From: Fomitopsis serialis
Lineage: Eukaryota; Basidiomycota; Agaricomycetes; Polyporales; Fomitopsidaceae
DNA length: 64,000 nt
NCBI RefSeq assembly: GCF_022376445.1
Contig: NW_025954965.1
Location: forward strand, 744,001 to 808,000
Reading direction: 5' to 3'
The position numbers and the translations under genes are program-made. A model generated the notes under the pieces. The model saw only the letters and a list, made by a program, of their open reading frames with translations, had not been told where the DNA came from and ran no database searches. This document shows, in pieces, positions 1 through 64,000 of the stretch (position 1 is its first letter; each line of letters begins with the position of its first letter).

Positions 1-1113
1 TGCGGGCGCACGTCCAAGTAAGCTGCGGTCATGCTGCAAGGTAAACACCGTATGATCAATCGTCCTCCGAACCATGCGAGGGAGGACAAGCAGGCTTACT
101 TGGTGTAGAAGTGACCAGGACTAAGGGAGTTGACCCTGATGCGCTTCGGTCCTAGTTCGCAAGCCATGCTACGGGTCATCTGAAGGACGGCGGATTTGGA
201 GGTGTTGTACGAGATCCAAGGATGATCCTATGCCGCACATATTAGTCTCCAGTGAAACCCGAGGGTGCTTTGAAGTGAAAGGCTTACCCTGTTAGTGATG
301 CTTCCGCTCATGCTGGCTATGAAGGTGATACTGCCGCCGTTCCCGAAGCGGGCCATCTGTCTGGCAGCAGCTTGTGCGGTGAAGAGTGCGCCGTTCACGT
401 TGACCTCCATCACCTATCTTTGTATGAGCATCGTATTCGTGTATGATTGCTGTCGGGATAGAAACGCAACATACCTTCTGAAAGGCCTTGGATTCGTACT
501 CTAGACAATCAGTCTCCGGGTTGAGGATGCCCGCAGCGGCGATACAGGCATCCATACGGCCTTCCCTGTCGCCAATCATCTCACCAATCTTCCACAAGCG
601 CTCCTGGGGCGCCTCCGTCAGCATGACAGTAACCTTCGTCGATGGGTGCTTGCGCATACCTGATCGCGCACGTCCGCGCTGAAGTACTCTAGCCTACCTT
701 CTCCAGCTTTGCCTTTCATCCGCGCCATGTATTCCTTGACCTTGTTCCACTCTTCTCCCGGCTTCTCAGGGAGGTCGACACAATATACTGCTCGCGCGCC
801 GGCTTCTGCCAGCGCCATGGCCATCTCGAGACCGAGTCCACGATTCGCGCCGCTGACAAGGGCGACCCTATCTCTAAGAGAGAATTCGTGTTCGAAGATA
901 GTCGGGGTTGGAACTAGCTAATATGTCAATATCGGCTAGTGCGCCCTGCATAGTTATATTCGACTCACTGATACTGGGAGACGCGTCAAGCGCAGCAGCT
1001 ACGCCGACGGGACCGTAGGAAGGGAGGACGCCGGTCTTGTTTTGCTGGTGCTCGATTTTCAAGGGCGAGTCCTGGGCGGAGCGACAACTGAAGCCAGTAG
1101 AAAAACTAGCCAT
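1..1113 (-). CDS. Short-chain dehydrogenase/reductase, sorbose reductase-like (3' end beyond window)
   Basis: Predicted cytosolic NAD(P)-dependent SDR acting on a sugar, polyol or similar carbonyl. After splicing the protein shows the Rossmann glycine motif SGANRGLGLEMA, the NVNGAL strand, and a catalytic YNTSK motif followed by MTRSMACELGPKRIRVNSLSPG, the order expected of classical SDRs. The ATG at 1113 opens an N-terminal extension of about 50 residues before the core. Five introns fit canonical sites; the first is 914-968 (GTGAGT donor) and the last has its donor near position 90, after which the frame runs into MTAAYLDVRP at the window edge. The closest families I know are fungal Sou1/Sou2-type sorbose reductases and mannitol or arabinitol dehydrogenases. 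The exact substrate cannot be read from the sequence. No frame breaks were seen. Confidence 0.82.
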
Positions 1114-2832
1114 CGTCTGACGCGTGCAGACGATGGCTCGTCGTGAACCAATGGTCGCCAGAACCTTGGAGAACGGCCGCTGAAGATATGTGCTGAACAT
1201 CTGGGGGTAGAACAGTCCTACAGATGGCTGAGGGATACCGGCCAATGTGGTGACTTATATCTCCCCCTCCATGAGCTATCACGAGTACCGTGATATTCGC
1301 AGCTTGTCCACTGAGACCTCACGGGGCAACACAAGAAGCAGGCGGGACGCGCAGAACCCCGCGCAAGGCGGCAGTTCAGACTGAGCGGACAGCTCGTGGG
1401 TGATGCGAGATCTCGGTCTTTGCATCCCAAACGTGAGATCAAGTCGCGGGGAGTTGTGTTGGCCACTGAGGTGTCTTCTTTACCGACAACGTCGGCGGGA
1501 TCGGGTCAGATGATCAGGTGCATGATCGCGGGCAATACAGTCCATGTCATAGGATGAGTCTTCGTTACGTGCGTGGATGTTGGCTCAGCGCATCACGGAA
1601 TGAAAATACTGACCCCGCATGTACGAAGCGGGTATCATGTCGAAGGACTGCATTGGGAGTCCGCCAATGTAGCGGAACGGAATCGGACGACCGTCTCGAC
1701 AGGTCACGGAAAGTCTGAGCCCAGGCCGTATACACCTGATGACTATGTCTCGACTCAGCGAATCATTCTCGAGAATCGCTGAGGTACTCACCGCCAACGG
1801 GGATCACACGGAGCCGCTGGGTCAGTGACATGCTGCGCACCTGCTTCGTGACGCTCTTCATGCTCTGGAGGCCATCATAGTCCAAGTCACCCCCCAACGG
1901 AGATGGCCTTGCTCGGGCTCCCGCTGTTTCGTGCAACTGCAGAGGTTAGTCTCCTCTAAGGCAATCTCCATCCTGCAAGAAGCTGTGACTAGTGATGTGA
2001 CGCCCACAAGTTGCAAAGCTGGTGCCAAGTCGACGGTCGTCTCATGATGAAGAGGTAGGTGGCCCTAATCTGGTATGCAAGTACTGATGTGACTCGGATG
2101 CCTGGCGCATTGGTAGAGTGGTCCAAACCAAGAGACTCAAAGTCGTGCGGTGAGCGTAACTTACCACACGAAATACCCCATTAGGGTAGAAGGTTCCGGC
2201 GCAACGGCGCCACTGCACCCCACTACACGCGCGACCTGGGGTTGGAAACGGTGTTGCTTGGGTGTTGCACTGGCAGGCAGTGGCACCGCGCACAGCCCGT
2301 GATGCACTTAGTTCGTAGGCATTGAACACAGTGGACACAAGGCGTCGTGCAAGACAGACAGAAAAGACTCACGCCGTACATTCAGTTGGATCGCACCTCG
2401 CCGCCGGAAGCAACTCGGAAGCGCAAACTGCTGGCACACTGGCAGCGAGGCCCCAGCTTGCGCTTGATCCGTGTCCTTCTCGGCTGTGGAGGACCTGAGA
2501 AAGCCATGTTCGGGTGCGACGAATATCTGGTCGTAGACCTGTGAGGACGCGTAGCTCCGCTCCTATCCAAGCCCGCTCGCCACTCGATAGCTTGCGTGAC
2601 ACTGTCACCCCTGGTTGTCACATTGTGGGTCCACAGCTAACACAGCCCCTCCTCGCCTCAATCAGCTGGAAGACACGCGTTCGCCTGCGCGTTGCCGCAC
2701 GTGTATTCATCTACATATAACACGGCGTCTTCAATGCCGCCAGGCAGGAGCTCTTGTGCTTGACCACCGTCAAGCAAAGCCCTCCGCTCTTGTCCAGAAT
2801 CTGAACCGGGATTTCATCCTCAACGGTCCATT
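1114..2832. other. Intergenic region between the SDR and the first NYN gene
   Basis: About 1.7 kb separating two divergently transcribed genes. Open frames up to 98 codons occur on both strands, but none has a recognisable motif, a convincing start or matching splice sites. I take it as promoter sequence for both neighbours plus non-coding or decayed sequence. Confidence 0.5.
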
Positions 2833-4472
2833 ATGCCAGCGTCGGAGAGTGTAGCGGTCTTCTGGGACTATGGTACGTGTTGTGGCGAACAGTCGCCGTC
2901 GATCGGTCGACGCCACACTGACGGTGATCAACCCATCCATGTCGTTCTGAACACCATCTTGCCCAGAGAACTGTGCTGTTCCATCCAACACATCTGGCAG
3001 TGTTATTGCCAACAACATCCGACGCATCGCCCATCAATATGGGAGTGTGAAGACGTTCAAGGCGTACATGGAGCTACCAGAACAGTCCTCACCAAAGAGC
3101 TATGCTCTGCGATCGGAGCTGCAGCTTTGCGGGGTCTCTTTGATAGACTGCCCTCACAATGGCAGCAAAGATGTCGCCGACAAGATGATGATCGGTACGG
3201 ACACTCTACTCGGTGCCCCGGATGACCTGCTCATGAGCCCGCAGTGGATATGATGGCCTATGCCATCGATACCCAAGCTCCTGCGACCATCATCCTCATC
3301 TCGGGCGACCGAGACTTCGTATACGCGGTCTCCGTACTGTGTCTGCGCCAATACCGGCTCATAGTGCTTGCGCCACATGCGGCACACACGAGCCTGAAAG
3401 CGCAGGCCAGTGTGGTGTACTCCTGGCCCGCCGATGTCCTGCCAGACGAGCCGTCAGCGGACGGCACCAAGTCTCGCAGCGGCACCATCCCCGAGTACTT
3501 CCGTTCTCGAAGCGATCCTCCACCATCGACGGCGGTGCGATTCACCGCAGCCGTCCCGGCGTCGCCGCCTCTGTCTCCCGCGCACCGAGGCGGCCGATGC
3601 CCACGAGTGCACCGTCGGATTCTGCCCTCCTGCGACCAATGCCGCAGCACTGGGTGCCGAAAGTGTCCTCATCACCCACGGCAAGCACCCCCGGGCTGCC
3701 CGTTGCTTCTGGCACGGTAAGCCTCGTCCCTATGCATTCTTCTCAATGGCTGATGCGTCAACTGTCCCGCCTAGCCTTCCAGCGACACGACGGCGGTCGA
3801 TTCTGAGCAGAAGCTCCGGCGTCCCTCCTTCCTTCCATCGAGACGCCGGGGTCGTACTTCAGCAATCCATACCAGCAGCCCAGCCCGAGCCCATCGCCGA
3901 AGCGGGACACTGCAGACATACCACATCTGCAGTGGGGCTCCCTCGCATCAACCGAGGTCGAGACATCGCGGCTGAACGTGGACGCCCCCTCTTTCACGAG
4001 CAAGATATGGCCCGAGGATGAACTCCCGAACCTCTCTTCCAGCATCCCGGCCCCGCTAGTAGACACCACGAAGCGCGGCCTCCCCGCGCACTTCCGCCCG
4101 CTCGTCAAGGTCCTGAAGCAACGGCTCAAAGAGGGTGTGGCGCAGGTTGCCTACTCCGAGCTGGGGACGTTGCTCCGCCAGGAGTCCGCGGCGGTCTACG
4201 AGCTGGCCGGCGTGTCGAAGCTGAAGGAGTACTCCTGCTTGGCGGAAGACGCGGGGGTCGTGATCCTCACGGAGAACGTGTACGGCCCTGGAGGCGTCGA
4301 CGGGCAGCGATGGGTGTCGCTGCACCCCCGCCTGGTGAAGGGCGCTGCGCGGAGGACCCTGGATGAATGGTGAGTAGCGGGTTTGTGGGATTGCGTGGTT
4401 TGTTGAGATCACTGAAGCTGATGCTCGATTTGCCTCAGGACGTTCATGGCGCGCCAGGGTACTAGCAAGTAG
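2833..4472 (+). CDS. NYN-domain putative RNA-binding nuclease with C-terminal OST-HTH/LOTUS-like domain (copy 1)
   Basis: Predicted RNA-binding endonuclease of the MARF1 (limkain-b1) type. The NYN domain fills the first 130 or so residues: VAVFWDYEN after splicing, then NNIRRIAHQYGSVKTFKAYM, the acidic motif KDVADKMM, and SGDRDFVYAVSVL. These hold the conserved aspartates of PIN-like nucleases. A Ser/Pro-rich linker follows, then a C-terminal module near 4080-4370 (HFRPLVKVLKQRLKEG...VAYSELGTLLRQE...WVSLHPRLV) that looks like an OST-HTH fold. Intron 1 interrupts the DYE codon, intron 2 follows KMMI, and the last intron joins TLDEW to TFMARQGTSK before TAG at 4470-4472. The linker between about 3540 and 3810 changes frame; I find a GTAAGC donor at 3717 and an acceptor at 3810, but one extra frame change is unexplained. 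A closely related copy lies at 16841-18804. Confidence 0.75.
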
Positions 4473-4828
4473 GACACGACGGAGAGGAAGCCGGGGAGCA
4501 ACATTAGCTTACTCCTAGATTCTGTGATGCGCGTTCTTTATCTTGGTCTATATTGAGTGGTCATCTATAGCGCACGATGCGCGCCCGTCTCGCGATGGTG
4601 GAGAATGCAATCCTTCCAATCTAATATGAATGCGAGATTATCATGATAGCGGATATGTGTGCGACAGCAATCGTAGTACAGACCATTATTGATGCTAGAG
4701 TGGATGGTAGAACGACAGAGACCGCCACACGGTGCCACACGACCTACATACTGCCACACGACCAGGGACCCCAGGGCGACGCCAACGACGTTGTACACTA
4801 GTTTACCACATTAACCCTCGACGATAGA
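4473..4828. other. Convergent 3' intergenic region
   Basis: Gap of 356 bases between the 3' ends of the first NYN gene and the STRAP-like gene. It should hold both polyadenylation regions. I see no gene or repeat in it. Confidence 0.5.
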
Positions 4829-5990
4829 TTATGGACCGCCATTGGCCTGGGTGCCCTGCCACAGACCATAGCTTTTCCCGGGTGTCGTTTGCCAAAGTCG
4901 AATCGTGCCATCCTCTGCGGGTTCAAGATCACGCGATGAGTTGAGGGTTTAGGTTTGAGTTCACGTACCGCTGCCGCTCGCGAACATCTCTCCGTCGGGA
5001 CTGTACTCGACGCAGTGCACGGGACCATGGTGACCTTTGAGCACGTCGCGCTCTTCTCCGTTCAAGTCGTGGATCCTGACCCACTCATCGCTGATGCTCC
5101 CGGTGATGAATCGATCCTGGAGGACAGGGTGGATTGAAGCAGACGACGGCGCATACGGCAAGGTAAGGCTATGGGTCTGGCCGCCATTGAGCAATGCCGG
5201 GATGAAGGACACGGTCTTGCCAGACGTCACGACCAACCGATTTGTTTGTGCCGAGAGCTCCATGGACGTGATCGGGCCCGGGAACGTGAGACTAGTCGTG
5301 AGCTTCCGTGTCCGCAGATCCCACCATCTGGGTAAAGCCACCAATGAGCGGACGGTCCATGCAATCATCACATCAGGGCAGACCATGTGCACTCACTTGA
5401 CCAGACCATCCTCCCCGGCCGTGACCCCGGTGTGATCACCTACCCATACCACGCTCTTGACCGTGCCCTCGTGTGCAGTGGCTGCACCGCCCTCCATGAA
5501 GATATCTGGCTCTGCATCTGGGCGACCGAGATCGAACAGGCGCACTTTCTTTTCTTGGCCGCCGGTGAGTAGATGGGAAGTGTTTGGCGACATCGCGACG
5601 GTGCGGACGATGTGATTATGAGGGAAGGAATGGAGCGCCTCGCCCGAGTAGGTATCCCAGATCTTGCTAATCGAGTGGCACTGCCGTTCAGCCCCATAAC
5701 ACCCACATAGAAGCGAAGCTGGACTGCACGTACGCCGTGAAATCTGCGCTTCCGGAAGCGGCACGGGAGGTGTCAGGAGACAGCTTGCTGCTCCATACCG
5801 CGCCCTTGTGTCCTATGAAAGTCCCTATCCAGTCGCCCGTCCATTCGCGCAGCATCGGGTTCCCGTCCTTGCAGCTCGAGATGAGCACATACGTGTTGTC
5901 GTCTTGCAGGGCGGAGAAGGAGAGGTGGGTGACGGGTCGCGTGTGGCCAGGTGCCACGAGAGGGACGGCTTTCGGCGGGATGAACGACAT
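4829..5990 (-). CDS. WD40 repeat protein, STRAP (serine-threonine kinase receptor-associated protein) family
   Basis: Beta-propeller scaffold related to animal STRAP/unrip, which binds the SMN complex and TGF-beta receptors. The start MSFIPPKAVPLVAPGHTRPV at 5990 matches the family N-terminus. The repeats follow in order: CKDGNPMLREWTGDWIGTF, GHKGAVWSSKLSPDTSRAAS, SADFTAKIWDTYSGEALHSF, HNHIVRTVAMSPNTSHLLTG, HEGTVKSVVWV, and finally GHHGPVHCVEYSPDGEMFAS with EDGTIRLWQTTPGKSYGLW. Stop codon TAA is at 4829-4831. At least three introns fit, including one with a GTACGT donor inside the SADFTA/KIWD junction. All exons join in frame with no damage. The first repeats, including the phrase LISSCKDGNPMLR and DWIGTFIGHKGAVW, are diagnostic for this family rather than a generic WD40 protein. 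Confidence 0.9.
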
Positions 5991-7693
5991 TGCTGGGCAA
6001 AATGGGGATTGAGTTAGGTGGGAAGGAGATCGTACAACGTGGGCGTGATGAAAGTCGTGATACAGGCGCACCGCGCACTGCTGGGTCGAGGTCGAGGAGG
6101 CTGGTCGAGTGGTGGGCTGCAACGCGCTTCAAAACCGGGCAGTGGCCTGTCTGATGCCACGTGCCCGGCGCCACCGCCTCTGTGCTGCACTTGTTCGTCG
6201 CGTTCTGCTCGAGTTGCCTGCGCTCCTCCATTCAGTGTCCCTGGCGGTCTGCTGCAGCATCTGCTTGTGCATAGGGGCTGGCGACTTCTTGCCTATGCCT
6301 CTCCGAGAAAGTCCTTTGGGGTGCGACTAACAGTAGCTGAAGTCGTCTTCTTTATCCCGCGTATCAGAACCAGCCTGAGCGTAGCGGCCACTTCACGTAC
6401 GTACAAGAAGCACTACTGCTCTATAAATTGCAGGACTGCGGGCGTTTGTGATTGCTCATGGACCGCAGGAGCCTCCGCGATATCGCGTCGTCTTTGCATG
6501 ACTCTACGCATGCTTTGTTATCTTCAGTGCTCACGACACACTACACGAAGGAGGTCCCGGAGAAAACTGCATCGGTTTATTGCTTGTGGGCAGCAAGCCG
6601 CTGGACGCAACAATGAAATCACCGTCCAGTGCTTCGAGAACCATTGGCATTGTGCCTACTACTACCTGGGTGGCTGCCAATGGCTGCCAGCCCACATCAT
6701 GGGTTATGAACGCGTGTGAGTACCATTATCCTACTGCGACTTTCCTCCTCCCGATAATACTTCGAAGGATCCTACCGAACCTTGTGCGTGCCAATCTTGT
6801 AGGGTTTTCAGGTCTGTGTGGCAAACAGCACAACGGGTTGTCCGTGGACACTGGGAGCGTCATGGTACGCGTTTAGAAGTCACTGGAGCCTGCCGTACGT
6901 CTTAGCCGCTGTCAACGGTGGGATAAACGCTCCCAGGCGATGAGACCATGTGGAGTCTAGTGTTCTGGATATCGACAGTGGTACTCATTGCCTCACCGCT
7001 CGTTGTATGTCGAAAGAGGCACACCCTTTGGGGAGAATGTTGACCTGTGGCTGACCGTGGCCACAGTGGCTGAGGATGGCGATCACAGTGGCCCGTTCGG
7101 GCTGTGTCCCTGGACGGAACCGCACTACACCCGCATTGGCACGGCAATCACGGGCTTGGCGCGGGTATGGCGACGCCAGTGAGTGCCGGCGCTTCCCTCG
7201 GCATTCAGTTGCGCCTTCTCCCGCCAGAGCGCCCTGATCGAAGGCGGGCGGCGGTGTGGGGAAGCGCGTCAAGGAGCACACGTGACCGCGATGGTGGCGC
7301 AAAAGCTCGCCATGTCCGCCGTGATGGCGTGCTCCGGGAGGACGGCTGTTGAGGAAAACATCCTGGGCGGCCTCGCGGTCCAAACCCGTGTCCTCAATTC
7401 CGAATAATGATCAACGACACGAGCTACCGCGTTCTGAGCCATATAGCGGCGACTCAGCTGCGAACAGCCCGCCGTGCCCCAGCCCAACCCTCCGTCGTGG
7501 AACCGGTGGTCCTTGGGTGTCCCCGCCAGTGCTACTTACCGCCTCGCCTCGCGATCGCGTGCGATAATTTGTCATTACCCCTGGGCCTGGCAGAACGGAA
7601 TACCTGCGCCAAATTGCGCGCTCCAACCTCTTTTAAACCGAAAGGCGCCCCATACTGCGCCTCGCTCCCTCGTCCCGCCTCTGCTTCTTTGCC
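5991..7693. other. Intergenic region, 1.7 kb, no supported gene
   Basis: Lies between the divergent starts of the STRAP-like gene and the sulfate permease. A 233-codon open frame at 6018-6719 (+) is Arg/Ser/Cys-rich without any motif. A short frame on the minus strand near 7270-7440 begins MAQNAVARVVDHYSELR and looks slightly more protein-like, but has no identifiable partner exons. I do not call either as a gene. Confidence 0.45.
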
Positions 7694-10419
7694 ATGCTCA
7701 CAGAAGCGAAGAACGTAGCCACAAAAGCGGCGAAACGCGCCGTCGGTCACCCCAAAGATCCTGTTCCCGTGGTGACCGTCGACCATTGGGTCCGTCGTCT
7801 GTCCCCGGACCCGAAACGAGAGGTGTGTACCGCTCTTCGATCACCTCCCGCGAAGCACTGATCGCGCCTTACAGGCCCTCGACTACCTACGGAGTCTGTT
7901 CCCCATATTCGGCTGGATCACCAGATACAGTATGTCGTCCGGACGTCATTTACATCGCCTTCATTGAATATTATTGTGACCTAGATCTCGGCTGGTTAAC
8001 GGGAGATGTCATCGCTGGCCTCACCGTCGGTATTGTCGCCGTTCCCCAGAGCATGTCCTACGCTAAGGTTGGTCCCACATACTATATTCTGAATCACGGC
8101 TTCTCACTGACTATATATAGCTCGCGACACTCCCTGCCGAATACGGGCTCTATTCCACCTTTGTCGGCACTCTGGTCTACTCGGTAAGTCACCCATACCA
8201 GCTGAGTCTTACAGACCATCCTGAGAAGTGTGCAGCTCTTCGCGACGTCCAAGGATGTCTCGATCGGTCCGGTTGCCGTCATGTCGCTGACAGTCTCGCA
8301 AATTATCGCCTATGTCAACGACCATCATCCAGGCGTTTGGGCGTCGACGCAAATCGCGACCACTCTCGCGTTCATCTGCGGCTTCATTGTTCTGGGCCTC
8401 GGTATCCTTCGGCTCGGGTGGATCGTCGAGTTCATTCCCGCACCTGCTGTCAGTGGGTACATGACTGGCTCCGCCATCAATATCGTCGCTGGTCAAGTTC
8501 CTGGCCTGCTCGGCTTGACAGGTTTCAAGTGAGTCTATCGTATACGATGCAGTTTATCAATCCTCATGTTTTCATTAGCACTCGTGCAGCCCCATACCGG
8601 GTCATCATCGACACGCTTAAACATCTACCGCAGACCAAGCTGGATGCCGCCTTCGGGATCACCGGTCTGGTGTGCTTGTATCTGATCCGCTTCGCGTGCG
8701 TGTACTTCACAAAGCGGCTCCCGCATCGACGTATGTGCATCGTCTGCTGTTCGCTTTGCCACATGGGCTTACGTTGTTTCTTAGAGCGACTGTTCTTCTT
8801 CATATCGGTCTTCAGGAACGCCTTCGTGATCATCATTCTTACGATTGCGTCCTGGCTGTTCACCCGGCATCGGGAGACGAAGGCTGGCAAATACCCGATC
8901 AGTATTTTGGGAAACGTTCCTCGGGGCTTCCAGCACCTCGGCGCTCCGAAGATCGAGAAGGACCTCGTTACCGCACTGGCCAGCGAGCTCCCAGTCGCTA
9001 CCATCATCCTGGTGCTCGAGCACATCGCCATTTCGAGATGTAAGGCGTATGTTCCATCTCTAGCATGAAATGATGTCTGACATGCTGTCCAACAGCCTTC
9101 GGCCGTGTCAACGGATATAAAATCAATCCCAACCAGGAGCTCATCGCCATCGGCGTGACAAACACCATCGGTACGCTCTTCGGCGCGTACCCTGCTACTG
9201 GTTCGTTCTCCCGCTCTGCCCTGTCCTCCAAGTCAGGAGTGCGCACCCCGGCAGCGGGTATACTCTCCTCGATGGTGGTCCTCGTCGCGCTCTACGGCCT
9301 GACTCCCGCCTTCTACTGGATCCCGAACGCGGGTCTTTCCGCGGTCATCATCCACGCCGTCGCCGATCTGGTCGCGTCTCCGCGCCAAGTCTACCACTAC
9401 TGGCGCGTGTCGCCTCTTGAGTTCATCATCTGGGCTGCGTCTGTCCTGGTCACCGTCTTCTCGACCATCGAAGACGGTATCTACACCGCCATCGCGACCT
9501 CCGCCGCCCTGCTCCTCGTGCGCCTCGCGCGGCCTCGCGGCTACTTCCTGGGCAAGGTGAAGGTCCGCGGCAGCGAGAAGTCGGACGCGGAGTCGCGCGA
9601 CGTCTACGTGCCGCTCAACCCGAAGCCGTCGCTCTTGAAGGCTGGCGTGAAGGTCGCGCCGCCCGCCCCGGGCGTCATCGTGTACCGCTTCGAGGAGAGC
9701 GTCCTGTACCCAAACGCGGCGTTGCTCAACACCGTCATCGTGGACTACGTCAAGGAGAACATGCGCCGCGGCAGGGACATCAGCGCGATCAAGCTCAGCG
9801 ACCGGTCATGGAACGATCCTGGCCCTCGAAACGGTGGAGATGAGAACGCGGAGAACCTGAAGAGACCCACGTTGCACGCCATCGTCTTCGATTTCTCTGG
9901 AGTGTACGTTTTTTCCTTACCTAGATTTCGGCGCCGTCGCTCATCATCACTTGTAGCTCGCAGATCGATACCACCGCAATACAGGCTCTGATCGACACGA
10001 GAACAGAAGTGGAGAGATGGGCGGACCGGCCGATCGAGTTCCACTTCGCGACCATCCTTTCGCCCTGGGTCCGTCGCGCGCTCATCGCCGGAGGCTTTGG
10101 CACCGGTGCCCGCAATTCGAGCGTGCCTCGAGAGATCGCCGCCGTCGTCCCCTACCGCGGTGGCCAGGCCCTTGATCGTGTGGACAAGCCCGAACAAGAT
10201 GAGGAGGCCCGCCTTCCGATCGCCGAGGAGGAGCGCAAGTTTGAAGAGGAGACGTCACCGTTGGACCTCGAAGACACGCCCTTCATCCACTTCGACCTCA
10301 TCAGCGCTGTTCGCTCCGCCGAGGCAGGCTTGCTGGCGCAGCCCGTGCAGACGTCCCGGTCGAGTACGTCGACCCTTTGCAGTAAGCAGAAGGCGGAGAT
10401 TGAGGAGCGCGACGCGTAG
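7694..10419 (+). CDS. SulP (SLC26) family sulfate permease with C-terminal STAS domain
   Basis: Plasma-membrane sulfate/anion transporter. Start MLTEAKNVATKAAKRAV at 7694. The transmembrane region opens with the SulP signature DVIAGLTVGIVAVPQSMSYA, followed by EYGLYSTFVGTLVYSLFATS, VSIGPVAVMSLTVSQ and AVSGYMTGSAINI. Downstream come VTNTIGTLFGAYPATGSFSR and STIEDGIYTAIATSAALLL. The cytoplasmic STAS domain contains GVIVYRFEESVLYPNA and HAIVFDFSGVSQIDTTAIQAL, the site that serves as anti-sigma-antagonist-like fold in this family. The tail is acidic and ends at TAG 10417-10419. Eight or more introns all join in frame with GT-AG sites; the exon carrying ALDYLRSLFPIF and the one carrying LGWLTGDV are short. 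No frame break was seen. In fungi this family (Sul1/Sul2, CYS-14 type) usually responds to sulfur supply; no regulatory element was identified here. Confidence 0.93.
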
Positions 10420-10776
10420 TTGTAGGTTGCACCGCTCCCGCTGGGTTTAATGTGATGACTTGATGACTAGTTGGTGTATAATCATGATGTTGCTGCACAC
10501 ACTATAGCATTAGATGCATGACGCTCATAAGGAGCTGTACGATAGTTTAAAGTTACTGACAGTGCCATTCGAGCCCATGTATACCATAATAACATACAAA
10601 AGTACTTGCCTTAACGTGAACTTGCGTTGAGAATGCCTGCGATTCCGAAGTCAGTGCGAGGTCTGAACGAACGGAGCCGATTTCCTTTTTTGGACACGGG
10701 TTGTTAACCTTCGATCACTTCACACGGCGCGAGGTCTCCGCGTCACCCTGCGCTCAGACTGCGACGAACCACCTCC
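10420..10776. other. Intergenic region upstream of the TACO1-like gene
   Basis: 357 bases between the permease stop and the TACO1-like start, on the same strand. It must hold the permease terminator region and the TACO1-like promoter. I see no further gene. Confidence 0.5.
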
Positions 10777-11960
10777 ATGAATCTCTTGCGACTGTCCTCG
10801 CGGCTTGTACTGGGCGTAGCTACTCGGAGGCCACTCCACACTTCCTGTGTTTGCGCTTCAGGACATAACAAAGTCAGTGTATGGTCCTCCAACCCTGGCA
10901 GTTTAGTGAACTGACCGAAGCGTCACGCAGTGGTCGAAAATCAAAGGAGTAAAGGGTGTCATGGACCGCGAAAGAGGAAAGATACATAGCAAAGCGAACA
11001 AGGTCCGTCTTCACGCGTAGTGCTTTGTCGATGCGTCCAGCTGAACCTGCCACGCAGGATATAGCGATCGCGGTGCGAAGTACGCCTGTTTGCCCTCATT
11101 CCCGTCGTTGAACTGTGGTTCCAATCTCCTTCGTATGGTAGCGGGAGGGAGCCTTGACCCCGAGACGAATATGACACTGGCTGCGGTACTGCAGAGGTTG
11201 AAGGCACAAGGCGTGCCGAAGGAGCTTGTCGAGAACGCTCTCAAAAGGGCTGCTGGTGGAGGGGAAAGGGGAGACCAGCAGCTGGTCTATGAGGCTATAG
11301 CGCCTGGATCCGTCGGGTTGATCATGTATGTCCATCCGCCACTCTCTTGTCGAAGCCCTTACACCGACTCCGCGTAGAGAATGCCAAACGGACAATGTGA
11401 CCCGGGCCATGCACAAGGTGCGCAATGTACTCACGACAAATAGGTACGCCTTGGCAACTATTGTTGTTGATGCCACGATGTTGACTGTAGCCTAGCGCAC
11501 GTCTCGCACCAGTCAAGTTTATGTTCACTCGGCAAGGTCTCGTGAAGGTGGCACTGGAACATGACGGGTCATACGCAGAACTGCTTGAGCCTCTCATCGA
11601 GAAGATGATAGATGCAGGTGCCGAGGACTTCGTGGAGTCAGTACCAGAAGAGGGCGATGCGGAGGTTACTGTAAGTGTTCCTCAATTGGCTTCAGGGCTT
11701 GTAGCTAACCCGCACTTCAGTTCACCTGCCAGCCAGAAGACCTCAACAAGTTGACCTCAGTTGCCACGAAGACGGGTATGTGCAAGGAGCTCCTGAGCAG
11801 TGACCTCGTATATAGTCCTGTAGAGAAGACTGCAGACCTAGACGAGGACACTGTTCGAAACACTGGACGAAAATTGCGATATTTTCATGTGAAAGATTGT
11901 AAACAAGAGGCCAAACAATTTTTGTGTATTTCATCTGAGAATGATCTTCAAAATGATTGA
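10777..11960 (+). CDS. TACO1/YebC-family mitochondrial translation factor, 3' end replaced by an inserted element
   Basis: Mitochondrial member of the YebC family; TACO1 promotes translation of cytochrome oxidase subunit I mRNA in animals, and bacterial YebC helps ribosomes at polyproline. The start MNLLRLSSRLVLGVATRRPL at 10777 is an Arg/Leu-rich likely mitochondrial presequence. The family signature ASGHNKWSKIKGVKGVMDRE follows across the first intron. Later exons give VLQRLKAQGVPKELVENALK, IECQTDNVTRAMHKVRNVLT, ARLAPVKFMFTRQGLVKV and SYAELLEPLIEKMIDAGAED. The native frame runs to DLDEDTVR and is then interrupted at 11861 by the palindromic element, which supplies about 32 foreign codons and a TGA at 11958-11960. 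The missing C-terminal codons are found beyond the element at 16387-16465. The truncated product lacks roughly the last 21 residues of the domain, so function is doubtful unless the element is removed or rare. Confidence 0.88.
11858..11860. other. Left target-site duplication (AAA) of the palindromic element
   Basis: The three bases immediately before the left end CACTGG are AAA, and the three after the right end CCAGTG (16387-16389) are also AAA. With one AAA kept and the element removed, the TACO1-like frame reads through. Three bases is the usual duplication size of CACTA transposons. AAA alone is short, so the reading-frame restoration is the stronger evidence. Confidence 0.65.
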
Positions 11961-14077
11961 AAATATCTTTGCTCTCCTTCTTAGTGAAAGATTGGAAAAG
12001 GATTGATGAGAGCTTTGAAATCATTTGATTGCTGTCATACATGTGTCTTTCTGCCTCAATGATTCAATAAGTATATGAGGCATACTAGCAATCAATTTGA
12101 CTCTAATGATTACAGAAAGATACAAAACCAGAACTTGAAGTCCTGATTGTCAATCCTTGCTTGAACTTTCTGTTGAGAATGATAGTGATTTGGTTTTGAA
12201 TCTTATGGCCTTGAAGTATTGAAGAAAGATGGTAAACAATGATCATAGAACAGGATTTCAAATCTTATTAACAGATTTTGTGGCCAATGATAAGAAGGAT
12301 ATTATGAATCCAGTCTCTATCAGTGTACATCTTGCTACAGTGCATATTGTGTCATGTTCTGCATATGTTTACTAGGTTTTATCATGAATGATTTAAAAAA
12401 GATTGCAGACATTTTTCTCTATCTTTTGGCAAGAAGGATCACTTTATTATGCTAGATGGCCAGGCATCATGGTTGTATGGTACATCTGTGATCCAGCCAT
12501 CATTCATTCAGAGATCATTAGCTTTGAAAGATATATAATGGATTGTCACACCCTGTTATGAATCCTTTTGCCATCATGTTCCATGAAGGATGTCAAAATG
12601 ATTGTCACACCCTGTTATGAATCTTTTTGTGATCACTTTCCTCAAAAGATACATAAATGATTGTGACAGACTGTGAATTTGCAAGGGGTTTAATTCAGTC
12701 ACAAACAGAGCTATCATAGCAGCAATCATGTACAGCTGTGGACACTGTGCCACTGTGGTGGTCCCTGCCAAACAGAGGCTATGAATGGTCTGTGCCACAT
12801 GCATTCCATATATGACATTCTCTTTTGCTCAATCAGGGTCAGCATTTACCCCCATTCACAATGTACACAGAAGTGCAGAGTACAACACAACTTACTTCCA
12901 AGTGTAGTGTGTGATGCAGGAATGTATTGTACATGCTACAATACACACTGAGATGTACATTGTGAGTGGCACAGCACATTGATGTACTTCAATGAATGTG
13001 ATGCACATCTGGATATACATTGTACATAGTCATATAGAGCATGGCCTGCTTGGTCAAGGCCAATGTATGTGGGAATGTATCATACATGCTACGATGTACA
13101 CTGGGATGTACATTGTGAGTGGCACAGCACATTGATATAGTTCAGCCAATGCAATGTACATGTGGATGCACATTATGCATAGTCACCAGAGCATGGCCTG
13201 TTTTATCAAGGCCAATGTATGCAAGATTGTACTGTACATGTAATGATGTACATTGGGATGTACAATGCAAGCGGCTGAGCATGTTAATGTACCTCAACAA
13301 ATGCCATGTGCATCTGTATATACATTGTGCATTGCCAATAGACCATAGCCTGCTTGGTCAAGATCAATATATGCAGGAATATACTGTACTTGATACAATG
13401 TACACTGGGATGTACATTGTGAGTGGCACAGCACATTAATGTACCTCAACAAATGCCATGTGCATCTGTATGTACATTGTGCATTGCCAATAGACCATAG
13501 CCTGCTTGGTCAAGGTTAATATATGCAGGAATGTACCATACATGCTATGATGTACACTGGGATGTACATCATGAGTGGCACAGCACATTAATGTACCTCA
13601 ATAAATGCAATGCACATCTGGATGTACATTATGCATAGTCAAATGGAGCATGGCCTGCTTCATCAAGGCCAATGCACATGGGAAAATATCATACATGCTA
13701 CAATGTATACTGGGATGTACATTGTGAGTGGCACAGCAAGTTAATGTACTTCAGCCAATGTGATGTGCATCTGGATGTACACTATGCATAGTCAATAGAG
13801 CATGGCCTGCATGGTCAAGGTCAATGTATGCAGCAATGTACTGTACATGCTATGATGTACACTGGGATGTACATAGTGAGTGGCACAGCACATTCATGTA
13901 CTTTAATGAACATAATGCACATCTGAATGTACATATTGCATTGTCAACAGAGCATGACCTGCTTGGTTAATGTTGGTGTATGTGGCAATATACTGTATGT
14001 GCTACATTGTACATTGACATGTACACTGCAAGTAGCAGAGCACATTGATGTACTTCAACCAATGCAACATACATCTC
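11861..14077 (+). repeat. Left arm of the 2217-bp inverted repeat
   Basis: Pairs base for base with 14170-16386 in reverse complement. The outer limit is set by A at 11860 facing A at 16387, and the inner limit by A at 14078 facing C at 14169, both mismatches. Contains a direct repeat of 24 bases starting GATTGTCACACCCTG at 12541-12564 and 12600-12623. Confidence 0.93.
11892..12650 (+). repeat. Subterminal AAAGAT motif cluster
   Basis: AAAGAT occurs at 11892, 11987, 12116, 12225, 12398, 12527 and 12645, all in one orientation, and as ATCTTT at mirrored places in the right arm. Clustered short repeats near the termini are the transposase-binding sites in CACTA elements; that role here is inference from position and spacing. 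Confidence 0.5.
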
Positions 14078-14109
14078 AATGTATATTGTGCATAGTCAAT
14101 AGAGCATGG
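12905..14109 (+). repeat. About eight tandem copies of a 152-bp repeat (left array)
   Basis: The anchor GTGGCACAGCACATT and its variants starts at 12966, 13119, 13271, 13423, 13575, 13728, 13880 and 14032, giving steps of 153, 152, 152, 152, 153, 152 and 152. Each unit is rich in GTACAT/ATGTAC words and contains GAGCATGGCCTGCTTGGTCA or a variant. Units differ from one another at many positions. The array runs about 32 bases past the arm boundary into the spacer. Confidence 0.85.
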
Positions 14110-14169
14110 TTTACTCACTCATCACTCTCAGTATGCTGGGCAATCTTGATGACAAGACTGCATTTGATC
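14078..14169. other. Spacer at the centre of the palindrome
   Basis: 92 bases with no mirror partner. The first 32 continue the left tandem array; the last 60 or so are unlike the repeat and look like filler DNA. Such an asymmetric loop keeps the palindrome from being perfect at its centre. Confidence 0.8.
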
Positions 14170-16386
14170 GAGATGTATGTTGCATTGGTTGAAGTACATC
14201 AATGTGCTCTGCTACTTGCAGTGTACATGTCAATGTACAATGTAGCACATACAGTATATTGCCACATACACCAACATTAACCAAGCAGGTCATGCTCTGT
14301 TGACAATGCAATATGTACATTCAGATGTGCATTATGTTCATTAAAGTACATGAATGTGCTGTGCCACTCACTATGTACATCCCAGTGTACATCATAGCAT
14401 GTACAGTACATTGCTGCATACATTGACCTTGACCATGCAGGCCATGCTCTATTGACTATGCATAGTGTACATCCAGATGCACATCACATTGGCTGAAGTA
14501 CATTAACTTGCTGTGCCACTCACAATGTACATCCCAGTATACATTGTAGCATGTATGATATTTTCCCATGTGCATTGGCCTTGATGAAGCAGGCCATGCT
14601 CCATTTGACTATGCATAATGTACATCCAGATGTGCATTGCATTTATTGAGGTACATTAATGTGCTGTGCCACTCATGATGTACATCCCAGTGTACATCAT
14701 AGCATGTATGGTACATTCCTGCATATATTAACCTTGACCAAGCAGGCTATGGTCTATTGGCAATGCACAATGTACATACAGATGCACATGGCATTTGTTG
14801 AGGTACATTAATGTGCTGTGCCACTCACAATGTACATCCCAGTGTACATTGTATCAAGTACAGTATATTCCTGCATATATTGATCTTGACCAAGCAGGCT
14901 ATGGTCTATTGGCAATGCACAATGTATATACAGATGCACATGGCATTTGTTGAGGTACATTAACATGCTCAGCCGCTTGCATTGTACATCCCAATGTACA
15001 TCATTACATGTACAGTACAATCTTGCATACATTGGCCTTGATAAAACAGGCCATGCTCTGGTGACTATGCATAATGTGCATCCACATGTACATTGCATTG
15101 GCTGAACTATATCAATGTGCTGTGCCACTCACAATGTACATCCCAGTGTACATCGTAGCATGTATGATACATTCCCACATACATTGGCCTTGACCAAGCA
15201 GGCCATGCTCTATATGACTATGTACAATGTATATCCAGATGTGCATCACATTCATTGAAGTACATCAATGTGCTGTGCCACTCACAATGTACATCTCAGT
15301 GTGTATTGTAGCATGTACAATACATTCCTGCATCACACACTACACTTGGAAGTAAGTTGTGTTGTACTCTGCACTTCTGTGTACATTGTGAATGGGGGTA
15401 AATGCTGACCCTGATTGAGCAAAAGAGAATGTCATATATGGAATGCATGTGGCACAGACCATTCATAGCCTCTGTTTGGCAGGGACCACCACAGTGGCAC
15501 AGTGTCCACAGCTGTACATGATTGCTGCTATGATAGCTCTGTTTGTGACTGAATTAAACCCCTTGCAAATTCACAGTCTGTCACAATCATTTATGTATCT
15601 TTTGAGGAAAGTGATCACAAAAAGATTCATAACAGGGTGTGACAATCATTTTGACATCCTTCATGGAACATGATGGCAAAAGGATTCATAACAGGGTGTG
15701 ACAATCCATTATATATCTTTCAAAGCTAATGATCTCTGAATGAATGATGGCTGGATCACAGATGTACCATACAACCATGATGCCTGGCCATCTAGCATAA
15801 TAAAGTGATCCTTCTTGCCAAAAGATAGAGAAAAATGTCTGCAATCTTTTTTAAATCATTCATGATAAAACCTAGTAAACATATGCAGAACATGACACAA
15901 TATGCACTGTAGCAAGATGTACACTGATAGAGACTGGATTCATAATATCCTTCTTATCATTGGCCACAAAATCTGTTAATAAGATTTGAAATCCTGTTCT
16001 ATGATCATTGTTTACCATCTTTCTTCAATACTTCAAGGCCATAAGATTCAAAACCAAATCACTATCATTCTCAACAGAAAGTTCAAGCAAGGATTGACAA
16101 TCAGGACTTCAAGTTCTGGTTTTGTATCTTTCTGTAATCATTAGAGTCAAATTGATTGCTAGTATGCCTCATATACTTATTGAATCATTGAGGCAGAAAG
16201 ACACATGTATGACAGCAATCAAATGATTTCAAAGCTCTCATCAATCCTTTTCCAATCTTTCACTAAGAAGGAGAGCAAAGATATTTTCAATCATTTTGAA
16301 GATCATTCTCAGATGAAATACACAAAAATTGTTTGGCCTCTTGTTTACAATCTTTCACATGAAAATATCGCAATTTTCGTCCAGTG
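14170..16386 (-). repeat. Right arm of the 2217-bp inverted repeat
   Basis: Reverse complement of 11861-14077, including the mirrored 152-bp tandem array (about 14170-15342) and the ATCTTT motif cluster (15597-16355). Open frames seen in it, for example at 15443-15673, are exact mirror images of frames in the left arm and carry no protein motif. Confidence 0.93.
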
Positions 16387-16465
16387 AAAGGTGAAGCGGA
16401 TTGTCGAGGTACTCGAGGAGAGAGTTGATGATGTGCTCAAAGTATGGACTACACTAGACCATTAA
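16387..16465 (+). pseudogene. Stranded 3' end of the TACO1/YebC-family gene
   Basis: After the second AAA duplication, the sequence reads GTG AAG CGG ATT and on as VKRIVEVLEERVDDVLKVW, then TTLDH and TAA at 16463-16465. This matches the end of the YebC/TACO1 fold, where a final helix followed by a DDV-(Q/L)-x-V-(Y/W) strand closes the protein. It continues the frame left at DEDTVR (11857) if the element and one AAA are removed. Separated from its gene by 4.5 kb of palindrome, it cannot be translated in the present arrangement unless the whole element is spliced out, for which I see no sites. Confidence 0.85.
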
Positions 16466-16840
16466 TGATTCACTGGATGCTGTCGTTCTGTGCTGGAGGG
16501 ATAGCTGATCATAGTGGCGACCGTTCCACTCCGTATTCGCGATGAAGGGGATTTGTTATAAGTGAGGTACTAATCACTTATCATGCGATTGCGGAGTGTG
16601 TCCACACCATCATAATATGTACATTGCTACCAATACGATCAATTCAAACACAGCAGAAACTGTAAAACAATGCGACGACAGAGCAGAGAGCGTGAATACA
16701 TCCAAGCGATATGATACAACATTGACGATGTGAGAGGAGCAGTGCGTAACTGTGTCCGTCGTGATACATGACAACCTCCGTTCTTCAGCGCATAACGCAG
16801 AGACAAGCAGGTCGCCTGGAGTACCTCATCGAGCGAGGAC
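16466..16840. other. Convergent intergenic region
   Basis: 375 bases between the stranded TACO1-like 3' end and the 3' end of the second NYN gene. No gene or repeat seen. Confidence 0.5.
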
Positions 16841-18804
16841 TCACAGAGAGGCCTGGCCAATCCAGTCCGGGTGGAGTTTCATCCACGCGTAGCCCTGACT
16901 GCCACCCATCGTTACCAATCCGCGCTCTTCCGCTTCGGTGGAGAAAGCCTTGAAGTTCGGGAAGCCAGCGTTCTTGTACTCGTTCCTGTGTCGTTGGGAC
17001 AACAGAACGGCAACGGTGGACCGCAGTAGTTCTGGCTTCGCCGTGGTCTGGTGCAGCTCCTCCATTGCGCGCACGAGGTTCGCGAAGTGCGGCTCCAACC
17101 AGGAAAGGGCAGTAGCGGGTGCAGGGTCAGAGCTGGATGTCGGGGAAGGGCCCGGGAGAGAGGGCGCCGCACTCGAGGGCGATGAACGTGCACTCAGTGT
17201 TGTAAGCAAGGTACGAGCGGCGTTAGCGCGCGTGGTGTTGGGGGGCTGGTACACGGGTGACGGTATGTTATCAAGCACGGGCGCAGTGCCATTTGAGCCA
17301 GGCGCGTGTTGGGACGGGTCATCTCGGATGCCAATGCGTGATGCTGAATCCACATCGGAAAGAGCCTCGCTGGCAGGACAAAGCATGTCCATCACGGTAC
17401 GCGGACGCTCTGCTACTGGCGCAGCCATGGCCACGGATGGCGGATCTGACAGGCTGGATGCTTGCGCGGGAGCGACAGGCGGGACGGGAAAAGCATCGCC
17501 ACCTCTGAAGAGAGCCTTCACCTCTACCGGCGAGAGAGAAGAAGGGCGTGGAACGCTGGCGGCATCTTTGCTTGGTCCTGCACACGGGACTTCAGGAATG
17601 GCAGGTGTGCCCGTCAATTTCACCCGGGCAGGCCACTCATCCGTCTTGCTCTCCTCCACAGGCGTGACAGAGATGTATGGCTAGTAGTTGCACGTCAGAA
17701 GCAGTCCCATACATTAATATGAAGAGTCAAACTTACCGATGGAGAGCTGTTCGAAGGCGTCCGGCTACTGCTGAGGTTCTTGAGATGAAGGTTCAGATCG
17801 GCAATGTCGGGCCCGGAATCGCCAAGATCGATGGCCTCGTCAGGCATGGTCTTCGACATCAGTCTAGTAGAGCCCGGCTCGGACGATGGAGTAGGTAGGC
17901 CTACTTGGGTCGGCCCCTGGGGACGTAGCAGGCTGCCGCCTGATCCTGCTGTGTCGGGCGTATCACCTCCATCTGGTGTCCATGCTGCCTGCAGAGGCGT
18001 AGTCGGCGCGCGGGGACTTCTGGTGTACGCTGGGGTCTGCAAAGGTTCGATGGTAGGCCGTTGCTGGAGAGGGTCGCGGAAGGAAAGGCGACGCGAGGAT
18101 TTGGGTGCGAGGGGCGAAGCTTGAGCAAGCGTCGAGTTGACGGATGATTGCGCTCTCCTGTGCCCGGAACGCGGCTGGTCTCCAGGGGTAGGAAGACCCG
18201 AAGCGGGCTTCTCCTTCCCGAGGATGTCAGTGCCCCAGTCGAGAACAGCAGTTGCCTGCGATCTGAGGCTGTTGTGTGTCGAATGCGGTGCAACGAGGAC
18301 AACACGGTATCGTCGGAGGCGCAGCACCGACACTGCATATACAAAGTCTCTGTCTCCGGAGATGAGGACGATGGTCGCTGGGGCCGGAGTGTCCAATGCG
18401 TAAGTAAGCATGTCCACTAAGTCGGGTACAGATCGCTATGTTAGGATGGAAGACGAGGCTGCGAAGCATGAAGCACCGACCAATCATCATCTTATCGGCA
18501 ACGTCCTTCCTTCCATTATGCGGGCAGTCGGTGAGAGACACACCACATGACTGTAACTCGGAACGTAGGATAGTGGACTTTGGTGACTGTTCGGAGAGTT
18601 CCAGGTAGGCTTTGAAGAGCTTCACGCTTCCATAGGTATGTGCAATCTCGCGAATATTGTTGACGATGTCATAGCCGGTCATACTGCTCGACGGGCAGCA
18701 GTTCTCTGTAACACGTAAACTGGAGATCAGCACTTCTCGGGCCCGAAGGTGCCGTGGGACACACCGTAGTCCCAAAATATGGCGACATGTTCGTCGTCCG
18801 ACAT
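16841..18804 (-). CDS. NYN-domain putative RNA-binding nuclease with C-terminal OST-HTH/LOTUS-like domain (copy 2)
   Basis: Paralogue of the gene at 2833-4472, same family and same first two intron positions. Start MSDDEHVAIFWDYE at 18804. The NYN domain continues NNIREIAHTYGSVKLFKAYL, GVSLTDCPHNGRKDVADKMM and ISGDRDFVYAVSVLRLRRYR, with the acidic residues expected for metal-dependent cleavage. A long Ser/Pro/Thr-rich linker of about 330 residues follows. The C-terminal module runs WLEPHFANLVRAMEELHQ...KPELLRSTVAVLLSQRH...GYAWMKLHPDW, like an OST-HTH domain, and ends at TGA 16841-16843. Three introns join in frame, the last near 17690-17750. Unlike copy 1 it reads cleanly throughout. It is divergent from the glucosidase I gene over a 268-base shared promoter region. 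Confidence 0.82.
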
Positions 18805-19072
18805 AAAGACGGTGGAGGGAAGAGAATATAACGAGCGGGAGCCGCAGAGAGCGCGGCTGTGGATGGAGGCCTGGAGGAAGGAGCATGGGTATGAGCCATG
18901 TTTATAGCTGCGCGGGCGCCGGCGCCAACGCACGGCAGCCTGACAGTCGCGCGTCTGTTCTTAAACACCTGCCTTTTCGGGCGATTGACTGGGCGGCGCG
19001 TCGCGACGGTGGCGGACACGATCACCTGCAGGCGCCCGCCACGTTCTCTGTACGCGTCGACCTCAGCTAGCA
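18805..19072. promoter_or_regulatory. Bidirectional promoter region, NYN copy 2 / glucosidase I
   Basis: 268 bases between two divergent start codons. It includes a GC-rich stretch with the palindrome GGCGCCGGCGCC near 18917. Role inferred from position only. Confidence 0.4.
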
Positions 19073-22000
19073 ATGCGTCTCTGGTGGGCCCTCCTGCCTC
19101 TCGTCCCCGCCGCCCTCGCGCAGTCAGGAAACGACTCCGAGTCTCTGCTATGGGGCGCATACCGCCCCAATCTCTACTTTGGGCTCAGGCCCAGGATCCC
19201 GCAGTCGCTCATGACAGGTCTCTTGTGGTATGGCACACAAGACTACCAGTCCCTCACCCGTCAGTCCAGGCTGTGAACTCTGCTGGAGATTCTGACAATG
19301 AGCATTGCCTCAGGCGCACGACATAACTGTGATCAGGGAGACGGTCTAAGCGGTTACACTTGGACAGAGTACGATGCACGCGAAGGCGGGGTACAAGTCA
19401 TCAAGGATGCTCCGAATAACGTCGTCATCACGACTGAGTTCCTGAAAGTACCAGGGGGAGCCCACGGCGGAAGTTGGGCCGCACGCATCAAAGGAGAACC
19501 GCTGAATCCAGGTTCGTACCTCATTACGTTTGGCGGATCAGCACAAGCAGACAGGACAACAAGCATTTCCTAGTCGGATATCCGCCATTTTTTATGCTGG
19601 GCTGGAGGGCCTCGGAGGGCTAGAGATGGAGAATGAGGAGAACGAGAACGTTGGTGATGTCTTCGCATTTGACAGAGTCTTGCCTCATGTCGGCCGTAGG
19701 GTTTCAATGGGCCTGCCAAGATTATGGGTAATTCTCCGGACTTGGATGAGTTCTCGATCCGCATTGTGGATGGTAAGTGAACTCACTCTCAGTGATTTGG
19801 TAACTCGTTGAATAGCTGCCTTGTAGGGCCGAATAATCGACATGTCGAGAGCGGCCCGTTCGCCCACGACCATGCGCACCGCATTGGCAAGACTCATTTC
19901 GCTGGCCTTCGTGCCCAGCCTGGCACGATCTGGCAAGCAAGAGGTTTGCTCCGGTTTCCTTCTTGCGTGACACGGAGCCTGACTAAATTGACTGAAGAGT
20001 TCATTTTGAAAAACATCCTGGACCATGCGCGTGACGCCTTGGGGGCGTATCAGGATACAAGCAAAGGTCTTCCCGATCCATCCTTCACGTTGCAACTATC
20101 GGACGAAGTGTACTCTGCAAGCAACCTATATGCAGTACAGAAACTCTTCGACGGTCCTTTCCAATTTGATGTGTACTACGAGAGTGAGAGCGCGAAGCAA
20201 CCGTTGGATGGTGAGCTATCTCAGATAGCGTCAGTGGCTGATACTGAACCGCCTCTTGTAGCCTCTGTGCTAGAAGAAGGGATACCTGCTCTGCTCTCGA
20301 AGTACGACAAGCGCTTCGACACCGTGCTCGCCGTACCCGCTGATTATCCTACCACCGACCCGGAAGCACTGAAAAGCTTCTCAAAGGCCATAACGTCCAA
20401 CCTGATAGGGGGCATCGGCTATTTCTACGGTACTTCGATTGTGAACAAGGGGTTCAGATTTGAGTGGGACAAGGAAGAAGACGACGCTTCCGAAAGCAAT
20501 TTAGATATCGATGAAGGCGCCCGGTTGACTGAGCCGAAAGCTCTGCTGACGGCAACGCCCAGCAGAAGCTTCTTTCCAAGAGGGTTCTACTGGTGCGTAT
20601 CCACTTCAGTCGATTATTCTTTTCTCATACTATGATACGACAGGGACGAAGGGTTCCATTTACTGCACATCGGCGAATGGGATAACGACCTCAGGTAAGT
20701 GCGTTCGGTTGGTATATGTTCATCGTGCTCACGCTTGCCAGTCTTGAGATCTTGAAGGACTGGATCAACCTGATTGATGAAGATGGCTGGGTCGCACGGG
20801 AACAGATCCTTGGCGAGGAAGCCCGCAGCAAAGTGCGTAGAGCTTTGTCGTTGGGTCGGGACTGCACTTAGACTCTAGACACCATCAGGTGCCACCTGAG
20901 TTCCAGACACAAGTCCCGACAAACGCAAATCCGCCCACGCTTGCGATGGCCGTCACTGCGTTCATCCATCGTATCAAGGCCTCCTCTGGTGGTCTGTCCG
21001 ACGCAGACCTAGGAATGGACGTTGGCATGGGTGCCGGCTCACAGGTCCCGCTCACTGGCGCTGTGTCCCACCCAGGTAGCAAGTACGTCACGGACCACGC
21101 GCTGGCGACGTCCTACCTGAGGTCAATCTATGCACCGCTCAAACGGCACTACGACTGGTTCCGGCGCACGCAACGCGGGCAGATCAAGCAATATGGCCGC
21201 AAGGCACGCTCGCGCACGGAGGCGTACCGCTGGCGCGGGCGCAGCGAACAGCACGTCCTGACCAGCGGCATGGACGACTACCCGCGTGGACCGCCGCATG
21301 CCGGCGAACTGCATCTCGATCTGATCAGCTGGATGGCGTTCTTCTCGCGGACGATGCGGGAGATCGCGGAGTTCGTCGGTGAGGTAGACGATGCCGCTGC
21401 GTTTGAGGAGATTGAAAAGGCGACGATCGGTAATATTGATGGTGAGTTTGTGGTGGCTTGTGGTGAGTCCCGGTGATCTGATCGTGCGCGGTGTCTTAGA
21501 TCTGCATTGGAGTGAGGAGAACCAGATGTATTGCGACGTCGGGGTAGATAACGATGGTGCGTCCGAATCTATTAGTCCATCTAAGCTGACCCATTGACAT
21601 GTCCCTTCAGATGAGTCCTACCACGTATGCCACAGAGGGTACCTCTCCATCTTCCCCATGCTGCTAGGCCTCCTTCCCCCCGACTCGCCGCACCTCGGCG
21701 CGATCCTCGACATCGTCCGCGACCCGGAACACCTTTGGTCTCCGTTCGGCCTGCGTAGTCTGTCTATTTCGCATCCTGAGTTCGGCAAGGGCGAGAACTA
21801 CTGGAAGGGCCCGATATGGATGCAGATGAACTTCCTCGCTCTGCAGTCGCTTTATAAGGTGCGGTCTCCATTCAATGTGTGCGATTGATGTGTTTTGACG
21901 GAGATGTCCTTCGCAGACGTATGCTGTCCAGGAGGGTCCGTACCGGCAGCGTGCACAGGAGATTTACTCGGAGTTGAGAAGGAACGTTGTGGACAACGCC

Positions 22001-22294
22001 TTCAAGGTAATAAATTATCTTGCTGTCTTTCTACGTTGTCCAGAACGCTGAGACGGCCTCAGGAGTATCAAAGGACAGGCTACGTATGGGAACAGTATGA
22101 CGCTGTTTCAGGAGAAGGAAGGAGAAGGTATGTTCACATGCGGCTTTCGGTGCGCTTGTCGTCGCTGAATCAGCTTTTGCCAGTCACCCATTCACGGGCT
22201 GGACGTCCCTCGTAGCCCTGAGTACGTCTTCGCGCCTCCATTTGCTTAGCCGTCGTTCTAATGTACTTCCACAGTCCTGGCTGAGAAGTACTAA
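19073..22294 (+). CDS. Mannosyl-oligosaccharide glucosidase (ER processing glucosidase I), GH63
   Basis: Removes the terminal alpha-1,2-glucose from N-glycans in the ER lumen, the first trimming step (yeast Cwh41). The start MRLWWALLPLVPAALAQSGN is a clear signal peptide. The family N-terminus follows: ESLLWGAYRPNLYFGLRPRI and PQSLMTGLLWYGTQDYQ, then GDGLSGYTWTEYDAREGGVQ. The C-terminal (alpha/alpha)6 barrel shows MDDYPRGPPHAGELHLDL, HRGYLSIFPMLLGLLPPDSP, LWSPFGLRSLS, GENYWKGPIWMQMNFLAL, RTGYVWEQYD and the end EKY with TAA at 22292-22294. About ten introns are needed; the first has a GTCAGT donor and one near 19650 a GTTGGT donor. Between TTSIS and the GLEGLGGLEMEN segment (about 19570) the frame shifts with no room for an intron, so one base may be missing there. 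Confidence 0.88.
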
Positions 22295-22625
22295 AAGCCC
22301 AGATTGCGTAAGTGTCCTGTGCAATGCATCAGGCACGTCGTTTGTCATCTTCCCATTCTACATGTGTATCATAGTACCGTTCCTACCTTTTTGCGGACAT
22401 ATGCGGACTAAAATTGTGCGATATCTATTGATACTACTATGCCGAAGAACTTCTTGCGCAGCCAAACAAGGGTCGTGGCAAGTCGATGCATTGGTAGCCG
22501 TGAAGGTGACGTGACTCGGAGTGGCCTATGTGCGTGGTGTAATCAATACACCAATCCTCCGCTGAGTACTAGTAGACGATGTCATACAGCGAACGGTCAA
22601 AACCAGAGCGACAAATGAAGGAAGG
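22295..22625. other. Convergent intergenic region
   Basis: 331 bases between the glucosidase I stop and the stop of seven-helix protein A. No gene seen. Confidence 0.45.
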
Positions 22626-24399
22626 TCATGCGATAACGAATACGACCCTCGGAACCCCTACGGAAGGATGCCCTGACTCCTCGAGTAGGCGTGAGGTGCC
22701 GGTCTCGAGTTCCGCGTTACTACCTCTCGCCGCTGCCGGTTGCTCGACATCGATTTCTCGCACATCCGCTAATCCCTCGCCCAATTCCCAGTCGCTGCCC
22801 ATAGTCATGTCCTCCGGAGAATTGCCTGGCCCGCGGGCAGGCGACCCGGTGAGGCTTCCTACCAGACGCGCGAAACGGATGTCGGATATTTGTGATGGGG
22901 CAGATGTGTCGACACCAGAGAAGTACGCTTCCCGTAAGTTGAGGTAGAAGTGCGAGAGCAGAATTGTTTGCAATCTGTTCGATGTCTCAAACGGATCGTA
23001 CCCTCGAGCATGGCAAATGACGCACGCGTAGGCAATGGGAATTATGTCTCCGATGACACTCTAACAGGTCGCGTGAGATTTGGAGTGGGTGTATGCACCG
23101 AAGAAGCACGAGTGACACTGACTGTAGTCGCGTCCAGGACGATATTGATGGTCATGAGGAGGAAGATTGCACTTGGCTAGGTCAGTCTGAGCGTGCCCGG
23201 GCGCGTTGTACAGGGACTCACACAAAATACATTGTGCCTGTCAGTGGGGCGCATTATTCGGGGAGAAGGATCAGACACGAAGGCAACCGATTAATGCTGA
23301 CTTACCATCTCTAAGGAAGAGCTTTGCCAAAGGGATATCAGTCTGCACGTCGTTGGCGAGCTTGGCCGTGTAGACATAGCGCCAGGTCGCCGCCAACAGC
23401 AATACCTCGGGGATAACGGTGGATGCTTGCCCAGCAGGGTACACTGTTTGAATTATGACATGATCAGGTCGTCACGAGAGTCAGTTACAAGTCAAACGGA
23501 AAAGCTCCGCACATGATCTAGAGTGCACAGTGAATCGAAACTAGTCAAGTATCTTATACAGGACATGAGGCGTACCGATCAATTGCAGGGTTGCCGCCGC
23601 TGGTGATCTCGCAGCCAACAGGTTGGGGTACGGATACCTCGGTGAGGGAGCAAATCTCATACTGACGGTCGTGGCTCTTGAGAGAGTTTGCATAGAGGTG
23701 AAGATGAACGGACGTACAACATCTATCGCGGCCTCCACTAGAGAGAACAGGCAAATTGCGACCGCGAGTGGCACGGAGCGATTACTGATGGCGTAGGCAC
23801 GCAATGCCGTGAAGACTGTGAGGGAAAGGCGGATACTGTGAGTGGGGATATGGCAGTCTGAGTAGAAGTTCCTTCGCACCGCCATTAGCAATATGGAACA
23901 TTGCGCCGGCGCATATCACTATCACATTCAAGATGTGACCGCTACATGAGGCAGTCCTGGTCATGAGTAAGCCTGGGACCATGGCGGGATGTTCTACCTC
24001 TACAGCAAGGTCAGCCTGTTTGCCGCACCCAAAGGAGATTGTACTTCACCTCGCATTTGGTGACGAAGAGTCCCAATATAACGGTCAAATATAGGTACAC
24101 TGCAATGGAAAAATGCAGTAACAGGTACAATCCAGTTGCTACAGACATGCTTCGATGTCGCCATAACAGGTCGAATTCCCGCCAGAAGGTGAGACAGCGG
24201 TCATATGTGTAGATTGCTGTGCATGTAAGCCAAGGACACCTACGCAACACAGCAGAAGGCACTTACTGCACGCTGCGGAATAGCAGCAGTTTTCCACGAA
24301 TCTGCGAGCCCTCGCATTAGTCGTCAAGTACACGAGGACCGGCACAACTCACCCTACATCGAGCATTGCCATCGCATATCCGACCTCGCCCGCAGACAT
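22626..24399 (-). CDS. Seven-helix membrane protein, DUF6533-like (copy A)
   Basis: Member of a large Agaricomycete family of predicted seven-transmembrane proteins with unknown function. Start MSAGEVGYAMAMLDVG at 24399; exons 1-3 join in phase through a GTGAGT and a GTAAGT intron to give CTIYTYDRCLTFWREFDLLW, the N-terminal family motif (Y-D-x-C/L-L-T...E-x-x-L-I/L-W). Hydrophobic segments follow: SVATGLYLLLHFSIAVYLYL, FTALRAYAISNRSVPLAVAI and others. The C-terminal tail carries the recurrent QISDIRFARLVGSLTGSP and a Glu/Asp/Ser-rich end at TGA 22626-22628. The conserved FTALRAYAI-(S/G)-NRSV phrase is shared with copy B at 48340-50026. Middle exons are short and their edges are approximate. 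The ligand or role is unknown; a receptor-like function is only suggested by the topology. Confidence 0.7.
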
Positions 24400-25222
24400 T
24401 GCTGCGAACCAGTCTGCAAGTGGTGCAGCAACGTGTCGCATACATATATACCTGCGAACCATCAAAGAACCTTGATTGAAGTGACCACACGGCATGTATT
24501 GTACCACCGTGACGGTAGTCAGCCTGGAAGTCAGCATGTACAGTGTCAGTGCTGCCCAAGACGCGCTTGGGCTTAAGGGGCTCATTGGCTATCGTGGGAC
24601 GGGTGGCATACTCAGCACCGAACCGGGATCGTTACTTTAGTCGCAAGGCAGGGGCGGTGGCAACAGAGAACCACATGTCAGCTAATTCCATGATGCTAGA
24701 TCCCGCGCCGAAAGGAGTGTACAGGCGGGATTCGTCGGCCTTGGTATTCCTTCTGTGTGCCCGTCAACATTTCACCATAACGAGCAGTGTCGAGAACTCA
24801 ACGAAATTTGAGGCCGAGGTCGACCGGCACGCGTGCGGATCACCTGAAAACAAGGCCAGGCGAAGGCCCTCCGCCTGTGCACACATTTTCGGGAGGGGGT
24901 CTAACAATATGGAATTAGCTGGTATGTCAGGAATACAAGAGATGGAGCATCTGCCTGCCTCGCCTTGCATCCTGTGGCCAGCCACACACCCACACACGCG
25001 GCCGGCATGTACCGGGCGAACAGGATCCCGACTCGCGATCAGCGCTGAACCATCGTGTGGATCATGCATATTGTCAGACACACGCCGACAGCGAAACATA
25101 GGAATCTTACGACAGCATCATGATACATGACCACGGCAGCGGTATGTACCTATCAGTTAGATGCAGTACGTGCGAATACAGTGGGCAACAGTACAGTGTC
25201 TGCAGAGTAGACAACCCAGTGC
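24400..25222. other. Intergenic region
   Basis: About 820 bases holding the upstream region of seven-helix gene A and the 3' region of the dehydratase gene. Overlapping open frames on both strands here have no motif. Confidence 0.45.
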
Positions 25223-26601
25223 TCACACGGCAATCTTCCACTGCTCACCATTACACAAAACCTCCCAGTGTGTCTGTCTCTTCAACTTGCTCTCTACGAT
25301 GGTCCGATACTCGTCGAATTCCATGACCGAGATCTTGAACCCTCCGCACACAACGAAGACGACGGTTCGCGGATCCCCAGACGTGGACGGTGGTACAAGT
25401 TTGTTGAACAGCTCGCGGGAGTACGCCGGTACGAGCGTGGTCGAGCAGGCGAGCTCCGCGAGTATCTTGTGTTCGTCTGCAACGCGAGCCGTCAGAAAGC
25501 TGGTCCACGATCATCACATGGGAAGGCCTACTGGCAAAGAGTAGTCCAGCTTGCATAGCTAGTTCGTCGTCTACGCAGACACTCTTTATGCCGCCCTTTC
25601 TGTCAAGCGCCATGCGCACGGACCCCGAAGCAGGCGAGCTCGCACCTAGCGACGTCGCGCGTGAAGTGAGAGTGGGAAGGTGCGCAACGGTCACGTCGTA
25701 CTTGTCGCAATGCACAGGTCGGACACCCTTCGCGGGCTCAGTTGTGGTGGAGAACGCACCAGGGTTGAGAGCGAGTGACTGGTAGAAACAGCTCGATCCC
25801 GTGGTCTCGAGAGCGACGACAGGAACTGACGGACAAATCAGTGAGAAGCTCTGACGAGCGCGGAGAAGGGGGACTGACCGTCATCCCATCCGACCGACTT
25901 GCAGCCGAGCATAACTCCGCCACAGAGACCGGCGCCGCCGACGCTGCAGAAGATGGCGTCCGGCTTGGCTTTGTTGGGTAGCTGTCGGGTGAGCTCTGCG
26001 ATCATCGAGCTATGGCCTTCCCAGAGGAGAGGCTCGTTGTATGCAGGTACCATGACACTAGTCAGCAGATGTTGCCGAGATGAAGAGTTCGTTAGCTATG
26101 TTCGCCGTGGGTAAGCCAACGGGTCATGCATACGCGTTTGAGTCGGCCGCTACAGCCTGCTCTGCTGCTCTAGAGGCGTCGAGGTAGATCTTGCCTGCCG
26201 TGACGATCTCTGCGCCTTCTCGTTTCATGAACTCTACGGTGGATGCGTCGACACCCTCTGGAAGGAAGACAGTACACCGAAGGCGTAGTGCCTTGGACGC
26301 GCACGCTGCAGCGAGGCCGGCATTCCCTGAGGAGGCAATAATGACATGAACATCAGGTCCGCGTTGGCGACGCGCGTGCAAGATGAAGTATGATATCCCG
26401 CGCGACTTGAAGGACTGCCCAGGCTGAAAGTGCTGTTCTTGTCGTACATTGGCCACGTAGACTTTGTGTACCAGGAATAAGAATTCGTACCTCAAGCTTC
26501 AGATACACATTACAATTGAGACGAGCAGAGATGTGCGGTGAGTGGATGAGCGGAGTCTCCAGCCAGAGTTTCTCGGGATCACTATCGGCCGCAGTGGTCA
26601 T
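25223..26601 (-). CDS. L-serine/L-threonine dehydratase, PLP fold type II
   Basis: Cytosolic enzyme deaminating L-serine to pyruvate or L-threonine to 2-oxobutyrate. Start MTTAADSDPEKLWLETPLIH at 26601, a common fungal L-serine dehydratase opening. The PLP-binding lysine lies in PGQSFKSRGISYFI; the substrate loop is IIASSGNAGLAAACASKALR; the phosphate loop is SVGGAGLCGGVMLGCK. Later exons read ALETTGSSCFYQSLALNPG, VKPVHCD-type region, IKSVCVDDELAMQAGLLFAS, then EHKILAELACSTTLVPAYS and VVFVVCGGFKISVMEFDEY, ending WKIAV with TGA at 25223-25225. About six introns join in frame. No ACT domain follows, so this is the short catabolic type rather than feedback-regulated biosynthetic threonine deaminase. 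Confidence 0.88.
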
Positions 26602-27238
26602 GATGATGGGTTTGCACGTTCTGCCATCTACCCTTCCGCTACGGGCGTTCTTGTACTACTTGTTTGCAATCTGACTCAGTCGTGAGTCAGTCAAGCGGGA
26701 GTGTTACTAAGAGGTTGGAATTGACTCACCCTGGACGTTGTGCGGCCCGTTGGTATCAGTTCCCATCCCGAGTGATGGAGAATGGCCGCACGTGACCGTG
26801 GCGCGCCTGTTACAGTGTACGCGGCGGGTCGCGAGCACGACAGTCACTGGCAAGCAGTACCCGCAGGAGTTTGCACTCAGAGCCCATCTTACTGATGCGC
26901 GTGCGTAGCATGCTCCTGAACGTTACACATAAATAACTGCCAACATGCGTGTGAACATGGTACGATTCCGAAAGCAAAAACGAAAGCGACGTGGAAGTGG
27001 CGAGAGCTAGTACATAGCGAAGGATAGCAGCATGGCTGACGAACGACGAACGAAAGCGGTGAATGAATGAGTATGCAAGATGCGATGCGAGGGGTCGCGC
27101 TACGTTGGTATCATACATCGGTGAAAACATGTTGCTGTCGTAGGGGGCATGAAAGGGATTGCGGTGTCCGTCTCGGGATGTACGGATGCGGATCATTACC
27201 TGTAACCTGAAGGGGGGAACACGATTTACACCATTTCG
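26602..27238. other. Intergenic region upstream of the dehydratase
   Basis: 637 bases between the dehydratase start and the 3' end of the next minus-strand gene. An open frame at 26810-27196 (-) is low in motif content and not called. Confidence 0.45.
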
Positions 27239-28668
27239 TCAGAATTCGTCCGGGTCGAAGTGCAATGAGTCGAAATGCAGCGAGTCCAGTCGCATCTCCA
27301 TGTCCAGTTCCCCCCCATATTGATCTTCAAGCGGTCCTCGATCCTCACTACGTCTCCGTAGCTCGTCTTCTGAGAGAGAGCCAACGGAGATGAGGGAATA
27401 TGACGATGAGACCGTGGAAGTGGATGTCGCCAGCTTGGACAAACCGGCAGTGTCAGGATCGCTGCGCGTAGGTTCTGGCGCAGTAGCTGAGGACGACCCT
27501 TGCGTGAATAGCTTCTGCAGATCCAGGACGGATATTCTATTCCGGAATGACCTCCGTTTGCTAAGGCGTACGGGCGGGACGGGGCTTGTTGGCGTTGATG
27601 AGCGCACTTGCCCATAGTCCTCAATCGAGGGCGATGGGTGGATCCGCTGGGAGTAGGCTTTGGACGGCGAGGCGATTGCAGGCATTGTTTGCATGTTGTA
27701 TCGCTTCGGCAGAGGACTACCTTCCGCGGGCATACCTAATGGATCAACGTCGGATTCTGCCGAGGTTGGTCGATGGTTCGGAGAGAAGGTAAAGAACTGG
27801 GCAAACGTAAGCGACTTGCGACGTGAAAGATTGGGGCTGCTCGGGCGGGGGCTCATCTCCCGTAGTAAGTCGCCATCTGAATACCGGACGTTCTCCGCGT
27901 CTGGCGAGGAGCACGTCGGCGATTCTGTATCCACCTCTGTCGCTGTCGGACGATGATTCTGAGAGAATGCGAAGACATGAGAGAGGGTGAGCGATTTCCG
28001 GCGAGGCAGCTTCGGGGAACTCGGGCGTGGTGCGGTATCCCGCCCCGCTGCATGCTCGGGCTTGCGCGCGGGCCGAACGTTCTCCTCTGAGCCCCAGGAG
28101 CCAGCGCTGTTAGAAGCGGACGTGCGTCGAGGCATTTTGCCTACGTTCTTTATCGACTTCAGCGCCTCTGTTGCACGCAGCCTGAGCGTCCGAGACTTCT
28201 TCATCCCCTGACCCTGCATCTCGGCCGCGTCGTTCCTGCCCTCGCTCCTCCGCACCTTGACCACCTCCACGACGTCCTCGTCCATGACCCTTCTGCGGAG
28301 CTTCCTTGTGCTCCTCAAACGTTCTCCCTATCAGGGCTAAGGATCCCCGCCGCGGCAAGACGATCGTGTCCTGCGAGTCGTTCTGCAGCGTCCGGTGAAA
28401 CGCGGGTGCGCGGTTGTCCATCTGCTGGTAGAGATGGAGGGCGGTCTCGAGCGCGCAATATCGGGGACGTAGAGTGTACCTCGTGCACAGCATCCGCAGC
28501 GTCGAAGTAGCAAAACGGCGGGTTCTCGTCCTGCTCCTCCTCTGGTGGGATCACGAAGACGTTAGGTACCATGGCCTGCGCCATGGTAGGCTCCTGGGAC
28601 GGGGGTGGTACATCGAGGGCGATGGAGGAAGAGCTCTCTACTGAAGGAAAGGAAAGTGCAGAGGCCAT
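27239..28668 (-). CDS. Ser/Pro/Arg-rich protein of unknown function with an internal duplication
   Basis: I do not recognise a family. The likely start MASALSFPSVESSSSIALDV is at 28668, exon 1 ends near DAADAVHE, and a short exon gives ALHLYQQMDNRAPAFHRTLQ and IVLPRRGSLALIG. The main 3' exon carries basic Ser/Arg segments (KKSRTLRLRATEALKSIKNV) and two copies of the block RPSSP-x-L-x-RRKSLT followed by F-x-FS-x-NHRPT. It ends with the acidic SLHFDSLHFDPDEF. RRKSLT and RLSKRRSF sites look like kinase targets of the R-x-x-S type. The splice between the second and third exons could not be fixed; no GT-AG pair fits both frames cleanly near 28250-28330. Probably a disordered regulatory protein. 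Confidence 0.6.
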
Positions 28669-29010
28669 GGGCGTGGGCTGGCCTTGTCGGATCGTACAGT
28701 CCAACGCTTGCGGGACAGGTTGAGTATGGGCGCTTGTTCGCATTCGAACCAGTCGCGTTACGCAATTGTCAGCCGCCAGATCCCGTGATCGCGTCGCGTC
28801 GTCGTTCGAAAGCCTGGCGATTCGCACACGTATATGAATGCAGTCGGCAAGTAAACAAAACGTCTATGAGATTCGTACGACACTGGTAAGTCTATCCATG
28901 CATCCCAGTGCAAACATTCGTAATAGTGCGTGAGCATTCCTCTATGTAGATCATCAATAAATCGTCGCCCTTGATTGAGCCATAGCAATCACGGCGGTCT
29001 TCTCGTCTAA

Positions 29011-31234
29011 TTAGTTCTTCACAGCATCAGAGGGTATCACATCCTTGATGGCATAGCGTGAACGGTTTCGTATCGCAGGACCATACGCCTGCGAGAACAT
29101 GAACACCAGCTGTAGAGACTCGCGAAACACTCACCCAGAATAACCACGGCAAGGGCATACAAACCGCTGTCAATATCGCGAAGACAGTACCGGCCCAGTG
29201 GTCCCGAGGTTCCTATACATGATCGGTATCACCAGCGGGAAGAAGCACGCGCAGATCGAGCGGAGGACGACAGTCGCTGCGAGTGCACTTGCGGCGTAGA
29301 TCTGGTACGTGTCCATAAGGTACTGCGTCGCGCCCTGCATGACCAGCGCGACACCAGTTCCAAAGGCGCCCCCGCCGCGATAGGCAGCATCCAATGATAC
29401 GAGGGTGTGCATGTCCTGCGACACAACGTTTCGTTGAGAATCTCGCAGCCCACAACGGAAGAGATAACGCTTACCATGCGAACCAGAATAGCCCGACGGG
29501 CAAACACACAGCGCCAAACATAGGGGAGTACAGTCGTCTGTCCGTTGGCTGTCGGACGTCTGCTTACTAGCGCGCATATAATATAGACTCACGCCTCCGG
29601 TGGTGCACGCCCCGTAGGACTCTTCGCCATCGCTGCCCAGTACAACCTGTTCTGCACGGGCGCGAGACACATCCCGAACGTCGTCCCAACGCCGACGCCG
29701 ATGAACGCCAGCCCGCCGAGCCCAGGCGCCAATGCCGCTGCTGCTGGAATACGATCGGGTACGCAGCGAAGAAGGCATAGAGGATCGCGTAGGCGACGGC
29801 GACGTAGATCGCGAAGAGCAGGACAATGGGCTCTGTCGCCAGGAACACTGGTGCAGAACACTGAGCACGCGGCAAGCCACGCGATGAAGATTACGAGAGG
29901 ACGCACAGAAGGGCCGCGAAAAGTTCGTGCGGAAGTGAGCGATACGGTCGCGCGAGCGGCCAATGTCAAAATGGGAGACATAGACGGCCCTTCCTTCGCT
30001 TGCCCTTCGCAGCTTCCTTGCGCGCCATCTGAGCAGCACCGGCCCATACTGAATGACACAGAGAAGGTGCGAGCGACCGAGCTTCAGCTGTATTGATACG
30101 TTTGTGGAATAAGTGCACTTACAGTTTCAGGGAGAATCACAATGAAGCCGATGAAGGCTACCGCCGACGCGATGAACATGATCCAAAAGTTGAATCGCCA
30201 GCCCAGGCGCGATGTTGACACCCAGCCTCCGATGATAGGACCTACGACTGATGCATGGCTAAGTGTCAGCGGGTGACACGAGGGTGTACGAGCAAAGTGT
30301 ACCACACCTGGTCCGAGAAACGGTGCACTGGCATATAAGGAGGATGCAACGCCGCGGTCCCGGGGAAGCCATATATCCGCCAGTGCCGCACCAGAGTTCG
30401 TAAATGCTGGAGAACTGTGGGTCAGTCATGGGTGGACAGCAGGCAGGCTTCAGTAGTACGTACGTGACACGCCGAACATTCCGGCAAGCAGTCGGGTGGC
30501 TAGGAGTGTTGCGGCGTTCTTACAGAGGGCGCCCCCAAGATGCAACAGCGTAAATGCGGCATATGAGACGATAAACACCATGCGCTGCGCCAAGTATATT
30601 CAGTAGGTAGTCTCAGCGGTGATTCTAATGCAGGGCTATTTACCCGTCCATACATCTGTGGAGGGTGTTGTGAGTGATGTCAACCTACTGGTACAGCAGA
30701 CAACGCACCTCGCTGAGAGGTGCCCATAATAGCGGCCTGGATGTCCGTAGTGTGTTAGAGGTCTTGAGGCAGAGTGCACTGCGACAGTAGCTCACCCAAC
30801 CATGAACCCAAGGACAAATAGGGAGATGCCTAGCAGTGCTACTTCTTCGGAAATATGCAATGCCACGGCGGAGTAGTGTAGCCCAGCACTGTAAGAGCTA
30901 CTACAAAATGACGATACCCATGTCGCGTAGGCGAGCTGTAAATCATCATGGATGGTTCAAAGACTACTTGCAGCGTTAGAATAAATCCCACCTCGAGTGT
31001 GAGCACCCATCTCCGTGTCTTTGACCAGTTGAACGGGTTCTCGGGATCATCGACATCCCAGTCAACGACGAACGGGTCCTCGGCCGTGCCACTACCCGGA
31101 TAGCGCGTTTCTGTGGGCCCATATGCGACCTCGACATCCTTCTCATCTTCCTTCTCCTGCTTGACAGACTCTGGGCGTGAGTGCGGGTTGGCATCCTCCT
31201 CGCCAATGAGCGTGGACCGTATCGACGACGGCAT
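29011..31234 (-). CDS. MFS drug:H+ antiporter-1-type transporter, with apparent frame breaks
   Basis: Predicted 12-helix plasma-membrane exporter of the fungal DHA1 group. Start MPSSIRSTLIGEEDANPHSR at 31234; the cytosolic leader ends with the typical VVDWDVDDPENPFNWSKTRR. Further exons give SVVGPIIGGWVSTSRLGWRF, FIASAVAFIGFIVILPET, LLRWRARKLRRASEG, EPIVLLFAIYVAVAYAILYA, YPIVFQQQRHW, GLGGLAFIGVGVGTTFGMC, and YQIYAASALAATVVLRSICA before the tail NRSRYAIKDVIPSDAVKN and TAA 29011-29013. Three places need one extra base to match the family frame: after QQQRHW, within AGAP-F-GTG, and within LGTT-WAGT near 29207. It is therefore either a young pseudogene or affected by deletion errors. About ten introns. 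Confidence 0.75.
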
Positions 31235-31858
31235 CGTGCGTGGTCAGGATACCAAAGCCGGGGCCGTGTCCTCACGAATCCCCTGTTATATGGAGGCGTC
31301 CGGCATTGCACACGGCAGGCAGAAGGAGAAATGGAACGGCATCCTCGGCAGGAGCCATCGGTGGGACCGTTGGGATCCCAGTCGAGGACGTGAAGCCGAG
31401 AAATGGTCCCGGAATAGCCGGTGGAGGCATCCCGCCGGCGATCAACTCATCATTCCCGAGATCAACGGACCACCATCCGAGCTCCCCGAGGGTCCTCGTC
31501 CGAGTCGTGTACGTTCACGCCAGTACCAAGCTAGCACAGTACAAGTTCTGTTTGTTCCCGGACTTTACGCACGACCTTTTCACGCACTGGTGGCGCCCCA
31601 GGCGCGCTGAACGCGACGTGATCGACGTACCCACCGACGTGTCGCGCCCGTGCCATCCCCACGTGATACATATGCCGTTTTGTCTGACTCTGTCCGTCGG
31701 ACCGTCGTTCCTCTCCTCTGGGTCTGAATCCTCGTTTGTACTGCCTCCATCCGAACAATACGGCCGCGGTCTGACCTGCTGTGCATATTGCATACAGACT
31801 CTGTTGTGTCTGAAACAGAAAGCTCATTCAATACAGTGCTGCAGCACGACTGATACCC
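31235..31858. promoter_or_regulatory. Divergent promoter region, MFS transporter / phosphoesterase
   Basis: 624 bases between two divergent starts. Open frames cross it but lack motifs. Assigned by position only. Confidence 0.4.
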
Positions 31859-34816
31859 ATGGCCATTCTCCCGATCCTTCATTTCAATGATGTCTATCGC
31901 GTACAACCTTTCAAGCTGTCTCCGAAATCGCCAGAGACCATCGACGTCACCCAATGGGCTGCGATGCTCGACAACTTGCGCGACCAATGGCCCGAGCGGA
32001 CTGACGGCAAACGCGACGGCCTCGTTCTCTTCTCGGGCGATGTCTTCTCGCCCTCCGTAGAGAGCTCAGTTACACGAGGAAGTCATATGGTCAGTGACAT
32101 CCAGATCCTTCCTCGGGCATCGTAACATCGGCCAAGGCGCACTGATGCTAACGTCGATATACTAGGTGCCGGTCCTAAATGCAATTGCCCCGGATGTGTC
32201 CATGACAGGTTCGACATTGCTTCTGTGTACCTGGAGTCTCATGCCAATGATATTCCCAAGGAAATCATGATTTCGACTTCGGTGAGTGTCAAACGTGCCC
32301 GGTTTCGCGTAGCTTCTCAACGATCACCCATACGGCCAGGCTATCCTCATCTATCCGAGCTGATCAAGGACACGCACTTCGTCTGTAGCCTTCTCATTCG
32401 ATCGCTGGACAGAGCACTGGTACTCACAGCGAGACACAGCCGTGGTTGCTCAGCAACATCGTCGACAACACCACGTCTCGCATCCCTGAACAGTTGCAAG
32501 AGTTTCAAGTGCTCGAGCGCGCGGGCGTACGCGTCGGCTTAATCGGGCTCGTCGAGAAGTACGTCCATCTCACTGTTCTGGTCATGTTTCATCCCAGGAG
32601 ACACACAATCTGATTGAGCCTTGGTAAGAGAGTGGATTGGCACTGTCTCATCATGGCCCGAGAACTTCGAGTATCGCGACATGGCGCAAGTAGGCATAGA
32701 CTTGTCCAAACGTCTCCGAGATCCCGAAGGAGAACACAAATGCGACATCGTCATTGCTCTGACGCACGCACGGTATGTGCACACCATAAAGCCTCCTAGT
32801 GCATAGCTCACAACTCCGTTAAACTCGGAGCCAGGGTTCCTAATGTTCGTGCGGCTTTATCAGTCGAGTTCCGTCAGATCACAAATCTCTGACCGTTGAT
32901 TGGCTGCAGGACATCGCTCTGGCGAAGGCATTGCGCGCTTGCTCCCTGCAGCTCAGAAAAGCGTCCCATACATGATGAGCACGGCGTAGATCTCATCCTC
33001 GGTGGTCATGATCACCTCTACTACATTTCCCATGGTGTGACCTCTTGGGAGGGCTATGATATCACACATCCAGTGCTGGGGGCAGAGGAGGACAAGGGTG
33101 ACGTGCTCATCGTCAAGAGCGGGACTGACTTCCGTGATCTGAGCGAATTTACTTTGGACCTGGCCGATACACCGCCTGGGAGCGTGCGACGCAAAGTGAT
33201 CAAAGAAATACGAGGTAGGTGGTCAGATTGAAATCACATGCCTGCCTATGTTAAAGACCCTGCTCAGGCAAGCGACATTCAACACAGCCAGGCTCGAAGA
33301 AGAACGAGCGCATCGCAAAGCTGCTGAAGTCTATCCTATCTTCCGTTTCGGATGCGCTCAAGGCGCCCGTGTGCAAGACAGAGGTCGAGCTCGATCTCCG
33401 CTCACAACTGATCCGCGTACAGGAGGTGCGGCCTCTCGCCCCAGCTGCGTCTTGCGCGCACGTTGGATCGCTGATATTTGTTGCATGCGAGTCAGACAGC
33501 AGCTGCCAACTGGTTTGCCGACGTCCTACGACACGCATATGATGAGGCTCCAGACATGGCCGGAGGCTCTGACGGCGTGTTCATATGCGCAGGGACTCTG
33601 CGTGGCGATTCTGTCTACGGGCCCGGTATATGATACCTCACTTCTCTACTGACATCGATTGACTGAGACTTGCAGGAATTGTAACACTTGGCGACATCAT
33701 GGAGATTCTCCCCTTTGAGGATCCTATCGTCGCGCTTGAATTAGATGGCGAAGCGATCTGGGACGCGCTCGAACAATCGCTTTCTACCTGGCCTGCGCAA
33801 GAAGGGTGCGTCACTCATGTCCCTTCCCTTCCCAAGAGGCCGTGTTGATGCTCTTGTCGTAGACGCTTCCCAGTGGTCTCCGGCTTCCGGGTCTCCTGGG
33901 ACTCGCGTCGCCCGCAGGGTCAGCGCGTCCTCGGCGTGTGGCTCCTCCAAGAGCCCACAGAGAGCGTGAGCACGAGTGTCTCTCCGACGCCCGTGTCCTC
34001 CGCGAACGCGTCAATGACAAGTCTACGCTCGATCGAGGCACCGAGCAGCGGCACTGCTACCCCCACGCCTGCGCTGGTGGATGGCCAGCCCATCGAGCGC
34101 ACCCAGGGTGGGCGAAAATATCGGATCATCACGAGGGAGTATATGGCTCAGGGTCATGATGGGTTCCTTGCGATGAAGGGCAAGAGGTACCTGGTGGATG
34201 ACGAGAGCGGGCAGCTGATGAGCCAGCTCGTGCGCAAGTATTTGCTGGGTGAGTCCTCAATCCGAAGAGTGTCAGGGAGTTGTTTATGGGATCGTTTATA
34301 GGGTGCCGCTATGTGAACCGCATGTCGCGCATGTCGGACATCTCGACCATCGAATGTCTCCACCCCAAGACCCAGAGCGTGATCTCAACGGAGAAGGCCC
34401 GGCGCGAGCACTACGATCGCCATAAGCATTCGCACTCTCATCACAGCCACCACTCTCACTCGCAATCGCACTCTCGTTCCCGTTCCAAAACTCCACACAA
34501 AGTGTCAATCGACAGCCAAATCACCGGCCTGCGCGAGCGCTCACCGTCGCCAAGTGTCGTCCACAAGTGGCGGCACGTAGCGAAGCGAGCACTGCGCTGG
34601 TCTCGCGCGCACTATCGTGACAATATCCGTATCACGGGCCGGGAGCATATGAGCCCTGTCGATCACTTCGACGGCTCGAGTCTGAGGAAGCGGCCTACGG
34701 AGCAGACAAATGTGGGGGTAAATGAGGCTGAGACGAAGGCTAAGGAGGATGAAGAGGACCTCGCAGTGATACATCCGGTGGTGGATGGGAGGCTTAAGGA
34801 CGAAGGTAGAAATTGA
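31859..34816 (+). CDS. 5'-nucleotidase/UshA-type metallophosphoesterase
   Basis: Calcineurin-like phosphoesterase with C-terminal 5'-nucleotidase domain. Start MAILPILHFNDVYRVQPFKL, with the metal-binding H-x-ND at the front. Splicing 32216-32280 and neighbours yields the key TGNHDFDFGYPHLSELIKDT; the next motif GVDLILGGHDHLYYIS is also intact, as is LVLFSGDVFSPS. The second domain contains RGDSVYGPG-type loop, TLGDIMEILPFEDPIVALEL and WDALEQSLS. It lacks a signal peptide, so the protein is probably cytosolic, unlike UshA or CD73. An insertion rich in Ser/Thr precedes GGRKYRIITREYMAQGHDGF. The C-terminal exon has a His/Ser/Arg tract (34420-34500). Near 32935-32985 two single-base shifts are needed to keep the frame. 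TGA at 34814-34816. Confidence 0.83.
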
Positions 34817-35213
34817 TGATGCAGGGGTACTGTTTACAGCAGGGGCAGTGGACAAGTTGATGCGGTGCCGCGGGAATATCCCAGTCATGATAGAAAATGC
34901 GCTGACGCATACCAGTAGAGCACACAGAGTGTTGGCTCACGGTGCAGTGCAGTGCAGAAGCAGAATCAATGTCCTCGGGCGAAGACTCGGGCTTACATCG
35001 CAATGCACTCCTCGAGAGAGATGAGAGTGCCGACCCTTGTCGCAATTGCATTATCCACAACCGGTGGGGAATCAGGATGACCAGTAGTGCGCCATACTCC
35101 ACTGTATCATCGCGTAAGTCCCGCTCGTGAGGTGGGAAATCCTGGTCTCGTAAAGATGTTGATGCATCAGTGTATGTGTTGACTTAGAAATCCCGCGAAT
35201 TTGAAGTCAACAT
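34817..35213. other. Convergent intergenic region
   Basis: 397 bases between the phosphoesterase stop and the next minus-strand stop. No gene seen. Confidence 0.45.
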
Positions 35214-35907
35214 TCAGGGGGATAGGGATGGCTCAACTGGCGTGGTGGGAATATCGGGTGCGCGTACTACGGGTGCAGGATCACCAGTGACTGTCCTTGC
35301 ATGATGTGCGAGTAAACCAACAGCGGACCCGATACCGGCACCGCCGAGAATCACTGCCCAACAGACGTCAAATAAATAATGGCAATGTAACACTTTACTC
35401 ACGATTGACCGTGCTGGCCCTCTTCCACATTATAGCGGGGGTCAAGACAGCGAACAGGATGGAGCCAATGGTGGAATGGTCGTCGGCTCGTATTGAGGAA
35501 GTCTGCGACAAGATGACTATAGTCATCTTCGAGAATAGCAGAAGGAGCACTCACGTCATATACTTCCTTGATTCGCCGGATGCGAACTTTGTCAGGGTTT
35601 GAGTACACAGTCCTGGCATACTCGAAGGCACCGCCGCCGGCTACGCCTACACGGGCCGTCGTACACTGTTGTTCGAACATTGAGAGAAGTCAAACGCACC
35701 AGCAGCACCTCCTATCCATGTGGCACGTAGCAGTCGGTTGACGGAAAATTGGGCTCTGCCGTAACGAGACAACGCGAAGGTAGCGTACAACGGTGGAGCG
35801 ACGAAAGACATCAGTTGGTAGCCCTTGGTCATCCCTCGCCGGACGAGGAACTCGACGTCGGCGGCATGGGCTTGGGGAGTAGCAGCGACGGCAAAGTTGT
35901 CGGTCAT
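35214..35907 (-). CDS. Small membrane protein of unknown function
   Basis: Start MTDNFAVAATPQAHAADVEF at 35907. Three or four short exons give LVRRGMTKGYQLMSFVAPPL, FALSRYGRAQFSVNRLLRAT, GGGAFEYARTVYSNPDKVRI, a segment with GSILFAVLTPAIMW, and a C-terminal helix VCWAVILGGAGIGSAVGLLA with a glycine pattern typical of packed transmembrane helices. The end is EPSLSP and TGA at 35214-35216. Intron edges fit GT-AG at about 35350, 35430, 35500 and 35690. I do not recognise a named family; the size and the helix pattern suggest a small organelle membrane protein. Function unknown. Confidence 0.6.
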
Positions 35908-36445
35908 TGCGGTGGTCGTGGGTCGAAGCAGCGGTGCGCTGAAGCCTGCGCGACGGATGCGCGAAGCACGCCGGGGCATAACGTCACGCTCAGCCACGGA
36001 CGCGACGCGTCTCACGTGCACACTGTAAACGCGTCGCGAGCGATCACAGACTCGTCTTTAGGCTTTCCATCAATGCGTTGCAACCTTGCTTGGTGGCACC
36101 AGAGCGGAATCAGAAGCTGAAGACGCCAATGCGGCTAGTTGCAGTGTATTGAACTATACAGTGGTAAATACAGCTAGTCTATTCTATCGCCCACGGTGCC
36201 TGGACTAAATCCTCTATATGCGAATCCTCTATCATCGTAATAAACACCCCAAGACAGTCGTCTATGGCCGTCTACGGCGGTCGACATCTAGTGTCAATAA
36301 TGTAGCTTGCCAGGAGGTACATATAGCTGCAATGTTATGCGTGCGGAAAACTCGGACTTATGCGTGGCCATTCATCTATGTGTAGTACGGGCCATGAAGA
36401 CGAATCACTGAGAGGTCATCTATGTGAGCGTTTATTGTGAACGAA
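35908..36445. other. Intergenic region
   Basis: 538 bases between two minus-strand genes. No gene seen. If the last intron of the upstream gene is real, its 3' end would extend to 36411. Confidence 0.45.
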
Positions 36446-38685
36446 TCAATGTGTACTTACGAAGTCCCATAGTGTGCCAAAGCACGGGATACCCTCCTCT
36501 TTGCATGCCTGAAACGACATGTCAGACACTGAGCGTTGACATGAATGGCGGTAGTCTGCACGCTCACCTGCATCATCTCCGAGTTCCCGGTGTAGTTGGA
36601 CGTGATGAAGACGACTGGGTGCACGTAATCAGCTAAGCGTGGTCAGGGTCCACCAATCTGTCCCACCTTCAGCGTTGAAAGATTTGTACACGTCCTTGAG
36701 GATCTTCCGCGTGTCGGGGCGCCCGCCTCGCACCTTGCTATCCCAAAGAAGGTAACGCTCTGGCTCGATGTTGCGCTTGATGAGCCCGCTGATGGTCGGA
36801 CCGAACGTCTTTTCCTGATCTGAACCTGTCGAGAAGATGGAGTGAGCGGTCTCGATGATTGGGAAGATTGAATGAAGATACCTATCCAGATGAGGAACCT
36901 TGATGGTCATCAGCGACGCGGTAAGACGGAGCTGGATTTTGAACTCACCAATTCGGCGACTGTATACATGTTGAAAGAGCGGCACCGATGCCAGTCCCTG
37001 TGCAAATACGGATACCGCGTTTATATAGCTTGGAGGTATTGGATACGCCTGCAAACTATGAAATGCTGTTGTTTAATGACCATTACATCGCTGCTGAGTA
37101 AAAATCCCATACCTTGACTTCGCGGGTCCAGATATGCTTGGGCGGGTCATTCACTAGGCTACGTGTGAAGTCGCCTAGAAAAGAGATATGAACACCGCTG
37201 GGGTGGTCCAATACACATTGCCACCGACCTTGAACACCGCAGACGAGATAGTGATATTTCGCATGTGTCCCTTCTCTGAAGCAACTATGAGCGCCATTTC
37301 ATGCCGCTCAGTCACCTACGTACGAGATAATACCGAAGGCATGGTATTCCTTAATTGCGCTCCTGCTGATACGCGCCAGCAAGCTTTGCTGCATACCTCG
37401 CTCGAAGCGTAAGACTGCGACCTTGTTGGACGGCTGCAGAAATTTCCGTCAGCACAGCACGACGGCCCAAACGCATGATTGACGCACGAGCTCAACTTCA
37501 ACGGCAACCTTTCGCGTACAAATCCAGGGGAGGGCAATCCAGAAGGTCATGCACATGACATACCAAAAGTCTTGTTGCCTGACGATGTGTTCGCCGCTGA
37601 GATTCCACTGCTTGGTCGTCGTGTCCCACAAGTCGCTGAGCAAGACGAACATCCCTACGCGGACAGAAACGGTAGTCGGTTACTAAGCGACATCATCCCG
37701 ACAAGATCGGTGACTACTCACAGGTAAGGACCAATGACGACCAGCCCATGAACCGGTGCCAGCGTTCGAAGACGCTGCCAACAAGTCAGATTGAGTTCGT
37801 GCACTGGCAATAGGCCGGAAGACGTACTTGTGGTGCGTGTTGCGCACCCACGGGAGAGCCGCCACAGCAGTCATCACCATCGTGATACATGTCAAAACGC
37901 CGAACGCCAGAACCACGGCGTGCTCATCCTGGTGGGCCCTGAATACATCGACGGTTCTCAGTATCAGCCATATGATGCCGGAGATGGCGCAGCCCGAGTG
38001 TATGCCTCCCAGATGCTAGAGACGCGACATCTGATGTTAGAGAATAGATGATGCCGGGGAGAGTGGCCTGTGAGATACCTGGAGAATAGACGTGCACATC
38101 AGCCGCCACTGGAGCGGCGTCCACTAAAGCAGTCGCAGATTAGCACCCCGCCACAGTCATGGGAGTTATATCTTTACACACTTTTGCGAAGCAGGTATTC
38201 ACAAAGAGGTACAAGAAGCGACCGAATATTTCGTTCCGCATAAGGACCGCGACGTTGAAATTGCCGACGGCCATAGCACCGCCGTATTTCCTGGCGTAAT
38301 CCCAGCGACCGGACGCAGCGAAACCAAACATTATGATGTTCGCGGTGAACACAATAGTGAATAGTTTCCTAAATGAACCACAAGTCAGCCTCTGGACCGC
38401 GGATATGAACAAGATGAGCGCGTACCGATATGTATTGAACCATAGCTGCCACAGGATCCATTTCGAAACCTTCCTCTTCGCAGGCTTGCTAGTTGTCTGA
38501 GCCGGCCTTTCATCTTTCGCTGCCCCTGCAACGACGGGAATGATTTGTTGGACGGTCAAATCCTTCTTTTCGTCGCCAAAAGTGATAGCAATCTCTCCAG
38601 AGTAGACATCAGCGACGCCCTTCTCGGCATCGTCAGGAGAAGCAATATTAATGGTGGGGTCGGAAGACATTGGAAGGGGGGTCAA
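36446..38685 (-). CDS. Multi-spanning membrane protein with C-terminal nucleotide-binding-like domain (NRPS-like/ferric-reductase-like integral protein family)
   Basis: Fungal integral membrane protein family often annotated by similarity to the C-terminal part of NRPS-like enzymes. Start MTPLPMSSDPTINIASPDDA at 38685 (a second ATG lies five codons in). The membrane part reads SKWILWQLWFNTYR, KLFTIVFTANIIMFGFAASG, NFNVAVLMRNEIFGRFLYLF, QHLGGIHSGCAISGIIWLIL, LTCITMVMTAVAALPWVRNT, FVLLSDLWDTTTKQW, and FWYVMCMTFWIALPWICTRK. The soluble end contains GTGIGAALS-type glycine loop (about 36870), WIGSDQEKTFGPTISGLI, LLWDSKVRGGRPDTRKILKD, and VVFITSNYTGNSEMMQ, closing FGTLWDFVSTH. The layout recalls ferric-reductase-like proteins (membrane plus nucleotide-binding lobe). 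The stop is read at 36446-36448, though a GTAAGT there could extend it by one short exon. Confidence 0.7.
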
Positions 38686-39259
38686 GGAAGAAGGAAAGAA
38701 GAAGGGGTGGGAGGAGACTCAAGATGTCGCTGAAAGGCTGCGGAAGAGAGGGCAGCTCCTTTATACCAGTCCAGTGCGCTACATTTGTCCCGATTGAGTC
38801 GACATCGGAGGATGCGCAAGAAACATGAGCGAGTGGCGCACAACTATTCGGGCCAGAGTAACAGTTTTGGAAATGACATCCCGGCCGCAGATTGTACGAC
38901 ACAGAGGTGCCACCATACTGCAGTTCCGGAAGTTTGATCATACTCTGATTGTCGCTTCGCTCCACTGTTCAGGTTTCGATATGACAGCAGCCCTTTGGGT
39001 TGAACGCCGTCCCTTGTCGGTATTGTGCGAAGAACTTTGCCTGATACATTGTTGTTAATCCGGTTGCTAGGTTTGGGATATCCTCAATATCTATCCGCCT
39101 CTGAGATGTAAAAATGAATCGATGTGACGTGGCGGCGCGCATTCACTGGCACCCAGAATGTCGGGGAGTGGACCGGCCGCGCATCCTGTGCATAGGAACG
39201 TGCTGATCAAGCAGAGCAGCTCGCTGCATACTTGCATCCGCGGAGATGACTAGAATCAC
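38686..39259. other. Intergenic region
   Basis: 574 bases upstream of the membrane protein start. No gene seen. Confidence 0.4.
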
Positions 39260-40065
39260 TCACCAGTTTTCTGACATGTTCGCACGAAGTGTATGTTGGC
39301 AAAGACGTAGATCTTTAGAGCATGCCATGGGAAGACATAACGCTCACGGCGCTGGTAGCTGAGTGCGGAAATCATCCCGTAACCTCGGACGCCCATCGCG
39401 CAGGGGAGGTCCAGATGCTATCCACGGTTTGGCGTACAGTTTCTCATAGCACTTGAATTGGAATGCCAGTGCGTGCATCAGACGATTCCGGTCCCACGGA
39501 GAGCTTCATTGCGTGTCGTCCTGGGAACTTGCAATCGTACCTCTTGCCCGCGGCGTCTGGGAATAGTGAGTGCCGAGTGCGTCAGAGCTGTCAATGAGAA
39601 GGAACACTCAGCGCGACATCCCAGCGTGTAAGGGATCCGCCGGCGCATGCATACTCACAGCTGTCAAACTGACAGTCAGTGGCAAACACGAGGCACAGAC
39701 TGTTTGCACAGTGGTAGATCTTCTTGGTACGATGGAGTTTGTACCTCGCCGACGTCTATTGGTTAATCGTTGCAGCACTGGGGGGAGACCTAATTCCGTG
39801 TAGGGTCAGTGCAGCTAATCTGGGCACTCACTCTGTGAGGCGGTGTCCAACATTCCGTGGCCACCGGTCCTAGAGAGGGTAGCGCCGAGATATCGCTATG
39901 AACACAATCTGAGAAGGAGATGTCTCTTCGCGCGTCTGCGGAACAAACCGTGATTCGGTGATGGATTGCTGTAAATGGTGTAGTACCGTTTACGAGCAGT
40001 TGGTCCGCCATACACAACGATAGAAGCAGGGGCTGCAACGCTCGCAGACATAGCCCCGCTATCAA
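39260..40065 (-). CDS. Unidentified multi-exon gene (coding islands only)
   Basis: I do not recognise the product. Several minus-strand pieces look coding: an ATG at about 40051 opens MSASVAAPASIVVYGGPTAR then KRYYTIYSNPSPNHG; next ISFSDCVHSDISALPSLGPV with a GTGAGT donor after TPPHR; then AAGKRYDCKFPGRHAMKLSV near 39540-39480; and GVRGYGMISALSYQRRERYV with FPWHALKIYVFANIHFVRTC, followed by a GTGAGT donor near 39262. A TATAT sequence on the minus strand near 40227 could serve as promoter. Exons could not be connected without at least one frame correction. It may be a decayed or poorly sequenced gene rather than an intact one. Confidence 0.4.
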
Positions 40066-40385
40066 GGGTGATGCGCTTCCCGTCAGTGTGAATTGCGCAC
40101 TGAATGGCCAAGCAGCGCCGCGGTCAAGGAGTGACTTGACATGGGCGTAGCACCGAGGGCACGTTACACGTATGTGAACCTAGTGCGGCCTGCAGCAGTT
40201 GCAATGCGTCCCGCTCTGTGCGTCGATATAAGCCGGAGACGTAAACCAGCGCTGCGCAGTTACAGCGGGCCCTAGCTAGAGCGGTACCGAAGCTGGCATG
40301 ATACCCAATCAGTTCCATGAACTGGCGCTTCACACTGGACGCACCTGATAATCCCAGAGGTTGTGCAGGAAGTTCTGCGTTCGGA

Positions 40386-43300
40386 TTACAATGTTAACCC
40401 GACGTCAACCATTGACCTTCTCCAGCGGGAAGATAGCTCTTCTACTTTAAGAACCAGGCCCGCTGCGACCCTTCTGAGCCTAAATTCCTGCTCTCCACCT
40501 TCTCCGAGCATCCTCTCCCCTTGATCTAGTCTTGAGAAGACCTCCTTTGCCCACTCCCCTGTGCCAAGCAACAAGGCAGTGTGATCCAGCCCCAAAGAAC
40601 GCCCACCATCCAGGTCCAAGCAGCCGTTCAGGACAATCAGGGCGACTTCGAGAGCGGAGCTCATGACAGCTGCCTCTTTGCCTCTCCCTCTCCGCGGTTC
40701 CCCGTTCTGACCCTGAGCGTCGTCTTCGTCTTCGTCCTCACCTTCCATGGCAGAGACAGGCCTGGTCCCAAGCGTGACAGCCAATTCGAGCGCATCGGGC
40801 GCGACGACTGCCAACCACTCCGGGGCGTTTCTCGCCGCGTGTACCAGAACCGCAAGTGCGCCCAAGAAACGTGAGAGCACCATAGCGTTGAGAATGAGGC
40901 CCGTCCCTGCTCCGCGGTAGCGATGGAGCGCCGGTTGATGCACAGTCCTCTCTTCCCGCGTCTGCTGGTCGCGCAAGAACAGCCAGAAGCGATTGATCAA
41001 CGGGCATATGAAAATTTCCGCCGCGACCTCTGTGAACGTCATATCTTTGGGGTGGCCTGCCAGTTCGTGGAGGTGTTTTGTTGCTGGAGTGCCCGGAGGC
41101 ACCTCCGCGACTTTGGCCGGCTTTCGTACACGTAAGTGTCGCTCACGGACGATCCCAGGCACCCTATCGGCGGTGGCCTCTTTGCCGCTGTCAATCGCCT
41201 TGCGACTGATATCGTCCACGAGGAGCCGTATTGGGTCGTTTGCATTGTGTCGATCGGCGGCAGTGAGGTACTTCTTGTGCAACGCAGGTGGGAGCTGTTT
41301 GCTGGGAAATGAAATACGTTTGGGGTCGGGAGTTACTGAAGGTGATGGGAGAGGTAATGACGCGAGTTCTGCTGCCCCTGTGGCGAGAGCGTTGAGAATC
41401 ACGAAACGCTGACTTGTAGAGTACTGGTTGTGAAAGAATTGCTCGATCAAGGCTCTGGGTCGGGTGCACTTATTTCAGCGGCTAGAATAACCGTACTGTG
41501 AACCACTTACGGCGCAGCCTTGCGAGGGCAGCACGCCACCAGGGCATTCAGGGCACCTTGTCGTTTTTCGTCGAAACCATGGAGATCGTAGTTGTCTTTC
41601 AGACCGAGGAAACCATAAGCAAGGTTGACAGCATTCTCCTCTACAGACAGAGCTGTTAGTGTGCATAACAAGCACACCAGCGCATAACTCACCGAGTTCA
41701 GTCCCATACGATCTCTTGCGGCGGATCAATTCTTCCGCGACATTCAGAGCGACTTCGATCTTTTGCGCCTCCATATTTTCTTGTTCAGAACGCAGCCCAG
41801 ATGCGCTGCGAACCATCTCTCCCAACTGCGCCAGGTACATCGGCCGCGCCACCTTTGTCTTTCCCACATTCAACGACGGGTCCCTCTCGATCTCTGCGAG
41901 CTCCGATGGCGTCGGCGATGCAGAGCGGGAAGATGGCGCCGGGGACGCGTACCCGGTGAGAGAGTCGTCCGAGTCGTAGCCGACATCCTGGATGACAACT
42001 TTGCCTGATGCGGCGCCCGACGGCGGAGCCTGCTCGGCCGTATTTGGTCCGTGGGTGCGAGCGTTCTCACCAACGTCGTGGTCCTCGGCGGCGGGCATGC
42101 GGTCGACGTCAGCGTCCGCGTCGCGTTCCTGTAGCAGGGCTCTAATTTGCCGACACCAGTCTTTACCATGATCCTCGCCTGTCCAATCGTCGAAGTCGAG
42201 CTTCCTGCCTGCGCCATGAGCGACCTCCTCCGCGACGAGCATGCCGCAGCGGCGCACCGTGGGGTCGAGGTGCGCGATGTAAATAGATATGCCTGTTATG
42301 AATGGAGGGTGAAACACGAGTGTCTGGAACGGTGCGCTGCCACCAGCATCGGAACGGAAGGAGGCCAGGATTAGCAAGAGGAGTGCGGTGACGTCTTGCA
42401 TGGCTATGATGAGTATTCTTGGAGTTGGTGAGAAGACGAGGACGCACAACGGTGTCGAGACAGTAACGAGTGTTTGATGTAATCCACATCAGTCCACAGG
42501 TCGACCACTTTCCACAGTACCACATCCAGCACTTCGGCCCGGGATCAATGGGGGAGTGGTAACGAAGAAGACAGCTGCACACCTTCCGTGTCCGCTCGGC
42601 CCTTTTTCGCACCACAGAACCAACATGCGAAGATGCGAGCATCACCTTCGTTCCAATCTCTGCTAAGAATGATTGCGCTGACAGCATCCAGGATCTCTAG
42701 ATTGTCTTTGGTAGGCCTTCCCAGCAGCTCTCTGAGCAGAACGGCCTCCCGCTTCACCGAGGCGCGAGTGCCTTGCCGAGTATCAAGTCGATCAGGGACG
42801 TCCGACAACGACGAGAAGAGTGCCGTCAGCACGGAATGCAATGTCAACGATGACGAGAAGCAGACAACATTTCTGCCAGTAGGTCGCGTATGATTTTGGT
42901 GTCCGATAGCCGATGACGAATTGTAGGGAGTGTTGTCTCGAAGAAAGACGGTTGTGACAAGGCAGTCTTCGAGGTGGTGAAGACGCCGACGTTCACGAGT
43001 TTCGTCAGGAGATAGTTGATGGAGGATGTATCACCTGCCCCAAAAGTTGAGTCGTCGTGAGTTGCGTGTACCATACGAAGACGAACCTCGGGAAGAGTTG
43101 CTGGAGAGCGTGTAGATGAGGCGTTCACACCGTAGACTCACATTGTTGAAGTAAACATTGAATTGCAGTTCTGCAGGTATGCTGCCTCTGTCTCCGAGAG
43201 CATTGGCGACCTTCACAGGCAAGGCTGCAATATTGCGTACGCAATCTTCCCAGGTCACCTCCCTGAGCTTTCCTTTGCCAGAGAAGACGACAGAATGTAA

Positions 43301-43733
43301 GACGTCGATTGGATACGCACGACACAGCTTCACGAGGAGGCGGATCGCTTGCTCGTGTAGAGTCGACGAGAGTTCGTGGAGTACGCAAGCAAGGCCAGCT
43401 GGCCTGCAGTATCGGATGCGAATGACATTGAATCCGGACAGAAGTACTGTTCCACCAGATCATAGCTGTCTTCCTCGACCAGAGCGGCATCCCAGGTAGG
43501 ATGATATGCTCTACAATGGCACGCTGGAGGGGAGGTACATGCCGCATATATTGAAGCTGTTCTTTGACAACGGTTCGGATCGTATTTCCTGTAGCGCGGA
43601 GGTAGGAGCCCGATACAACCGAGAGGCGACGCGAGGAGGCGAAGCAGCGTTGAAAGGTCAGGTATCGGAGCTTGCAGGCGGGAAATTACATCTTGATCTG
43701 TGAGATATCAGCGTCGGCTTCATGGACAGACAT
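40386..43733 (-). CDS. TEL2: TEL2/TELO2 telomere length regulation protein
   Basis: HEAT-repeat subunit of the TTT (Tel2-Tti1-Tti2) cochaperone that stabilises PIKK kinases such as TOR, ATM and ATR. Start MSVHEADADISQIK at 43733, continuing VISRLQAPIPDLSTLLRLLA and GCIGLLPPRY, then EQLQYMRHVPPLQRAIVEHI. Middle exons give YPIDVLHSVVFSGKGKLREV, the acidic-Ser motif VGYDSDDSLTGYASPAPSSR (the CK2-type DSDD region of Tel2), and KTKVARPMYLAQLGEMV. The C-terminus has TSQRFVILNALATGAAELAS, MTFTEVAAEIFICPLINRFW and MVLSRFLGALAVLVHAARNA, ending GLTL with TAA at 40386-40388. In the first 500 bases the frame must be corrected about four times, each by one missing base (near 43690, 43610, 43500, 43400). 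The gene is essential where tested, so sequence error is the likelier cause. Confidence 0.85.
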
Positions 43734-44046
43734 GAGAGGATACGCAGTAGATGAGGTCGGTGCAGAGGAAAGAAGCAAAGTCGCTCCGAGTCGGGTGGCA
43801 GACGCGTCGACACAGGGACACGTGATGGTGAGGGTGTGCGACGACGAGTCGAGTCACGAGTCACGACGCCATCGAGCGGCGAGAACCAGTCGGCGAAATT
43901 GGTTGAACCGAATGCCTCTGCTGACTCCATGCTTCGCGTGCTCCCCATCGGCCACCTTCATTGACGTCGAGCCGAGCTCGCACCAGCCTGGCCGAAGGGC
44001 ACATTAGAGGCGATACTACATCAGCTCCCGCTTGCTCTGTTCGGCC
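43734..44046. promoter_or_regulatory. Divergent promoter region, TEL2 / D-lactate dehydrogenase
   Basis: About 313 bases between divergent starts. Position-based only; the D-lactate dehydrogenase start is uncertain, so the right edge may move. Confidence 0.35.
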
Positions 44047-46524
44047 ATGTCATCTCTTGGCTCTCAGCTAGTCGGTCCGGCAGGTCACTGCAGCGCGAAG
44101 CCATGTGACTCCCTTTGTCGGTTTGTGACACGGGGGCGTGGCTGCGCGAGGATCGCGAGAGGTGTATGTCGTCTGGCGCGCAAGTGCGAAGACCGCACCA
44201 AGGTCACGATTGCTAGAGGGCGTGTCGTTGGCGCAGGTCTACTCTTGCCTGTCATATTACGTGCAGAACAAGAATCAGCCTTGACGGTGCGAATGTCGGG
44301 CATGGAAGTGACAATGTTCCGCCCGCCCGACGAAGACCACCACACATGCCGATTACCCGACCACCTCAATCGCACCAGTACGCGTCGAAAGAGGAGGTAC
44401 AACAGGCTATCGAAGAATTACGCAGGGCTCTTCCAGAGGGGGCACTGTCATGACCGACACAGACACCCTCACGATGTATGGTCATTCCGACAACTCATAC
44501 CACCGACATCCCCGCACTCCGTCGCGGTGCGTCCGCAGAGCACAGAAGACGTGGTGAAGATCGTCAACATAGCGCGGAAATATCGCGTGCCCATCGTGCC
44601 CTACAGCGGCGCTACGAGCCTGGAGGGTCATTTTTCCGGAGTATGATGAACCCCTGCCTCTCATGGGCCATGCTAACATTGCGGTATTGCGTCACAGTAC
44701 CCTACAGGGGACATCTGTGTAGACATGTCGGGAATGGATAAAATCCTTGAGATTCACGGTTAGCCAGCCTACTTTGTAATAGCCCAGTGAGGACTGACTC
44801 GCGAATGTTCGACAGAGGATGACGGTGACGTAGTAGTCCAATCGGGCGTGCCATGGGAAGAGCTCAACCGGACGCTCAAGGAGAAGGGTATCCCATTATT
44901 CTTCCCGGTCAGTACTCACCCATCATTGCTCTTCATCATGATTGCTCAATCTTGGCAGCTCGACCCCGGTCCTGGAGCGGTAAGCACCCTCCGAGACCTC
45001 CCCTCGATGTCCTCAATTTATCACACGTAATACAGACCATTGGCGGAATGATCGGAACGGGATGTTCAGGGAGTAAGTCCCAGGGTTGAGTTTACATCTG
45101 CCAGCTAACTCGTGAACAGCAAACGCCGTCCGGTACGGAACCGCGAAGAGCGAATGGTTCCTAAACATAGTACGGCTTTTGCACTAGTCAGTATGACATG
45201 CGTCACAACGTCTTGATCCTCTCAGACTGCGGTCCTCCCCAATGGCAAGGTCATCAAGACACGTAGAAGGGCACGCAAGTCGTCGGCCGGATTCGATCTG
45301 ACGAAGATATTCATCGGTGCGGAGGGCACTCTGGGAATCGTCACAGAAGGTATATTCATCTCTACCTTGAAAGAAAAGCTTGACTGAAGCTGAGTTCCGT
45401 CTAGCTACTCTTCGCCTGGCGCCGGTGGTGCCGACGAGAGTTGCCATGGCACAGTTCCCCGACATTCAGCGCGCAGTGAGCGCTGTCCAGGAAATCCTGA
45501 ACAGCCCGAACGGGCCGCATCTCCGTACGTAATTGACTGTCCGTAACAACTATGGCAGCTGAACATCGGTCCGCTCAGAATGCATCGAACTTCTCGACGA
45601 CAAGAGTGCGTACCCTTCCCCGAAGGCCCCCTTATCTGCCACACCCTGATTCGCACCCCAGTGATGGCAGCCATCAACAACGCGGGCGAGGTCTCGCGCA
45701 CGCTGCCCATCAGCGACACGCTCTTCTTCAAGATCCAGGGCTCGCCGGATGCGATCGGGGCGACGGCGGCGGCCGTGCGCGAGACGACGGCGAAGCACGG
45801 CAGCACGCGCTTTGAGTTCGCGCAGACGAACGAGGAGGCGGAGGAGCTGTGGGAGAGCAGGAAGTACGCGCTGATCAGCACGATTGGGAGCGAGCCCGGG
45901 GCGAAGTGCTGGACGACGGATGTTTGGTCGGTACCCTACCGGCTGGTGTGAGCGGCAAGTGGAGGCTCATGTATGAATAGCGTCCCGCCCTCGAAGTTGC
46001 CGCAACTGGTGTCGGAGACGAAGAAGGACCTGGCGGAGCATGGGCTCAGGTCGACCATTGTCGGCCATGTCGGAGATGGTCTGTGGTTGGGCTTTTGCGA
46101 GCTTGTGTGACTGGCTGACTTCAGTATCACAGGTAACTTCCACGCGCTGATCCTCTTCAAGGACGATAAGGAGCTGCACTCTGTGAGCGACGCTGTACAC
46201 AGACTCGTGCGTCGAGCAATCAGCATGGACGGTACATGTGCGTGGCTTCAGTCTGTTTGCTTGTGACTATCTGACCATGCCGGGCGTTCGGTAACAGGTA
46301 CGGGCGAGCACGGTGTCGGTGTTGGCAAGAAGGAGTATCTAGTCGAAGAGCTTGGCGCGGACACGGTCGAGCTGATGAAGACCATTAAGAGGGCAATCGA
46401 CCCGTTGAACATCATGAATCCGAGCAAGGTACGCCACGACCCTACGCTTCGAATCCGACTTCCGTCTGACATCGACCACGTTAAGCTGTATCCTGACACG
46501 GAGAACAAGACTAACGGCCATTAA
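44047..46524 (+). CDS. D-lactate dehydrogenase (cytochrome c), FAD-binding, mitochondrial
   Basis: Oxidises D-lactate to pyruvate and passes electrons to cytochrome c in the intermembrane space (yeast Dld1 family). The FAD-binding PCMH domain is clear: HSVAVRPQSTEDVVKIVNIA, VPIVPYSGATSLEGHFSG, DDGDVVVQSGVPWEELNRTL, TIGGMIGTGCSG, and LTKIFIGAEGTLGIVTE. The FAD-oxidase C-terminal domain gives PDIQRAVSAVQEILNSPNG, SDTLFFKIQGSPDAIGATAA, STIVGHVGDGNFHALILFKD and GTGEHGVGVGKKEYLVEELG, with NIMNPSK close to the end. TAA is at 46522-46524. About twelve short introns. The N-terminus is uncertain: ATG 44047 is the first in the region and would include a leader, but ATG 44346 opens directly into QYASKEEVQQAIEELRRALP. 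Two single-base shifts are needed, near 44450 and 44510. Confidence 0.85.
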
Positions 46525-46614
46525 ACGAATGTAGACTGAGCATTACTTGAATACAACATGCTACATGACTCGAACACCGTGTCTGTTTGTCTGTGCGCCT
46601 CGCCAAGCGCTTAT

Positions 46615-47696
46615 CTATCTCAGGAGGATGGCAAAGTTATTCCTCTTGCCCTTCCGCAGCTCAGTCTTCTTCTGATACATGGTCGTGCTGGTAGCGGTCG
46701 TCGGTGCTATCGCAGCTGACTTGCGCAGGAGCCAGTATGCCATCTTGCCGCCTTCCTTCCATCGGCTCTTGATGATCGACAGACCGATGGTTTGGAGCAA
46801 ACCGTCTAGGTGCTCCGGGGTGAGGTAGCGGGAGTTGAGTATGCAAGGTAAGGGAAGCTGTGGTCAAGCGGGGATGGGTCAGCCAAGCGGTGTCTACGGT
46901 GTGAATACCTTCCTCACCGCGAGAAACAGGAGACCATCCTCGAGGAGCATGGAGTGGGCCAGTCGAAGCATTCTTCCTGCGTCACATTCCCGAGTCTATT
47001 TAGTTGCGAGTACTCGTGCAGCACAATCGATGAGTGTTACCTCGGTCTCGAGAATCCGGAGCGAAGTTGAGCACCAGACTGAGACTGATGATGTCCCACT
47101 TCTCCCGATTCTCGGTTTCGTCCATGAGGAGGAAGTCCTGCTCTCTGATAGACGGGTGCCGCGAGCGGAGGTCAATAGGTGTGTTTTCAATCCAATTCGC
47201 ACAAGACTCGTAGTTGTCCGGTAAGAGAGCTCCCACTTCGAGTAGTCTGCGATGCCATTGCGAAGTCGAGAATGGTGAACATTTTTGGAGTACGACGACG
47301 TACGTACTGCAGCTTCTTCTTGGACTCTCTTGCCGTTCTATGCACGCCGAGCTCTTTGAGCCATTCAATCAAGACCTTCTCACTCCCTCCACCCCGGTCG
47401 CTGCCCTGGCCAATGCTGGACATCCGTTGGTATGCTCCTAGCCCACCCAGCTCCTCGATTTCCCGCTCGACATCCCGGAGCGCTGCACGAGGCTCAACTC
47501 CGTCCACAACTGCGTCTCCTCGTTGGATAGCCTTCTCCAGTTGCGCCCGCCGTTTGATTAGGACATGAAAACGGCGGATGACAGTGCGCGTCGCTGTCGG
47601 CCTGCTAGACGACGCGGACGAGACTGTTGTGTGCGGCTGTCGGGGACCGCTGGTAGTCACAGGCAGCTTCCTCGTCTTCTTGTGTGCTTTGGGCAT
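46615..47696 (-). CDS. BMT2: 25S rRNA adenine-N(1)-methyltransferase, Bmt2 family
   Basis: Nucleolar SAM-dependent methyltransferase that makes m1A in helix 65 of 25S rRNA. Start MPKAHKKTRKLPVTTSGPRQ, a basic leader suited to nucleolar targeting. The family core follows: VIRRFHVLIKRRAQLEKAIQ, LGGLGAYQRMSSIGQGSDRG, SEKVLIEWLKELGVH, and, after an intron with acceptor at about 47247, LLEVGALLPDNYESCANWIE, IDLRSRHPSIREQDFLLMDE and WDIISLSLVLNFAPDSRDRG. The last exons give LPLPCILNSRYLTPEHLDGL and IKSRWKEGGKMAYWLLRKSA, with TAG at 46615-46617. GQGSDRGG is the diagnostic sequence. All introns join in frame. It is convergent with the D-lactate dehydrogenase gene with only 90 bases between stops. Confidence 0.9.
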
Positions 47697-48339
47697 TGCG
47701 TTAAGGACATGGAACGTGCTTCTGTAGACGGCCGAGGAGACAGAACCAGGTTTTTTCAGTAGCTAGGTTCGCACTCCGTGTGTAAGTACAACTTCGTATC
47801 TGGATATCCCGATCGGAAGTAGTGTACACGGGTTATGGAGTATGGGGTTGTCATGTAAATAGAGAGCGTTGTCACACGTGGCGAGCCTTATGGCACGCAG
47901 ACGTGAGACTAATGGAATCCCCTCCTCCTCCTCCTCGTATAGTGCAAAGATGTTTGCGATTGCATGGTGCAGGAGCCGCACAAGCGCCGGCGCCGTGTTC
48001 ACGTCTCCGAGATTGCTCCGATCAAAGCCTCTTCAACAACGTACTTCAAAGACGCAATTTAAAACGAGCTCCAGTTCACTGCCTGTTCGCTCATGTAAAT
48101 TTCTTCACGTCGGGGGATAGTCTTCGGACATGTCATCGTGACACAGTGCATCGTTCGGATGGAGTAGTACTGTGCAGGTATGTAGAATGTAGAATGACCA
48201 GCCTGCTATAATATCGGCAAAACAGTGATTGAAGAGCCACTTGAGAGAAAAGATATGAGATACAATTGACTCGGACGACCTCTCCCCTGGAATGTGGGAG
48301 CGGGAGTCCAGTTACAAAGCGCCATACGGCTAAAGAGTG
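47697..48339. other. Intergenic region
   Basis: 643 bases between two minus-strand genes. It contains a short CTC/CCT triplet tract near 47925. A 79-codon minus-strand frame has no motif and is not called. Confidence 0.45.
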
Positions 48340-50026
48340 TTACACGACAGCAAGGGCAAACGGGACTCTAGGAAGTTCTTCTACGCACTCGCATAGAGAT
48401 CCTCGACTAATTTCAGCGTAGTTCATAGGCCCCGCACCACTACTCAGGCTGGTGGAAGTCTTCCGCCCGACCTCGTCAAGTTCGACCTCGATATGCTCCT
48501 CATCCTCATCCAGATCGAGGTCGCTCCACGAGCCCGCGCCTTCTTCACCAGTGCTATCCGCACCAAAGGCGAGTGAGCCCCCAAGGCTCCCTATGACACG
48601 CGTGAAACGGAGGTCGGACATCTGTTCGGAAGGCATAGCGGCTTCGGACGAGTTCGCTTTGTGCAGGTTGAGGTAGAAGTGTGACAGCAGGATCGTCTGG
48701 AGCCTGTGACGATTCTGTTATGGAGGCAGCCATCCGCTCGATCGCGAATAACGTACGCGTAGGTGATGGCAATCATGGTTCCTGCGGCGATCTGAAAGGA
48801 TATAGTCAACGTCGCGGTAGTCAAGTGGCGTGCAGGCCCGGGCTAGAGATACCAACAGTAGTCGCTTCCAGTGTGGCGTTGATGATCAGCAAAACGAGAA
48901 TGGTTCTTTGTCGGGTCAGCCGTGACGACCGCGGTCCAGAGTCCATGTGTACTCACACAAAGTAGATAGTGCCTGGTAGCAGCATACAAGACAAGTCAGA
49001 AATGCATGCGACTTTGATGAACATACTCCTGACCATCTCTAAGGAAAAGCATTGTGAATGGGGTATCGATTTGCACAGCTTTGGCGAGTTTGGCCGTATG
49101 GTATGCGCTACGCCAGGTAACCGCGAGCAGCAACACTTCGGGGATGATGGTGGATGCCTGGCCAGTGACGTACACTGGGAAACACGAGTAAGAATAGTAG
49201 CAATCGTCAGCCCTATTGTATTGCAAGTCGAGTGAGACGTATCCTACATGGTCTGTGACATTGGTTGCTGGATTAGTGATTCAAGTAATCAGGTCAGAAT
49301 GCGAGGCGCACCGGTCAACCTTGATGTCCGAGCTCGATGAGATAATACAGCCAATAGGCCAAGGCGCGAAGACCGCGACCAGTGAAGCGGCCTCGTACTG
49401 ACGGCCACACTTTTGAGATTTCGCACAAACTGACCAGAGAATATACGTACGATCTTCGTAGCGGTGTTCACCAAAGACGACAAGAAGATTGCGAGAGCGA
49501 GCAGCACAGACCGATTTCCAATAGCGTAGGCACGCAAGGCCGTGAATCCTGCAGGAGGATAAAGACAAGTCAGGTGGGGAATATCAGCGGCATCCTTTGA
49601 CGCACCACCGTTGGCGACATTGAACGTCACGGCGGCGGAGCATTCGAGCACACTCAAAATGTACCGCTGCGCAATGCACGTAAATGTCAGTGCAACTTCG
49701 TATCAGGCAAGGCTGTAGTACCTCTAAAATGTGTAGTCAGTACTATCATGTACCAGAATAATCGTGATTTACCTTGCAAGTTGTGAAGAACGTGTTTGCT
49801 ACCTGTGTTAATAGATACACTGCGGCGGACAGGTGCAATAGCATGTACAGGCCAGTCGCCACCGAAACGCGCCGGCGTCGCCATATCAGATCGATTTCTG
49901 GCCCCAACGTGAGACAGCGGTCATAGTGTAGCTTGCTATGCAGACGGTGAGAACAGACCACACGTCACAACAGATCTGCACTCACCAAACGCCGCCATAT
50001 TGCAGCAGTCGAGTACAAGCTGTCAT
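48340..50026 (-). CDS. Seven-helix membrane protein, DUF6533-like (copy B)
   Basis: Paralogue of the gene at 22626-24399. The start chosen is ATG 50026, giving MTACTRLLQYGGVCKLHYDR across a GTGAGT intron, then CLTLGPEIDLIWRRRRVSVA, TGLYMLLHLSAAVYLL, FTALRAYAIGNRSVLLALAI and FLSSLVNTATKIVRIFSGQF. The C-terminal exon has QMSDLRFTRVIGSLGGSLAF and an acidic stretch DLDLDEDEEHIEVELDEVG, ending ALAVV. Relative to copy A, the first exon is no longer in frame: upstream at about 50090 the equivalent sequence starts ATGTCGTC and lacks one base, so copy B seems to have shifted its start to what is exon 2 in copy A. A TATA-like ATAAATA lies near 50143. Function unknown. Confidence 0.68.
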
Positions 50027-51592
50027 CTTCTCAGTAAGGTTACCAGTAGACCTGTTTTGCAACTGACCCACACTAAGAACAAAACTCAGCTCGCCGACGA
50101 CATAGCTGGATCCTGGGGAAAATCTGCGCGAGCGGTGTATTTATGCAGACTAAGACATCATGCTGCTTATCCGAACCCCCTGCACAACAAGGTGCTCTGC
50201 GCGCGCTGCCAGGGGAAATTTTGGAGAAGTCTGCAGATCTTGTATATTGTTGGAACGTTGCTCAGCACTGCCGCACCCGATACCGGGCGGTTCGGGCTTC
50301 AGGAAACGCCTGTAGGCTTGAGCGGTGAGACATGAAAGTCCTATTGTTATCTGCCGTGTGGCACACCGCGGAGAATATGGTTGGTGATACATGGATCTCA
50401 GGATGCCCGTCGCGACATGGGAGCCACCATGCACGGATTCACGACATTTACTGCTTATGTACCCTCTCGAGAAGCACGGAGCAACAGTGTCGGAGCCGCA
50501 GGCAGCCATCTTGGCGCTTCACTGAGACTCTCCCGCGTTGCCCATTCAGTATATCGATATCACTGCAGATCGGTGTGGTTTGATCATCAGCACTTCTAGT
50601 GAGCGCGGAGCAGATCAACTTGCGTGAAGTACTTACATATGTTCCGCATCGTGGTATGCAGGACAGCATGCGTCCCTGAGCGCCGGCGCTCTGGCATGCG
50701 CAGTAGGCCAGCGGAGGGTATTGACGTGCGGTCGCCATGCATGTGCAGATTCTAAGTATGTCGCCACTGGTCAGTATGAAAACACGATGCAACTTGAAGT
50801 GACTCGCGTTCGAGTCGGCGCGCCGAGGAGTACTACTACCAGCGCAGATGGGAACATAGCGCGACAACTTCGTCATAGCACAATAGAGACGCGTTGACGC
50901 AAAGCCACGAGGCACTGTCACCGCATGCACAGAGCTGAGCTGTGACTGTAGCTTCAAGTTATATAGGACAACTCAAGCTCAAGTACTTGGACGTAGCAGG
51001 ACGAAGTTCAAGTTCGAGTGGCACTGGCGCTTATTGCCGACCTACGTCGCGGCCCACGTGTTTACAGTAAGAGCGAATATCGGGTTAGGTCAGCTTCTGG
51101 CTCGCAGTGGTACTTAGGTAGACTTAGGTCGACCTTCAGGCGTTGACCATGGTACTGATATATGATCTGACCTTGATCTGACCAGTATCGTCTCGTAGCG
51201 AAATACTAGTATTTATTATCGAACAATCTAACTAAAGGCGCATCACAAGATATCCACCAGTGATAAGTATAGTACTCAGAATTTCCTAGATGTCAGACAC
51301 AGCAGCATAATTAAAACGAGCATCAGCTCAACCCAGCTCGCCCAACAGCATCGATATCCGCACCACTGGCATGATACTTTCGTCTACATCGGCACGGCGT
51401 TCAGAAATGTAAACCCCATGAGGACCAACTTGAGGCCTGCCGAGACCCGAATGGCTGCCCGTTTTTACGTTGCCAAGACGCACTGGCAGGTCCGTCATCT
51501 TCTGCCCTGGCCTTCCGACGGAGTACTAGGAGGAGGCTAGATCTGGGTTCGCCACGGCCACGAGTCCCCACTTAAGCCGAACTCAGTGCCGC
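50027..51592. other. Intergenic region, 1.5 kb
   Basis: Holds the upstream region of seven-helix gene B. A 169-codon minus-strand frame at 50448-50957 is Ser/Arg/Cys-rich with no motif. I see no gene, repeat or RNA. Confidence 0.45.
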
Positions 51593-52404
51593 TCACCGGG
51601 GTGTTAACTTGCTCCCTGGACTGTTTGGCGGTGTATGAGGGGGAATCGCGTCCGCCCTCCGGATCCGCGCCGCATTGTCCTTTCGTGCTAGGAGGACGGC
51701 CAGTGCGTCGTACATACGCCTCGCGCCTTCGCACGTTAGCTTGCTTGCGCCGAGCCCTCGGAAGTGGGGTCGCATTTTCAGGTTCGCGTGGCGGCGGTGC
51801 TGGCATCGTCGGCGCGTTGAGGTACAGGAGGTTGTTCACCAATTCGGGGAGTCATGGTCTTCCGGACGGGGGGACGGAGGATCGGGCGCAAGAGGTTGCA
51901 GGTAGTTGTTGTCTACTCTCCGTACGTTGACGGCAGCACCGCGCGAAATGAACGCCTCACGGAGCTCACGCTCACACAATGACTCCAAGAGGCCAAGGGG
52001 ATCGCGTAGCACCGGCCGCACGTCGCCCCAGCGATACCTAGCCAGAGATTCAGCACGCCTGGCCAACGCAGCGGTTAATACTGTACCAAATCAGGCCAGA
52101 TCTCGCGCCCACAAGGACTCGTTTGATGGCAGCTCTACCGCTCGCGCGTTCTCGACAGCAGCATATGTCTGCGAGGGTGTGGAGGCCGTGGTGCGATAGA
52201 GATAATTTGGATATGGCAACCACACACGACCTGTGGGGAGATGATGTGCATGGAAGGTTCATGGAAACGATGCTCACCGAAGCACGAACGCATGGGAGAC
52301 CTGGATGGCTGGTTCGCATACTTTATGAGAGTCAAGAAGCGCTGCAGCTGGGTCGGTGCGGGCGTTCGGGTGGCGTGGCGGTGGGCGGTGGCGGGATGTG
52401 CCAC
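51593..52404 (-). pseudogene. Decayed gene of unknown family
   Basis: A minus-strand sequence that reads as protein only with repairs. An exon gives APTQLQRFLTLIKYANQPSR, joins over a 53-base GTGAGC...CAG intron to GRVWLPYPNYLYRTTASTPS, then LPSNESLWARDLA followed by an in-frame TGA where TGG (Trp) would continue FGTVLTAALARRAESLARY. Downstream, RWGDVRPVLRDPLGLLESLC and ISRGAAVNVRRVDNNYLQPL are followed by a one-base shift to VNNLLYLNAPTMPAPPPREP and another to LTCEGARRMYDALAVLLARK. No in-frame ATG was found at the 5' end. I do not recognise the family. It is divergent from the Ca2+ ATPase with almost no promoter space left. Confidence 0.5.
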
Positions 52405-52560
52405 GTCAGCGCGGATGAGAGACGCGTGGCCGAAGCGTCAATCTGCTCAAGTGCCCGAGTCTCGACGCAGCCTGAAACCAGCAGCTACGACTCGCCCGCT
52501 TGTCCCCCAAGCACGCCATACCGAAGCTCCCTCCCCGCGTCCGGCTGTACCACTGTCGGC

Positions 52561-56109
<3,549 letters not shown>

Positions 56110-57270
56110 TAGAGGAGTTCCTAGACTTGCTCTGCAGATTGTACTCTATAACGATTAGAAGCAGACACAACGTCATCTTCCCGCTAAGTGTATCTGTGAG
56201 TGAGGTGGATACTATCGGTTTTCGAAGCGCTACAGCCTAAGTAGCACCTGCGAATGCGGAAGACACAGGTACATATGTATGCGTGGCAAATGCTCTCCGT
56301 CATAGTAAGGCCGTCCCCGGTCTTCCCTGTTTCTGACACTCTTCTGTACTCACGCGGAGCAATGGAAGTCAACGACGGGGTACCTTCCAATTATCCAGCG
56401 TCCCTGGTCGCTAGGATACGCAGACATAATTATAATACATCATGTAAGTGGACTATCGAAGTTGGCATTACCTGAAGGCAGCGCTTCCAGGCTCGCATTC
56501 TTAGGTGGACGTAAGTACGTGATGGGCCGTGGCAGCAGCGCTATTGTGAACTTGTTGTGAACCGTTTATTACTTCCGTTCCACCCCGGAGCCGAGTGAAC
56601 AGGGCATCACTGCGGACGTACCTGTATGTTACTGAATGTTGTAGATCGAGCCCAGCTACTATGATGCGATCCGGACCTATCAGTGCGTTCGTAGGCCCGG
56701 GGACGCATGCTCATTATGAAGAACCCTCGTTTACGGCACCATGAGAGCAAATTGACAAGGAGCCAACTTGAATGCGTCATAGGGGGGACAAAGGCGGTCG
56801 ATGCATAGCGACCGCACGATTCATTGTACGTCGGTGGACATTTCGTTGATTCCCGACGGTGTTGGAAGATGGATGTGGACCCTGCATGCTGCGTTCTCGA
56901 GGCCACCCTGAGCTGTAGGCTGTAGCGTTTGATCAACTGTGCACCGCGTCCCGCGTAGTGGTCTAGCAACGTATGCTGACTCCAATGACATGACAGGGGC
57001 TCCCTACAGATGCGCCATCATCGTACGCCGCTGCCATGAGAAGGGGAACGCTGATACGTGACTTCATGGGTCACGGATATGTGCACCAGTATGCCGCTCA
57101 GGCCTTCAGCCCAAGAGTACCGAGTTTACCTGTAATAGGAAATGGGGGTGCTGCGCACTGATGAGTGCTTAGGGTAGCATTGGGGGTGCTTGATTGGCAC
57201 TGGGACCCACGAATAGCCACTAGCACGTACAGAAGTCGAAACCACAAAATTAGCACACTGATTCGAGGCA
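56110..57270. other. Intergenic region
   Basis: 1.16 kb downstream of the Ca2+ ATPase up to the small TIR element. Open frames here are short and motif-free. Nothing else seen. Confidence 0.45.
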
Positions 57271-57272
57271 TA

Positions 57273-57956
57273 TGATAGGGCTCGAGCACATCCGACTACA
57301 TCACGTGAAGCGCCCTACGCCCGTGCGCGGGCGCTGGATTCGAGCGTCTACGGTTGACCCCTACGATCGCGCGCACAGCATCGGCGTCCTGGAGCGTAAA
57401 AAGCTTCGAAAAAGCAGTAGAAAGCAAGCAAGAGATACGACATTACGCAGAGGAGTAGTACTACACAAAAGTTTGGGCAAATACAGTGAAGTCTACGCAA
57501 AAGAAGCCCCCTCCAGGTTCTCAAAAATTGAGGCAGGTCTTTATGCTCAGACAAAGCTCACATTCTCGCGTTCATCGTGACATCGCTTTCTTGAACCACT
57601 GAAAATGAGATCTCCGAGGTTTGTGACCGCAGTGAGGGCCTTCGCTTTTTTTTCGCCAGACATTTCGCGTTTTTCGAGTCGGCCGTGCTCGCGCTGCGGC
57701 TTAGTCAGCATACGGCGCTCTTGCGCGCATACCATGCGTAAGAGTTTGTGCGTCGAAAACTGCACACCAGCCGATTCTGTTCAGAGATTCTGTTCAAAAG
57801 CTCGCAATCTCTCGATCGTAGCAAAAAAAACCATGAATTCTGCTTGTGTGATACCACAAACTCTTAGGGACCGTTTGGCGGCTTTGCGCCCGCCAAATGT
57901 GCCTGGCGCCAATGCAAAAATCACGTGATGTAGTAGGATGTGCTCGAGCCCTATCA
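57273..57956. mobile_element. Non-autonomous TIR element (MITE-like), TA target site
   Basis: 684 bp bounded by 36-base inverted repeats: left 57273-57308, beginning TGATAGGGCTCGAGCACATC, and right 57921-57956, with a single mismatch (G against T at base 22). Both ends are flanked by TA (57271-57272 and 57957-57958), as for Tc1/mariner or pogo-type insertions. The interior has open frames of about 70-107 codons without transposase motifs, so it is a deletion derivative or MITE. The TIR inner end contains the palindrome TCACGTGA. Confidence 0.8.
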
Positions 57957-57958
57957 TA

Positions 57959-59595
57959 GCAAATACATTAAATTGGCACTCACCACGGTTGGCAGCCTGA
58001 GCAACGAACCGGGATGCCCGTTTTGGGAAGGGCGCACCGAGGAGAGCGCATCAGAGCGCCGCTGTCGAGCGAGATCCAATCGATCAGCCGGGGGTATTTC
58101 ACCGAGATTGGCCCGCCCGCTTTCAACCGCTGTCAAGCAAGCGCTTTGGATGGAGGAAAGGAATTCCCTGCAATCACTGCGGACAAACCGCGTTGTGCGA
58201 AGCGCTCACATGGTACTTACATTGAAAGGGCGTGTATATTTTTACGGCTCTAAGTCGGAGCTCCTAACATAGGGAATGGGATTCCTTTGTTCGGCCTAAC
58301 ATTTTGAATGTTCCTAGAATCGGGAATGTAAGTGTTATGTTCTTCCTATGTTCCGAAATCGTGCCATGTTCTAGGAATGTACTTTCCATGTTAGGGAAGT
58401 TCACTTGATGGCTTACTAATATACACGCCCTTGCAATGTTAGGCCTATGTAAGCGCCTCGCACAATCCGGGTTGTCCGCAGTGAATGCGTTAAAGCTCCT
58501 CTCGCCACGACTTGGCAAGCCGCCCGACTCCTGCATGCACGGAGCCGCGCAGGCGGTAGCAGCGTAACGTGTACGTACGCTGAGCGGGCATGACAACGGA
58601 AATGAACACGCATCCATTCGTTCATTCTTCTCGTATACAGGAGCAGCGGAAAGTCGACCGAGTCTGTGACCGTGCGCTGCGGGTGCACTCGCAGAAGGCC
58701 TCTGGCAGGAGGTAGATTGGCTTCCAGTCCAGTCTTCGTAAGTAAGTGGCCGGTACTGCGCTAGCTCTCGAGGGAAGCAGGTGAGCAGGCAGCATGTCCG
58801 CAATACAGTTTACGGTTGAGCAAAGCGCAGCAGAGACGCACTGCTAGTAGGCTACTATAGCACCGGAGGAATGCACAGCTGGATCGCATGCACACGACTG
58901 ATGGCAACACTGCTTGGTTCTAGCTCGCCAGAGGCGTACCGACCAAAAACGCACCGAAGCTGCATTTTCCGGCACCCACCGTGACGTGACAATCCCGATC
59001 CCGACGAGACTCTGTTAATATTCCTGGGACTCGCGGTCAGGCTCATCTGGCGTGCGCAACCCTGACGCGACGGTGACATTTTGACGACTCGGGCGACAGA
59101 GAGGATGTGAAACCGTGGCGATTCCGAGGCTCGAGGCATCCGTCACCCGTCTCGGATCTCGATCATCGCAGCTCGACGGTCCATACGTAGGCGATTTGAT
59201 TTTGACTTCGCATCGTGGGCGGCGACGGATCTAAACGTCCTCGAGCACGCTAGCCCAATTCGGGCCACACCCACCCAACCTTCCCCCATGTCCGACAGAT
59301 TGGGCATCGTGCAGGCGGGGAAGCGCGGAGTGCGCGAAGACCGCAGCCACAGCCCAAGCCCAGCCCAAACACGGCAGCATACTGACTCGGAAACAATCAG
59401 ACTCCCTCACACACAGGACCACGTTCCGGGCTTCTGAGTAGCGCAGGGCAGTGCCACATTCGCGAAAAACAGCAGAGCACATGTACACGGACGCTGGGAC
59501 AAGAGCAGGAAAGCACAAGCGACATTAAATAAGCACGTTGTATGATGTTCCAGTCAGCATGGGCGGGAGAAGGTGGAGAGTGCGCGCGTCGCGGC
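57959..59595. other. Intergenic, repeat-bearing region
   Basis: 1.6 kb between the TIR element and the 3' end of the SLC35F6-like gene. It contains the diverged inverted repeat at 58171-58488. Open frames at 58264-58803 and 59231-59518 are motif-free. Confidence 0.45.
58171..58488. repeat. Diverged inverted repeat of about 70 bp
   Basis: 58171-58242 (CAATCACTGCGGACAAACC through GGGCGTGTATATT) is matched in reverse by 58418-58488 (AATATACACGCCC through GTTGTCCGCAGTG), with roughly three quarters of positions alike by eye. The 175 bases between are full of ATGTTC/GGAATGT words. Probably two old copies of one repeat, or the remnant of a small inverted-repeat element. Confidence 0.5.
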
Positions 59596-61890
59596 CTACC
59601 GCCGAGTGGGAGCCGCCTCCGGGCCAGCGGGATGCTCGTGTGGAGGCAGCGCGTCGAACCCGCTCTGACCGAGGTCTGCGGGCAGTGCGGCCGTCTCATC
59701 CAACACATGCTCGGAAAGCAGCCTCCGGTTCTCCTCAGCGTCCTCTGCGAACGAAGTCGACACGGGTGCGGTCTCGGCCGCCGGGCGCAGGAAACCGGGC
59801 GGCTTGACGAGGCTGTTGAATAGGAACTACGAAGAACGCTGGTCAGCACGCATGCGTTCTGAGGCCCGCAAAAGTCGCGCACCGTTCCGTATCTGGACAT
59901 ACGTAGGGTGAGCATGAGAGAAAGCTGCCGCGCGTGAGTCATGCGACACTCACACCAACAGGCCGAAGCCAACGATTTGAAGGCCTGAGATCGGCCACAT
60001 GAGCCGCTCCCAGCCAAGCCCCAAGCTCACGATCCAGATACTCAGTGTCCTGCAAGTGTCAGTCAGACTCCTCACCGTCGCGCTCGCATGCCTTGTGACG
60101 CTCAGCCCGAAGAAGTTGAAAAACGAGATGGAGAACGCAATCGCGACGCTACTCCACAGGACGGACGGCGTGTTGATCATCTGGTGCCAACCCCGAGGGA
60201 GGTCGAAGAACGGCGAGACCTGCGAGTAGTGGGCGAGCAGCGGCATGGCGAGGACGATGGTCAACGCGCCGAAAAAGCCCTCGAAGCCGACCGCGACCAG
60301 CGGCGCGACCGAGTAGCGGGCCATGATCTTCTCTGCATGCACGGCGATATGATGGATGCGGTTCAGGCAGGCGTGGCGATGGGTGCAGAGCATGGGCAGG
60401 AAGCAGAAGCAGCGAGATGTCCGGGAAGACGGAGTATTAGTCAGCACCTTCTTTCGGACTGCCCGGGACGGGCACGGCGAGAAGCGATAGCTCGTACCTT
60501 CGACGACATATTGGGTCGCAGTGCTGCAGTGCGGGAGCAGACGCGTGCCGCGTCAGACGAGACATGAGCGAAGGCAGATACGAATACACAGAAAACACGT
60601 ACAACACCTGCGCGAAGAGAATGAAGAAGACACCTGGACCGCGTGGAGAACGTCAGCAAACGCTAAACTGGCGGTATTGTGGCTTCGGATAATGGTATAC
60701 GGACCGACGAGAACCTTCGTAATCTCGGGCTCTTCGATAGGCTGGGGCGCAGGTAGATCATCCAACAGACGCGCAGCCGCACGGACGAAACCGGCGAAGC
60801 CCGCGTCCTCCTTCACAGCATCCTTGATCATGGACCCACTGAAACCCACCAGCGAGACTCCTGCCATGACGGTGACAAGAGAGATCCACCTGTGCGTGAA
60901 TGTCAGGCTCAATCAAGGGGACTTTGGGCGGCATTATGACGGAAACGGAACAATGGTGGGAACGATGCTCAACTGGTAAAGCCACAGCCTGCGCCGCAGG
61001 AAGATGACGGAGAGGACTCCAACAAAGAGAACAAGCGCGCCCCTGGTCATCTGATAGATCGAGACCGGGGTGTATAGCAGACCGACGTTCATCAGCTGGG
61101 AGATGTGCACGGTTCAGGACAGATGGAGGAAGACAGGCGACAGACGTCCGGGCACGTCGGGCAACATTGATAGTGCGAATGCCGAAAGAGGACCGAAGTG
61201 TGCTGGGTGAGTGGGAGAAGCAGATGCGAGCTAATGCGTGGGCTAGCTTACCGTCGTGCCGGTAAGGTCACAGGCTGCAGGGAACCATAGGAGGAGGATC
61301 TTCCAGCCATGGAGATGCTCTACCGCGATCTGGGCTTTGGAACCGGCGGCTGGTTCTTCCTCTTCCTCGGGAGGGAGCTGCACGGAAGGTTGAGCGCGCC
61401 TAGACGCAAGCCACGCGTATATTACGGGCAGGAAACCTTGGTGTTAAACGGATTAGGCAAGCCGTGCCACGAAGGCGCGTGAGATATATGGACGAATGCT
61501 AACACAGATGGGCGGGGGCAGGCATGGACATTAGCACTTACAGAGCATTTCACCGACTGCGTTGCCAAGGCACGACAGTTAGAGGCGAAGAGGCTAGCGG
61601 GACGAGGTGACGATCGACGCACAGAACATTTGGAGCGTCTGCCAGACCGGTTGCTCATAGAGGACATGACGCGCAGGGTTTGGATCGTCGCAGTTCTCGA
61701 CACATTGGATGTCCTGAGGAATGGTAAATGGGTGGAATGCAGGAGCGAAGCTAGGGGCGTACCTGCCACTTGCTCCAGAGGGAGTTGCTGGAGCCCTGTG
61801 ATGCGTCAGAACAGCGACGGGGCCGAGGGGAGGGCAACGCACCGTGATGAGCATGCCCGCGACGAGGATGGGCACGTAATAGGACGGCAT
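59596..61890 (-). CDS. SLC35F6-like nucleotide-sugar/drug-metabolite transporter
   Basis: DMT-superfamily protein with ten predicted helices, related to SLC35F6 (TANGO9), found in lysosome/vacuole or Golgi membranes in other eukaryotes. Start MPSYYVPILVAGMLI at 61890. Family markers: GSSNSLWSKWQ, PVWQTLQMF, AACDLTGTTLMNVGLLYTPV, SIYQMTRGALVLFVGVLSVI (the strongest), WISLVTVMAGVSLVGFSGSM, AEKIMARYSVAPLVAVGFEG, FFNFFGLSVTRHASATVRSL and RTLSIWIVSLGLGWERLMWP. The hydrophilic tail runs VKPPGFLRPAAETAPVSTSF to EAAPTRR and TAG at 59596-59598. Eight or so introns fit GT-AG sites. Substrate is unknown for fungal members. No frame break seen. Confidence 0.85.
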
Positions 61891-62200
61891 GGTGGGCAGA
61901 GGCAAGAGGCGGGTGCAGCGAGCACTGCGCGCAGCGACGGAGGAGAGGGAGTCGAGGACGGCACGTGGCGGCGTGGTGGCGGAAGGCGCGCAGGCTCGGG
62001 AGTAGAGCGCCACGTGGGGCGGGGGATCTCGATGGGAGGTGACGGAGACGTGACGGGCGCGTCACGGCGGGGAGAAGCACGGCGGGCGCCTGAGCCGCCA
62101 GGGAAGATGGCCGCAATCAGCTCGCAAAACAAGCAATCAGCCTTCTTAGCCGCAGAATACAAATGCGCCCCGTCCCACACCCGTCGCCCCCCCTCCCCCC
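61891..62200. promoter_or_regulatory. Divergent promoter region, SLC35F6-like / arrestin-like
   Basis: 310 bases between divergent ATGs. Includes C-tracts (62187-62200) directly before the arrestin-like ATG, a pattern common in fungal promoters. Position-based. Confidence 0.4.
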
Positions 62201-64000
62201 ATGGTCACCCTCTCCATCGCCACCGCGAGGGGCGCACCGTGTCCCTCCCGCTACTTCCCCCACTCCGGCTACCTTGGCCTCACCCCCGTCAGAGTCGAAG
62301 GCAGTACGTCCAGCCCTCCTCCTCCCGCTCACCCTTGACAGACTTGCGCCCAGTCGTGCGCACAAAGCTAGACGAGGACCGGAGACCACTCCTCGCCAAG
62401 GCCATCTCCATCTCGGTCCGCTGCTATGAGGCCCGCGTCAGTCGCTCGCGCGGGACCGTCCACACAACCCTCCTTGTCGACCACACCGAGGTTCTCTGGA
62501 CGAAACAGCCCAACGCAGAATGGGACGAGGTCGGCGACCTTGAGCTTCCATTCAGGATCACGCTTCCCAAGAGCACGGCCGGGCTGAGCACCGCCAACTT
62601 CCAGGTCTACCGCACGTTCTGGCGCGTCGAGGCAAGTGAGTGTTGCCGCCCATCCATCTGCCACTCCCGCTTTGTTAATATCACACATCCCTGCCAATAT
62701 TATCGTTTTCGTGACGCCGCGTGCTGACTTCACTATGACAGTGATTGACCATATCCCCATCACCGGTGTTGGTCACCGGCTGCTCCGCTACTTTGACCTG
62801 GCTCTCATCCGGTACGACGTCCCTTCGTATTCCCTCTCCACGCCGTACGCGTCTTCCGCATCCCCGTACCTCCACACCAGTAAGCCACGAGCGCCCGTCG
62901 TGCGCTACAACGTCTCGACGCCTGACCATCCGATCGGGCCGAACGACATCATCTTCGCCGCGGTTACCGTCCAACCGCTCGATCTCGGAGTTTCCGTCCG
63001 TAGCGCGGTCCTCACGGTAGAACGTCGGATTGACCTTCTAAGCACATTCACCGCTTCTTCGTCGCCCCCAGCAACGCCTGCAGTGGGTCCTTACCACGCT
63101 GATGACCTTCCCACACCGAGCTCCAGTACCTCCAATTTGTCTCCTGCTCCACATGACCACGAACCGCACGACGGCCTGGCGTCGTCCAGCCAGATTACGC
63201 TCGAATCCCTGTCCTCTGGTCGCCCCCTTCTTTCACCGTCGTCCCCTTCCCCGCACACACCATCCACTGCCGGTTTCAGTCCTCACCCCGACACGTCTGC
63301 TAGGACAATCACGTCCAATGTCATCACAACCGAGTACACTGACTTCGCACGCGACCGCCTCGGTACGTTCTGCAAGACCACGACACTGCAGTGGCCCGCG
63401 TCGCGTCCTCACAGCAGATGGGCGATTGGCGAGACGATGTACACTTCACGCGCGTCGGTGCGTTTCTTTGTTCGCGCCTCGCTACGCGTCGTCGGCCCCG
63501 GAGGCTCTGACGTGCTGGAGCTCGAACCGCGCGAGATTGCGATCGCAGCGACCAGTGAGGCCGAGCGACGGCTGGCGCTTGCCAAGTACGCTGAGCAGCG
63601 CGAGGCAGCTGGTGGGGGTAGGAGCAAGAGCAAGAGCCCCTGGCGCTCCAGGCGCGAGCCCGACGAGGAACGTGTTCAAGCAGAGCTGGCCGTGCAGGGA
63701 CAGGCGAAGACGTACCCCGGAGCGGTGTCGGACGTCCGCGATCACGAGAGGCATCGGCATTTTCAGAGGGAGAAGGGCGCGTCCAGAGGGACGAAACGGC
63801 CGCATACATCCGCTGGCCCGCGGGACAAGTCGAGCTTCGCGATGTACAGCACGAGGGAAGAGCCTAGTGTGGGCGACTCGACGTCGAGCGGAGAGTCGCG
63901 CGACCATCGCCAGGTGCGCTCGCATGGGCACGAGCGCAAGGGCTCACGAGGCCACACCGCCGTCAAGCAGGAGTCGGGCCTCGGGGAGAGCGCGCTGTTC
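62201..64000 (+). CDS. Arrestin-like protein (3' end beyond window)
   Basis: Predicted alpha-arrestin-type adaptor; fungal members recruit Rsp5-type ubiquitin ligases to membrane transporters. Start MVTLSIATARGAPCPSRYFP at 62201, then SGYLGLTPVRVEG and, after a short intron, VRTKLDEDRRPLLAKAISIS, RCYEARVSRSRGTVHTTLLV, LWTKQPNAEWDEVGDLELPF and FRITLPKSTAGLSTANFQVY with FWRVEA; these match the arrestin N-terminal beta-sandwich. The second lobe gives IDHIPITGVGHRLLRYFDLA, IRYDVPSYSLSTPY and VRFFVRASLRVVGPG. Long Ser/Pro-rich and Arg/Ser/His-rich stretches (63030-63300, 63620-63960) are probably disordered. The frame is open at base 64000, so the C-terminus, where PY motifs usually lie, is not visible. 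Confidence 0.72.

Follow-up and report, generated by a model that had tools for sequence, protein, structure and literature searches.

A mobile palindrome with CACTA-like ends in the genome of Fomitopsis serialis

A perfect palindrome that measures kilobases is expected to replicate unstably; Y-chromosome palindromes have arms that are kept identical by arm-to-arm gene conversion. The termini of EnSpm/CACTA transposons read CACTR, repeated motifs bound by the transposase being found in their subterminal regions, and PIF/Harbinger transposons generate 3-bp target-site duplications of the form TWA. Tetris, a fold-back transposon of Drosophila virilis, is described as non-autonomous, with no protein-coding middle and a transposase whose source was not found; its long inverted repeats feature an outer flanking domain and internal tandem repeats of ~220 bp (PMC4079207). 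Galileo, a Drosophila transposon of the P superfamily, has long, internally repetitive inverted repeats, and many of its copies are made up by the two arms only; recombination and conversion are proposed to be drawn to long TIRs (PMC3573991). Among fungal elements, EnSpm members are reported to have CAC..GTG termini and 3-bp duplications, Plavaka members to end in TGT..ACA or CATCA..TGATG, with duplications of either 2 or 3 bp in PlavakaB (PMC12730594). The titles and abstract beginnings of a limited set of papers mention no fungal fold-back, or CACTA fold-back, of the kind described below.

The palindrome analyzed here resides in the genome of Fomitopsis serialis, within a stretch of 64,000 nucleotides (the window; all coordinates refer to it). 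A left arm (11861..14077, plus strand) and a right arm (14170..16386, minus strand), 2217 nt each, flank a spacer of 92 nt (14078..14169), and form an element of 4526 nt. An earlier note on this DNA, made from the sequence alone, had described the two arms as pairing without indels and as identical wherever compared. Ungapped alignment of 11861-14077 with the reverse complement of 14170-16386 confirmed this over the full length, with 0 mismatches at 2217 positions. Mirror symmetry ends immediately beyond 11861 and 16386, the alternative arm length of 2220 resulting from two extra matching bases past one mismatch. A perfect inverted repeat of 2217 bases is far beyond what chance can account for.

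Each arm consists of an outer unique part, followed by an array of 59-base and then by an array of 152-base repeats. The 59-nt unit is repeated 2.4 times in the left arm (12527..12668, plus strand) and 2.2 times in the right arm (15607..15733, minus strand), the 152-nt unit, rich in TGTACA, 7.9 times on the left (12914..14109, plus strand) and 7.7 times in the right arm (14167..15333, minus strand). TGTACA occurs 23 times at arm positions 1054-2217, vs. a mean of 2.6 under a first-order Markov model, the motifs sitting inside the tandem array. The first 45 nt of the spacer continue the arm, and the same 45 nt are found at the centre of another copy of the element (C112, see below). The arms are AT-rich (GC content 38.7% vs. 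54.9% for the whole window) and the palindrome is, as far as tested, non-coding, two further claims of the earlier note which hold: the longest ORF listed inside it spans 117 aa, none of four ORFs scanned against Pfam scored above the cut-off (two weak matches fell below it), and the Rfam scan gave no match at the gathering threshold.

Fold-back (FB-like) elements are characterized by inverted repeats that account for most of their length and contain tandem repeats, as is the case here, each arm taking up 2217 of 4526 nt. The fold-back variant is new, its build being already known from Tetris and Galileo. It is distinguished by the 3-base duplication, the longer identical arms, the CpG pattern and the host. 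Tetris differs both in sequence and in host, and its repeats do not exceed 1,735 bp, vs. 2,217 free of mismatches here (PMC4079207). In the Galileo copy singled out for the longest TIRs, these measure 1,260 and 1,241 bp and are 95.2% identical, vs. 100% here; moreover, Galileo makes 7-bp duplications and its P-type transposase is known (PMC3573991), whereas duplications are 3 bp long in 5/5 two-ended copies of the element under study.

Searching the genome (66.2 Mb, 806 contigs) with one arm, as the earlier note had proposed, revealed at least 27 matching pieces spread over eight contigs. Both ends are present in five copies, located on C445 (the palindrome of the window), C112, C212, C366 and C1; the other three are partial, C56 and C161 having one terminus each, C396 one terminus plus a split arm. 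Copies also differ in arm length and in spacer. All 13 termini seen begin with CACTGGACGAAAATTG, the first 16 nt being exact in 12 and carrying one change in the left terminus of C1. Each of the five two-ended copies is flanked by a 3-base target-site duplication (AAA, GGA, GCA, GAA, GTA). Exact empty sites, their joins confirmed by script, were found for three of the five. The AAA repeated at 11858..11860 and 16387..16389 in the window is present once in contig C593, where the flanks are joined; left and right flanks are 99.25% (2000 nt) and 97.5% (2003 nt) identical to those of the window. The empty site of C212 lies in C69 (400/400 query bases, 100% identity), that of C112 in C340, where 268/400 query bases match at 99% and span the junction, the rest of the query being a high-copy repeat. 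The genome search gave no allele for C366, and in the allele of C1, on C517, the same place is occupied by a different element.

The presence at multiple sites, the target-site duplications and the empty sites denote transposition. The palindrome is therefore a mobile element, made up nearly entirely by inverted arms and present in several genomic copies, and the term giant fold-back element used in the earlier note is appropriate. It has been mobile recently: the recent origin considered in that note is supported as regards the insertion, which is missing from a second contig, with flanks 97.5-99.25% identical. Contigs with empty sites probably belong to the other haplotype, the assembly containing two; insertion is demonstrated whether or not they do.

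In the window, the palindrome interrupts a TACO1/YebC-like gene, in the last of its exons; exon borders were assigned by eye. The part of the exon upstream of the insertion spans 11721..11857, and the separated 3' end of the same CDS, stop codon included, 16388..16465, both on the plus strand. The intact last exon in C593 matches PF01709 (TACO1/YebC; 33.6 bits, cut-off 27), the upstream piece of the gene in the window PF20772 (TACO1/YebC; 40.6, cut-off 36); the middle piece scores 22.5 against PF01709, below the cut-off. As a result of the insertion, the final 25 residues of the product are replaced by 33 residues derived from the element.

The explanation we favor, with a probability of about 0.8, is that of a non-autonomous fold-back DNA transposon, most likely mobilized in trans by a transposase of the EnSpm/CACTA type, with arms homogenized by templated copying. 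The transposase, presumably provided in trans, would recognize CACTGGACGAAAATTG at both ends and excise the element, and reinsertion would create the 3-base duplication. The gene-less body is composed of a pair of long inverted arms that contain the 152-base repeats; each copy has its arms kept or made identical by one arm templating the other, probably either by in-place gene conversion or by forming the palindrome anew around transposition.

Judging from its sequence, the element seems to work like a non-autonomous CACTA transposon with a fold-back build. All five two-ended copies have CACTG..CAGTG at their ends and 3-bp duplications, three of which are backed by exact empty sites, and the likeness to the EnSpm/CACTA superfamily is drawn from termini and duplication length. 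Both traits are shared with fungal EnSpm/CACTA elements, from which the palindrome differs in having no transposase and a body almost wholly formed by inverted arms (PMC12730594). A Tnp2-type transposase is absent from the fold-back family, and no partner with the same ends was found in the genome; the absence is expected for a non-autonomous derivative, and the EnSpm/CACTA assignment is one of likeness.

It is rather unlikely that the element is mobilized by a transposase of another superfamily, such as PIF/Harbinger, Plavaka or others. PIF/Harbinger duplications are also 3 bp long, but AAA, GGA, GCA, GAA and GTA differ from TWA. Plavaka sequences abound, with at least 139 matches in the genome (123 of 323 candidates scored), and the duplication length in PlavakaB may be the same, but the CACTG..CAGTG ends are unlike those described for Plavaka (PMC12730594). 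Transposase_21 matches are 27, of which 25 over the cut-off. None of these 27, and none of the 139 Plavaka matches listed, resides on the eight contigs with fold-back sequences.

Sites matching the 13-nt terminus with at most one mismatch are 87 in the genome, vs. 43 for a reversed-pattern control. Exact 13-mers are 20, 13 being fold-back termini and 7 located inside an unrelated repeat. Compared by eye with the 27 Transposase_21 places, the 87 sites include no pair flanking any of them, and only the terminus sites on C105 and C323 are less than 20 kb away from a Transposase_21 match. Plavaka places on C779, C121, C454 and C460 have one one-mismatch site each, at a distance of 8–18 kb, and no inverted terminus pair was seen by eye around Plavaka places. 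The unrelated repeat, which starts with CACTGGGGAC and in which the 16-mer is found with one change 93 nt inside, was considered as a candidate EnSpm transposon to which the Transposase_21 ORF on C323 and C105 would belong. This was not borne out: the unit shared among its copies stops ~3.7 kb in, and the ORF is located past its end. C105 and C323 agree well past this unit, and look allelic.

Arms were compared over the outer 1080 alignment columns (1020-1080 per comparison) in the five two-ended copies. The two arms of the same copy differ at 0 positions in four copies and at 2 in C1. Arms of different copies differ by 1-14 substitutions, 4-14 in every pair except one, and a 60-column gap separates two subgroups of copies. 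The arms of the window copy and those of C112 are distinguished by a single substitution, found at the mirror positions 834 and 3693. Seven copy-specific substitutions are present on both arms (two each in C366, C1 and C212, one in C112); two, both in C1, are on one arm only. Other differences within copies cluster at the centre, the region of variable arm length and spacer. Had the copies descended from one palindrome with no copying between arms, the arms of one copy would be no closer to each other than to the arms of other copies; an arm has thus been copied onto its partner after divergence, and homogenization occurred after the copies had diverged. As in Y-chromosome palindromes, the arms of one palindrome are kept identical by mutual copying; those, however, are fixed chromosomal structures, whereas the window element is mobile, and at some sites is present in one contig of two. 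C1, which in addition to the two one-arm changes holds a further nested insertion, looks like an older copy. Its pattern fits slow conversion and, equally, re-formation of the arms at transposition.

The same data make it highly improbable that youth alone is responsible for arm identity, a perfect palindrome having spread recently with no need for arm-to-arm copying. Insertions are indeed recent, given that sites lacking the element were found, the one for C212 with 100% identity across 400 nt, but the 4-14 substitutions between copies in all pairs but one, against 0-2 between the arms of one copy, the 60-column gap between subgroups and the seven private changes shared by both arms speak against it. 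Equally improbable is an assembly or library artefact, in which one arm had been read twice (e.g., in a hairpin read) or arms had been collapsed by polishing. Perfect identity would be the outcome, and small differences between arms could in principle be erased by polishing; yet two differences are kept in C1, arm lengths and spacers differ among copies, and symmetry ends at the ends of the element. As left and right flanks differ, 3-base duplications surround all five two-ended copies and element-free joins are found elsewhere for three, an assembly product is unlikely. That the palindrome is a hairpin-RNA locus or a host regulatory element instead of a transposon is scarcely credible, since, although it is non-coding and transcription across it would yield a very long double-stranded RNA, several occupied sites, target-site duplications and empty sites make transposition evident, and a conserved gene product has lost its final 25 residues to the window copy.

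The arms of the fold-back transposon are severely depleted in CpG, with 4 dinucleotides observed per arm vs. 82.6 expected from base composition; the observed/expected ratio is 0.05, vs. 1.05 for the remainder of the window. TpG (265 vs. 140.5 predicted) and CpA (236 vs. 122.3 predicted) are in excess. In two other repeats of the same genome the CpG observed/expected ratio, taken per kilobase, is 0.87-1.13 and 1.13-1.38. Two of the four arm CpGs fall in the terminal 26 nt, CACTGGACGAAAATTGCGATATTTTC (11861..11886, plus strand; inverted at 16361..16386, minus strand), at positions 8 and 17, hence within the terminal 18 bases, and both are found in 13/13 termini. The binomial chance of at least two of four CpGs in the outer 26 bases is 0.0008, a figure that refers to two sites only, in copies that are related. 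Transposons of basidiomycetes are described as subject to methylation-linked deamination at their CpG sites (PMC4352252). We read the scarcity of CpG as a long-term loss through putative methylation-linked deamination, and the terminal CpGs as retained by selection for recognition by the transposase. The sparing of the ends from CpG loss is an indication of the bases required for movement, and the pattern bears on the fate of transposons under methylation-linked mutation in fungi.

A more daring proposal, which we regard as doubtful, is that one arm alone serves to rebuild the palindrome at or around each transposition, and that the body of the element, nearly free of CpG except for the ends recognized by the transposase, evades CpG methylation and thereby stays mobile. 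Rebuilding could take place through snap-back copying, either of the excised element or during its replication; new copies would start with identical arms, and one-arm differences would arise only afterwards. If this were true, folding would be the means by which the transposon renews itself.

Several copies of one mobile palindrome, together with their empty counterparts, allow stability, changes at the centre and arm copying to be traced copy by copy, mutations on both arms vs. one arm being a direct readout of palindrome arm homogenization. The fold-back transposon of F. serialis thus provides a natural case in which to study the copying of giant palindromes and their tolerance by cells.

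The site of the two-ended fold-back copy on contig C1 (L014) is occupied in its other allele, on contig C517, by another element of about 1.4 kb, seen at L053 1-261 (C517:2500-2760) and L054 1-201 (C517:3760-3960). The ends of this element are inverted over 166 nt at 99.4%, its start, ACGCTGAGG, adjoins TA, and it lies about two bases or less from the point of fold-back insertion in C1. The right arm of the C1 copy holds, as read by eye, a nested CpG-rich insert of about 267 nt (element positions ~1482-1748), the ends of which are CTGTAGCGAACCC and GGGTTCGCTACAG, with TA alongside.

A near-identical, non-fold-back repeat is common to seven places (L046 4514-8195, and L042-L045, L047 and L048). 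Its first bases are CACTGGGGAC, and CACTGGACGAAAAGTG, the fold-back 16-mer terminus with one change, is found 93 nt inward. One of its reading frames looks HMG-box-like, as judged by eye from the sequence. Plavaka matches number at least 139 in the 66 Mb of the F. serialis genome, against none in 14 control genomes.

Two of the three partial fold-back copies, C396 and C56, feature a single terminus each. In C396 (L049 4326-9740) the arm is interrupted by about 500 nt at positions 194-198, the two parts overlapping by 5 bases at this break; the ORFs which follow were read by eye as a putative LTR retrotransposon polyprotein. In C56 (L011 2101-2805) the one-armed copy continues into CpG-poor DNA of a different kind, matched by 26 further pieces in the same genome (68-93%), and perhaps representing a second CpG-poor element family.
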